From: Ceratorhiza oryzae-sativae | Lineage: Eukaryota > Basidiomycota > Agaricomycetes > Cantharellales > Ceratobasidiaceae | Assembly: GCA_030998015.1 (NCBI GenBank) | Contig: JARWMV010000235.1 | Location: 1,116,001-1,180,000 of the forward strand | Direction: 5' to 3' | DNA: 64,000 nt | Shown: one piece after another, positions 1-64,000 of the stretch | Position numbering within the stretch: position 1 is the first letter of the stretch | Layout: the number at the start of each line of letters is the position of its first letter | Made by a program: the position numbers and the translations under genes | The notes under the pieces: generated by a model | Seen by the model: only the letters and a program-made list of their open reading frames with translations | The model's database searches: none | What the model was told of the DNA's origin: nothing

Positions 1-607
1 CTGCTAGCGCTGCGAGTCGGGGAGACGGCAGTCGCCGCGCTCGAAGAGGAGCGGGTCACGGGCGACGTTGTACGGGCAGTCGTAGCCGGCGGGCTAGAAG
101 CTGGTGGAGATGTAGTGATCGAGCGCGAGACAGTGGTCGCAGTAGCCGTAGATGGGACTGTGCTGGTCTCCAACGTCTCGCTGGCCGAATCGGTCAGCGA
201 TTCGGTGTCGGTCTCAGTGGGGTCCGAGGCAGTCGCAGTGGTAGAGCCAGCTGAAATCAAGCAACCAGTGAGTACGTCAATCCTTCAAACGAGAGAGTTG
301 TAAACGCTTACAGGCGCCGCCACAGAGCTGTTGTTGCAGTTGGAGAGCCTCTTGCTGTTCCGCGGCAGTGCATTGGGTAGTAAGGCACTCCCGAGCGGCG
401 GACTGGAATTCAGCGTTGGAGCAAACGCAGCTCGTGTCCGTGCTGCAAAGCTGGTCAGCGCCGACAAGACATAATTGTGACCGATGTCGCTTACATCGAC
501 GAACATCCAGCAGTGGAAGCAGCCTCGGTCGAGCACTGGATAACACAAGCACTCTGGGCAGCAGCCAAGCCAGCAAAGGCGGCAACGAGGACAGCAGAGA
601 ACTTCAT
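1..607 (-). CDS. CFEM-domain secreted/GPI-type protein (CFEM-1), 3' truncated
   Basis: Secreted cysteine-rich CFEM protein; the family includes fungal surface proteins tied to haem uptake, wall structure and host interaction. Three exons are readable: 607-495, 442-312 and 250-1. The ATG at 607 opens a signal peptide (MKFSAVLVAAFAGLAAAQ). The CFEM core follows, with cysteines in CVIQC, AGCSS, TSCVCSN, EC, QC and LCGG. The first intron (494-443) interrupts the domain just after GCSS, as in both neighbouring CFEM genes. Exon 3 encodes a Ser/Thr-rich stalk without stops to the window edge, so the end, probably a GPI signal, lies outside. Family assignment is secure; molecular function is inferred. 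Confidence 0.85.
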
Positions 608-1537
608 GGTGATCGTGAGGAACTGGAGGAAAAACCGAGGGTCAACTGTGCAACTTGCACCCGCCCCAAACACTTATATACACCCCACACACACCCCTTG
701 GCGGATGCAGTGTTGATCTTCGGCGTTCTCGACCGGATTACCTAATATGTGGCATTACGCCCGCCGATGTCTTGGCTGCCTATTCGGTAACAAGTCCAGG
801 GAAGCTGTTCTGCCCTAAAAATATTACTGGATGGCAGATCCCCGTGTTGATGCGCTCGATCTGCCGAACCGTGCGACATTTTTTCTTACGCACACCCCCA
901 AAAAATCCCCCAGGTGACAAGTTGGGTGGGAGGACGAGGGGCGCGCATAGACAACTGGCATCCTATCCTGACTCATTCACTTTAGCCAGGCTGAAACTTG
1001 CGCACCGAATTTGATTCCCATCATGGGGTCGTTTGACACACCGCTCACATTCTCTGTTCACAATGTTGCCGCCTGAACAGTACGATACCCGCGCTCTTTC
1101 TGAATACAACTTTGCGTTTTTTTGGTGCCCATGGACGCAAGTCACCGTGGACTGTGACATGGTGCACACTTGATCTCGAGCCAACCCGGATAACGACTCC
1201 CCCAGGCACGGGGGATGGAGCATGGGGCAGTACCCGGTCAAGGCTCCCCAACTGGCCAGTGTGATGCACCGCAATACGCAGCGAGCGGCCATAGTATGCA
1301 GGCGATACCTATTTTTCCGACAAGTCTCAATCCAAACAGCCCCGCGCTCACGTGGAAAAACTCAGCCATAGGAACGAACACAGGATGAGACATACGATCT
1401 CCGGAACGGTGCCTTGCTGCCCCTCATTATATTAGTCATCAACGCCGGTCATCAATACACACTCCGAACGGAGAATAATTAAATCTCCAAACACCAGCCG
1501 TGCTTTTCATAAAAGAAAAAAGCCCGTTGCAAGTCCC
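608..1537. other. Intergenic: CFEM-1 promoter and CFEM-2 downstream region
   Basis: No ORF here has convincing coding character or splice-linked continuation. The left part is the CFEM-1 promoter and the right part the 3' flank of CFEM-2. Confidence 0.6.
673..680 (-). promoter_or_regulatory. TATA-like box of CFEM-1
   Basis: On the minus strand this reads TATATAAG, about 66 bases upstream of the CFEM-1 ATG. CFEM-3 has a similar element at the same distance. Function is inferred from position. Confidence 0.45.
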
Positions 1538-2239
1538 TCAGAGCACAAGTTGGGCAACGGCCACACCTCCGAGAGCAACCGCCGTCCAGATACCAGTCGC
1601 AGCAAATCCGCCCACCTGGAGGCCAGCCGCGCCGTTGGGCTTGCCGGTGGCGCGGCAGCAGTCGACAAAGCAGACAAGACAGAAGACGCGCTGCCCGCAA
1701 CAGAGCTCGCATGGCTAGAGGCTGAAGCGTGTGAACTCGCCGAACCAGAAGCAGCCGGAGCGGTAGCGGTGCTGCTGGCTGCCGCGCGAGAAGTCGAAGC
1801 TGCAGACGACGCGGATGCGGGTTGGGAACCTGAGGGGGCTGAACATCGTGGATTTGAGTCAACGTCCCAAACAAATTGAAATGATCGAGTCACGTACTGG
1901 ATTGGCACAGTTGCGATTGGAGTTGAATGGCTTGGCTAGCGAGGTCTGGGCATTGTTGAGTGATGCACGTCGTGGCGGCGGTCAAGAAGTTGGTACTCGT
2001 GCAAATGCAGTTGGTGTCAGCACTAGGCAATGAATAGATAAATTAGTATACGGATACTGCATGGCTGACGAGCAAACATACATGCTAGAGCACCCGGCAG
2101 AGCTGGCGGACTGCGACACGCATTTGAGAATGCATTCGGGGATATTAGCAGTCGGAATGGGGAGGGGAGCACTCTCAGTATTGCTCTGAGCAGCGGCGAG
2201 GCCAGCAAAGGCAGCAGCAAGGACAACAAAGTACTTCAT
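1538..2239 (-). CDS. CFEM-domain GPI-type protein (CFEM-2)
   Basis: Second CFEM paralog, predicted 173 aa. Exons: 2239-2082, 2022-1898, 1838-1702 and 1639-1538. The signal peptide is MKYFVVLAAAFAGLAAAQ. The CFEM cysteines lie in ECILKC, AGCSS, TNCICTS, TC, QC and LCQSS; the first intron again falls just after GCSS. A Ser/Ala-rich linker follows. The proposed last intron (1701-1640, 62 nt) is chosen because it brings a hydrophobic tail (FAATGIWTAVALGGVAVAQ) into frame, as expected of a GPI signal; without it the frame ends in unrelated sequence. A shorter 41-nt intron with the same acceptor gives the same phase. Domain and start are secure; the exact last donor is less so. Confidence 0.8.
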
Positions 2240-3276
2240 CGTGACGGGCAAGAGTGAGTGGCCGACTGGTGAAAGAAAACCGGCACGCCCCACACATTTA
2301 TGCGTCTCCCTCCCACAACCTCGAACCATCATGGGGTAATCTTCTATCCCCCAGAACCATTGCCATGGAGTAGTTTCCGAGAAACGATCTCCGCCAACGT
2401 GTGCGTGTATTATTTTTCACGAGCTTCGGGACTACTTTACATGGCAGGTGCATGTGCATAATGGTGCCTCGGGATCAAAGCATTGCCGCTCCCGGTCCAA
2501 ATTTAGAAGCTACGAGTTTCAGGCGGAAGAAAAACTCCCTGTCTGTCTGGTTCTTCCCGAGTGTCGATAATGCCTCGGCTGATGCAGGCGAGCACATGAA
2601 CCATTTTTTGATTTATTGTGACGACTTCTTGTCCGATTCCAGACCAGTGAACATCGATTTCAACTTTCACAATATATATGTCAAAGTGTCCACGAAAGCA
2701 TGTGGTCGGAAGCGTGGTATGCGAAGGGATGCCGGCTCGGATGTTCAGAGAAACCGTTCACATTTCCTGCAATGTCGATGTACAAAATGAAATAGCCATT
2801 GGCTGTTGGTAGCCGGGATGGAAATGGATCCGGTAGCGTATAATACACTTCTGTGGGAACGGTGAGGGCACGTACACCAAGTGAGCTGAACCGGAAGTGG
2901 TGGATTGGAGCCAACACGGTGCGTAAGCAATACGTCACGCGGGCGAATTCTGCACCACGCGAATTCCGTCCGAGTAAACGAACACAAAAAAGAGAGGCGA
3001 ATAGAGCGCACGTGCAAGAGTGTTCACTATTTCTGAGCGGTCACATCGCGAATTGGGCTTGGCGGACCTTTGTTTGGGCGTGCCTCGAGGTCGACGTTTC
3101 CACACTTGACCCGGACTGATTCTCCCGGCTCGGACATCACAAAGTGACCGGAGAACCACCTCAACGTCAATTTCAAGTTAAATACACCGCATACAGTCCG
3201 TTACAAAGGGGCAAATAGTACAAGCACACGAAACTTATCTAACAATCAATACCTCCCCCCCCTTCTCGGCATAAAA
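2240..3276. other. Intergenic: CFEM-2 promoter and CFEM-3 downstream region
   Basis: No coding unit recognised. The ORFs present lack an ATG plus splice-consistent continuation. A weak AT-rich TATA-like element lies near 2294-2301, about 55-60 bases before the CFEM-2 ATG. Confidence 0.55.
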
Positions 3277-3799
3277 TTAAATAGCAAAGACCATTATCCC
3301 AGCGCAAACGCCACCAGCCTCCACTCATACCCACTCTAGCAGCACTATTTCCGCTCTTGGACGGCGCAGACGCACTGGGGCTAGGACTCCTCTCACCAGC
3401 CACGGCGACGCGGAGCTCGAAGTGGCAGCCGAGTTACCAGCTAATCGAAACCAAATGAGACTTCCCCAATGTGGAATGACAAAACGTCCACTTACATCCC
3501 TCGCACAGCGACTTTTGTAGCCCCAGGGCGGTCGCTTGGTCTTGTGGAGAGCACGTGCTCAGTATACACGGTGTCACAGACGCCGTAAACACTTCGAGGT
3601 TGTTGCACACGCATTTCACGTCCAGACTTGAAAAGAATCAAACGTCAGTTTAAATATAGAGGAAAGAAGGAAAGGGGCCACACGAATCGCTACACCCGGC
3701 GGCCATGGCCGCTGGGCCTGAGCACGTCAAAACGCATGGAGGGATATTTTGAGCACCGACAATAGCAGCAAGAGCGGTTATGAAAAGCGGAGTGCGCAT
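3277..3799 (-). CDS. Short CFEM-domain protein (CFEM-3)
   Basis: Third CFEM paralog, about 110 aa. Exons: 3799-3684, 3626-3496, 3440-3397 and 3318-3277. The signal sequence is MRTPLFITALAAIVGAQ; the core has CVLTC, AGCSDS, VKCVCNN, PC, TC and LCEG. The first intron falls after GCSD, the position shared by all three genes. In exon 3 the frame meets a TGA at 3327-3325. A 78-nt in-frame intron (GTGAGA donor, GAG acceptor) removes it and joins a hydrophobic tail (AGGVCAGIMVFAI) suitable for GPI attachment. If that intron is not used, the protein ends at 3325 with a non-hydrophobic tail. The Ser-rich linker is much shorter than in CFEM-1 and CFEM-2. Confidence 0.75.
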
Positions 3800-4402
3800 A
3801 GTAGAGTTGGGCGGAGCGGAGAGGTCTGGTGAACTGAGGAATGGTGTGTGTGCTCGCCTACATTTTATATATGCTACAATACGGGCACCAATCAGTCGTC
3901 TGCTGTATATTCCGAGTTTAATCGTCGACCATCTGTTGTCAAGATTCATCGGACGGATGTCTCTAGCATTCGTGTCACCTCCATAACTGTCCAAGCCGTA
4001 GGGGTTGCACGGAAACCCGCCGGCGCCCCCGGGACCTAAATGCGTCAAACCCGCCCGCAGAAATGAAGCGCCCGTTGTCCAACCAACATTGCTCGCAGTT
4101 CAAACACTAGAAACTGTTACCGTAACCGACTGAAACTAATCTAGCTAAAGTTGTGCGTATTAGCGATTCGCCTGAAGAGACAAGCATTGTGTCCTTGCGG
4201 GTGTCCCCCCCCCCACATTAGAGTGATCTTGTCGAGCGGCCGCAACGCTGAAGTCATTACTAAACGGTCACTCATCTTACGATTCAGACTAAGTTCGGGT
4301 CATTAAACGAATGCATCGCAGGTGTCATATCAAAATAAACCAACTACTGGTACAAATCAGTCAAGAAGCAAAGCAACAACCACAGACAAAGGTCCGAATC
4401 GC
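3800..4402. other. Intergenic: CFEM-3 promoter and 3' flank of the subtilase
   Basis: Apart from the CFEM-3 TATA box nothing was recognised. A poly-C run lies near 4206-4214. Confidence 0.55.
3863..3871 (-). promoter_or_regulatory. TATA-like box of CFEM-3
   Basis: Minus-strand TATATAAAA about 65-70 bases upstream of the CFEM-3 ATG, matching the spacing in CFEM-1. Confidence 0.5.
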
Positions 4403-6163
4403 CTAGTACCAAGGGCGTCCCTTGGCATCAGTCGCGTTGTTGAAAATCAACAGGTTGACAGTCTTGGGTGGCAAGTCGGCGAGCATGTCAGGCTGAGCGA
4501 GCTGGAGCAAAGCCTGCTTCAATTGAGCGGGGGTGATACTGCCAAACTGAGTGACGTCAAGCGTGCCATCCTCATTGTAGAACGAGGCTTCATCGTCGGA
4601 TGCGACAACCTCTTCCACAGCGCTGACAAAGCTCGACGGAACGATAGCAGTCATCCAGTTGGGAAGGATGGTCTTGATCACACCAGCCGGGTTCCAGCTT
4701 GAGCTCTTGTGGCTCTTGCTCACAGCCTTATCAAATACTGGGTTGAAGGTGGCAGAGCCTTGGATGGAGAGCAAGTAGGCAAGCAAGCCGGCGGTGTGAG
4801 GTGAGGCCATGGAGGTGCCACTAGGTGTGATATAAGTAAATGGCACGAAGCTTTCTAAACACAACTCACGAGATGACGTTGGTGGCATGCTCGCTGCCAA
4901 TCCAGGTGCTCAGGATGTTGAGACCAGGAGCGAAAACATCAACGCATTCACCACTAGTATTTGATTAGCCATGTGCAATCAGACGAGACAGGTCACCTAC
5001 TGGTTGGAGAAGTAGGCACGGTCATCGCTCAAGGTGCTAGCGCCGACGGTAACCGCAAGCTCAGACGCGGCGGGAGAATAGTCGCAAGCGTTCTTGTTAT
5101 CATTGCCGGCGGCGACCGCAAAGTGCATGCCATTCTTGACGGCGCCGTTGACAGCACTATCAAGAGAGGGCGACTTGCCGCCACCGAGAGACATGTTGGC
5201 AACGGAGCCCTTGTGTGAAGTCCTACCGGTAGCGCGATACTCCTTGATCGCCTGGATGGCCTTTTCCTTGGCAGCTTTGCTAGCCCATGAGACGCCAGCG
5301 ATAACATCGCCCATAGAACCGCTACCATTGGAACCGAGTACCTTGACGGCATGAACGTGGGCAGCCTTGGCGACACCATACTTCTTGCTGGCAATGGTAC
5401 CAGCGCAGTGGGTGCCGTGACCATTGCCATCGCGGTCCTCGTCGTTCTGAGGAACGGTATGACCCCAGTGAGCACGACCCTCGAACTCGACATGGTCGAT
5501 GTTGATGCCGGTATCGATAACATAGACATCGACACCCTCGCCACCACTAGGCTCGTAGATGTATTGGTTAAACGAGCCAAAGCCTAGCTTCTTCTGGTGA
5601 GAGATACGAGCAAGACCCCACGGGGCGCCACGCTGGGTGACTTCCGAGTCATCGGCCTGCTCGGTAATGGCGTACACGACCTGGTCGCGCTCGACGTAGT
5701 CAACCTCGGGAAGAGCACGGATCTTGTCAAGCGTGCTGTCGCTGAACTTGCCGGTGTAGCCCTTGATGTCGCCATCGAAGACATGCTTCAGGCCAGAGCT
5801 GCCAACGAGGGGATCGGCCTGAATGAAGAATGTCAGCGGGGTGGATTAGAGGAAAAGATCAACAAAAACATGTCTCGTGGCTTATCTCATGTGGCGCCAC
5901 GAACAACAAACACAGGTGAAATGACTAACCTCGTGATGCTGCTGGACGAGCAGAGTGTGCGCGCGGACATCCTGGACGGTAGCCTCGGGCTTGAGGACAA
6001 CGATATACTGGTTGGGAATAATAGCCTGCTCGGCAGAAGGGTGGGAAACAACCGGCGCGAGGCTCAACCCCATCGAGCCACGCAAGATGGGCTCCGTCGA
6101 TGTGCTGAGGGGAGAGCCCAAAGCTGGAACAGCGAGCAGGAGGGTGACTGCGACGGTGATCAT
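4403..6163 (-). CDS. Subtilisin-like serine protease (S8A, cerevisin/proteinase K type)
   Basis: Pre-pro-subtilase of 517 aa. Exons: 6163-5930, 5818-5001, 4953-4870 and 4820-4403. The N-terminus is a signal peptide ([20 protein letters not shown]), followed by an I9 inhibitor propeptide ([13 protein letters not shown] to the [12 protein letters not shown] region). The complete catalytic triad is visible: Asp in VYVIDTGIN, His in GHGTHCAGT and Ser in [11 protein letters not shown], with oxyanion Asn in AAGNDN. The C-terminus ([14 protein letters not shown], then LLIFNNA) resembles cerevisin-type vacuolar protease B, but about 60 extra residues separate GTSMASP from that tail. It could act in the vacuole or be secreted; the sequence does not decide. 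No frame breaks were seen. Confidence 0.95.
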
Positions 6164-6867
6164 AGTGGTTAAACGAGAGCGTGAGGGGGTGAAGTGGTGG
6201 TCGGAACTGCGTTGCTGGGGCGCGAGCGCGGGGAACATAACCAACGCCTGTTTGGCCGTGTGTGGTCGCTATCCGGGGTCCACAACAAGCGCCGCTGACC
6301 CAGCGCTCGCACCGCCCGTATTTGGACGGTTCTGATCCGCTTCCCGGTGCGTCGGGCGCCGGCTGTCGGTCGCTCAAACTTCTTTTTGGGGCCATGACAT
6401 ATTTCTGTCGTATTCTGGCGTTTTGCTTTGGGGCGTTTCCGCGCGTGACTCGGCCGCTGGTGCGGTGTTGCCAGCAATCAGGGGCCCAGATGGTGTGCTC
6501 CCGCCACTGTCGCCCGTGTGAAAAAGAATGTTCCGGGTGACCTGGCGACAAAGTATATGCGCTCAATCGGCGTGGCAACGTGTGGCAGGCCAGGCGGGGG
6601 GACGCGTACGCCAGTCCCTGCTTATCTCGGGCGCATTCTTTGATCCCTAGAACGGGCTTGGACCTCGGGCACGTTGTCGACTGTGCGCCCCAACTTGCGG
6701 CCGGTGTGCTCACATGAGCAAGCCCCGAACTTGTTCCTGTTTCGATTACCGTCGTGGGCAGCGCCATTATGTATTGAATACATTCTTATCGTGAGTTGCA
6801 CATGACAAAGAGCCGAGTCAACGCCAAGTCATAGCATTCCGAGCATTGTGTAAAGCGTTGTTTGACT
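6164..6867. other. Intergenic: subtilase promoter and Spp2 3' flank
   Basis: GC-rich, no gene recognised. ORFs crossing 5.9-6.5 kb are antisense shadows of the protease signal and propeptide exon. Confidence 0.5.
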
Positions 6868-8437
6868 CTAACGACGTCGATCCCGTCTGTCATCATCCCT
6901 GTCGCGCCTTTCCCTCCGTCGCTCGTGATCCCGGTCGCTATCATAGTCCCTCCGCCGGTCCCTATCCCGCTCCTTTTCGCGCGTCCGCTCCGAGTCGTAT
7001 CCGCGCTCTCGCCTGTCCCGGTCCTTGTCTCGGTAGTCACGGCTGTCCCGGTCCCGGTCTCGGTCGCGGTAATCCCGATCCTCGCGGTCACGGTCTCGAG
7101 GTCGCCGGTCATAGTCCCGATCTCGCTCCTTCTCCCTGCGGTCGCGGTCTATCCCGAGGCGGCGAACCGGAACGAGACCTCGAGGGCCTCCTTGAGCTCT
7201 GCGAGGCGAAATCGTCAATATTCTCCCTGGTTCTTAACCGGCACGGGTAACTCACTCCGTTTGACCCAGAGCCGGCCTTTTCCACTTTGACGATCGGCAC
7301 ATAACGCTTATCTGGTTTCGCAAACTTTTTCTTTCCTCCAGTATCATTTTCGTCTACGGGTCGGGGTTTAGCTCCAATCCCGAGCAGTGCGGGCCGCGCC
7401 TCGGGGATATACGGCTGGATTAGCTTCAGCCCGGTTCGGGTGGCAGCTTTGCCTGGTACGTGGCCCATGCCGCGAAGCATGGCCTCGCCAAAGAGTTCGA
7501 TTGGCACTCGCTCGTAGTCTTCGAGTGTAGCCTGGAAGCAATCGCGTGAGCAAGAGGCTAGAGCAGAGCAGTCGGAAGCACTTGCCTCGTCTGGTCGATT
7601 TGCCAGATCCTCCTTGAGTGCGTCGGCCTCTGACTTTTCGTACCAAGCATGCTGGTCCTCGACCCGAATCGCCCCAATGTCTCGTTTCGTCTCTCCTTCG
7701 TCCCCCCTCAAAAGCGCATTCAACGCCCTCTTGTCCTCGTCCATCTCTTCATCCTTTACATCCACCTCTTCCTTCGTCTCGACCTGCATCTCCACATCCT
7801 CCTCGACCTTTACGGCCCCATCTTCCACCTCCGTCTTGGGCTTGACAATCAACCCGCTCAGCTGGGGTCCATCATTGATCGCTCCACGCGTACCGAGTCC
7901 GCCTTGACTGCCATCCTTCCCAGTCTCGACCTTGGCACGTGCACCGTCGGGAACGTAGGCGTGCGCAGCATGTCGCTTTCGAGCCATGGACTCGGCGCGC
8001 CAGTCTCGATTCTTTGAGGAAGAATAACCAGCGGACCCTTGGGCTTGTTTTTGGATTCATCGAGTCTACACGTGCGGGCTAGGACGTGAGTTCAACCATG
8101 ACGTGTCCGTTTGCGTAGACAAAGGGGGGAGAGAGGGGGGAAGACAGGAAACGCACCGTCGGACACCCATGGCATCAAAGCCGGTAATCATCTCCTCCGT
8201 CTCGGGCTCATCTTCGTCGCTGCTATCCGGACCCGTGTACGATGCCCATTGACGCTTGTTTCCAGGTCGAGAGGACGAAGGGCCGTTGGCGGTGGGCACC
8301 AGCGGGCTGCTCGTCGCTGGTTTATGTGGCAGACGCAGCCCGTCCGAGTCGGGCGAGGCCGAACCTGGACGAGAGTCGTCCGTGTCGAGTGACGGCCGAG
8401 GAGGCGGCCGGACCGTGAACGAAACTTTGGATGTCAT
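6868..8437 (-). CDS. SPP2: Spp2-type G-patch pre-mRNA splicing factor
   Basis: Spliceosomal G-patch protein; Spp2/GPKOW proteins recruit and activate the DEAH helicase Prp2. The ATG at 8437 starts exon 1 (8437-8157), whose MITGFDAMGVRR is typical. Exon 2 starts at 8065 with GPLVILPQ and KNRDWRAESMARKR, which are in different frames: one A appears lost in a run at 8011-8016. The G-patch core (DYERVPIELFGEAMLRGMG) starts exon 3 at 7531, after a 54-nt intron (7585-7532) that needs a GC donor (GCAAGT). The tail is uncertain: one splice gives an SR-rich end (stop at 7109), another reads into an open Arg/Asp-rich frame to 6868. Identity is firm; 3' structure is not. Confidence 0.85.
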
Positions 8438-8599
8438 GGGTGGAGTCGGGTGGGGCGGGGTGGTCGTTGGGACGAAGCCACGCAGAGAGAAAGTGGCAGT
8501 GCGATCGCGCCTCTCGTTTATCTTATCGCCCGTATAAATTTATGGGACCCTCATGATCGACAGACTTGGCCGCTAACTTATACAACTGTATCCATAACC
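8438..8599. promoter_or_regulatory. Short divergent promoter, Spp2 (-) / ankyrin protein (+)
   Basis: Only 162 bases separate the two ATGs. A TATAAATTTA element near 8534-8543 lies about 60 bases upstream of the ankyrin gene. A shared bidirectional promoter is an inference from spacing. Confidence 0.5.
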
Positions 8600-9130
8600 A
8601 TGTCTGCTGCTCCCACGAATGACGATTATGAAGATCTCCTGCTGTCGTGTCGGTATGGCGATATAGACGACGTTAGGACTTTTGTTGAAAAGTTTGGATC
8701 CGAAGCTGTCGCTGCTGCGCGAGACGAGAACGGGAATACGGTGTTGCATATGACTTGTGCTAACGGGCACGAAGGCATGTCTAATCCCTCCCTTTGCTGC
8801 GCTTTAAAGCTTAAACCGAGTCTTTATGTAGACATCTTAACCTACCTCCTCCCACTTCTTCCATCCACCTTGCTCCCTGTCCAAAACTCTTCGAAATCTA
8901 CGGCTCTGCACTGGGCAGCTACAAATAAACATCTAGGCGTAGTTCAAAAGCTCGCAGGTGCCCAGCCTGCACTGATTGACGTCAAAAACGCCGCAGGGCG
9001 AACGCCGTTGGGTGAAGCAGAGTTGGCGGAATGGGACGAAGGTGCTCAATGGATGGTCGGTGCGATGATGATCGAAGAGGGCGATATGAAAGAGGGTGTC
9101 ACTGACGAGTGGTCGAAGAGGGAGATGTAA
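8600..9130 (+). CDS. Ankyrin-repeat protein, YAR1-like
   Basis: Small ankyrin protein of about 157 aa. The ATG at 8600 gives MSAAPTNDDYEDLLLSCRYG. Ankyrin consensus is visible in GNTVLHMTCANGHE, STALHWAATNKHLGVVQKL and NAAGRTPLGEAEL; the C-terminus is acidic. Size and order resemble yeast Yar1, a chaperone of ribosomal protein Rps3, but orthology is inferred. A 57-nt in-frame segment (8775-8831) is best read as a GC-AG intron (donor AAG|GCATGT): removing it gives the expected helix NGHEDILTYLLPLLP. The nearby GT donor would break the frame. Without splicing the ORF stays open, so an unspliced form with 19 extra residues is possible. Confidence 0.8.
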   Translation: MSAAPTNDDYEDLLLSCRYGDIDDVRTFVEKFGSEAVAAARDENGNTVLHMTCANGHEGMSNPSLCCALKLKPSLYVDILTYLLPLLPSTLLPVQNSSKSTALHWAATNKHLGVVQKLAGAQPALIDVKNAAGRTPLGEAELAEWDEGAQWMVGAMMIEEGDMKEGVTDEWSKREM

Positions 9131-9207
9131 ATGGGAAGAATACCTAGTCGAGTGCGATGAGATGCGTAAACAACAACTGGTTTGGTTGATATTTGACCTT
9201 GTCCATC

Positions 9208-9661
9208 ATGGCCGCTGCAACGAGGTACAAGCTTGTATTCTTTACGCCCATCGGGCAAACCCAACAGGTCCTCAAAGCGCTGTTCACGTCAATTTCATCG
9301 GAAGTTGGCTCGGTTGGGCAGGTAAGTGCATCCCGGGGACTATCGTGCAACAAGGCGATGATCCACTGCAGATCGGCCTCTATAATGAATGCGCATTTGT
9401 CTCTCGCGGGACGGGTCAGTTTAGACCTATGCAAGGTGCAAGCCCTGCTGTAGGACAAGTAAACCAAGCCGAAATGGTCGAAGAAGAAAAGCCGAGGTTG
9501 TAGTTAATGGAGGGGCAGAGGCTATTAAACAAGTAATTGCCGAACTGCGCAAGGTGGGAGCCGCAAAGTCAAGGGGATGTGTAGGGACTTATGAGACGGT
9601 CACCCAGGCGCATCCATACGAAGAGCCCGCGTACGAAGTATACAAGATGGAGGATTTCTAA
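9208..9661 (+). CDS. Small NIF3/YqfO-family (CutA1-like fold) protein
   Basis: Short protein of the NIF3/YqfO-related family; biochemical role unknown. The ATG at 9208 gives MAAATRYKLVFFTP. Exons: 9208-9321, 9372-9553 and 9608-9661. Conserved motifs are CAFVSRGTGQFRP, the AEMVEE/EVVV strand and a C-terminal HPYEEPAYEVYKMEDF. EEEK and AEVVVNGG are in different frames: one A is apparently missing from the run at 9487-9490, and restoring the frame gives a typical protein of about 114 aa. The last intron (9554-9607) is in frame and could be retained. It converges with ATP18 (gap 141 bases). Confidence 0.7.
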
Positions 9662-9802
9662 TCGAGGGCATCCATCCCAAATGTAAAACGGACGTACCAA
9701 CGGATAGCCAATTGAATCATACTGCATCACACTCACGAGCGAATAAAAGGCCCACACAACTTCCTATCATTCTATTTTCGCATTCATACATCCACCGAAA
9801 CA

Positions 9803-10121
9803 CTAATGGTGTCCCTTTTGAGCGGCAATCTGCGCTGCGTATGGGTTCTTGGGGCTGTTCCTGTGCTCCTCAGCTAAATATCCAAACTCGTGTCAGCTCC
9901 AGTCAAGACGACGGGAAATTCGATTAAATAGGAAACTCACAGTTGACACCAGCATCTTGCGCTTTGTTTACAAGATAATACACTATGCCAGCCGCAACAA
10001 AGAATGGGCCCAGGGGACGGGCAATCTGTGTAGGTTCATCCGCGTGAGCTGGGTTAGGTCTCGGGACGGGATGAGTTAAACTCACGGGTGTCGGGAACTT
10101 GCGGAAGCCAAAGAGAGCCAT
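9803..10121 (-). CDS. ATP18: Mitochondrial ATP synthase subunit J (Atp18)
   Basis: Small inner-membrane subunit of F1Fo-ATP synthase, 63 aa. Exons: 10121-10086, 10025-9941 and 9873-9803. The N-terminus MALFGFRKFPTP matches the family; a single membrane helix follows (PLGPFFVAAGIVYYLVNKAQ). The end has the conserved NSPKNPYAAQIA segment. All splice sites are GT-AG and in phase, and the length is normal for Atp18. No separate import presequence is visible, as usual for this family. The coding exons are intact. Confidence 0.93.
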
Positions 10122-10658
10122 TCTGGTGGGATCTGGCGAGGATGAATAGGAGATTATGATTTTCACACTTTCCACATAATTAATGGCGAATATAGCGACC
10201 CAACTAACCTCGCAGAGAATTTGGCTAAACCGAGTGGGAAGGTACAGAACGAGATCTGCTCAGTGGCGCCTTGTCCAAACACGGACAATCATTTCATCAG
10301 CGCCTCGTCCAGTGATGTCGGGTAAGCGATGAACACGATATAGTGCATGATTGGGATTGATCCTGTGCCGCCGAATTTCTGTGCACTGCATAGTCCCACT
10401 GTATGCCTCTGCTCAGCACTAGCTATTTTTGCAATCTTGATAATCCCGTATGGTTCCTCGGGCGCGCAGAAGGTGTTCGCCAACATGCGAAGGGCGGTTG
10501 AGCTGGGCCGGAGTTCCCTCGACGATGATAAGCGGAATAACATTCACCAGGACAGTATAGCTCTGTTTGGACCGCGCGGCACTGTATAAATCCGTCAGGC
10601 GCATGCTGCAAAAAGCGACCACGTACCATTTCTTCCAGATACTCGAGACTTCAGAACA
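10122..10658. promoter_or_regulatory. Divergent intergenic region, ATP18 / kinesin
   Basis: Non-coding as far as can be judged: ORFs in both directions lack family resemblance or linked exons. It must contain the promoters of both flanking genes. Confidence 0.4.
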
Positions 10659-13487
10659 ATGTCCTTATCCGCTGCTCAGATTGGAAAGCACCCGGTTGAG
10701 TTGTCTAAATTGATTGAAACTTGGTTAAAGAACAATCCGGACAATCTGCCCGCAGACTTGGTTGAACCTTCTTTGACCGCTGAACGGGACGACGCACCAA
10801 AGCAGGTTGTGACTGTCGCACTTCGGACACGGCCCTTCCTCGAGAACGAGATCACCGAAGATAAAAAGCCATTGACTGGTGTACATGCGAGGGGCACAAA
10901 GATGATCGTGCATGTTCCTGTCTCGAAGGTTAGTTACATCTTATCCATTTGAGGGGAAGGGGAATTAATACTGGATCATAGTGGTCTGGACCTACCATTC
11001 AGCACAAGCCATTCGAAGGAGATTTTTCGTTTGGACCCGAGAGCACTAGTGAACATGTGTATCACTCGTTAGTCGTAAAACCGGGAGTGAGCCACTCGAC
11101 TTGTAACTTGAACGCAGCCATTCTGATTCGTATTTTTAGCTACTGAACACAGTTTTGGGGGGCGGTGTAGGATGTATTCTTGCGTAAGTTGTACGGTTTA
11201 TTGAACGAAGTGTCATGATTAATGCGAAACATGATAGATATGGGCAAGTGAGTATTAGAGCTTATGATTTATAGCATTTAGCTCAGTTTTATTTTTCGAT
11301 TCCTGTAGACTGGGTCTGGAAAAGTAGGTCATATTCTGCTTTGTCGAGGAAACATATGAGCTGAGCAATCTACGGTAGACATACACCATTTCCTCGCTTG
11401 AAGAAATTATTTCTCGAGACCTCTTCCCTGCTGCAAAGACTTACGCAGAGACCCATTTCCCTAACAGCTCAAAGCCGGCAGAAGAGGTGTACTCATTCGG
11501 TTTGAGTTTGTACGAGTTGCTTGGGAACAAGGCCTCAGATCTATTGGATCGCGACGCAGATGGGAATGGTGCGGATGTAGACATCGCTGAGGATAAGGTA
11601 TGTTCGGGTTCTTGCACATTTCTAACCCTCATCTTAACGTTACTGTATAGTTTGGGGAGATTCGTGTGTCTGCCAAGGTTATCCCTGTTTCGGATTCGAA
11701 ATATTTGGCTAGTATGATCACGAAGGCCGCCGGGCATCGTCGGACATCTGCCACCATGAAAAATGAAACTTCATCTCGCTCGTAGGCGTTTTAGCTACTC
11801 GTGCACGAATGACGCTTATGGTGGTATTGGTGGCTGTCTAGGCATTGCGTTCTCACTATAACTGTTGCCAACAATCTTGTTCCGTCTTCTGAACCTGGCC
11901 GGCTTGTTCTTGTTGATCTGGCTGGTTCGGAGCGCGCAGCGGATCGGTCAGCACATACGAAGGATCGTATGGACGAAGTAAGCTCCGATTTTACTAAAAG
12001 CACGTCCGTATATATCAACTGAGCCCACCTCCAGTCTCGATTGATCAACACATCGCTCATGGCACTCAAAGACTGTGTTCGCGGACGTGCACTGGTTGAA
12101 GCCGAGCGATTCAAGAAAGGAGAGGGCAAGACTGGGTTCCAGCATATACCCTACCGGTGAGTAAGAGAAAGGTAGACTTGGGGAGCTCAATAACGAAATA
12201 TGTATACAGTAGCTCAAAGCTCACACTTGCGCTCAAAGTACCGCTCTTCCTAAGCTTGCTCTCAAATTTTTTCTCAGTATTTTCTTGTCTCTGCTTAGCC
12301 CGTATTTGACGTAGAGGCCACACGAAACTGCAAGACGGTTATTATTGCTCACGTATCTCCTCATCTGGCTGACGCATCACATTCAAATGTGAGCCCTCGC
12401 AACTATGGGTGCTCGGGATATGCTTACGGGAATTCCAGAACACTCTTACGTATGTCTCCCCTTTCCGGGTCGCCATCATCTCCCAATCCAACGGTGCGAT
12501 TCCTTCTCCATCCACCTGGAGCAACGACGATTTCCGTGCTTGGGTTGCCAAAACATCTAAGATGATTGACCCGGTCAAATTTGCGCCATTCGAATCTGGC
12601 AAACAAATGTGTGAGCTAGACGAGGCGGTTTTCATACGTAGATGCATCGAGTCACAGAAAGAGGGGCTAGTTGGCACAAATAAAGCTCTGACTGAGAAGG
12701 GAGCCAAAGCGTTCTATGATAAACTCTGGGGACTTATATGTGAGTTTTATAGTCAGAAAGAAGAGTTAACACCTGAGACATGAATCAGTTGCGGCGAAGC
12801 AAAGCACTCGACCAGAGATCAAGCTGAGTTACAACCCTCCGTCGGTATGGTCAAATTTCCAAGTGCGAGAATTTGTGGAGAAGGAGCTTCCCACAATTGA
12901 TTTGGACAAGTTTTGTCCATGTGTGGGTGATCATCCGGCCCGAGGCCGCGACTATGTTTGGGATATGGGTTAGCCTCGTTGGGACTGAGCAAGTAGCACG
13001 AAGCTCACGCACTATCATAGGAGAAGCACAGTTTATCATACTCGCCCAATCTTCGGCCAATGAGGGCGAGACAGTGTCGGTTGAGGATGCTAAAGGACTT
13101 CATAAGAAGATGTGGAAGCTAGAGAGTGAGTACGTTTGATATGTACCTATTGGAGCTCTTGACATTATGCATGTTCCAGATGATACTTGGAACGCCGAGC
13201 GCAAGACACTACTGACCCAGCGTCAGGATCAAAATGCTGGAACAGGGATGGACGATACGCTTGAGTTCTTAGACGCTCGACCTGACGATCCTTCCATCTA
13301 TGGCAAAGGCCCAGTCGCAACATTATCCTTAAGTTATATGGACAACAGTCCCGAGGGGATAGCGAAGCGCGAAGAGAGCGAGCGACGTTGGGAAGAATCT
13401 CGCGCCGAACGTGAGGCTCAACTACGGCGTGAAAAAGAGATTTTGGAGCAGTGGAAGAGGGAGCAGCAGGCCGATAACAGCAGCTGA
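10659..13487 (+). CDS. Kinesin-13-like motor protein with C-terminal SAM-like segments
   Basis: Microtubule motor of 680 aa from fifteen exons: 10659-10928, 11003-11086, 11140-11183, 11238-11247, 11309-11323, 11379-11597, 11651-11781, 11842-11977, 12035-12156, 12210-12237, 12299-12388, 12439-12739, 12789-12968, 13021-13125 and 13180-13487. Motor signatures are complete: VVTVALRTRPFLENE, P-loop AYGQTGSGKTYTI, switch I NETSSRSH, switch II LVLVDLAGSERA, then HIPYRSSKLTLALK. The P-loop spans a 10-nt and a 15-nt microexon. Two SAM-like segments follow (WSNDDFRAWVAKTS and VWSNFQVREFVEKE), then a charged coiled-coil tail. The motor resembles kinesin-13, a microtubule depolymerase; the subclass is inferred. 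Phase closes perfectly with no frame break. Confidence 0.9.
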
Positions 13488-13750
13488 ATATCTCAGTTGC
13501 TTGTTTACTTCATCTCGCGGCGCCTTTCTCTTTGGAATGTAGGAGAACATATTAATACAAATGATTGAACGACAATTATGGTCACGGGTGAGGTCTAATC
13601 ACAGCCTGTCCAGGTTTTGATCGCGTGTGAACGCTTTAATTCGGCGTATATGCTGTGCATGGGCACGGCATCATGGAACTAACACGATTTTGAGAAGTTG
13701 GCATCAAGCGATGCGAGCTTTCAACCCGATTGGTCCAAAAACACACCTCA

Positions 13751-14293
13751 ATGCCCCTTTATCTATCAATCCTCTCGATAATATCTATTGGTGTAGCCGT
13801 TTCGAGCATTCTTGCCTCTCCCCAACCCATAAACGCTAGCCTATCTCGCCAGCTCTGTGATGGATTAGTGCGGAAATGTTTCAATGAGCTGCCGAAGAAA
13901 AGCGTCCCTGTAAAGAACTACTATGATGGAACGACTTGCAGTGAGTTGGTAGTACCCGAGGGTCTTCGTAGATTAATTTATACCCGCTATATCCACGTGC
14001 TATGACGTGCTCTAGACTGACACACCAACACAAAGCTTTGCGGTAGTGTTTCCACTGGGAGCCCCGACGCAGGTGAGATTTTAACTCCACGACCATTGCG
14101 AATGCGTCGTTTCATCACAGGCTCTTTGGCGATCATGAGATTCTACATGACTGCAAGGGTGGTCAAAAAAGCTGGAATGACACTCGGTGGCTTCAACGAC
14201 GCAGAGCTCAGCAAACGGGTGTCATATATTCCACTCAAACACTACTACAGCATCTTGGACCCGGGAAATGCCCGCATGTGCTTCGCCGCTTGA
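13751..14293 (+). CDS. Small secreted cysteine-containing protein, unknown family
   Basis: Predicted 135 aa from exons 13751-13948, 14036-14072 and 14121-14293, all in phase. The ATG at 13751 opens a hydrophobic signal sequence (MPLYLSILSIISIGVAVSS). The mature part has cysteines in QLCDG, RKCFNE, TTCS, LLCGS and ARMCF. I recognise no domain. The strong GTGAGT donor at 13941 would not keep phase, so a GTAGTA donor at 13949 is used; this junction is the weak point. A small secreted effector-like role is possible but unsupported. Confidence 0.55.
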
Positions 14294-14875
14294 GTCGATT
14301 GAGTCGTGCATTTGTCAGGTTATGAACAACAACAAAAAATCTGGTTTTACCTTCACTGAGCGCCGGTATCCAAAGGTCCGAGCGAGCTGTAATTTAAGTG
14401 ACTCTCAAATTTTCATCAAGGCCGAGCATACTGTGCATACATGGGGCGGGGGTCAACTAAAACAGAATTCCAGCAAGCACTTAGGCTATGATCGAAATTA
14501 TGGCGAGCTAACGACTTCGTTGGGAGACGGAGAGTCCTGAACAGTGAGGGTTCGCTGAGATAGACGTCGTTTTGCGTTTTTTGTGCCAGCGCTCACCCAC
14601 CCCCCGCAATTTAGACCATTCACATCGTGATATTCAATAAATTGAACTTATCCTTGCCTTGGCACGTATACACAGGTAGAATCAAGAGTCTTTTTTGGCC
14701 CGTGTGCCACTTGGTGTGCTTGAATCCCAAGTACCCGACCTGCTTGGATTCGATCATTTCAACTAGAGATCGCAAATTAGCGCTGCTGTCCCTGCCGCTC
14801 CATACGTGGTTTTGTTGACTGATCCATCCTCTGTTCACCCTTCGACGCACCGAAAAGCTCGAAATTCAACTCAGG
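14294..14875. other. Intergenic: upstream of the CHAT gene
   Basis: No supported gene; ORFs here overlap the last exon of the secreted protein out of frame or lack an ATG. It should hold the CHAT gene promoter. Confidence 0.45.
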
Positions 14876-17796
14876 ATGATACCATACGAACCTTCACCCC
14901 CTTCTCCAGAGTTTACTTGTCGTTTAAATGAGCTTCGAAGTCTCATCGCCAGTAGCTTGGATCAACAAGTCCTGCAACAATCTTATACTGAACTGGTTCA
15001 AAAGATGGAGGAGCGATATAGACATCAGAGAGACTCCGACGATTTGATACTGGTTATTGAAATCCTTGGCAATTTCATCGAAAGTGGCTGCTCGAGTAGA
15101 ATTGAATTAGCTGAGCTATGCTATAAACGCAGCGGCTATTTGGCTCAACAATTTTGCTGGTCGGAAACTATGAGCAATTTGGATCAAGTTGTCAATGAGC
15201 GACGAAAATGTGTCGATCTTTCCGAGCCCACAGACGATCTTTACTCTTTCTATCTATCTGAACTCGCGGCTGCCTATCATGACCGTTACGAAAAATTTGC
15301 CGCATTCGATCGAGACCAAACTTCCCAGCTCAACGATCTAAGCGAGGCCCAACGGCTAAGCCGTCGTTCCGTTAGTTTTCTGACGGACAAACAATTACGT
15401 GGTCATAGGTGCCGGGCACAGCTTGCTATCATAACTTTGGCTTGCTTTGATAGGTTTGAAGACCCAGTTGACCTTGATTCAATCAGGCGATTGATAAGCG
15501 AAGACATTGCCCAACCCCTCAAACCTGATAACATGGATTTCGTATTTCACCGATATGCACTTGTTCGCTATTACTTGACAATATACAAACAGGACAGGCT
15601 TGAAACAAACCTGGATTCGGCTATCTTGGTGGCGTCTGGCATCCTAGAAGCCCCGGAGGTACAACCCGACCCACGAAGCATCTGCAGCCTGGCAGAGTGT
15701 TACCTTTTACGGTATTATCACAATGGAGATGGAGAATCATTGCAAACTGCATTGGGGCTATACAAACGGGCACTGGGCACAAACAAACCTGGGTGGCGTG
15801 TTCCCCTTGCTTCTCCGAACGAGCGAGCGCTTTGTCATTCAGGCATTGCTTCAATTTTTACAGAACTATACAAAAGTTCGGCGGCACTCCCTGATCTCGA
15901 AATGACCATTGAGCATAATGAAAGAGCTGTAGAAACTATTGGCTGGTCTCATCCCAACCTTTCCGCCCACCAAGTGAACCTCGCACTGAGTTATCTTGAG
16001 CGGTACAAGCATCTGGGCGACTGGGAAGACTACATCAAAGCAAATAGAGTCATAATATTTTCAGCGCATCTTATAACATCTACACCGTTGAAGCCCGCGA
16101 CAAGTGCTTTACGCGCTGCTCTAGTTGGTATCAAAATGCAGCACGAATACAACGCCGAGGGATCCAACCTCGACTTCTATCGCGTTGCCTTAGAAACCCT
16201 GCCACAGGTTTCATGGCTTGGGAAGGATATTGCTCTAAGACAGCTTTCGCTCACCCACCAAGAGATTGTGACACTTGCTGTAGATGGGGCTGCTTGGGGA
16301 GTCAGGGGAGGTAAGGCAGCCGATGCAGTCGAAATCCTTGAAGAGGGCCGAGCTATTACTTTTCGCCAGCTCCTGGAACTTCGCAGCAATTTTGAAACGC
16401 TGTTGCCTAGCGCACCAGAACTTGCGTCGGAGATGAAGGCTACTGCTATAGCCCTTCAAAATGGCAGCTTTGCTAGATCATCTTCATCAAATTTGGATCC
16501 TGCATCCGCTGCAGAAGCGGCTATCCAGCGACAGCGAGACCTTGCGGATCGCTGGCAGACATTGCTGAAGAAGGCTAGAACCCTACCGGGAATGTCAAAC
16601 TTTCTAAGGGCGAGACCGTTCGAGGAGCTTCGTACCGCCAGTAAGAATGGGCCGGTCGTGATTCTCAACTGTAGCGACATCCGATGTGACGCTATCGTTC
16701 TCTTAACTCCGCTAGATGACTGTCACGTCGTACCCCTCCCCAACTCATCCCGTTCGGACGCTGAGCGAATGTCATTTGAGCTCAAAAAGGCCTTGGTCCA
16801 AGTAGGACGTACAGTCCGCGAGAGCAGGCATTTTACAAAGCGTCCTGTTAATGATCAAGCCAAGTCGGAGGATATCCTCATAAGCGTCTTGGCCAAACTA
16901 TGGAGTACAGTCGTCCAGCCAGTAGTTGAATTCCTGTTGCCGGTGAGCAAGCGTCCAAATGCATCCAGGTTCTCTCCAAAACGTTGACTTTTACTTCTTG
17001 AAATTTCCTAAAAAAGCGTTGTGGAAAATCCCAACGTGTGTGGTGGTGTCCGACAGGGCCTTACACCTCGCTTCCTATTCACGCAGCTGGGGTATATGCG
17101 TCTGGAAGTGGCCCAAACATCGGTCAATTTTTCAAGTCATCGTATATACCCACTTTGGAGACACTCTTGAGGGACGAGGTAGCCATCCATCAGACAAGGC
17201 GGCTAAAGGTCCTTGGTATTGGAATGCCAAATACACCAGGAGAAGTGCCTTTACCAGGTACTCGAGCGGAGCTTGAAAGTGTTCGAACTTCAATTACTCC
17301 TTTGCAAGACTGGCTTCAACTCGTAGATGCCGAAGCAAAAGTAAAGGATATGCTTACGCTGCTGAGTGATACAGACTGGCTTCATCTCGCATGCCATGGT
17401 GTGCAAAACGTTAGCGAGCCGCTGGCTAGCTCTCTGATCTTGCATGACGGAAAGCTTGAACTCCGCCAAATCATGCAAGCTGCAACCAAGCCCGGACTAG
17501 TTTACCTGTCTGCTTGCCAGACAGCTTCCGGCGACCGTAGAATGCAGGATGAAGCCATGCACCTTGCAGGAGGATTCTTATTTGCAGGGTTCCGTGGTGC
17601 TATTGCAACAATGTGGTCGATTGATGACCAAGACGGCCCAACAGTAGCTTCGGCAGTTTACCAGCACCTCACGCGCAATGGAAAGGTGCCTCAAATAAAC
17701 GAAGCCTGTGAAGCGCTTCATGAGGCCGTTGATCAGCTACGTAGGCAGGGCGTCTCCCCTATTCGTTGGGTACCATTTATTCACCTTGGGGTTTGA
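14876..17796 (+). CDS. TPR-like/CHAT-domain protein (caspase-fold protease family)
   Basis: Protein of 948 aa in two exons: 14876-16942 and 17017-17796. The first about 500 residues are helical, with degenerate TPR-like repeats (LYSFYLSELAAAYHDRYE, NERALCHSGIASIFTELYK, LSYLERYKHLGDWEDY). The C-terminal third is a CHAT domain: PVVILNCSDIRCDAIVLL, WWCPTGPYTSLPIHAAG, the catalytic His in WLHLACHG (about residue 815) and Cys in YLSACQT (about 856). Both dyad residues are present, so a caspase-like protease is plausible. CHAT is related to separase and caspases; in bacteria such proteins serve in defence and regulated cell death, while roles in fungi are little known. No frame break in 2.8 kb of coding sequence. 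Confidence 0.93.
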
Positions 17797-18053
17797 TGTT
17801 GGAGAGCTGTATCCAGTTTGTTTAAATCGAAAAGTCTATGCATTTATGTGCACCCAAATGTTGATCATGCGAGTCGTGTGGAAACAAACAACCTAAGCTC
17901 AAAATCACCCGGGTCAACTTTTGACCAGGTGAAGCCACAGAGTAGTATGAACATCTATGAGTCCCAGATGGTTCAAGTATCCTTTCGCTGCAATTCTTAT
18001 CAATTCATGGGGAACGTACAGTTGTTACTCCGAAGCGGAATGATACCATCCTT

Positions 18054-19565
18054 TCATGGGCTGATTACTTTGCCCGACTTGTCCATCCCCCAGCCTAACT
18101 CATCAAAGGTCCAGCCGAATACACCGCCTTCATCCGGAGTTAGTGGGAATACCATACTTCCGTGGACGCCAGGAATCTTGTGGAAGTTGTCGAGTACGCT
18201 CACAACTTTATCCGATAGCTTGACCACCTGCAGAGAACAGTCAGCCAAGAAACATCAGCAAAAAGAGAAAGACCACATACATTAAAGTTATCCCTTAGCC
18301 TCTCTTCTTTCACGCTCTTAGGGATTGGAATAGTCCCACGTTGGACTGCCCAGCTAATCAAAGCCTGGGAGAGCGCAAGGCCTTCCGACTGTAGAAGCGC
18401 TTTGAGCTCTGGGCTCTTTTCAGTAAAGAATGTAGGGTTCCTATACGCATAGAAAATCTAGGGGTGCTGTAGGATACTAACAAGATATCTTACCGTCCAA
18501 GTGGAGAATAGGCAGTGATCAAATGTTCTTGGACTTGCAGTACTCCTGGAGTTCGTTCCAGGGTAGTGCTGGGTGGGCTTCAATCTAATGTAAAATGAGT
18601 CAAACGGTTACGATTATTGTGATGGTGCTCAACTCACTTGATTCGTGACTGGGATAACCTTGGCTTGTGGCAGAAGCACCTCGAGCGTCTTGATAGTAAA
18701 ATTCGAGACGCCTATGCTCTTGACTTTACCTTTAAATACACCCTTGGTTAGGTGAGCAATAGAATTCAGACAATGTACTCACCAGAGGGAAGTAGAGCCT
18801 CCATCGCCTGCCATGTCTCGACATAAGTCGGGTGCTCGCCTGGTAGAAGGTATTTACCGGCTACACATACTCAATACCCGTTTCACTGACGCAAAACACA
18901 ACCTCCGCTTACTCTTTGGGTCAGTGCCTCGAGGCCAATGCATCAAAAATAGATCGACGTAGTCCAACCCCAAATCCTTGAGACTAAGGTGTAGCCCTTC
19001 TTGGACCGCTCCGTGGTGAGTCCATCTAAATGTTTCAAGGTCGTATTAGGTGTGCGATGTTGAGAGTTGTGTCTTCGACCTACGATAGCTTGGTGGTGAC
19101 AAAGATCTCTTGTCGAGGGATGCCCGAATCGCGAACAGCTCTGCCAACCGCCTCTTCGTTACCTGAGGAATATGAGTGATCAGGGTCGAGGAAACCCGCG
19201 AGAAGACTAGCTATCACAGACCATATCCAGCGGCCTAATATCCAGTCATATAAGCCGAGTTAGACATGAAGTAAGTATGATGTAATACTCACGGTATCTA
19301 TGTGCCTGTATCCCATCTGGATTGCGGATGTTTAGTAATATCTTCAGTGGAATAACATAACATAACCGTGCCGCGTTATTTGCTTACCTTGAGGCCCTTA
19401 AGACACATCTGATAGCATTCGTCTGCTGCGCCAGGCTGCCCCATCCAGCATCTGAATAGTTCATCGGTCATTTTGCAAGGAAAACATCAATACTTCAGCG
19501 TACCCGAGACCGATCGATGGAATCTTTATCCCGTTGTTGAACGTAAAACTGGTAGGGAGAGCCAT
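18054..19565 (-). CDS. Aldo/keto reductase
   Basis: NAD(P)H-dependent oxidoreductase of about 300 aa in at least ten exons. The ATG at 19565 gives [21 protein letters not shown]. Catalytic tetrad: Asp in YRHIDTA and Tyr in AAGYGNE, encoded by exons of 24 nt (19316-19293) and 13 nt (19234-19222); Lys in FVTTKLS; His in DLFLMHWP. Later motifs are [21 protein letters not shown] and the cofactor-binding segment [12 protein letters not shown]. Near 18521-18523 one base seems lost in an A run (plus strand), so SKNI and [10 protein letters not shown] are out of frame. The substrate is unknown. It converges with the CHAT gene (gap 257 bases). Confidence 0.9.
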
Positions 19566-20005
19566 TGTGGTGATGGTTGTAGTGGTGACATGTACGAAGG
19601 GGAGGTCGCCTATTTATATGATGAGGCCCGGGCGAGGATGACGCAAACATCTCCGAATCAACGGTTCGGGGTGCGGTGTATCAAGATTAGAACCGAGCCT
19701 CCACATAGATCCATGGCCGAAATGAGTGGGGGCCCACACTTCCTATCGCCGCCCTTACCAAGGCACTACACTTGTTTACCTCTATCTAACCCGATTCTGT
19801 TGGTCCAGGCCATGTGGGATCGTATCACGCGTTATAATGCTCCGCTGTTAAGCCCTAGACCAGGGGCACACGGAGCTCACTTTACGAATCCAGAGCGCGC
19901 GCCAAGTAAACAACCCTCGAAACGCCAAACAAGACAAAGCATGCATTTCTCGTAATTTCAATCCGACGCATATATCCAATCTGTAATCCATGTAATTTAA
20001 CTAAT
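19566..20005. other. Intergenic: aldo/keto reductase promoter and AsnRS 3' flank
   Basis: Besides the TATA-like box no feature is recognised. The plus-strand ORF here overlaps the reductase first exons antisense and has no supporting features. Confidence 0.5.
19612..19619 (-). promoter_or_regulatory. TATA-like box of the aldo/keto reductase
   Basis: Minus-strand ATATAAATA about 47-55 bases upstream of the ATG at 19565. Confidence 0.45.
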
Positions 20006-22160
20006 CTATGGAGTGGCACGACCAGGCCAGCTGCATGATGTCAATAGGTTAGATAAGCCTCTCAAAAGTATGGCAAAATGCATACCGGGGATATAAAGAA
20101 CATTCTCTAACGGTGAAGCGGTTGGTGAGCCAAGCAATAAAACGCTAAAAAAAAAGATGATTAGTGATTACTCCCACGAGGCCGGTATTTATGCCATACC
20201 TCAACACCAAGCCCATATCCGCCGTGCTCACAGGTTCCGTACTTGCGCTGGTCCGTGAACCAGTAGTACGGGGTAGGGTCCATTCCTTCGCGCTTGTACC
20301 CTTCCATGAGCTCTTCCATATCAGCAATACGCATCGATCCGCCTAAATCGCTATTGAATTAGTATGTCCACAATCGTAAACATTAGCCAAACCTACCGAC
20401 GATCTCCCCAACGTTTGGCATCACAGATCACAGCTCTCCGTAAACCCTTCGCGTCCCGGGATGCGCTTCATGTAAAATGACTTTAGCTCTTTCGGGAATC
20501 CGTGCAAGAAAATCGGCACGTTCAACTGATCCGTCATTTGGCGTTCTGCAGCCTCGGCGATGTCGTCCCCTACAACATGGTCGACCATCTCTCCGGTCTC
20601 GTCGTCTTTACGTTTGATACCGTTTTCATTAAGATAACGAATAGCGTCCACGTAATCCATTCTCATAAATGGCCGGGTTGGTTTCTCGAATTTTGGATTG
20701 AGTTGATACACTAGTTCGGACATTTTCGGGTCTTCAAGAAGGGTGTCGATCGTTTCGCAGATCTTGCAAAAGAAGTTAGGAAAAATGAAATGGACAAGGG
20801 ATTGTTTACTTACGACGTTCTCGAGATGAGTCATCAATTCCTCGAATGTGATGAATGCAAGTTCGGCCTCCAATGCGTAAACTCGCTCAAATGTCTGCAA
20901 GTCTGATGAATATATCGGATGGATGAGAAGTAAATTGAAGTCACCTTCGGGTATGGCTGTTTTCCGCACGGAAACTCTCTTGGACGCAAAAGACGTCTCC
21001 TAGACTCGGCAAACAAGTCTCGAGATAGAGCTGCGAGCTCTGAGTCAAGAACGCGGGCTGGCCATAATAGTCAAACTTGAACAACGTTGCTCCGCCCTCG
21101 ACTTGCGTCTGGACCATGCACGGTGGGGTGACTTCGAGCAAAGAGTGTTTCGCGAACGTCTGGCGGAACGCAGAAAGAACGCCGAACGGACGCGGAGGAC
21201 TGCAGCAGCTGTTTCGCCGCGGATGACGAGGTGGCGGTTGTCGTGTAGGACGGTGCCCTCGGTTTCCTCGTTCAGTTTGTTGGAGTACGCTTCTATTCCG
21301 CTTGGGCCGCTCCAAGGAGTTGCCAGTAGTCGGCGGTGAGTTCATGCCCTCCTGGGGCAGTCTTTCCTTCTGGGACTTCTTGGAGCGTACCAACGATGCG
21401 AACGCTCGACTCGGTGACAAGTACCAAAGCTTGGTATGTTTGGGCCTGATAATAGTTTGAGTGGGCAGGCTATAGTAATAAGAGCCGACGTACAAGTTGC
21501 CCGCTGAGGACGCATTGCAAGTAACCAGTGCCGTCACGCAACACAATGAATGTAACACCCTTTTGCTGCCTCAAGCGATGAACCCAACCAGAGACGCTGA
21601 TGCGTTTCGAGCGTAGGTTGACACAGCCCTGAATCTTGGTCTACGTATGGAGATATTATATCGTGAGATGATAGCTAGGGTTCTAATTGGCCGGACTCAC
21701 TCGGGTTGCTGGTGGTAACGACGGGTCTTCCTTAATAATAATCTTCTTGCTCTCCTCAAGTTTCTTCTCCTCGCGCAAGCGGTCCTGTTCTGCTTTGGCA
21801 GCTGCAGCCTCTGCCTTTTTAGCTTTCTCCTTGACCTGTTCCAGGCCCTTCTTTGCACGCTTCAGTGCGGCGCCGCTAATGGGGGCATACTCATCCGCTG
21901 GCGCCTTTCGAATGAAGATAGCGACGTCAGCTCCATGAGGGCCGTCTAGAGCAGCAACAGGGGTAGCATAAGGGGAGATTTCAGTCCCATCCCCCTTGTC
22001 ATCTGAACCTGCGGTTTCGTCGACGTAAACTGCCAACCGAGCCAGGTTAGAGATCGCACCTGCCAGCTGTCGCCTAACAATGCTCACCTTTGGGCTTGTC
22101 GCTGGACGTAATTGCGAGTTTCTCTGCCTGTTCAGCGACTTTATCGACTACGGACGCCAT
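20006..22160 (-). CDS. Cytosolic asparaginyl-tRNA synthetase (class II)
   Basis: Charges tRNA-Asn; orthologous to yeast DED81. The ATG at 22160 gives [20 protein letters not shown] eukaryote-specific N-terminal part follows ([15 protein letters not shown], then a Lys/Ala/Glu-rich helix), the OB-fold anticodon domain ([20 protein letters not shown]) and the class II core: motif 2 ([17 protein letters not shown]), [10 protein letters not shown], and motif 3 ([14 protein letters not shown]), ending YPRWPGRATP. At least four 1-nt frame breaks interrupt it, near 21304-21306, 21174-21176, 20872-20873 and 20424, mostly in short homopolymers. Each is restored by one extra base, so the protein is otherwise complete. 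For an essential gene this suggests sequence error more than decay. Divergent from the FAD oxidoreductase (252 bases). Confidence 0.9.
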
Positions 22161-22412
22161 GAATGGCCAAAAATGTGGTGGGTTGGGGTGAGAGTGCCTG
22201 ACTTGCGGATGTGGTTGACTCGACGAGACTGATTGTGGATGATGGTTCAACGATAAGATTAGATCGATCATCTTTCACCTGACTCGCGCGGAAGTGACGC
22301 CGCAATTCTCATGATACCAGCCAATCATTCATACGCCTCTTCTTCGGCCTAGTATATAACCCGCAATACTTTGGCTCCCAACCCCCATTGGCCTCAGCGT
22401 TCTCTGCTAAAC

Positions 22413-24056
22413 ATGAGTGGCGTCATAGACTCGGTGCTAGCGTCTGTTACGGTCTTGAAAGCCGCGTTGCGAACGTTCATCCAGCTCTCTAAAGATTACA
22501 ACACCCTATCCGCGAGAATTTCGGCTTCGCCTGGTATTCCATCTCTTCCGACAACTCGCTCGCACTGGCAAGAGACTATACCTGAATCTGCTCGTCTGCT
22601 TCATGCTTCAGCTACACCTTTGCCAGACCACGCAGACATCGTCATCATCGGAAGTGGTATAACTGGCACCCTGGTCGCTCGGGCGCTCCTGGAACATCCC
22701 AACGCGTTCGACCTGAAAATAGTCATGGCCGAAGCTCGAGACATTTGTGCAGGCGCGACGAGCCGAAACGGAGGTCACATCAAATGTGATCCACACCTGA
22801 TTTACCACAAACACAGGATTCAGCACGGACGAGAATTTGCCGAAAAGGCGACGAGGTTTTCGATGGCTCACGTGGATGAACTGATTCGAATATCGGAAAA
22901 AGTTGGAGGTACTGAGAAGACTGAGGCTAGGCGCGTCGAGACTGTGGACGCGTATTTCGATCGGGAATCGTTTGCGCGAGCGTGCGCAAAAGCCAAGAAG
23001 TTCGAGGAAGATATGCCCATAGAGAGCAAGGGTATTATGGTTCTTGGCCCCGATGAGGCTCAAGCGGTATGTCTGGCTTTTTTAAAAAAAATTTGAACGC
23101 TGAATTTCATGCCCCTACAGAAATACGGACTGTCATCTATCTGTGTTGGGGCCATTGTCGGTCACGCCGGCGCGATCAACCCGTACAAACTGGTCATCGC
23201 GCTGTTGACGTCATTCGAAGACAAATATCCAGATAGGTGCGTGTTGACCATCAAGTAAATCAATCACAGGCCAACCTATCTCAAGGTTCACCCTCGTCTC
23301 AAACTGTCCAACGTCCAACATCACACAACCCTCCCAGGACCACCCATTCTACACCCTAACGACTCCAAAAGGCACAATAACAACACCACATATCATTCAC
23401 GCCACCAATGCTCACGCCGCACACCTCGTCCGGGTCTTCGGTCTAAAATCTTCCCCCTGCGCCAGGTCATGACGGCTCAGACACATGTTCTTTCCCAACC
23501 ACCCAACCCACCAGGGATGCGCTCCTTCTCATTTTTGTATGCTGAAGGATTCGACTACCTCACACAACGTCCAGATGGAACCATATGCTTGGAGGCGGGT
23601 TCGCGCAGGGTCCTGGACAGGGCATGGCCGAAGTCGGGATCCCAACGGATGATTCATATGACACGGCTACTGCCTCTCACGTTTGCGGGCCTGAACGTCC
23701 TGTTCAAACCTTTGAACCAAGGCCAATCTTCCAGCGTCGAGTCTATCTGGTCCGGGTCCATTGGTGTTTCAGCGGATATGCTGCCCTGGGTCGGTCGTTT
23801 GCCCGTGTCTATCACGGGCCGAAGCGCCCACCAGCTAGTTCACAGTCTTGGAAAATCGCTTCACCAGGCGAGTGGATTTCGGCGGGATAGCGGCGAGGGG
23901 ATGGTCAACGCCCCGCTTTGTGCCAAGGCGCTCGCGATGATGATCCTGAAACCCAACGAGGAGGTTGGATCATGGTTCCCTAATGAAATGCGTGTCACAG
24001 AGAAACGGTGTCGGAAGGCTGATCCTAGCGGTATTTTAGAAGATATTTGGGACTAA
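22413..24056 (+). CDS. FAD-dependent oxidoreductase (DAO family)
   Basis: Flavoenzyme of the D-amino-acid oxidase/GlpO type; substrate not deducible. The ATG at 22413 starts exon 1 (to 23066); exon 2 is 23121-23236 and a third runs to 24056. The Rossmann motif HADIVIIGSGITGTLVARAL binds FAD; CAGATSRNGGHIK, GAIVGHAGAINPYKLV and the C-terminal SGEGMVNAPLCAKAL are characteristic. The last exon changes frame several times (near 23430, 23589, 23685, 23825 and 23890). Fragments VMTAQTHVLSQ, GGGFAQGPGQGMAEVG and SPGEWISAG are in different frames yet colinear with one normal protein. Either base-calling errors or recent inactivation would explain this. Confidence 0.8.
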
Positions 24057-25007
24057 GAGTCACCTTGTGTGTGGTCGCCTAAAATCTTTTTAGCATCGAC
24101 TTAGCAATCAGACCTATAATGATAAGAATTTGTGCGCATATATTCTCATACCCAATCCGTGTAGTTCCATTCAGGAATACCCGTGAGCGCCGCAGCAATT
24201 CCCACTGCATGTGTCCCCTCGGCCTGTTCGGTGACGTGGTAGTATAAATGCTTATGCACCCCAATCCCTTCAGCGCGATATTCCTAAAGATGTCGCTCCT
24301 GAAGGCTGGTGCTAGTTGCACAGGCCCGATCGCCTTGTACGAAGTTGCGCAAATGATTTGATAGGTTGACGATTGAAGGCGCATGCTCAGGAAGTTATAA
24401 ATGCCGTGAATAAAATTGTTACGACACGATTATTCAGGATCTGATCGTTCAGAAGAAAAAGCGTTTAGCCGATCATATTGTTGTTAAAACTACTGGGGTT
24501 ATATCCGCCTGTTCTCTATGGCCCACATACAAGTGTGCACCCTAGGCCCGGGCACCGCCGCCAAGCTGTTTTGTCGACAGCCTTCTGCTGGGGCGAAGTC
24601 TTGATCGGACACCAAGTCCCACGAAAGCAATGCTTCGAAGGATAGACACACTTCGCCAATGGGCACGTAAGCTGATCTGGAAGATATGCATATATCGGGG
24701 TGCTGCAAAAATAGACTGCAACAAACAAAGCTCTGCAAAGTTTTTATTCTTTTAATTATATATGAAATACACAGCTACTACATCGCTGTGCTTGGTGTCG
24801 CTATCTGTGTCAACCCAGAAGGGTGTTTTTATCTTTCATCGAAAAATGGTTGCCTGGCTTGGCTCCAATATACCTTGCGTTGGGCCGATAAGATGTGGTG
24901 CGGAGCGCCCAGTTACACACGGGCGTGGAACACGCCTCGATACCGCCCGGCAAAGGCAATGAAGCATAAGAGCCCCACATTCTAGTTCCTGGGCGAGCAC
25001 TCGCACA
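24057..25007. other. Intergenic between FAD oxidoreductase and P450
   Basis: AT-richer. One ATG-initiated minus-strand ORF (24384-24079, 101 aa) ends in a hydrophobic segment (ICAQILIIIGLIAKSML), but has no recognisable family and is not claimed. The right part should contain the P450 promoter. Confidence 0.4.
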
Positions 25008-27412
25008 ATGTCGCTCCTTGAGTTTTTGCTAGCTTCCACCGGAGTTCTTGTACTCTACAAGTTCATCCAAATGATCCTGATGGGTCGACGACTGAAAGCC
25101 CATAGCTATATGATCTGCTCTGATGAGTATGGGCCTTTTTATAATAATTTTGCGATAAGATCGGCTCAAAACGCGACAGAACTAAATGGCGAGTTATAGT
25201 TCCTAGTTGGTTGGACATCCCAGGAGTTGTCCATGGGAACATGCACCCATTGCGAGTGAAACATTTAGGTGAATTCGACTATATTATGCGACTTTATTTG
25301 TTCATACAGACCGATCTACGAAATCAGAATTTGACCGAGCAGGAATGGAAGCACACGTCCAGGTTTCGCTGGAGAAACCAAATTCCCCAGCGACTTCATT
25401 GCCGATCCGGACGCGATCAAGGTTGGCCCGTTATTTATGAAACTTTGATACTATGTTTCTACTAAACCATATAGGAAATCACTCGCCCAAAAGCCCCTTT
25501 CATTAAGGACACCAAAGCAGTGCAGTCGTTAGTGGGAATGTACGGACCTAACCTAGCGACCACTGAAGGGGAGAGTTGGAAGCGGCATCGCAGAATCACT
25601 CAAAAAGCCTTCTCGGAGGTGAGTAGATCGCCCAGCCGCCTATGCTTTTGTCGAAATTCATTGCTAAATACACAGGAGAATAATCGTTTGGTGTGGTTCG
25701 AGTCTACCCTAGCCGCCAATGAACTGTTTGATATCTGGGATGAGAAGGAGGGGCGCGAGATCTATCTACCCAGTGCGAACGTGATAACTGAAACGGCAAG
25801 AGACTTAATACCTAGGGCAGCATTTGAACTAAGCGTATTTTGCAGATCGCTCTCATGGTAATTTCGGCAGCGGCATTGGGTCAGCGGATGTCTTGGGGTG
25901 AAAGGGCAAACAATGCTTTACCTCCAGGGTATACCCTCTCATTCCAGCGAGCGATAACCACTGTATCGAAGAACATCATTACGAGGTGAGAATTAAAGCC
26001 ACTCGCGAAGCTAGGTTATAACTTTCGCTGGACATGGCAGAGCCGTTACCCCTCGCTGGGTTGAAAGGTGGTTTAAGAATACGCGAACCATGGCGGAGGG
26101 GTATGAAGAGTTTGGGGTGAGTGGATTCAAACCTGTGTAACTAGAACTAAATATGAGATAACAGAGGTATTTGCGAGACATGATCAATACCTACAGAACC
26201 AAAGGAAATATTGACCATCAACTCACTGGAACGGAAGGACTTGGGTTGGCCCCAACTGAAACCTTGTTCGAACTAATAATGAACGCAAGTGACGAGGCCT
26301 TAACTGGGGACCAAGGCAAATTACTAACAGACGAGGAAGTGACCGGCAAGTGTCAGCCTTATTTCTGTTTATTCATTTATCTGACGCTGCGCTGAAATAG
26401 GCAATGCTTTTCTATTTCTGATGGCCGGTCATGAGGTAATGTTTGTTCTTAGTATAAATGAGTTCTTCTGAAACAAGGGTGATTACGGCTTAGACAACAG
26501 CACATGCTGTGTCATTTAGCCTTGGGTTCTTGGCGCTGTATCCAGAGATCCAGGAAGAGGTATACGGACAGATCATGAAGGTCCTTGGATCACGTAAACA
26601 TCTGGTGAAGCCCTTACCGTTGTACCCCTCTGTGACCCCGCTAATACGTTAGGTTTTAATAAGGAATACAATGATATGGGAGACCTCAAGCTTGTAACAG
26701 GTAGCTTCTACGAAGCACTGCGCATGTATCCACTAGTCGGTCATCGCATCCACTACGTCGTGTATCTGCTATTTAACTCATGCGCTTCGACTTAGGCACC
26801 TCGTCTTGCAAGGATCTCAGAGCAAGACTCAGTTATAAGCGTTGCACGAAACGATTCAAGGGGCGATGAAAACAGACGTGAGACCTTGTTCGTTCCGAAG
26901 GGTTCGCGAGTTGTTATTGCTATAGCAGCAGTTCACTATAACCGTAAGTCACCCAATGCGCGTAAGCGAATCCATGTGACCATTGTTTTGACCCAGCGCA
27001 ATATTGGCCAAATCCGGAAGAATTCCGCCCTTCAAGATTTGCTGATGTCTACAACAAGGACGCATTTCTTGCCTTTGGAGCAGGCCGTAGAGCATGTATA
27101 GGTAGAAAGTAGGTGCAACAGTCAGTGCCATTATCCATAACGGATTAACCACCCTCTGGCAGGTTTGCCGAGACCGAAGGTACTGCTTTGCTAGCGGCCA
27201 TACTGTCGCAATATAAGGTGTCAGTAGACCACTCAAAATTTCTGGATATCCCCGGAGAAACGCACTTGGTGAGAGCCAGGCATTGGTCCCCACCGCCTAT
27301 GGAGTGTTTGATGGGTTTTATCCAGGCGCGTCGTGAGCGGTTTTTGAACCCGTCATATTCTATGAGCTTGTCCCCCGAAAACATGCCGCTGGTATTCAAA
27401 CGAAGGGTTTAG
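25008..27412 (+). CDS. Cytochrome P450 monooxygenase
   Basis: Haem-thiolate monooxygenase with an N-terminal membrane anchor (MSLLEFLLASTGVLVLYKF). Motifs in order: WKRHRRITQKAFSE (C-helix), AGHETTAHAVSF (I-helix AGxET), EALRMYP (ExxR), FRPSRFAD (PERF-like) and haem loop FGAGRRACIG with the cysteine ligand. More than ten short introns are present, and the end (ENMPLVFKRRV) is at 27412. A 1-nt loss in an A run at 25380-25382 separates VSLEKP from KFPSDFIADPDAIK. Exon limits between 25150 and 25320 are unclear. The CYP family and substrate cannot be assigned. Confidence 0.88.
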
Positions 27413-28031
27413 TACGTAAATATTCTAAAGTGACGTACTTTGAGGAGCTTATTGACTTGCACAGATGGTAAGTCTGCTGACGGGGCAAATATTGTATACA
27501 ATTTATCTACATAATTGGCGCATGAAGTACAAAGTGTTCAAAGTGACTCAATCACGTTGACCTACAACCAATTGTAGCACACGTAAATTTTAAGTTCATT
27601 CTAGCGTCCGACAGCACCCAGGTGGCATATATATCCTACCATCGATTGTAGAATATACTGAAATGCATTTGATGCGTTTGTGACTCCCGGACACTCCCAA
27701 ACGTTATATAACAACGCGCGACACGTGACTTCAAGTGAATCTCCGAGCGCTTGGTGTGCTATCTGGATCCAACAAGGAAGACCGAAGGCCAGATGCGCTT
27801 CGTCAAAATACATAGTTGCCCAATTCACATGCTCGGCTTCCGAATGACGGGGTGATTGGCTGAGAAGGAAACTGCGGCGAGCGCGGTCCGCCTTTCTCGT
27901 GATGCATCCCCCTAATCGGACTTCTTTTCTCCTTTAATTGACTGCTCCATCCAGCTGCTGCTCGCTGACACAGGGCCCTTTTCGCCTATAAAACCACGGT
28001 TACTCGGCTACAAGCAACTTATGAAGCTACT
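27413..28031. promoter_or_regulatory. Intergenic with TATA box for the GH28 gene
   Basis: TATAAAA at 27987-27993 lies about 40 bases before the GH28 ATG. The rest has no recognised gene. Confidence 0.5.
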
Positions 28032-29721
28032 ATGCTTTCCACAACCGCCTGGTATTTCTTTGCCCATGTTCTACTATACTCTCTATTAGCCCCGGCCAAT
28101 GCTGGTACCATGGAAAAGCGTGGCTCCCAATGCATTTTGGCTCCAGGAGGTGTCGGGATAGACGATTCTGCAGCAGTTCTTAGCGCCTTTGAACAATGTG
28201 GACACAACGGGCATATCGTCTTCCAGAATGCGACCTTTCATATTGAAAAGGTTATGAACACAACTGGATTGGTAAATTGTGTTGTTGACGTTAAGGGAAC
28301 CCTACTAGTAAGTCCTATTCCAAGCCTTTCTCATGATACCGATTGACATTGGTCGGATACAGTGGGGCACAAATATATCCTATTGGCTAAACAACAGTCT
28401 GCCGGTCGGATATCAAAACCAAACATCCGCCTGGTTTTTAGGTGGCACTAATCTGACAATGCGGGGGTTCGGCTATGGGACATTAGACGGAAACGGGCAG
28501 GTGAGTATACATGTCACCCTTGAGCATCTATGGTTACCCCCTTCCGAACACGATAGAAATGGTAGCAATTGGTTTTATACGCAATAATCCACTGACGTGA
28601 CCGACTCATTACTAGGTATGACTATACGAAAGGAGTGTCGAACTTGGCCGGTCGGCCCCACGCCCTTACGATCTGGAATACCAAACAATCCCTATTCCAG
28701 GGACTCAGATTTGTACAGAGTCAGATGTGGTGAGCATCATCGCGAACCGGATTTATCGCCGGCATTGCACGACTGACATTATATTTAGGACAATGACCGT
28801 GAAGGACTCCGAAGATGTACTTCTGGAGAACATCTTCGTCTCAAGTCGTTCAAGTAACTCGTACCCAGCGAGAAATACTGACGGAGCAGATACAATTGCC
28901 TCTAATAGAATCACTTTCCGCGGTTGGGAAATCGACAACGGTGATGATAGCATTGGTGGGACTCAGCTTCTTTGGTAGCATTTACAATTCGCATTAATTA
29001 CGTTGTCAGCTCTCAAGGCCAACTCAACCAACATTGTTATGGAAAACATGGTGTTGCGCGGAGGTTTGGGGATTGCCATCGGATCAATTGGTAGGGATTC
29101 TCTTGACCTGTTGACGATCCACTTACTATCTAGTTCAGGTCAGTACCTTGGCATCAACGAATACGTCGAAAACGTCGTTGCACGGAATATCACATGCCTA
29201 GGCACTCGGTACGCTGGATATATCAAAACATGGACCGGGATTCAACAGGGCTATCCTCCAAATGGAGGGGGCGGCGGAACCGGAGTGGTTCGAAATATTA
29301 GTTAGTCTTCAGGCGTTTCCATGAATGTGTGGCTTACGGTCTCTTCGACAGCATGGAAGGACTTTCATCTCGTTGATGTTTACCAGCAGCCTGTCCAATT
29401 GACACAGTGTACCTCCTTCTCAGGGGCTACAGGTGGTTGCGATACCTCCACCCTCAAGATCTCTGATGTCACTTGGGGTACGTATTTCATCGATATCCCA
29501 TTCGATACGCCTACAGTTTCTACCCGATCCCATGCGCAGGTCCAATGACAGGGAATATAACGTCCAATACCCTCGCACGTCTACAATGTAGCGGCGCCGC
29601 TCCATGCGAGAATGTTCGCTTTGACGAAATGAACAGTGTCAAGGTAAATGGAACCGCAGCACTAATCAAGTGCAGCAACGTTGCCAGTCCGATTGGATTC
29701 AACTGTACCAGCGGCCTGTAA
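28032..29721 (+). CDS. Secreted glycoside hydrolase family 28 (pectinase, exo-polygalacturonase-like)
   Basis: Secreted pectin-degrading enzyme of 416 aa. Exons: 28032-28307, 28363-28500, 28557-28561, 28616-28729, 28789-28955, 29010-29090, 29139-29300, 29352-29477 and 29540-29721; their sum is divisible by three. Signal peptide MLSTTAWYFFAHVLLYSLL. GH28 signatures: GYGTLDGNGQ, ARNTDGAD, NGDDSI and GYIKTW. The usual Gly-His-Gly site reads GLGIAIGSIG, without His. The third exon is only 5 nt (AAATG) between 56-nt and 54-nt introns, and supplies Lys and part of the Trp in NGQKWYD. The C-terminal Cys pairs (QCTSFSG, LQCSGAAPC, KCS) are family-like. A truncated copy lies at 33.6-34.2 kb. Confidence 0.92.
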
Positions 29722-30229
29722 CCATATGTACACTGAATTAAGACACGGAGATCTAAAACATCAATATATTGGTGGCGCCTGGCATACATACATTTGTTTG
29801 ACCATGGCACTACTGGACCTGGACTAACCCCACCAACGAACACCGGCGTTTGACATGTGTGGACCACTAAACTCTGTTTAACGTATCAATTGCCCGCTCG
29901 TATGACATCCCTGCCTCCGAGCCTGCTATCAACTTGGCTCGATGCTGACAAAACGGTCACGATCCGCGAACGTTGCCATAGGGAACGTATTATATAAATG
30001 CTGGCCAATTGCAAATTGGATCTCGCCCCTTAGCCATTCACTGTAACTAGATGTCTCGTCAGCACAATGACCTCATATGTTCTATGTACAGCTTTAAGGC
30101 CCTCTTCGTCAGCTGTGAGGCGTCGGAGAGATTTTTATATCGAGGCCTTCGTTCGACGCACTCTCTCCACCCGCTTCCAGGCCAGATTGCTGGTTTTTTG
30201 AGTACCGTCCTGACTCGACTGGATAGCTC
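29722..30229. repeat. Upstream region of DUF6533-A, duplicated at 34171-34736
   Basis: Intergenic between GH28 and DUF6533-A. Stretches recur in the same order before DUF6533-B, for example GATGTCTCGTCAGCAC here and GGACGTCTCGTCAGCAC there. This marks both as copies of one duplicated unit. Confidence 0.65.
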
Positions 30230-31973
30230 ATGAACTTTCCTCTGGATACCGCCTCTGCTTCGCACGAGTTAGAGCTGGGTGTATTCTACCTGTTTATCAT
30301 CAAGTATGTCAGCCTTTCGCTAATTTGTTCTGTTGTAACGTCGCTAATGTTTTTTTTGGTAAGGAATCTAAGCAGTAAGCCGCCTACGAATAACCTAAAC
30401 CCAGTTGCTGACTCCCCCCGCCAGTTGCGGGCTTCTGTCTCCTCACCTATGACCATGCGTTGACATTCTCCGATGAGGTATGCACCTTTATCTTTCAGGG
30501 CTTAATGCCTCGTCGACACATCACCTAGGTTCGATTAGTTTGGAAACAAAAATGGTCAACGGTGTCCACGGTCTTCATACTAGTAAGGGGATTTACTATC
30601 TCAGTATTCATCCGTATTCTCAGCTATTGCCTTCGTTAGAATCGATATCTTGCTCCCCTTGTTGTTATTTTAGACGTAGGTTTTTATCTATTCTCTGCGT
30701 CGGATTCACCTCTGTGCCAACTAATGTACTCTCGAGTAGCTCTACAATGTGGGGGTATTTCCGAATCGTATCTCACAGTCATTGTAAGCCCACGCTCTGT
30801 TTATGCGGCCTGTACGGCTGTTGGTCCGCAAGCTTGGTTTATCCACGCATACATCTAGTTGCATTACCTGGTACTACGTGGAAACTATTTTAGTCATAGC
30901 ATGCTATGCTCTGGTCCATACAATCGTAGTTCTCAGGGTTAGTTTTGATAACTGACCGTCGTTCAGGTCTTTCGTCTTAATCATTATTTTCGGCTCTAGG
31001 TGTATGCGATCTGGGGTCGACCAAGATGGCTGTTGCTTACTCTTTCAGCTCTATTTACACTATATATAGTGGCAGTAACCGTCGTAAGTTTGGACCTTGA
31101 TAGTATTTCAAAGACTGATATAGACCGGTGCGATATATTCTTGGGATACTACCATGCTTAGATGGTAAATATCTTCCAGGCCAAGGCTTCGTGTAGGTCC
31201 TCTTCCAGTGTCATTTGCTCAGCCGAGAGCTTATTCTGTTCCAGCTACCGTGCATTATGACTCAACCTTGCGGAGTTGCACCATGCGCCCCTTGTCTACG
31301 ACGTATGTTTTCGTAATGATCCACCCATCATAAACTAATCGGATCATTGAACGTAGGTGGGTGTGCGGACTGCCTCTCTTGTTCTTTGAATCTTTTCTAT
31401 TTATCCTCACCTTGGTGAAGATCGTGGAGCACTCGAGGGCGGAGTTTAATACTCCTATCCTGCATATACTTTTTCGTGACGGTGTGGGCGGCCTATTGCC
31501 AATAATAACACCATGCTGATTGTGCTGTTAGGGATAGCGTGTTTCGCCGTAATTGTCTCTTGCACTTTACTTAGTACACTATTATGGCTGGAGGCTGGAT
31601 TAAAGGGGCTCCCAAAGTGGTGAGTCATTTATTTGTGATCTATTTTACTACCCGTTTTTGCCTGACTATACTTTTCACTAGTTTTTTGGTTTCTGTAGCA
31701 GAAACTATGGGTGCGCGGCTTGTGCTCAACCTTAGAAGCTCGCGACGTGAAGAGATCGCGCAACCAGTAGATGAACCTAGGACAGAAAGCACCGCGGGAT
31801 ATGAGCTACGAGCAAGGAACGCGGCTCCCCCATTACCCACGACAGGCTGTTTGACCTTTGGCTCTATCCATGGCGATGGTGGATATCAGGGAGAGGTGTA
31901 TGAATCTGCGCGGGTTCTAGTGGAGTTGAACCAGATGAAGAGCAGTGTCCCAAATGCTAAAGGGTATGTATGA
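30230..31973 (+). CDS. DUF6533-family multi-pass membrane protein, copy A
   Basis: Predicted membrane protein of about 342 aa with roughly seven hydrophobic segments. DUF6533 proteins are expanded in Agaricomycetes; function unknown, topology receptor-like. Thirteen exons join in phase. The N-terminal block has YDHALTFSDE, VRLVWKQKWSTVSTVFIL and NRYLAPLVVILD, the family core. Later come AIWGRPRWLLL, HILFRDG and the conserved cytoplasmic start MGARLVLNLRSSRREE before a hydrophilic tail. Exon 2 is an 11-nt microexon (30364-30374) found at the same place in the other three copies. The ATG is at 30230 and no frame break is seen. It follows the GH28 gene in the same orientation. Confidence 0.88.
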
Positions 31974-33589
31974 ACGAACTTGGTAGCCGTTTTTCCATTT
32001 TGTGCGTTTCATAGTGGTACTGTATGCATTTGCTCGTCTTCACTATCAAGTCAGCTGTAAAAAAATACATAGTATTTCCTATGCCGGAAGTAGAGGCCCG
32101 TTCCCAAGCCAATTGATGTTAAGGGGCCGCACCGAACATGGTACTCACAACTGATTTCATCAGGACAAGCGTCAATCGCCATCGACATTTACATACTTCA
32201 AGAAGCATGTGTAGCTGGCGATCCGTGGCGTTGTTTACCTCGCACACACAAGCCGAGCTTCATGGAAATCTCCGAATAAATTTGACAAATTGCTTATTTG
32301 CGATGGGATGAATTGGATTTGTAGCTTAGTCCCGACCAGACTTCAAAGCGGCACATTCACCTCGTGGGCTTGCTGGCATACACAACAAGCATTGCACCAC
32401 AATCTCAATGAACCGCCAAGAGCATAGTGAAGTTGTGCACTTTGTCCGGAACCGCACGCCTCCTCCATACTCTCAGTTTTTAGCCCCAGTTTAACCGTTT
32501 AGTTGGCCTGGTCGTTCACAATCATACGTCTAGAATTCGATGCATGAAAGTGACTTTGCCAGGCCTGACACATACTCTGTCCATGAGGGTCTAACCCACA
32601 TTCAGGCGCCCGAACTGCAGCCATGAGGCACCCTCCCACGAACCCAGCTGAAATAGCATTTCTGGTAGACTGGCTTCACCAGGGCAGATCCCGCGCTCAT
32701 ATCGGCTCTTAGTTAGAAGCAATACATATGGTTGCCCTCAATTATGAACGATTTTGAGGATTTCGGTACGGTTTCAATAGAGTGCTACCATTCAGCTGAG
32801 CAAAATTGTGAAGAATTGAGTACGCCCTATACGGGACTCATTCCTCCCACAGGTGATATGCTTCCCTTTCGCATTTTGGTATTGCAAGCAAGTTCTAGTG
32901 AACGCCGTGGTGAATGTATTTTGTGGATTCGTGTATACAAGCAACGAGGCTGTTTGTAAGCACGAGAGGACGCATACATAAATAAACATTCTGGGTACAT
33001 AAATGGTGTATGAACTATCCAGTGGGCCACAGACTATGCCTTTAGCGCTTTAGGGCCGAATTCTAAGAATCTGCTGTAGAACAAGGTCATAGAATTATGT
33101 TTTGGGACGAGAACTGGCCGGGTTTCTGCCTAAATTCACCACGCACAAGGTTCGCCAACAATATCGTGTGTTGGTACCTGAAATATACACCCACATATGT
33201 CAGCACTATGCAAAAATTCTAAACTTGTTTGTGCTTCGACTTTGTTCTGGCACTTCTTGCCCCAAGGATTGACCCCACACATTTTATTCTAGTTTGTGGC
33301 GGCTCTGATCTAATACTTTGTTTGATCCTGACGCGAATGCGCTGAGGAGTGTATTCCCCGTAACCGGGCGTGTGGCCAAGGGGATCTATTTGAGCGATAT
33401 GTACACGGAAATGATCGCCGAATTTAGGAGATCATAGTGGTATGCATGACAATTTAATAGCTTCATATGTATGCTGGGTGCTTGCCTCAAAACGCTACTT
33501 GCGTGCAACTAAATATTGAAGTGAAATTCGAAGTAAATGTATCTGTTATGCGCTCAGAGCTCAATTTCAAGCTCCGTAAATTCTACAGG
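31974..33589. other. Long intergenic region after DUF6533-A
   Basis: No gene supported; ORFs are short and mostly lack an ATG. Part of it (about 33165-33290) reappears after DUF6533-B. Confidence 0.5.
33165..33290 (+). repeat. Duplicated downstream segment, copy 1 (copy 2 at 37600-37720)
   Basis: GGTACCTGAAATATACAC followed by TTGTGCTTCGACTTT and GCCCCAAGGATT is matched near 37600-37720 by GGTACCTGAAATACACAG, TTGTGCTTCGACTTT and GCCCCGAGGATT. The block duplication therefore extends past the DUF6533 genes. Confidence 0.7.
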
Positions 33590-34170
33590 CTCACAGTTTC
33601 TACCTCATGGCACATGGATGTCCAATAACAGGAACTCAGCCTTTGGACGCACCACGGAAGAGAGGAGAGAAAAATAAATAAATAAAATGAAATATCGATA
33701 CATGGCCGTAATAAAACCGGGGGGATTAAATACCGTCTGAGGATGCGAAAGGACCGGAGTGGGGGATACTGAGGCACCAGAGGCGCAAGAGAAGGCTCGC
33801 GCGTCAGGTGACAAACTTGACTTAAAGTCGGCGTGGTATGTTGCGCAAGTGAAAAAGAAGAGATGTAGTAAACACTTGTACGTGTGACGAGCAATGGTGG
33901 AGAGGGCGAGAAATCAGCATGCGCGCTAAAGGAACACGTGACGTGAGGGGGCTAAGTCCCAACTACGGGCCTCCGCACACTACGGATCGCACTCTCCTAA
34001 CACAACGCAGCAGTATAACCTCATGCCTCAATTTGGTAGTTCCGCTCCATACGAGAACGTCCACTTCAATCGAGTGAATGGTGTCGGTGTCTTGGAGACC
34101 GGGACTGAGGTGGGGATCGAGTGCAGCGACCTTATCAGCCCGATCGGGTTCAATTCCACCAAGGGATTGC
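33590..34170 (+). pseudogene. C-terminal remnant of a GH28 gene, disrupted by an insert
   Basis: Two blocks match the 3' end of the intact GH28 gene. 33590-33635 matches the last intron acceptor and the start of the last exon; 34009-34170 matches the final exon (PYENVHFNRVNG, IECSDLISPIGFNSTKGL). About 370 bases separate them and have no counterpart in the intact gene. The stop after the terminal GL is also lost (TAA to CAA), and no upstream GH28 exons were found. This is a dead copy left by tandem duplication. Confidence 0.8.
33636..34008. other. About 370-bp insertion in the GH28 remnant
   Basis: Sequence present between the two GH28-like blocks and absent from the intact gene. It contains an AAATAAATAAATAAAAT run. 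I see no terminal inverted repeats, target-site duplication or ORF of a mobile element, so its nature is open. Confidence 0.45.
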
Positions 34171-34736
34171 AACTATATATATACAGAACGAGGATATGGA
34201 GATCTGCAGAATCCAATCTCCAGTAGCGCAGAAAGCGACGGCATTGTATATACATTTGATCAGAGTGCCACTGGACCTGAACTAAACCCACAGGCATGTG
34301 CTCCTATTTGAAAAGTACAAACGACCATGCCGCCTACGAACTGACCGTGTGATTCGATCAAATTCAATGTGCTAGTGGCGTTATAGCGTGGCATCCTCAG
34401 CTAAGAACCCTCAACCAACTCCGTTGGACGTTTACAAAACGGCGACGATCCGTAAATGTTGCTACAGGGAATACTATGGTAGATAAATCCCATCTCGTGA
34501 TCGTTACAGAATCGATCCCTCTCGTGACCCTCTTCGTTTGGCTGGGGTCGGACGTCTCGTCAGCACAGTGGCTTCACGTGTTTTAAGTATAGTTTGGAGG
34601 CCCTCTTTTCCAGGTACCAGGTCTCGGACGGATATATACATTGAGGCCCGCATTCATTTTCTGAGCGGTCTCTCGATAATCCTCCAGGCTTCGCCACTGG
34701 CTTCTTGGGCACTTCCCTGATCCAACTTGGTAACCC

Positions 34737-36477
34737 ATGGTCTCCTCTGAGCATACTGCTTCTGCCTTGCATGATGTAGAGCAGATTGCACTCTACGGGT
34801 TTGTTATCAAGTGTGCCGATCCTGTTCTGCTTTGCCCTCGTAGTTTTCACTAATCCTTCTTCTTCAGGCACCTATCCAGTAAGCGATCTATGGGCAAGTA
34901 ACAACCCGTTGCTGACATCCCCCAGTCGCGAGTTTATGCATTCTCGTCTATGACCATTTGTTGACACTCTCGGATGAGGTATGCACCGTTATCGACTATG
35001 GCTTAATTCCCCGTCAACAATGTACCTAGGTTCGATTGATTTGGAGACAAAAATGGTCTATCGTGTCGACGATCTTCATCCTAGTGAGGAGCGTTGCTGT
35101 TCTGCTATTCGTCTGGATGCTTACATCGTGCTTTCGCCAGAATCGATATATTACCCCTTTCGTTCTTATAGTAGATGTGCGTTTTCCAGCTCTGTGTCGA
35201 ACTCGCATCTGTAGAAACTAACGTATGCTAGAATAGCTCTACAGCGCAGGTGGACTTCCAGATCGGATCCACGTCATTGTAAGCCTGATCTCTGTTTTCC
35301 CTTGCATATGCCACCAGATGGTTGCTGATTTACAAGCTTTGTCACCAACGCATATATCCAGTTGCGTCACCTGGTATTATCTAGAATCGGTTTGGGTCAT
35401 AGGATGTTTCGCCCTGGTCCATGCGCTCGTCGCACTAAGGGTTAGCCTTTACAGTCTAGTTGTCGTTTTAAGTGTTTGGTATTAAACATGAGGTTTGACT
35501 CTAGGTGCATGTAATTTGGGGCCGACCAAAATGGCTGTCAATCACTCTTTCGATATTATTTATCCTTATGTTATGACATCTAGTACGGTAAGTTTGAATC
35601 TTGGTAGTACTACAAGAGCTAATGGACATTCCTGCCGCTCCTTTGCCTGAAATACTGCGATACTTAGATATTATATACCTTTCAAATCAAAGCCTCGCGT
35701 AGGTCCATGTCTGATGTTGTGCCCCGGCCATGTGTTCATTCTGTTCCCAGCTACCTTGCAGTACAATCCAACCTTTAGGAGTTGCTCTGTGCGCCTCTCA
35801 CCTTTCACGTACGTTTTAACAATGCTCTGCTCACCATATAGCTAATTACACCATTGAGTATAGGTGGACATGTGGGATGCCTACCCTGGTGTTTGAAACA
35901 TTGTATTTATCCTAACGTTCATAAAGCAAGAGAACACTCAAAGACCCAATACAATACCCCCATCCTACATATACTCTATCGTGATGGTGGGCACGGCTCA
36001 GTAGAAACTAACGCCATACTAATTCACGACACTAGGGATGCTGTATTTCGCCGCAGTCTTCTCTTGCGGTTTACTGAGCACACTGTTATGGATGATCCCG
36101 ACATTGGCGGTGCTCCCAAAATAGTGAGCCACTGATACGTGTTCTGTTTCGATTGTCTGCTTTGCCTGACTCCGTGATTGTCCAGCTTCGTGCTTTCTAT
36201 CGTGCCGACTATGGGTGCGCGCCTTGTGCTCAACCTTAGAAGCTCGCGACGCGAAGACATCATACTATCGATGAATGAACCTAGGACGGAAAGCGTAGGA
36301 GAATACGAGCTAAAAACGAGAAGCGCAGCTCCTCCACCGCCAGGGTCAGGACGTTCAACCTTTGGGTCTATCCAAGGGGAAAGTAAAGACGAGGAAGCAG
36401 TATGTAGGTCTAGCCAAATTCTAGTAGAGTTGAACCGCATGAAGAGCGACCGACTAGGCGCCAATGCTCATGTGTAA
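34737..36477 (+). pseudogene. DUF6533-family membrane protein, copy B, with several frame breaks
   Basis: Same exon plan as copy A, including the 11-nt microexon (34868-34878). The ATG at 34737 gives MVSSEHTASALHDVEQ; core blocks YDHLLTLSDE, VRLIWRQKWSIVSTIFIL and NRYITPFVLIVD are present and the tail (MGARLVLNLRSSRREDI) is intact to 36477. Lesions: a 2-base deletion near 35270 relative to A, and apparent 1-base losses near 35572, 35906 and 35923. The single-base losses sit in short homopolymers and could be errors; the 2-base deletion does not fit that pattern. Called a probable pseudogene, with a functional gene in a poor assembly as the alternative. Confidence 0.65.
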
Positions 36478-37599
36478 CTTTGATGTATTCTACTCAATTT
36501 CGTACGTCTCATAGCTGGAATGCATCAAATTGTTCTTTTTGCCGCCAAATTGTTTATAATTGTGCATGCTGTTCAATATCTCCACGAGTGACTGGGGATT
36601 AAATTAATGCATCCGTGTCAAACAGGATGACTCGGGACCGATTTCCTCGATTAAATGTCAATCATGATCGACTCCATGCCTTTTTTTTCAAAATCATATA
36701 AATGGTGACGGAAATATTGTTTTTACGAGTGACGTTGTATCAGTTCGGGATTTGCCTGTCCAAGCTAACCTTGACGCAAATGACCGAGCGTGCCCGATTG
36801 GTTATTCATTTGCAATAGGACTGATCGAACTTTAGACGAGCATATTTCGCTTGCAATACAACGTGACGTTGTGGGGCACTATTTCAGCTGGCTGAAGAGG
36901 TCCCGAGGAATCCGTTGACATTGCGGGGAACCGCATATTGTCTCGTCCTCACAGCCCCCGGTTCCGACTTACTCACATTCTGCCAGTGTTACTTGGCTTG
37001 CTTGCTTCTGTTCGCACGTCCGGAATTTGCCATATGCGGGAGTCTAACGCACGCTGGCCGTGAGCGCTGGTCCTACAATCAGTCGCCCAAATTTCGATTA
37101 TGAGTATCCGCTACGAACTCCGCCAAAATAGCATCGCAGTTGCTCCGACAGAACTATTTCTCAAAGCTAATCGAGCTGGATCAAGGGGGAAACGTATCGT
37201 CAAGGACTTCACTGTTCACTATTTCAAAGAGACTTGTGGCTCACGACCTATGATAGTCTACGCTCTGTGATTTCAGTGATCCGAGGGGACCACATGTGTA
37301 GACATACCTTGGCGTTCGCGGCGAGTGATGACAAACCTGATTCCAGCGCGCCAATGCTTCATGCCGTCTGGGAAGTGGCGTGATCCATTCCATCGACCAT
37401 CTTCGTGCTGGAAATTCACCTTGCTACCAAGATGCTCCCATCGACCTTCGATTACAACTAATATAGGACCTCCTGGCAAATATTCTGGCAGGCGCCGGTG
37501 TGAATTTGCAATAAGTGGGTTTTACAAACCGGTGCTTTTGAATCAACGCGAGTCTGGGTACCGCTTAAACAGATTGTCCGCCAGATTGGCTTCTAAGCG

Positions 37600-37720
37600 C
37601 AGTGTATCGGTACCTGAAATACACAGCCGCGTATAACGTACTACGCAAGCATTCTAGATTTCTTTGTGCTTCGACTTTATGTGTACTAGTTGCCCCGAGG
37701 ATTAGCCTTGTGCATTTAGA
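37600..37720 (+). repeat. Duplicated downstream segment, copy 2
   Basis: Matches 33165-33290; see that entry. The spacing between the copies, about 4.4 kb, is close to the spacing between DUF6533-A and B. Confidence 0.7.
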
Positions 37721-37849
37721 TATCGTTTCGCAGCTCCAGTTCAGGAGTCTGTTTCATCTTGACGCAGAGGCGGGTCGTTATAGCGCAACCTCGATAGCCG
37801 TTGTTTAGTTCTTCAGCCTTGTTCCGATTGCACCGTATGGCAAAGGACT

Positions 37850-38065
37850 GTGAGGACTGCTCAGAGTTCACGTTCAGCCTCTACTATCGGAAGTAAAGAA
37901 TCAGAGTCACTGAAGTCGAGTTCTACGGATGCGACAGTGACTCGTATTCTCCAGATTCCTAATCAAATTCTTTGGGAGGTTATCATTTCCCATTTTGACG
38001 TGGTCCTACCGGTTGATATCGTGGAACGCAGTCTGTTGTTTCGTTCTCGCTTTCCGCGCTCGTGA
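37850..38065 (+). pseudogene. Possible F-box-like gene fragment
   Basis: A 71-codon open frame without an in-frame ATG contains RILQIPNQILWEVIISHFD, which resembles an F-box helix (compare LPxEILxEIxSHF). No leucine-rich continuation was found. It may be a remnant or a chance ORF. Confidence 0.25.
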
Positions 38066-38874
38066 GTGATCGATCGATGTGGCGTTAGATTTACGGTGTG
38101 CTCTGGACGGGTCATCCTTGGTCCTGGCATTCGAGGCTAGCACATTCTGTCAAAGCACGGGAGCATTTCAAGGCTGAATCACGCGTATCATTTAGCCCAG
38201 AAAATAAGGCACGCTTGCCTTTACCAACCAAAGGGTCGTGTGCCTCATCGTGCTGCCTGTCTTCCCCGCCGACGACATTGGCACTGACGAGTCGCCTCTA
38301 TGCATCTTATCTCCGTGTCCGACACCGGGCTTGCCAGAAGCCTGACCCATCAGGTTCGTGCTAGCTGTCGCGACAGCTATATGTGGGGTTGCAGCTTGTG
38401 TCAAATCTTCAAGGTTCACATCGCGAAGATGTCTTACCGGCGACCAGACATGCAATAGGGATGGGCTCGGGTTGTATGCATGGAGCCGCTTCCGGGAAGC
38501 TCGTCAATCCGAGCCGGAGAAACATTTGAAGATGCGGGGAGACATGTGTCCGCCGATGGACGTGAACGGCACTAGGGCTCTTTGTTCCGCTTTTTTGTCG
38601 GGGGCATTTGTAAATATATTTGGTGTGGTTCTGCCCGGCGCTTGGGATGTTCGGTGGAGAGGAAACTTCGGACCTGGACCACGTGGCGAACCAGAGGACT
38701 GCCCCTTGCGCGAGCACACGGTCGACGCCGAGATCGGCCTTCTCCAGCACTCGGCAACCGCATACATAAGCGATTTCTAATGCGAGAATACGTTTATTCC
38801 GCCGTATATTGCTACCCTGTTCGAGCGGCAGTCGCGATTTTTCGACCCCCTCTCGTCGCGCCAGTTCTGCCACG

Positions 38875-40588
38875 ATGGACCCCGCCACGGTAGCTGCAGC
38901 AGTCCACCACCTACAGACGGCGTTGCTCAACGTGTTTGCGAGCAAGTGAGTCGTGGTATGCGTTTGGTTTGATATTGGCTGAGACTTCTGTTGTTAGATG
39001 CCTAGCCGGTGAGCCTTGTCGATCGCTTCGTTCAGGACCCATTGCTCAATCATGCACTAGTCGCTGGTGTCTCTATATTAGTATACGACCACATAATGAC
39101 GTTCCCGGAAGAGGTATGCTGCTAGTGTGGTCGTTGGATGCGCTCGGCTAACTCATCAACCAGGTCGAACTCATATGGAAACAAAAATGGTCGCTTGTCT
39201 CCACGCTGTTTGTCCTCGTAAGTACTCATCACCTATCTCAATGGCAAACACGCTGATGGGCTTGTTCGTCCGACAGAACAGATATATCACACCCCTGGTC
39301 CTCGTCGTAGACGTAAGCCCAGCCGTCCCAACCACCCCAATTCCACTCTAATCTCATGGAAATTAGGTGATTGACAAAGGCGGGCTTGCAACCTCTCTCC
39401 CTCGTTCCTTGTAAGTTCTCATTAACTCGGCAACATCATAGCCGATAAAAGTTCCAGAACTGGCCTGACCCATTGAATATAGCTGTGTCAACTGGTATTT
39501 CGCCGAGGCGGCCTGGAACTTGGTAGCCTTTGGCATGATTCACGCGCTTGTGGCATTACGCGTACGCTAAACTCGTTTCTCTTCTTGGCACACCCCACTC
39601 ATTCAAAAATTCCGGGGGATAGGTTCGCGCTATTTGGGGCAGGCCTCGCTGGCTCACACTCCTTCTCGCCATCCTTTATGTCTTGTATTTTGTGACAACG
39701 GCAGTGGTAAGCATCTCGATTCAATTCTATGAACATCTCAATACTTCATTGTGTGTAGATAGCTTTCAAGTACCAAGCAGAATTTGCTGGTAAGGGGCTC
39801 CAAACGTATTATGGATCATCTGAGACCCATGCACGTCTTCCTGCTCGCAGATACCGTAGAATTCAACCAAATATTCCACATTTGCTTTGCAGCAATCTCG
39901 CCTTACATGTAAGCACAACCGCCTCCCTCTTGAAGTAAACCCTGGAAATATGAAACTAATTAACGATAGATGGACATGCTGGCTCCCCGCCCTCATGTTC
40001 GAATTTGTCGTATTTATCCTGACAGTGATCAAGGCATTGAACACTCGAAAAACAAAGTTAACACCCATGTGATATATGTCCTCTACCGAGATGGTGCGTC
40101 CACTCAACCAGTCAACGTCAAGATCCGGCCTGATGACCAAGCGCATACAGGCATTATGTATTTCGTGATCATCTGTTGCTGTAGCATTTTCAACATGATG
40201 GTTTGGCTCCTCGCTCCTCCAACCCTCGTCGCTCTTTCCAAATAGTACGTTTGACTACCCGTTCACACTCGGACAATCTTTGACTAACCACTATGATCTC
40301 AGCTTTGTCCTGTGTATCGTCCCCACCATGGGAGCCAGGCTCGTTCTTAACCTTCGCGGTTCCCGCCGAGAAGATCTCATGCCAACCGGGGCCTCCACAT
40401 CAGACCATGCGGCGTACGAACTGCAGGCCAAGGGCATCTACAATTCCTCACAGGGCCGAGTCGTCTTTATATCCCGACAAGACGGCGCAATAAGCGCGCA
40501 GGATCGGATTCAGCTGAATCAGATGCGGAGTGCGACAGACTATCAACGTCTGAAGGAAAAAAAGAATTCATGGTCGAGTAATGTCTGA
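38875..40588 (+). CDS. DUF6533-family multi-pass membrane protein, copy C
   Basis: Starts at 38875 (MDPATVAAAVHHLQTALLN). First exons: 38875-38945, 38998-39008 (11 nt), 39061-39113, 39164-39217, 39277-39312, 39367-39410, 39483-39561, 39623-39706, 39759-39789 and 39851-39908. Core motifs: VYDHIMTFPEE, VELIWKQKWSLVSTLFVL, NRYITPLVLVVD, AIWGRPRWLTLLLAILY, HVIYVLYRDG and MGARLVLNLRGSRRED. Exon lengths equal those of copies A and B, but the sequence is clearly more diverged, so it is an older duplicate. One base appears missing near 40036 (KAL versus EHSKNKVNTH). Confidence 0.85.
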
Positions 40589-40922
40589 TTGGAGGGTGTT
40601 TTTTTTTTCTTCTCCTTGTGGTTGCGCATTTTTATACTAGACTGGTCGCTGGTCGTTGGGGTTCTTTTCGTATGTATAATTATTATGGATGGCATTGTTG
40701 TAGTTTCCTGCATACAAATCACAAATCACACTCAAGTACAACATATAAAGATACAATCACTCCACCAAGAAGCCAAGAAAAACAAGCAGGGGTACAGAAC
40801 ACCGAATCAAACCCAAGCATTAAAATATCAGAACCCGAACATCCACATCCACATCACGCACATGGGACAGAAGCATCCAACAGAAAGTTTGGTCCCCTGT
40901 CTTCCAGCCCACCGCCGCCCAC
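40589..40922. other. Convergent intergenic region, DUF6533 C/D
   Basis: 3' flanks of two convergent genes. A poly-T tract lies near 40602-40612. No gene seen. Confidence 0.5.
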
Positions 40923-42718
40923 TCAGACGCTACTGAACCGTGATTTGGTAGGCGATAATTCGATCTGGAATTCTTCGGCGTGTGTGTGCGAACTCGAAAC
41001 GTACACTACTGGATCCCGACAACTCCGAAGGTTGAGGACCAGTCGGGATATCATGACGTTCACGATGGCCAGACTAAAGCTGCGGAGAACGACGGCCGTT
41101 AGAACGTGATTCACAAGCTGGGCACGAGACGATCATTATGTAACAGGGACAACGCGGGAGGGATTCCGGGGGGAGGGGGGTTACGAACGACCAAGGCGGA
41201 GGTCTCGAGGGGTAAACGGAGACCAGAAAAGCTCAGACTTACTACTTTGCCAAGGCAACAAGAGATGGGGGTGCGATAATCCAGACGATCATATTGAAGC
41301 AAGAGCAGACTGGTGGAAACGTTAAACACAGAAGACGGAAGATGATAAAGGGTGTATTGCTTACAGACGATGATGGCGAAATGGAGCGCTCCTGTTGATG
41401 GTAAAAGTCCGGTCAGATGGGTTGTTTGCGCGGTTCTGTTGAGGGGTGCGTACCATCACGGAACAACACGTATAGAAGAGGTGTTTCGCTGCTCAGTTGT
41501 CTTGTTCGGGATATTTGAATCCATGAGAGGACGAAGAGCACGCCTTCGAGTATGATGGGTGCGACCCAGCATGCCCAACTGAATTACGAAGCGACTTTAA
41601 GTTTCCGAATATGATTTAGGGGGCTGGCTCGTGCTTACAGGTAATGAGAAATCTGTGAGGGGTATTAGATCATCAATCGGAAGCAGAGAAATTAATGCTT
41701 ACCGTGAGATAGCATAACTTAAGCAAAGGATCATAATGTACGGTGTCTATATGCGCGTGATTCAGTGCCCGTTTAGGATAAACCGGATGTGAGATGAACT
41801 CACAGGCTTTGGAATGCGCGGCGCTGAACAATACCTAACACCCAAAAGTCAGCCGACCAGTAGAATCACAATCGTTATCCAAAACTCACCGAGCATGAGA
41901 TGGAAAAATAGGCCAACCAGAGCGATGTTAGAAGGATGATGATCCACCGTGGGCGGCCCCAAATAGCTATCACCTGATCGAGAAAGACACATGTGAATCA
42001 ACGGGTAGTACGGTATATGGCGCCGCGCTGTTACTGACCCGCATGATAACGAGGATGTGGATTATGGCGAATGAGCAGATGTACCATGCTGCTTCGGTGT
42101 AGTACCAGGTTATGCAGCTACGAATCGGGTCGGGGAGGTTGTAAGCGAAGGAGACCTGGGTCGGGCTGGGTGTACTCACAATCTCTGGCTAATGTAGTCT
42201 GATATTCCCCCCTTGTCGTAGAGCTAAAGGCAGATGAGTAAACATCCCTTTGCCAGGAAAGAGCAGGCTCACATCAATGGCCAGTACTACCGGAGTAATG
42301 TATCGATTCTGCCCGCGAAGTGAGCCATTGATTCTCACGCCTAGGCACGCTTCATTCAGACTTACGATGAAGAACAAGAAGGAAACCAGTGATCTGTCCG
42401 CTTTCCAAATGTACTTGATCTTCAGGTCGAATGACGGATTAGATTAGCTTGGAAATGCTATAATATCCCTTACCTCGTCTGCGAACGTCAAGACGTGGTC
42501 ATAGATGAGAACAGTAAAGCCGACGACTGTTGTAGGGAACGAAAAGAAAGTGTCGGTCAGGTAAAAGGGAGCCAAGAAAAGCAGCCAGTGACATGCCTCC
42601 CATCATACTGAATTTTGCCCGTTTTTAGCACATCACATCCTATGATATCTAACAGTACTCACATGCTCACGCGAATGTTGTGCACCGACGTGTCGAGTTC
42701 TGCAATCGGTAGCGACAT
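40923..42718 (-). CDS. DUF6533-family multi-pass membrane protein, copy D
   Basis: Inverted relative to the other three copies. The ATG at 42718 gives MSLPIAELDTSVHNIRVS. Exon 2 is an 11-nt microexon (42607-42597) whose donor must be GC (GCATGT); exon 3 is 42526-42474. Core: YDHVLTFADE, IKYIWKADRSLVSFLFFI, NRYITPVVLAID, then AIWGRPRWIIILL and VLFRDG; the tail is short (MISRLVLNLRSC). The 58-nt exon of copies A-C is split here into 44 + 14 nt by an extra intron, and a later exon is also split (around IIVCSCFNMIVW), pointing to intron gains. No definite frame break. Confidence 0.82.
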
Positions 42719-43509
42719 TTTTCAGTAACCGAAATGAACGACGTGGGGCAAGGATGATTAGTGGAGGCCCAAAGTACGTGGCCAGAAGATCATAGAATCA
42801 AGCAAGATCGAGGAGAGGATCGCCAAAGCCTGTGGAGAAACGTGGCCCTCCCTCTTAAACCAAGCCCTTTAATGAAACCCCAAGCTTCCTTGCTTAATCG
42901 TCAGCTGTCAAGTCGCAGCAGATCGGAATTCGGGTGGGTGCTTCCAGAATATAGCCGGCTCGGGCGGAGGACGAAATAAACGTGCTCAGGTGCCACTTTT
43001 GAAGAGCACGAAACATGAGATCGACGTTGATTGCAGTCCAGAATCTGCTCGGATCTGTCTGCGTCTGGTATGGGCAGTGGTAACAGACGTGTGAAATATC
43101 CCGAGATGAAATCAGTGGCGCAGAGATCATTCCAGGTTTTTGCGCCATGTGCATCCAGATAACGTCCAGGTTGTCTTGGAAGGTACGCATAAGGCCAGGT
43201 GTTTTGTGGCCGGAATACATCGATAGCTCGACGAGGGCAGGATGGGCCGGGAAATCATCTAGCCGTATGATACTTGACATCAATCGAACCCCTGCTGGTC
43301 GACACATTCACATGGAGTGAAATCACCGACATAGGCGCTTCGGCATCTGCCGCCACCAGGTTCACTGCTATATGTGTATGGATTTTATTTCAGCAAAGCG
43401 TATCTAAATATTCTGCAAACAAAGGCAAAAAAAAACATTTTTTAGTCTACCACTGAAAATCTTTTTCAGCCACAAAGGCGCCACCACCAAACTATCATCA
43501 GCCTAGAAC
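42719..43509. other. Intergenic between DUF6533-D and glucosidase II
   Basis: DUF6533-D promoter on the left and glucosidase II 3' flank on the right. ORFs in between lack recognisable features. Confidence 0.45.
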
Positions 43510-46500
43510 TCAAAACTCTACTAGGAAGCCCCACTTCTTTGATACGAACAATCCCGGGTTCTTGATGACCAAAACACTCGCTCTGCCATCCTTCTTGCCA
43601 TCAGCCGACTCGCCTGCTTCCCATGTAAACTTGAGTTCGATCCCGTCGTTCCGAATAGTCTTTGGCGCCTTCTTCAACCCCAAAACGACGATCCGCTCGA
43701 TCCGTACGTGGGCCATCTCTCGTGCAAACACGTTATCTGCGTCGTATTTGTCCAAAACAATTTGATCGACTGCTCGATCGAGGTTATCCGCCGCGAGATC
43801 ATCGCTTGCGATTACGAGACCCTCCTTGGCCGTCTCCGCATAGAACTGACGCCAGATGAAGTGACCCTTTTCGTGCGCGTAACTATCTCCATCATCGAGA
43901 TAGATTTCTCCAGCCGCGGCTCCTTCCTTGTCCAGCGCCACGAGCAAGGTAAACGGATCATGTTTCATAAGCGGCGAGGAGCGACGGGGTCGTTCACGCG
44001 TAGCGATCAAGGAGCCGCCTCGGACCAGGATCGGAATTTTTTCGAGTGGCGCAGGGACGGTAACGTTTCGTCCAGGCTCGGAGCCGTGATAGAGGTCATA
44101 ATTTTTATAGTCGTAGTAAGGCTGTGTGGTGGCCGAAAATTCAGTTAACCGTCGCGAGAAGATGGCAGTACACATACCTGGGCTTCGGCCAGATACACCT
44201 CGGTCTTTTCGACGTCGGCTTCAGTGACGGGCTTGATCAACAGCCCAGAATTACCGATGTAATACTGATCGTCGATCGCGAATCCTTGTTTGTCTTTCGG
44301 GAACATCACGTAGTGTGGTCTATAGTACTTGTAAGCGTACTAGAAGAATAGTTTCTGATCGCCATCGCTTACCGAAGAACGGGCAACCCAGTAACACTTG
44401 TTTCCCTGAATGCAGTGTACCACACTGGCAGCATCGAGTAGCGCAACCTCAGGGTATCTCGGACCATTCCACGATAAGGCTCGTCCAACAAGTAGGGCTC
44501 GCGACGCTTGGTGTCGATGTGCGCATGGGCGCGGAAGAACGGTGCGAAAGCTCCGACTTGGTACCAGCGGACGAGCATATCAGGAGGCGGGTTACCGAAG
44601 AAGCCACCAACATCAGCTAAAGCATCGGTCGCATCGTCAATATGTGCAACTAAACACCAGCCGGTTCGATGACGTACCTCCAGCAAAACTCATCCCAGCA
44701 ATTCCGTTCGCAAGGACCATCTTGACGCCGACAGCCATGTGCTCCCATGTACCCATATTGTCGCCCGTCCACATGGCGCCATGACGTTGCGAGCCGGCAA
44801 AGAATGAACGTGTGAGCACGAACGGTCGTTTTGGCGGGTCTGAGCGGGCCTTGAGCGCTTGAGCGGTGATGTTGTGCTGTGAGGAGTTGGTCCAGGCACC
44901 ACGAAAGTGGAGGGCGGGAGTTGAGCAAGAGGCAAGAGCGATGAAGAAAACGCCACACAGGCACGCCGAGGATGCGCACAAGTGATCGACGAGGCACCAA
45001 GAGCGAACACGTGTATGGAGCGGAACATGGAGCCAACCGACCGGGTAAAAGCCGATGCGATCGATAAGAAGGATGAAACGGAGCATCAACCGGCGGGAGT
45101 AGTGGTATAGGCCGACGGAAAGTGCAGAAAAGAAGACCCAAGTCAGCTATTTTACCTTTGAGCCAGGGAAGAGTGGGAACGTACATAGAGCATGCCGTTG
45201 ATATTATGGACGTCCCGGTGTTCCCATCCACCATAGTGCACGTTGTCCTTTTGCATTGTGATCTCCGGGCCGTTGAACACCGACGGCTATAAAACAATCA
45301 CGCCTTGTCAGCAGATACGCTCCCGAAGAATAAAAAAAAAGAACATGCCTCGTTCATGTCATTCCAAATATGAATGCCCTCTGAGCTGTCCCTCCATGCC
45401 CAGTCGAGCGCCTTTTCTTCGGCGTCCCCAATCGTCTTGGGCTTATCAAACTTGTACAAGCCTTTCCACCATTCCCAGCTGCCGGGATCGAAAAAGTCGA
45501 CCCAAGCGCTGGAGCCTGACCAACACCAGCCCTCAAATTCTTCCTTTCCTCCAGGCCGCTTGACGAGGACATTGAGCTCTTTGGCAGCCTTGTAGGCTGG
45601 ATAGGAGTCTGTGCGTTTGAGATGGGGGTCGACGATGACTACCATCTGCCATGCACAAGAGTCGGCGCGAAGAAACCGAATAAAAGCGAGAGAGACGTAC
45701 CTTTCGTCCGACAGCCATGACGTCCTTGGTCATGTCCAACGGATCCGGGAAATTCTTGTCGTCCCACATAAAATACATGTGATCTTTTGCGTACTCGATA
45801 TCAAGCCAGAAAACGTCGACGGGCATATCTGCTTCGTCGAATCGCTTTTGAACGCTGCGTACGTCATCCGAGGATATATAATTCCATCGGCATTGGTGAT
45901 GTCCGAGTGCCCATAGTGCAGGGAGAACAGGGTTACCGGTCAACCGGGCGTATTGTGAGAATACGTCTGCAGGTGCAGGGCCGGGGAGAATGAACACGTC
46001 GAGAACACCCGATTCGGCGACCCAGTGCGTATTGGTCCCAGCCTGGTCGGGTGTTCGGGCGATGTCGATCCAGGTTTCCGACCCGACGGCGACAAAGACA
46101 CCAAGGTGGACTTTTCGTTGTGCGCGTGCAAGAGGGGGATGGAGCCATAGAGCGACATGGTGGAGGATGCTTCATACTCGAAGACGTCGAGGTTGTAGAG
46201 CCTATATGGATCCGAAAAGAATGGGTTTTCGCCAGATGTGGTGGGTAGGTTGAGGGGGGCTGCGTGTTGAGGGATTCCGTAGACATGCGAGTGGGAAGGG
46301 AAATTGATGTCCAAGGAGAATGACTCGGGACCTGTCGACGAAAGTCAGAATAGGCGGCAGTGGTGAAAGAGGGAAGTACCTTTTGGCTTGGAGTCGGTCC
46401 AAGAACCAAACGTTTCCTCCCAGTATGCATCCTCGGTTTCACCCTCGAACCAGGCATTGGGCTTGACCTCAGGCTCCTTGATGACGGCTTGCTCGCCCTC

Positions 46501-47088
46501 GGCGCCCTCAGTCTTTTCTTCAGCCTTTTCAGGGTCGGGGAGCTTCTCCCTGAAATGCTCCATATGCAGTAGGCCACGGCCGTTCAAGCTCATTTCGAGT
46601 TTGCCATCGCGAATGAGTTCGATCAGCAGGGGCTCAAACTGGATTCGCAGCGTAACGCCATCCCAGGAGCCCTCGATCGCGTCGGCGCGTCGTTTCCATT
46701 TGACGGAGCGCGGAACGGGCTGGGCGGCGAGAGCCCAGTCGGCCGCGCCGTCGTATCGTTTCCGAAGCCCGTCGACTTCGTCCATGCGAACTCGGGCGCC
46801 ACCGTCCTCGTTCACGGTTACACTGAGCTCAAACTTGACGTTTGGATGGATGGAGGACTTGACCGGCACAGTCACGGTGCTAAAGTCCGACGACGTCACA
46901 AAGTTGGACGTGTCCAGCGTGTAGGGGGATTTCCAGTTTGCTGGGCCGGCCTCGGCAGCGCGCTGAGCAAGGGCGCGACCCCGCCGACAGAATCCGGATT
47001 GGGAACATGTCTTGAAGTCGTGGTGTTTGACAGCCAGAGCGGCTTCGGCGAGGAGAACGCCTAGTGCGAGCTGCGTGTGCAGACGCAT
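43510..47088 (-). CDS. ER glucosidase II alpha subunit (GH31)
   Basis: Trims glucose from N-glycans in the ER. The ATG at 47088 opens a signal peptide ([19 protein letters not shown]). Then come the N-terminal sandwich domain, [14 protein letters not shown], the barrel with GHHQCRWNY and [10 protein letters not shown], nucleophile motif WNDMNE|PSVF, acid/base loop GAMWTGDN and the distal beta domains, ending KKWGFLVEF. The intron right after WNDMNE (45348-45287) has a GC donor (GCATGT). The intron after NGMLY is 308 nt (45184-44877), far longer than the rest. One G appears missing near 46101-46102, splitting KSTL from [11 protein letters not shown]. No C-terminal ER retention signal is obvious, normal when a beta subunit provides it. 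Confidence 0.95.
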
Positions 47089-47487
47089 CTCTATCTAAAG
47101 CAGTTTGCTGCGTGTTAGTCGCTGAGTGCGAGCTGGTGCCAGAATGCGTACTCTTATCCACAAGCCGTTTGCGACGTGGTCAACGTCACGTAGGGGCCAC
47201 ACGTTTCGGCGCTTGGCTACATTTGACACGTCCTTGGTCCTGAACAGCACCAACGATCTGGCTTCGAAAAACGCGGAAAAGAATCGTTTTAATTTTAAGG
47301 TCGCCCACAGCTCTACCCATAAGTTTTTCGCATGGACCTGTTCCATCCGTTGTCCATTTGAGCCCCCCCCCCGATCTTACGATCAGAATAGATGCGGCCG
47401 CGCTTTGTTTGATAAGCTTTGACCCCAGGCCCCTATCGAGCACAGCCATATATGGCCTCCTAAATTGTTCAATCACCAACACTCGCT
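47089..47487. promoter_or_regulatory. Divergent promoter region, glucosidase II / F-box gene
   Basis: 399 bases between two divergent ATGs. A poly-C run lies near 47361-47370. No further element is identified. Confidence 0.4.
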
Positions 47488-48717
47488 ATGGCTACGCTCG
47501 GAACGAGAAGGATCCCCCCAGAACTGCATCTACATATCCTCGATTATGTCCTCGGTGACAAGCTAATCTATGGAAAACGCTTCTTCCCCATTTGGCCAAG
47601 ACTTGCGCTGGTCTGTCGAAGCTGGCGTGTGCGCGTGCATCAAGCCGCCTTTCAGTACATCAGCCTGACCGCCTTGCAAAAAGATCCCAAGGGTATCAAA
47701 CTATTCGATGATGGATTGGCCGATTTGTGTTTGTCGTCTGCGTTGGTCTCGATTTGGACACCATGCACACACAACTTGGGTTGGTGCATCCGCTCGTTGG
47801 TCCTCTACTTGGTTCCGCCTACCCAGCTTTTCACCCTTATACATCAACTCCCGGTCTTGGAGTCCCTCACGCTCCTCAACGAACTGCCCCAAGACTGGAA
47901 CAGCCTAGACCTCGAATTAGTGGGCATTCCTGAGAAGTACACGTTCCCCTCGGTACAAGATCTTTACATCTTCCAAACTTCGCCAGAATACAAGGTGGAT
48001 ACTTCGCTGTTTATTCCGCACCTGGTGTCACGGTTTCCTTCAGTCGCATACCTTGCATTGGAACTTCCTTGCGCGCCAAGCACACCTCGCTCCCGTTGGC
48101 CCCCTGGTCCCAAAAACCTAGTCGCATTTCGATCACATGGAGTCCGCGGGGTACCCCAATCGCCTTCTCTGGCCGCCCACTATATTCTCTCTGCTTCCTC
48201 GGATACACTGCGAGTCCTGAAGGTCTGGCTCCTACTCCCAGCCGACGCCATGCAGATCGCTCGGAAACACGGCAATACACTGGAATGCCTCACGGTCCAT
48301 TCGCCTCCAAAGTGGCCGAGTGACAGAATCATGACCTGGCATGGAACTATTAAGTACTTTTTCAACTTGAAGCACCTTTCGCTGAGCAGCATGTTGAGTC
48401 GGCGCAACGACGTGATGGATCTGATACCCAGGAAGAACCTGCGCCACTTGGAACTTGCGGTGAACAACTTGAAACCTTTACCCGGCTCTGTATCTGGAGA
48501 GACTATTGCCAACGGACTTAAAGAATGCCCGCTGCTGGAACGTGTAACGATTCATTATTCGCGGGCTATCCCCGAGATCGAGGCTTTTTCGAAACAAAAC
48601 AAAGAGCTGAAGTACGTGCGCCGGCAGTGGGATGTCTTGAAACTTCCAAATGAGCCGTATCCGGACTATGTAAGCGTCCAAACAAGGCGAATTTACAGTG
48701 TTGACACGAAACTGTAG
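47488..48717 (+). CDS. F-box-like protein, single exon
   Basis: Protein of 409 aa. The N-terminus IPPELHLHILDYV ... FFPIWPRLALVCRSWRVRVHQAAF is an F-box-type motif, expected to bind Skp1 in an SCF ubiquitin ligase. The rest has Leu-rich irregular repeats (VLESLTLLNEL, NLKHLSLSSM, NLRHLELAVNNL), probably substrate-binding. Such genes form large variable families in Agaricomycetes; the target is unknown. Intronless, unlike its neighbours. Confidence 0.8.
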   Translation: MATLGTRRIPPELHLHILDYVLGDKLIYGKRFFPIWPRLALVCRSWRVRVHQAAFQYISLTALQKDPKGIKLFDDGLADLCLSSALVSIWTPCTHNLGWCIRSLVLYLVPPTQLFTLIHQLPVLESLTLLNELPQDWNSLDLELVGIPEKYTFPSVQDLYIFQTSPEYKVDTSLFIPHLVSRFPSVAYLALELPCAPSTPRSRWPPGPKNLVAFRSHGVRGVPQSPSLAAHYILSASSDTLRVLKVWLLLPADAMQIARKHGNTLECLTVHSPPKWPSDRIMTWHGTIKYFFNLKHLSLSSMLSRRNDVMDLIPRKNLRHLELAVNNLKPLPGSVSGETIANGLKECPLLERVTIHYSRAIPEIEAFSKQNKELKYVRRQWDVLKLPNEPYPDYVSVQTRRIYSVDTKL

Positions 48718-49579
48718 GTTATTGCAGGAGCGAGCTTCCGATATACATCCTGGGAGGATGTTGCTGATTTGCAGGATTACCCCATCGTGCCGTTGGCTCC
48801 TAGAAAATATATGCACACTGCCCCTTCGCAGCTGGGACAGTGAGTCGGGATAAAGCAATCAGACTTGTAGGCTGATTTAATATAATTATAGTACCATCAT
48901 TCGCCACATTTGAAATTTCCGTTTTTGTGATTGCGTTTCCTCGAGCGATTGCGTGAACGGACTCGATCTGGTCGCTGAACCCCCTTGATTGTCAAGAAGT
49001 TTCCCCTGTCCCATGATAGTATAGTATCAAAACTGTATTGAAGCCGCGAAATCTGTCTGTATTTGAGAACACCCATCAGGCTTCCTGCCCCCTGGAATCC
49101 GCCCCATTAGAGCACTCTACTTTAGCGCGCGATTCCAGCGTTCAATTTCACCGTTCGACTTCGGTATGTAGGGCGAGCTCCCATTGTGTTTAGTTGATTG
49201 TTGCGCAGGTTCGCGCTCGGGTCTGTGAAAAGGGGAACGTGAAGGGAGGGGTACGTGAAATGGGCAGCACGGATCTCTTGGAGGGAACCGACGATATGGA
49301 TGATAATACCGGTCAAGATTTACTGGTCATGCGGGTGATGATAATACTAGCGATACCGGTGATAGCACTAATAGCGGTGGTACTAGTAGTACCGGTAGTA
49401 GCGATAGTGCTAGTAGCGTAGTCCGTCTCTAGTCTTGAGCTAGGGTGTGGTTTGGAAACTCCAAGAGCTTGGAAATTACGATGAGCCAGCAAGTTTAAAT
49501 ATACGAAGAGTCTGAAGACATTTCCTGACAACTGCTGCTACTGCTATCACAACCCGGTTTGAAGTCTCACCTTTTTGCT
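48718..49579. other. Intergenic with a degenerate trinucleotide repeat
   Basis: Around 49350-49420 the sequence is a run of imperfect trinucleotides (GGT, AGT, ACT, GAT, AGC types) that would read Ser/Thr/Gly-rich in one plus frame. No start or exon connection was found. The right end should hold the promoter of the zinc-finger gene. Confidence 0.4.
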
Positions 49580-50624
49580 ATGGCAGTCAAAAGCCTCTCG
49601 ATCACCAGCAAGCCTTTTGGATTGGTGCCAACACCAAGTACGAGCGATTTTCTAGGCATGAATAAATTTGTTTTAAGGCGTCTTGCGGCTGCAGCTGAGC
49701 TCCCCCTCCCTCTTTCTCTGTAGGGTATTTCTTGACTGTTGCAGTGGACCAAAACGGTGCCTGGGCTCCTTTAGCCTGTTGTTGGGCTATTGGACCGACG
49801 ATTGGCAGCAGGATCTATTGCATGAATGCGGATACTGGGAACTTCATGTTCCATACCGATGTGGGTAGGAGCTTCACCATCGGTCTCCCAAGCTGTGTAT
49901 ACATACCAAACACGGCAACTCACGAAATGTGGGTTGTTTGTGAACATGGTTCCTGTCAAGTTCGATTTCGGAGTTACCAAGAGACCATTGAGGAATGGGG
50001 GAGGTGGAACGCACAATGTTGCGTGGCCGTGAGCTATCCCGTATGCGGAGGCCTCGACCTAATGTCCTGGGATGATGGGCGCTAATGAGAGACATGCACT
50101 ATAGGAAGGCTGTTCTCTAGTATTGGGTCAAACAGATGTGGTACGGCATAGCACAGAGACTAGTCTCTTGGAATCAAACACAGTGATCCTAGAAGTACCT
50201 GAATGGGCACGCAATTTCAACCACCTCGAGGAGTATGTAGATGGATTTTTGAAAAGCTGCTCTGGTAATTTCAAGGTTTTCTGCGCCCACTGCAGGGAGC
50301 AGGGGGGGAAGAAAACGAAAGGAGGGAGGAAAGGAAGCGCAGAGAAGGGGGTGGGTGAATTTGTGGACAATCGCTCCTCCACGCTGAAGGTATGCCACTT
50401 CACACATAAGATGATGACTCGAGCAACTCACCACTGCTGACCCCTCGAAGCGACATTTGCGTGGCCACTTTCAGCTCAAGGGTGAGTTTCGGAAGCCATT
50501 TTGGCCACGAGTTCTGAGTTGCACTTGAGCAGGGTTCAATTGCGACATATGCACATATCAGAGCACGACGAAGTATAATGTTGATAGACACAAGAGGCGG
50601 ATGCACAGGATGGGAAGTATGTAA
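49580..50624 (+). CDS. C2H2 zinc-finger protein
   Basis: Predicted 256 aa from exons 49580-49637, 49724-50028, 50105-50389, 50451-50481 and 50533-50624; the sum is divisible by three. The C-terminal finger is canonical: CDIC, 12 residues, then His-4-His in NVDRHKRRMH. A second, long-looped finger precedes it (CAHC ... TLKRHLRGHF, with a basic insert). The N-terminal about 130 residues (VDQNGAWAPLACCWAIGP and following) match no family I know. It is probably a DNA-binding regulator. The gene was assembled from small ORFs by splice phase, so it may be missed by simple ORF calling. Confidence 0.7.
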
Positions 50625-53330
50625 ATCTTGTATATTTACGTCGACTTGTACTGGAGAAATAAGAAACCTCTTCCTATATTGATTGATAGCTCGGTTTTCA
50701 CTTTAAACGCTAACTAGCGAGCATTTGTCCTTCAGATAGCGGTTGACGTATTTTTGTCAATATGCGCTTCATGTGAGGTTTTGAGCACCAACATCGGACC
50801 TAATGATCTTGCAACAAACTTATTTATCTAGTATGCTAGTCGCACCACAAGAACGGTGACAGGCTGGTCGAAATTCCCAGATAATACCAGCCGTGTGCGA
50901 AATTTATAGTTAGATAACAAGACCTTGTCAAGGTCTGGCCATGGCTTTGTAAGACCCAGCAGTTGGCCATCCGCCAGCTGAATCTAAACACCTTGCGGCT
51001 GGTTTTCTGATGTGCGGTCAACTGCAAGGGATGGGAAAGGCTTATCTCTGGTCCCTTTCTGCAGAACAAGATGTCTATCGAAGCGAATCATTCCACAGCA
51101 ACAAAGCCAGGCACTTCTAAAACAGGAGCTAGGGTCACTCCTACTTCCGACGATCACACGAATATCCTCTTGAGACTTGGTGAATGGATAACTCTTCGTC
51201 CGATGGAAATATAAATACCTTATAAGTCTTCAACGAGCTCGGGGACGCTACTCTCAGACTTTGTTTCGGAGAATAAAATACACAATATTCTGTCTCGAAA
51301 GAAGCCAGATGACGAGGTTGTTGCAGAGGCTTTGAGGCAGCCACCGAGAAGTAGATTCCTGATGTCTGGAATCCGAAGATGCACGAGAACGGGAACGACC
51401 CGTGCGCTTGGCCGGACTCACAGTTGATCGATTATGATGCTGTACGAGAATATTAATAGAGCTAACGAAACATACATATTTATATAAAGAGGAATTCTCC
51501 TAGCGTCACTATGTTTTTCAAAATCCATCTAGCTCGGCAGGCTCAGAAGGATTGTCGCCTTAAAAAATCACATTGCCATTTTGGTTGCGTAGCTTTTAGC
51601 TGATCAGCTGGGATCGAACAGATAATCACGTTAGGCGGGAGCGGTCCGATCCTTCGTGCCTGGTCGCTGTTCAGGACTGGGTCCTTTGCTCTCATCCTGG
51701 GTTTCTCGGTGGGAGCGTTGACCGTTTCATGAGCATTACGATATTAAAACTGGTTGGCAATAAGGAAGATCCCTTGGAGTTGATTAGGGGCTTTATCGGT
51801 TGACATTTATTTTTATCTTTGACAATGAAAGCGGCTATCCTTGCTGTCTAGCGAAATTGGTGCCAATAATAATGCATATAGGGAGCACTATCAGGATGCT
51901 CCAGAGAAACGAGCATACCCTCAGCAGCTGAAGTTAATGGTAGGATGATACATCTATAAGCGTACAGTATATCCACGGCATAAGTTGTTCACCCAGCGGT
52001 CTTGGAGTGCGATGATAGGATTCAGAGAATCTTCGACTCCAATTGGTGTACACCCCAGATTGTTATTTTCAAAGGATACAAGACTTGAGATGCCTCTGTA
52101 ATGCTCCAGGGCGCGTCTGGAGCAGACGGGGAAGGCCAATGTGATACGATAAGCCCCAGTTTAAGGAGGATGAAGAGAGCGATCTTACCCTTCGGTCCTC
52201 GTTCGGTGGTTACAAGGTCATGGTCGGTGTATACATATCGAGTATATTAACAACCTTATATTGAGAGTCATATATATCTATTTACAGGTGAACTGAGTTG
52301 ACTTGTGTGATAGTTAATGGAGAATTCAACGGCTTATGGCCTTCGCACAGCGCGTACCGTCCACACCGGAGGGAGTGGGGGACCCAGCGCGAAGCGGCGG
52401 GGGAAAGCGGGCTACCGAGCCGCGAGCGAACTCGCGGGTCGGGTGACCAAGCAGACAGCGGTCGACGTCCGATGGGATAGTAGTTGGGAGAAAAAGAAAG
52501 CAAAACGGACACGGAACCGACTATGGTGAGGTCGTGGTCGGGTGCGTGGGTCTGGGGTGCACGTGGTGCGCCGTTTGTCGGGGGAGCTGGGCAGGACTCG
52601 TGGTGCACCCGCGTACCTGCGAGTAAGACTAGGCTGTATGCCTCCGCAGGCTGCGGTATACAGCCCCTATGCGACGCGAGAAAAATAATAAATAAACAAT
52701 AGGTATACGAGGTGGACATTAATTTATAACGGGATCCTTTGGAATTTCGCTTGTTCATTGGTTTCTTTGGTGCATTTAGCCGGGTCAGAGACGTTCGCAG
52801 CGAACCAGCGAAGCCGTCCCAGTTTGGAAGTCATTGGGCCTCTCTTATCAGTCCAAAATTATCATGCGTGTGCCCAGCTTGCGCCAAGCCGGGTCCATTT
52901 TGCTGATTTTCGGCGGGGCGTCGCTGGGCGCAACCAGGACAGGAGCAGAATGTCCTCACGCAATTGACCAAACAGATCCAATCCCGGCGTCACATGACGT
53001 TCTATCGCTCTTCCCCCACGTTTAGTCGCAGCCAATCCATAGCCTGTGGTATACCAGAGCATGCATTTAGCTTTGCACTGGGATAAATAATTGTAAAATC
53101 GCCGTGTGACAGCTTTGTTCAGCCCAGCTAGATGGCATCTGACTGGCGACGGAGCCAAATCTTTCGCCATTCCCCCCACACTTGGAGCGACGGTCCAACT
53201 GACCGATAATTTTAGATAATGCCAAGCGACGGCCAGTAGCTACGCCCGGAGTAGCAGTGAGCGGGGGGCTCCTTGACTCGACTATAAGACTACCGGGGGG
53301 GAGACACGAATCCCTCGCAGCGAGCTCAAG
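50625..53330. other. 2.7-kb region without a supported gene
   Basis: Weak, mostly ATG-less ORFs on the minus strand. One near 51340-51430 (minus) reads VSPAKRTGRSRSRASSDSRH, possibly a gene remnant or an exon. Around 52300-52620 the sequence is GC-rich and looks like promoter or UTR. I could not build a phase-consistent gene. Confidence 0.4.
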
Positions 53331-55393
53331 ATGCACCTCCCCCGTCCTCTTGCGCTCGCTTCTGGCTGCCTAAAGTCTCTCCTATTCGTCGCAATATCAA
53401 GCGACAATGTCCCTGCCTCTCTTACTGTTGCCTCGGTTGACCTCGTCATTCGCGGCGCCCATCTGGCCACGTGAGTACCCGCCCGCTGCCCGACGTCCCG
53501 CGCTCACCGTTTCCTTTTTAGGTACGCCGGTCTGGGCCGCTTTGGTCTGCAGCTGCCAGTCGGCTCGTTCTTGCCGGCGCCGAGTCCGATGACCAATACG
53601 GACCTGGCGTTGTACGCTACGCCGGTTGCTGCCACCATGTGGGATCCGGGTGCCCGCACGATCGACGCCATCGTCAAGACTGTGATGAGGTTCACGTCCA
53701 GTATCATCACCGACGACTCGACGTTCCCCCACCGTACCATTGACAAGCTGGTACGGTTGCATGACCATTATGCCGGGCTGTTGGTTCATACGCAGCGTGC
53801 GCTGAGTCCGATGAGCCTGCAAGAGCCCTACTTTGAATCGTACTATAACTAGTCATCCGATATCCGCCCCCGACCCATTCCGACGACCCGTTCTCTGATG
53901 CTCTATCCTCTGGCATCCCTCCCTGACCCGTTCCCTCTCGCTACTCCCCTGTCCGTTGTCGAAAGACCCCTATCACAGGCGCCTGTCGCACATCCAAAAT
54001 TGCCCTCGGTTGGTTCGTGGTCGCCAACGTCGACGGCCATTGGCCTCGTACAATGCACACCTTACCGTATATTTCCCTCTCCAGGCGATGCTGTCCTAGC
54101 GACTAACTTGGAGCACGAACCCACGATGGAATTCATCCATTACTCGAGCATACTGGATGAAATCATACTAGATGAACTAGAGGAACCCAAAGAGCCGTCA
54201 AAGCTTTTCGTCATATACCAGCCTCCCCCATGCACCAAACATAATTGTGCGCTGGTTGTATATTCCAATCCATCGAGGGTAGCGGCGGACACTCTCAATA
54301 TCGACTGTGTCGTCATACTCTTGTACAGTCACATCTCCACTGGTATGTCGTTGTCCTAATCTCGGTCGCTCTGGGTGTGTGCTGAGTGTAGCTGCAGCGG
54401 CTTTGACCATAGCCTCGTTCTTCATTCTGGTCTATCGAATCGCTCGTTGGACTGTTCGTATGCTATATGGTGAGTTGTTGAATTGGATCTACCCCACCTT
54501 AGAGCTTATGCGGCTGTTGGTTATACAGGCATTGTCGTGTGCATCTACGACTTGGTTGGGAGTATATTAATATCACTGGTGCGAGTTTCGCGGAGTATAT
54601 GCGGTATGTCGATTGAGATTTCACGGTATTTAGTATGCTCACAGTACTCAAGACCGGGCTGTTGCGCCTTCACCGCCTGTCTCGCAGGAGGGCGTCTCTG
54701 GTCTCCAGAACTCGCCTTCGACGCCGTCCCTCCCTCTAGCCGACCTCTCCACCGTATAATGACCCCTGCCCCTCTGTCTCCGCACCTTTTGTCGTCGATT
54801 CAGCCGCTCAGAGCATTAGCTCTTGGGTCAAATCTAAGAAGAAAAGCAACAACAACAAGAAGTCCGCTGGCGAACCAGAATGTGCCGTGGTAGCTCCGGC
54901 ACTTATCCCCTTGCCCAATGACGAGCGGGTGTGGGATGAAGATGTGGGCGATACGGTGGAAGCAGGTGGTGGCGGCATCGGATCTGGTCCCAACCAGCCA
55001 TGCGACATACACAACTCTCCTTCGACCGCCAACCTGGCAAGCTCCATGCAACCTCTAGACCTTGAGTTAGCCGCACCGCCGCCAGTCCCCGCGTTTCCTG
55101 CTATCCCCAGTGACGCATCCTCGTCATCCGTCGTTATCGATCCCGCGACTGTTCCGCTACCAGCAAGCAATGAAGGCTTGGCTGTAGCAGCCAACGTCCC
55201 TTGCGCTCCTCCCTCGGGGCCATCGGACTCTGCCTTGAACGAGAGCGACCGAGGCGGTTGGGAGACTGTCATAAAGCGGAAGCCCTGGCTGCCCTTCACT
55301 CCAGCTCCAGGGTTACCAGCAAACCCGAAGTCACAGGAGGTACGGGGAGTGAAGATCGGGAGGGGCAAGTGGAAGGGAAGGAAAGAGGTCTAG
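53331..55393 (+). CDS. Orphan membrane-associated protein with an in-frame UAG
   Basis: Exons: 53331-53470, 53522-54342, 54392-54469, 54529-54578, 54634-54753 and 54812-55393, all phase-consistent; together 595 codons plus the stop if one internal TAG (53850-53852) is ignored. The reading frame continues unchanged past that TAG. The ATG at 53331 gives MHLPRPLALASGCLKSLL. The middle has hydrophobic segments (ALTIASFFILVYRIARW, IVVCIYDLVGSILISL). The tail is Pro/Ser-rich with basic ends (SWVKSKKKSNNNKKS, KIGRGKWKGRK). Alternatives: two genes (53331-53852 and 53898-55393, which has its own ATG) or a 56-nt intron (GTGCGC ... CTAG) removing the stop at the cost of a frame change. No family recognised. 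Confidence 0.55.
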
Positions 55394-56911
55394 GCGAGAT
55401 GAAAGAAATGGCGAGGCGTAGGTCAATCAGGGCGACTGAATAAACGACGTCGATGAGACGACTCAACCCTCACATCGCCCCTCCCCCTCTTATGCGACCT
55501 GAACCGAGCATGACGCCGAGATTACCCAGCTCCAGACGTGAACTGGTGTGCGCGCCTAGGTGCTGTTGATCGTCCAGGGCCACCCACGCTTTCTGCTGGC
55601 CCCAGTCTGCGTGGGGGGCGGTCGATGTCACCATAGGAAGGCGGCACTAGGAATCAGAAGGACTGGTGACTGGATCCCCCCGTCTGCTCGGTCAAATCCA
55701 TTCCTCTGCCTAATCCATCTCGTATCCGCCGTCTCCACTCTCAGTTGCTTTCCTTGCCCTCGCTGCTCCTATCAACCGATCTGCCGAAGCCACCCATACT
55801 TGTCCCCAATATGAAAAGCCCAGTCATGAACGATGGGGACGCCTAAGCACGGATTCAACTAATGAATCGGGGTATTTTTCGCATCAGAATACGTCACCCT
55901 CCTCTTTTCTTATTATTATTTCAGTTTCAGTTTCCTTCTGTTTTCGCTCTCGCCTTTGGTTTCGCTCTAGTATTGTTTTAGCTCCTTTACCCGCTTCCGA
56001 TTCGTTGTCTACTTTTTAGTTTCTGCTTCTTGTCTTTTCTTTTTTGCCGTGTCGCCGTTGTCTCACTAATTGGCTCTACCGTCTCCCGACTGAAGCTTGA
56101 ATATTTTGTTGTCTCTAATTCTTTACCCAGCTTCGTGTATAACCCCCCCCCCTGGGATTGTTCGTCTCTCGTTTTGTCCGTTTATCGTTTTGTTCGTTTA
56201 TCGTCTTGTTAGTATGAATTCGTGACCCCCTGGAGGGGCTCATTCGCTTGGTGTTTGGAAAACACGGGTAAGGCTTTATTATGTTAAATTGTCCCGACAA
56301 GTCACGCAGGGTTCTCCTACAAGAGTATTCAAAGGTAGGTTCTGAGTGGTGTTTTGGAGGCGATATTTCTGGATCTAAAGGAGGCTTGTCCTGGCTTTAG
56401 CGAGTTGGAGCGCCCGGCTCTCTGCGGCATGATGTAGCGATCCTCACCGCTCGCGTATCCGCCAATGGACTGCGAACGCTGAACTTTCCTTTGCATCAAG
56501 TGACTGAAATCCTAGGCCTGGATCTCAGTTGGGCTACCTCTGGTGCTTGTCAATGATCGCAGGTACTTATGCAACCGAACGGGCATTTTAGATCAGACGT
56601 CCTCACTTCAGACAAAAGCTCTTTATCGTTCTGATTGATCATTGCATTTTCCATAGGTTAAATAGACGGCTCAACTGTTGGGCTGTATCCTCGCCCGTGA
56701 ATTAAGAACTTTTGTGAAGGGAAAACAAAATAAGTTATGTACACTGGAAAGTACCACCAAAATAAGTCCATATATACCAAAAGGCACCCGGCGATTAACA
56801 TATGCACAGCGAAGAAAAAGAGCGCAAAAGATAGCAAAAACATATATATCATCAATTACTCATCAAGCATTCATCATTCATGAAAGCCATATCAGAGGTG
56901 GCATATCGCCT
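55394..56911. other. Convergent intergenic region, pyrimidine-rich
   Basis: Plus-strand T/C-rich stretch at about 55890-56210, probably 3' UTR or spacer, including a poly-C run near 56145-56153. No gene supported. Confidence 0.5.
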
Positions 56912-59900
56912 CTACATCTGGGTCCGCTGCGAACGAATGCTTGTGACCCGAGTGCGCCGCCTGGGATACCTGAACGCCCGTCGTACGCCTTCCACGATCC
57001 TGCCTGCAACTCCGAAACGAGGCTTGACTAAAGGAGATGGAGTGCGGGTGCGTGACGAGATCGAACGCACGCGAGTCCGCTCCTTGCCAACCAACCGCCC
57101 AACGAAATCCCGAACTGTGCGTTTGCGTTGAACCATGGCAGCTGGAGTCACTACAGCCGTGCTCGTGGGCGCTGGCCGGTCCGAGCTTGTAGACGAACGA
57201 GGAGTGTAATGAGAATCCAACGGGCGCTGGATTAGCGGTAGGTTCATTCGGCTCGCCGAAGTAGGGATGGGAGGCGGAATCGAGTGATGGGACAGGTTAA
57301 TAGGGAGGTTCGGATGGCTCGTCATTCGGCTCGCGGACTCGGCCACGGTTGCAAGGGCTGAGAGAGGACGCTGGACAGGCGTGGTTGTCCGCCTGGACCT
57401 CAGCGAAGACGCAGTACGTATAGAGTAGGGGGTGGCGCGGCCGTAGGTCGTAGCAGGGGTCGTGTAGTGTGGTCTGGTCAACTCGACGGGTGAGACCGAC
57501 TCTACGTTCGAGAGGGCAGGGGGTGGAGGAGGGGGAGGCATATCAGCACGAACCTGCAGAAAACAGTAAGCACATGACGTCTCGAATATGATAGAAATGC
57601 TCACAGCCAAATTAGTGATCTCCCATAGTCGCTCAGGAGAGATGTGGCAAATTGGCCTCCAGTGATAAGGCATAGGGGGACCCAGCGCGCTCGGCGAACT
57701 GTACGTCCGACGGCTTGCGTGATTTTGAGTGAAAGCCCAGCGCCGTGCCATGTAGATTGCCAACCAGTGGGGTTCAATGGAACGTGGGCGGACTCTCGGT
57801 GGCGGAGGGATCAAGCTCGAGTACCCGGACTGGGACGTCAGACTCGAGACGTGGCTTCGCGAGGTTTCACTTGACGGTGCTGGTGGAAGTATGTAACGAG
57901 GAGCGACAGGAGAGGCCAGAGCTGGCCAAGGGATGGCGTTGGTGCTGGCAACATCGGTCTGGATAGGGGCTACGGATTGAGGAGTAGGGGGAGCAGATGG
58001 AGAAGTTGTCGAATGTAATCCTCAACAATCTCGTCATTTTCTGGCAAGGCGCTACCGATGGATGAAGACTTGGGCGTAGAAGCGGATGAAGATGTGACAA
58101 AAGTACTGCTGAGGGTTCCGGGCACGATTGGCTGAACCGGAGGGACTTCGATACCCGCCTCGGCTCTGCTAATCGCATCATATAGAGAGCTCGGATAACG
58201 AGGTCGAGTGCCAGACGCATTCCCACGCAGAGTCCTCAGAGCAACTTCGACCCAACGTTGAGGACGATTGACGCCGGGCGTCCGTAACGCATTGGCAAAA
58301 GAAATCAAGAACTGGGTGTACTTTCTGTGCGCTTGGGGGTCGTCACTGTTCGGGTCATAGTCCGGCATCTCGATAGGCACACCAGATCCATTCGTGCCAT
58401 CGCTCTCGGTACGAATCCTGCCCTCGACTCGCTCCCACTCTTCCCCAACCCCATACAAAACGACATCTTCTCCGTCATCCAACGCGCGATAATCGTCATC
58501 TCGTAAATGTTGAAAAGAACGTTGGTGCTGATATTCTGCCATCAATAAAGAGTCCGCGAACCGGTCGCGATCTTCGGGCTGTACGACTAGCGGTGGCACC
58601 GAAGATGACGTAGGCGTCGACTCTCGGAACGTGATGCTCACAGAGCCAGGTGAAAGAGCTCGTGCTGGATAAGAATCTCGGAAAGCGCCAGGCGTAGGAG
58701 GGGGACCAACAAACGATGGAGGATCGACATTCGACCCAGGACCAGAGAAAGGTGTATGCATCTGCAAGGACGTAGAGGCGCTGTGCAACGGGCGCGAGGA
58801 GCTAGCAGAAGGGATAGGCGTGTGGAGATTCATCTCGCGAACGACGGTTGCAATGTTCTGGAGACTCTCTACAGCGCGCTCAGACTCGGACTCGTCAGCA
58901 GTGGTCGTCGAAACAGCAGTCATGACCGGCTGGTTACGCTCGGGCGAGTATCCAAGGTCGGTTCGGATCGTAGGACGGGTACCAGTCGACTCTGGGGGAA
59001 CACTCGACATCGTGGTCATTCCAGCATACTGCGCACTAGAAAAGAGCCCCGAATTGTCCGGACTACTACGAGCAGACGGAGGCGTCCCAACATCCGACAA
59101 GCTCCGACTGAGACTATCTCCGCTGTCCTCGTCGGCCTGAGAGACCCCGTCCAGGAGTCCTCCACTGTCGTCACTCGGGAATCCACGCATGCTCGACGCA
59201 CTGATAACCTCGGACATCGCCGCTACGCCTTCTCCTTCGCTCTCGTGGAAATCCTGGAACGCCGACCGAGTAAGAGGAACACCCATCGCAGCCATCGAAC
59301 TCATCGCAAACTCGATCCAGTCGTCCAAGGGGAGGCGAAAGACTTCGTCGGCTGTGTGAGTGCTATGGAACGACTCGTCGTCGGGATGACAGACAGACAC
59401 CTCGGTGCGGGGCGTAACAGAGCGCGGTAGCTGTTCGAGTCTCGGAGGAGAATAGTCGTCGTGGCGCATGGGGATGGACGCAGTTACCGCACGACCGTGA
59501 GCGTTCGAAGGCGAGTGGGGGGTATGCGAATCTCCAGACGAGGGCGGCGAGGGCATCGGCAAGGGAGGAACAAGAAACCCCTGTTGGAATACGCCCGAAG
59601 GACACCCTCGGCAGGACGACGCCCGGGACGTCGCGCAGGAGTCGCACTCCGCGGTGGAGTAGGCGCCACGGGGATAGCAATAAACTCCCCACTCGACTGT
59701 CGCGTCAGAATAGACGGCTGCGCAACATGCCCTCGCATCGCAGACGAAATGGTCGCTCGCTCTGTAACACCCCGACGGGGGGCCGTATCGTCCTCGGCAG
59801 AATGCATCGCCGACTCGCCCTCGTCCAAATCAGACCGGCTCATGTGCACCGGCGTGCTCTGGTACACCCTGTCCCTCTGCGCGTCGTCCATATAGGATAC

Positions 59901-62900
59901 GTCCGGGAACGACCCAGGCACGCTCGACGGAAACTCGGCATCGGTATCGATCCCACGATCCTCAACGAAGCTATCGTGTGCAGTATGAAACGACCCTTCG
60001 CGCGATATAACTTCGGGACGACGGAGACGAGCAGGAGGGGACCAGGGCAAGTGCGCGAGCTGACGAGGTTCAGCGGGCGGTTCGATGATCGGCCCCTGCA
60101 ACGGCTCAAAGGACGGTTTCCGTACGGGTTCCAGAGGCTTGGTAGACGCTTCAGCCGACTGAACTTGAGTTGCGACTGGCAAAGGAGGAGCAGCACCTGG
60201 ATACGGCGACGCCTCAGGCAACGGTATACTCTCCTTCCTGACCAACGGCGGCGGAACAGGCGCAGCACGCACGGCAGTTGCATCGACGACAACAGCAGGC
60301 GGAGTAGGAGCTTTGATAGCCGGCGGAGTCGGAGCTTTGATTATAGGCGGCGTCGGAATCTTGGGCACAGGCGGTGGTGGTCCCCTCGGTACAAACAACA
60401 CGACGTCCCGGCCGTCGCTCGAGACTTCTCCTCCGTCGACTCCACCCGTCAACGAACGACGCATGAGCGCCTGACCGGTCCTCCGAACCTCGCTTAATCG
60501 ATATCCTCCCCCGTCGCTCGCACGCTTGGATCGAACTCCCTCGCTCATCGTACGTCGGACAAGACCGTCGCTGTTCACTCTCATGTGCGGACGGCGTGTC
60601 CGGTTGCGACGTCGCTTGGCAGGTGTAGATGATGCAGACGACGACTTGCCAGAAAACACCACCTCGTCCGAACCTGATCCGTCAGAGGGATGGGAGGAAG
60701 CGTTGGTATGATGGCGTAAGCGCGGCGGGAGTGGGCTCAGCGCGCGACTCGGGACGAGGTCGGGTGAATACGTAGGGAACACCTGTCTGGCAGGCGAGGG
60801 CACACGCGTAGGCAGAGGGCTTGGGCTGGCGATCGGACCTGGGGAAGCACGAGGACTGGGCACGCGCTGACGAGGTGGGGAAGAAGTCGTGGCAGGAGGC
60901 GAGGGCGTTTTGGGTGGCGGGGCGATCACGACCGGGCTCGGTGGGCGAGGGGCGGGTTGGGCGTTCTCTGGCGGGGGGAAATGCACCGAAAATCGTCGAG
61001 GGGCGTTTGCACCAGTTCGGTCGAGCAGGTTGAACGAGTGGGGCCGATTAGGCGCGGGCAGCGGCAAGCCATGAGACGGCATCGGGCTCAGTCCTCGTAG
61101 CAGGTTGACATGCGCATCCGAGGCTGACGCGCGATGCGTTGGGCTATCCCGATAGCCGGCCATTGGACTCGCTCGGTATCCCACACTCGAACTCGCTCGA
61201 TTCGCCACGGTCGGACTCGCCCGATATCCCGTCGGGCTTGCAGCCGGACCACCACCGACCGGCGTCGCCCAATTGACACTCTCCACCGGAGACACGTACA
61301 CACCCGAGCTCGGGCTCGCCTGGACAACAAACGACACCGGCCGGACCTGGGTCTGAATACGGATAGGAGTGCGCATCTGCACGGGCGAGGTTTGGGCCTG
61401 GCCATGGATAGGTGTCAGCGGGTATCCTCGAATCGGTGTTTGTGGTTGACCGCGAACCGGCGTCTGTGGTTGACCCCGAATCGGCGTTTGAGGCTGTCCT
61501 CGAATCGGCGTCTGTGGTTGGTGAGCTCGATTAGGCGTCTGAGGCTGACCATGCAAAGGCCGTGTCTGGACCTGAAACTGGGCCCTCACCGGCGTCTGCG
61601 CCTGCAGCGCGAACTGGGTCCGTACAGGCGAGTGAACCTGCACTTCCATCACCGTCTCGAGCTCGGGTTCGACGAGACCAGATTCCGGCTGGGCAAGAGG
61701 AGCAATAGCAGGGAAAACAAAGGAGCGAAGAGAATCTCGCGAAGCGGAAAACGACTCGTTGCGTTCACGTTCGTTGCGCGGGCCGATCGAGTCGGGTATA
61801 TGCCGTGAGGTGGAAGCGTCGATGGGTCGTGTCGTGGAAGCGTCCATGGTTTGTGACGTAGAAGGGTTCATGGCGTCGGTGATCGTCGACCCAGTCACAT
61901 TCGTGCTCGATGCGGCAGCAGCAGCAGCAACAATATTAGTGCGCATCCAGAGCGGTTGTCCGTCATGCGGTGACCGGTCGTCTATAACTACACTTTCTCG
62001 TTTCGAGTGACCATGTGCACTCTTGCCAGCTACAACGTTAACAATAGGCGTCAGCACGAAGGAATACGGCCAGGGGGGCAGCGACGATCAAAGATATAAA
62101 ACGGCAGTGCAGAGACGATCAAAAACCGTGGAGCCGCGACGATCGACATCAAGCATGTGGCAGATGAGCAGAACGCAAGGGCAATCAGAGCGTGGCGGTT
62201 TTGGTTGTTTGTGGCGGAAATAAAGGAGGTTGATGATCAATAGAGCGGGAAAGAAGTGGTGGCAAGTGATGAAATGAACAAATGACGCGGAATCAAAGGA
62301 AAGACGTACCAGCGGTGCCCACGTCCAACAGGGGAGGTCTTGGCCTCGCCGCCTTTCCCTGCTCCCCCTCTCCCTGCACATTAATCTCCTTTTCCAAATC
62401 ACTCAACGTCACACCGCCAAACCCAGCCCGGAACTACTCCGACTCGACCGTTGACTGGAGCGCTGACTCCGTCGACTGATCGACCTCGTCGCCGCCGCCG
62501 CCCGTCGCGCTAATATTTGCCCCATCTTAAGCGCCAATGGATCCTCCTTGTTGGTTTCGTTGGCCGAGGATTCCATTTCGATAAAGTTTTCTGATGGTTT
62601 AGGTAAATCGATGTGTTGGGGATGGTTATTGGAGTGTGGGAATGTGGGCCATATTGGGTGTAGTCGTGTCAATGGGGGGATAGGAATAGATAGGGGACAA
62701 CGTGTAGGGTCGGTTCAGCCAATGATTATCGCGCCACGCACATCAACCGCATTCGACACCGAGCAAAGAAGAAGAAGAAAAAAAGTAACAAAGCAACAAA
62801 CGTAAGAACGAACGAACAGCGAACGAAAGCGTGTATGTTGAACGCACCAAGCGTCGTCCGGCCCATGATCGACGGAAATGGGAACACTCGAGCGGTACTC

Positions 62901-63423
62901 CCCGAGGCGCTCGCATGGGTCGAATGAACGCTGCTGCTCGGCGCAGGAGATGCAGGAGAGGGATCCGAGGCTGCGACCGTCATCGACCTGGACTTTTCTT
63001 CGTTGGAACGGACAAAGCGCGCGATCAAGCTCTGTGCGTCGCCCGGGTCGCTCACACTCCGTGTCGGCTTGGGTTTTGTCTTTGCGACCTGTTGTTTCAT
63101 CAAGGTCAGGGAGAGGAAAGGAGAAAGGACGAGGCACAGACATTCTCGAGCTGGCGAATGCGAATGGGTCCCTGGGCGGGTTTGGGCTTGGGATGTTGGA
63201 GGGCCGAGTCCCAGACGTAGGGGCGGCCAGGCGAGTCGGGTCGGTCGTCTTGGAAGAATGAGTTGACGAGACCGTCGGCAGCAGCGGCGAGCTAAGGAGG
63301 GAGCGTTACCAAGTCAGAGAGCATCGAACACGGTCGAACACGACTCACCCGGATGTCCGTGTCGAGCTGGAGAAAGCGCCGGGCGAGGTGGTGGGCGTCG
63401 GGCGCAGGCCGCCGTCGCTGCAT
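56912..63423 (-). CDS. Very large Pro/Ser-rich orphan protein (about 1,940 aa)
   Basis: Exons: 63423-63349, 63291-63142, 63088-62848, 62590-62310, 62029-57605 and 57553-56912. The ATG at 63423 gives MQRRRPAPDAHHLARRFLQL. The N-terminal about 180 residues look folded (DGLVNSFFQDDRPDSPGRPY, LALKMGQILARRAAAATR). The long remainder is low-complexity: GQPQTPIR-type octapeptide repeats, PTPPAIKA repeats, Pro/Ser tracts, acidic patches and a poly-Pro run (PPPPPPP). A short conserved-looking patch near the end (IEPHWLAIYMARRWAF) may be a domain. Apparent 1-nt losses at 62430, 59563-59565 and 58012 break the frame. Two introns are over 250 nt. No family recognised; a scaffold role is only a guess. Confidence 0.7.
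61426..61552 (-). repeat. Tandem octapeptide-coding repeat in the large orphan gene
   Basis: About five imperfect 24-bp units encode (G/H)QPQTP(I/V/N)R. Unit-to-unit changes are mostly at third positions, which suggests selection on the peptide. Further TP-rich variants flank it on both sides. Confidence 0.8.
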
Positions 63424-63783
63424 GGCAAGGAGGAAATTACGGGAATGTGCAGCTGAAAAAGTGGTAAACTGAGACGGGGCGGGAACGAAGCGAGTCCTAA
63501 AAGTGTCGACCTGCTGCCTCGAGGGGACCAGCGCGAGCGGTCTGGACAAGCAGATGAAAAGCGCAATGACGGCGAGGCATCTTTAAGTGCCAGCCCAGAA
63601 ACACGAGGCCGCAAATAGCGCCAAATACGGCCGCTTTTCCCACAAAACAAATCTCTTTTTGCCTGTTCCTGACATCACGTCGAGAAGGATTAATCGCATC
63701 ACATACGCTACAGACATACGGCATACAACGACGTCATACAGAGCATAAACCATATTAATAAACATGCTAGAATAGAATAACAA
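63424..63783. other. Intergenic: large orphan promoter and 3' flank of the last gene
   Basis: No gene features recognised; ORFs are short and out of phase with either neighbour. Confidence 0.45.
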
Positions 63784-64000
63784 TCAGGTGTGTCGCTTGA
63801 GCCAGCGTCCGAGAGCCCTGCCAATCGACACCTTGGCCGCGCGCTGGCCTCCGAGCGCATGCACCGCCTCTTGCTGCACCGTGCGCGTCTTGATGCCGTC
63901 CTCGAGGCCGGGCAGATCAGCGTTTCGTCCGAACATAGCGCCGTCGTCGTCCGACTCGTGCACCACACGCCGTGTCTCATCCCGAAACGCAACGCACTCG
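63784..64000 (-). CDS. 3' end of an unidentified gene, truncated by the window edge
   Basis: Open frame entering from beyond the window and ending at the TGA at 63784. The C-terminal 71 residues include ECVAFRDETRRVVHESDDDG and end KVSIGRALGRWLKRHT, a basic tail. Too little for a family call. Confidence 0.5.
   Translation of the reverse strand, partial: ECVAFRDETRRVVHESDDDGAMFGRNADLPGLEDGIKTRTVQQEAVHALGGQRAAKVSIGRALGRWLKRHT

What the first reader, a model, noticed from the sequence alone, without database searches (positions are those of the whole stretch)
30364..42607. An 11-nt microexon is conserved at the same position in all four DUF6533 paralogs
Exon 2 is exactly 11 nt in copy A (30364-30374), B (34868-34878), C (38998-39008) and D (42607-42597). 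Each lies between a phase-2 donor and a phase-1 exon end and encodes about four residues at the start of the first family block. The microexon sequence varies (GAATCTAAGCA, GCACCTATCCA, ATGCCTAGCCG, TATGATGGGAG) while its length does not, so it is maintained across old and recent duplicates. Nearly all other exon lengths are also conserved.
Basis: seen in the sequence. Interest (0 to 1): 0.8.

Follow-up and report, generated by a model that had tools for sequence, protein, structure and literature searches.

The report
Tiny exons in fungal receptor-like genes
A family of receptor-shaped membrane protein genes in a mushroom-group fungus is cut by introns into extremely small coding pieces, one of 11 letters in the genes examined here and, in a number of their relatives, probably one of only two letters, which gene-finding software seems to stumble over.

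Summary
An 11-nt coding exon lies at the stated coordinates in all four DUF6533 genes, inside transmembrane helix 1; leaving it out shifts the frame. Copy D uses a GC donor and has transcript-like support: database protein P0011 equals its 15-exon model at 293 of 293 residues, including the 11-nt exon and a second one of 14 nt. The exon occurs in nine distinct genes of this genome; L036 has it fused to the next exon (64 = 11 + 53). Constant length is what shared intron positions in a gap-free helix predict, so it is no evidence of a switch. Copies B and C are broken, which weakens "maintained".

The larger result lies in the relatives: still smaller exons at shared positions (14, 12, 7, 5 nt) and a 2-nt exon just before an invariant cysteine codon. 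Three alignment runs agree on it in seven distinct genes; the most focused run has it in 22 of 43 loci. An ortholog's probable cDNA contig supports it. Other members keep only one of the two flanking introns, which looks like intron sliding. Annotated orthologs of one such gene are mostly distorted or truncated there. Ordinary intron-defined, constitutive splicing is the best explanation: a new member of a known kind.

The parts
30230..31973 (+). Copy A, 13 exons, intact 342-aa DUF6533 protein
   Evidence: PF20151 60.8 bits, cut-off 24.1
30364..30374 (+). Copy A 11-nt exon 2; introns 30304-30363 (GTATGT..AAG) and 30375-30424 (GTAAGC..CAG)
34737..36477 (+). Copy B, broken: in-frame TGA in exon 8, exon 11 123 nt; end is the stop reached by the last exon's frame
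34868..34878 (+). Copy B 11-nt exon 2; introns 34811-34867 and 34879-34925
38875..40588 (+). Copy C, exon 11 (39970-40093) is 124 nt where A has 125: frameshift; end is the stop reached by the last exon's frame
38998..39008 (+). Copy C 11-nt exon 2; introns 38946-38997 and 39009-39060
40923..42718 (-). Copy D, 15 exons, intact 293-aa protein identical to P0011
42597..42607 (-). Copy D 11-nt exon 2; introns 42662-42608 (GTGAGT..CAG) and 42596-42527 (GCATGT..CAG, GC donor)
41639..41652 (-). Copy D second microexon, 14 nt

Best explanation
The 11-nt exon is an ordinary, always-included coding exon of an intron-dense family of seven-helix membrane proteins (DUF6533). Each flanking intron is about 50-70 nt with its own splice sites, so the spliceosome recognises the introns, not the exon; the two introns are probably removed one after the other, which avoids crowding over 11 nt (inferred). 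Inclusion is enforced because 11 is not a multiple of 3: skipping shifts the frame. Length stays at 11 because both intron positions are inherited and the residues lie inside transmembrane helix 1, where the aligned relatives show no gaps. The same logic covers the family's 14-, 12-, 7-, 5- and 2-nt exons. Shown: positions, frames, sites, recurrence in the family, exact or gap-free agreement with database proteins from short contigs. Inferred: that those contigs are mRNA, the order of splicing, decay of skipped mRNA, constancy of inclusion.
For: P0011 (source 'lgn', 2,311-bp contig) equals the D splice model at 293/293 residues, 15 exons. P0040 (lgn, 975-bp contig; the L039 gene spans 1,986 bp with introns) aligns without a gap over 302 residues to the L039 model with exons of 11, 12, 7, 5 and 14 nt. 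11-nt exon in 10 of 43 loci examined, nine distinct genes, and in the top-scoring model of 8 of those 10. L036 encodes the same residues in one 64-nt exon. Skipping gives an early stop in A, B and D and a shifted frame in C. The 19 of 21 aligned database relatives that reach this region have the residues without indels. Microexon residues 19-23 lie inside helix 5-45 of the model.
Against: No RNA-seq reads were available. The origin of 'lgn' contigs is not documented in the tool; 2,311 bp could also hold D's 1.8-kb genomic copy, so for D the cDNA reading rests on the exact match, GC donor included. In A and L033 the top-scoring local alignment begins inside or just before the microexon (7 and 19 nt) and leaves the first intron untested; the best model with exon 2 scores 760 against 763 in A and 1142 against 1241 in L033. 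For D, 35 of 50 queries gave no 11-nt exon; best such score 674, against 1485 with P0011. B and C are broken, so their microexons need not be in use.
Confidence: 0.9

Rival explanations
1. The microexon is a regulated switch: it is skipped in some conditions to shut the gene off through a frameshift and mRNA decay.
For: Skipping shifts the frame in all four copies, with an early stop in A, B and D. A condition-dependent microexon exists in Trichoderma Xlr2 (PMC11121469, passages read).
Against: None of the 19 database relatives that reach this region in the alignment shows a skipped form (P0012 and P0013 start later). Relatives have many other tiny exons at once, which suggests plain intron density. 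The length is not a multiple of 3, unlike most microexons according to PMC11121469.
Confidence: 0.06
2. Chance or modelling artefact: the real mRNA uses one long intron or a longer exon 2.
For: AG-N11-GT arises in 6-18% of shuffled stretches for the ten loci, so a single gene proves little; in L035 a poor model (score 70) also showed an 11-nt exon and was dropped.
Against: Joining exon 1 straight to exon 3 breaks the frame; same place in nine genes; P0011 and P0040 matches; 64-nt fused form in L036.
Confidence: 0.02
3. Intron 2 was gained after L036 split off, rather than lost in L036, so the 11-nt exon is younger than it looks (a rival on its age only).
For: Holding 20 rows (11-nt genes and their relatives, without L036/P0034) together is not rejected (p-AU 0.114; group named after a first tree was seen).
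Against: The best tree puts L036/P0034 with the L037/L039/L042 group (94/93), which favours one loss; deep forks are weak and long branches move.
Confidence: 0.3

Closest known systems
Single-nucleotide exon of CYP621A in Fusarium (PMC12940212; passages read)
   Same: Ultra-short exon found by frame logic in an interval about twice the usual intron length, with an intronless relative and transcript support.
   Different: One nucleotide in one P450 gene of an ascomycete genus; here 11-nt and 2-nt exons recur across paralogs of a basidiomycete membrane family, some of which lack one flanking intron.
Microexons in Phanerochaete chrysosporium P450 genes (PMC1184071; passages read)
   Same: Basidiomycete gene family with many exons coding 2-10 residues and 45-55-bp introns; shortest exon 6 bp.
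   Different: The passages read do not report a tiny exon fixed in place and length across paralogs, nor a 2-nt exon.
Trichoderma Xlr2 microexon (PMC11121469; passages read)
   Same: Conserved fungal microexon missed in the consensus gene model, supported by comparison between species.
   Different: Condition-dependent; nothing here shows regulation.
Arabidopsis APC11 1-nt exon (PMC4674806) and plant microexon catalogue MEPDB (PMC12409088); both only starts of abstracts in the listing
   Same: Ultra-short exons in nuclear genes.
   Different: Plants; other genes.
snb1 'Snowball' of Coprinopsis cinerea (PMC10949477; section 8 and one passage read)
   Same: DUF6533, seven predicted helices with the N-terminus outside.
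   Different: Its exon structure was not examined here; orthology to the window genes not shown.

Membership tests
DUF6533 (PF20151) | Profile match above the curated cut-off | tested here: met
   A: 60.8 bits, cut-off 24.1; D = P0011 is listed with PF20151
Ultra-short coding exon (microexon) | Internal exon of 15 nt or less with splice sites on both sides | tested here: met
   D's donor is GC
Ultra-short coding exon (microexon) | Included in mature mRNA | tested here: inconclusive
   D: 293/293 match of P0011; ortholog of L039: P0040 gapless. Strong, but the mRNA origin of the contigs is inferred, and A, B, C were not tested
Switch-like regulated microexon | Alternative inclusion between conditions | not testable with these tools
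   no RNA-seq reads
Switch-like regulated microexon | Length a multiple of 3, so that both forms stay in frame (usual, per PMC11121469) | tested here: not met
   11 nt; skipping shifts the frame
GPCR-like fold (closest: class D receptor Ste2) | Seven helices, overall fold | tested here: met
Class D GPCR (Ste2 family) | Sequence membership | tested here: not met
   Pfam scan of A at E 0.1 gives only DUF6533
Class D GPCR (Ste2 family) | G-protein coupling, ligand | not testable with these tools
   needs experiments

The most novel reading that the evidence does not exclude
The DUF6533 family carries an ancestral 2-nucleotide exon: two introns, at phase 0 and phase 2 of one codon just before the invariant cysteine at the start of helix 3, leave only two bases between them. 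It survives in at least seven, possibly about twenty, paralogs here; other paralogs lost the upstream intron, the downstream one, or both, so that what looks like two-base intron sliding between paralogs is differential loss around a 2-nt exon. Together with the 11-nt exon and others of 5-14 nt, one gene family would then be a natural series for testing how small an exon the spliceosome can handle. (Probability lowered from 0.8 to 0.75 when the recount showed that three runs agree on seven distinct genes, not twenty.)
Probability: 0.75. Interest if true: 0.7.

Novelty: new member of a known kind. Interest (0 to 1): 0.52.

Why it matters
Constitutive exons this small test the lower limit of exon recognition by the spliceosome. 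A family in which the same tiny exon is present, half-fused or fully fused in different paralogs lets one ask how such exons arise and disappear, and whether apparent intron sliding is really differential loss. There is a practical side too: of eleven annotated Rhizoctonia and Ceratobasidium proteins closest to one 2-nt gene (P0022, P0024-P0033), one reads through the place as predicted and ten are distorted there or begin near or after it, so proteins of this family may be widely mis-annotated.

Tried and rejected
Rfam scan of 29000-44000 at gathering scores: no match. Paper searches, in this library only: 2-nt exon wordings 0 papers; microexons with Agaricus bisporus 0; micro-exon with mushroom and intron 2, none on fungi by title; micro-exon with Basidiomycota 2, on fungal mitochondrial genomes and a yeast lipase family by title, not opened; microexons with fungi and exon length 2; micro exons with fungi and introns 3; microexon with basidiomycete 9 (the Rhizoctonia solani AG8 paper only names an aligner setting); one search was too broad to use.

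Foldseek's own order led with class C and class A GPCRs; only the second aligner put Ste2 first. A shared fold shows no function.

Errors of mine: the tree and the first tally used models in unsorted order; and the sorted tally replace them. In one search copy B's start was off by one base; redone. Iterating with our own models as queries let errors spread between paralogs. The stretches came from whichever query's model was met first, and its 2-nt rows were filtered for a following Cys codon, so those probabilities are only a guide; L016, L017, L027, L028 and L035 have high chance rates there, and a 2-nt candidate is also listed in A at a wrong place.

Full report
WHAT WAS CHECKED. The four 11-nt segments are exactly where the finding puts them. 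In each gene exon 1 ends at phase 2, the 11-nt exon ends at phase 1 and exon 3 is 53 nt. Copy A is a 13-exon gene (30230-31973) with an open frame of 342 residues and a clear DUF6533 match (60.8 bits). Copy D is a 15-exon gene; its donor after the microexon is GC. B and C are damaged: B has an in-frame stop in exon 8 and a 123-nt exon 11; C's exon 11 is 124 nt where A has 125. So 'four paralogs' means two intact genes and two broken ones.

IS IT SPLICED IN? P0011, from an unnamed 2,311-bp contig (source 'lgn'), equals D at 293 of 293 residues over 15 exons, among them the 11-nt exon with the GC donor and a 14-nt exon at 41652-41639. I take the contig to be assembled RNA; its length alone would also fit genomic DNA (D spans 1,793 bp). 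P0040 is firmer on that point: its 975-bp contig is half the span of the L039 gene with introns (1,986 bp), and it aligns without a gap over 302 residues to the L039 model with exons of 11, 12, 7, 5 and 14 nt. P0043 (1,789-bp contig; L037 spans 2,099 bp) agrees for L037, with some gaps. Whether the genes behind P0040 and P0043 have the same introns is not known.

HOW WIDE IS IT? The genome has 44 DUF6533 matches. I fetched 38 loci and examined 43 entries including the four window copies; the second match in L018 was left out. The 11-nt exon followed by the 53-nt exon is in 10 of 43: A, B, C, D, L031, L033, L037, L039, L040, L042. L039/L040 are 99.3% alike, so nine distinct genes. It is in the top-scoring model of 8 of the 10; in A and L033 the top local alignment begins inside or just before it. 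Per locus it is recovered by 15 of 50 (D) to 36 of 49 (L037) queries. A poor L035 model (score 70) that also showed 11 + 53 was dropped. L036 holds the same residues in a 64-nt exon, 11 + 53, with only the first intron, which has a GC donor. In the alignment the 19 of 21 database relatives that reach the region have no indel there. The tree favours loss of intron 2 in L036 (94/93) but does not reject a single later gain (p-AU 0.114).

WHY THE LENGTH IS CONSTANT. The exon gives three whole codons and parts of two (residues 19-23 of P0011), inside helix 5-45 of a confident seven-helix model (pLDDT 87.2). With both intron positions inherited and no gaps in the helix, 11 nt is the expected length. 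Skipping gives a frameshift in all four copies, with an early stop in A, B and D. Flanking introns in the window are 47-70 nt; across 171 introns of 12 models the median is 55 nt, 162 are 75 nt or shorter, 164 start GT and 7 GC. Such short introns are normally recognised as units (established knowledge of fungal splicing, recalled), so an 11-nt exon between them is no great obstacle. Order of removal is unknown.

THE SMALLER EXONS. Other tiny exons recur at shared positions: 12 nt (Asn-Arg-Tyr-Leu), 7 nt and 5 nt in L037, L039/L040 and L042, and 14 nt in L039, L042 and D (in L042 the 5-nt exon depends on the query). The most striking is a 2-nt exon: the first two bases of the codon before the cysteine that is invariant among 30 aligned proteins (C86 of P0011). 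Three runs differ in how many genes show it in the top-scoring model. Full-length, database and early models as queries (tally): 14 of 43 loci followed by a Cys codon (L025 doubtful), and 4 two-base exons elsewhere. Iterated own models, higher intron cost (tally): 11 of 43 loci, one of them with a second, spurious one, and 1 elsewhere. Fixed queries cut around the cysteine: 22 of 43, namely L009a, L009b, L010, L014, L015, L017-L021, L023-L025, L027, L028, L032, L034, L038, L041, L043-L045; L009a's model is poor, and L009b and L015 lead their rivals by only 2-4 points. All three agree on L014, L023, L032, L038, L041, L043, L044 and L045: seven distinct genes, as L044 is a near copy of L043. L019, L026, L028 and L034 have it in two of three runs. 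In one search the downstream intron alone is seen in A, C, D, L031, L033 and L029; the upstream alone in L037, L039, L040 and L042; neither in L036, and in B in a poor model. L012, L016 and L026 have it within 4 points of the best. Six are unclear or not covered: L011, L013, L022, L030, L035, L046.

SUPPORT FOR THE 2-NT EXON. Sites such as tatag[TT]gtgagt (L041), tccag[AT]gtaagc (L043) and aatag[AC]gtatgc (L045) are strong. In the seven agreed genes the two introns plus two bases make 105-123 nt, about twice the usual intron, and a 2-nt candidate with strong sites arises in 0.1-4% of shuffles (L038's own acceptor, AAG, would not pass that rule). P0023 (lgn, 1,476-bp contig; L041 spans 1,649 bp; 68% identical, so another species or gene) reads WLSDKFCEVW straight through where L041 has DK|TT|T TGC. 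P0022 (Ceratobasidium AG-I annotation) reads DKFC too. The lack of 2-nt exon wording in the paper library is weak evidence of novelty; a 2026 paper cites 2-5-bp exons in Arabidopsis, Drosophila and humans, and calls its 1-nt Fusarium exon the first for a fungal gene (PMC12940212, passages).

VERDICT. The exon is best read as an ordinary constitutive exon in an intron-dense gene family, not a switch. The 2-nt exon, if RNA confirms it, is the part a specialist would find surprising.

Noticed in passing
L014, L023, L032, L038, L041, L043/L044, L045; likely others: Two-nucleotide exon before the invariant cysteine codon: seven distinct genes in all three runs, 22 of 43 loci in the most focused run.
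   Followed up: yes
window 41639-41652 (minus): Second microexon (14 nt) in copy D, part of the exact match to P0011.
   Followed up: yes
window 35505-35588, 35864-35986, 39970-40093: Copies B and C are broken: stop in B exon 8 and 123-nt exon 11; 124-nt exon 11 in C.
   Followed up: partly
proteins P0024-P0033 (R. solani, Ceratobasidium): Annotated relatives of L041 are distorted at the 2-nt exon or begin near or after it.
   Followed up: partly
P0003, P0004 (Ceratobasidium AG-Ba): DUF6533 membrane proteins named 'dephospho-CoA kinase' in the source record, apparently a naming error.
   Followed up: no
P0011 model: Predicted fold closest to the class D GPCR Ste2 by the second aligner; the Pfam scan of copy A gives no receptor family.
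   Followed up: partly
L039/L040, L043/L044, L012/L016, L013/L015: Near-identical pairs on different contigs (93-99%), perhaps two haplotypes kept apart in the assembly.
   Followed up: no
L045, L043: First intron seems to lie one base away from that of the 11-nt genes (63-nt exon against 64 in L036).
   Followed up: no
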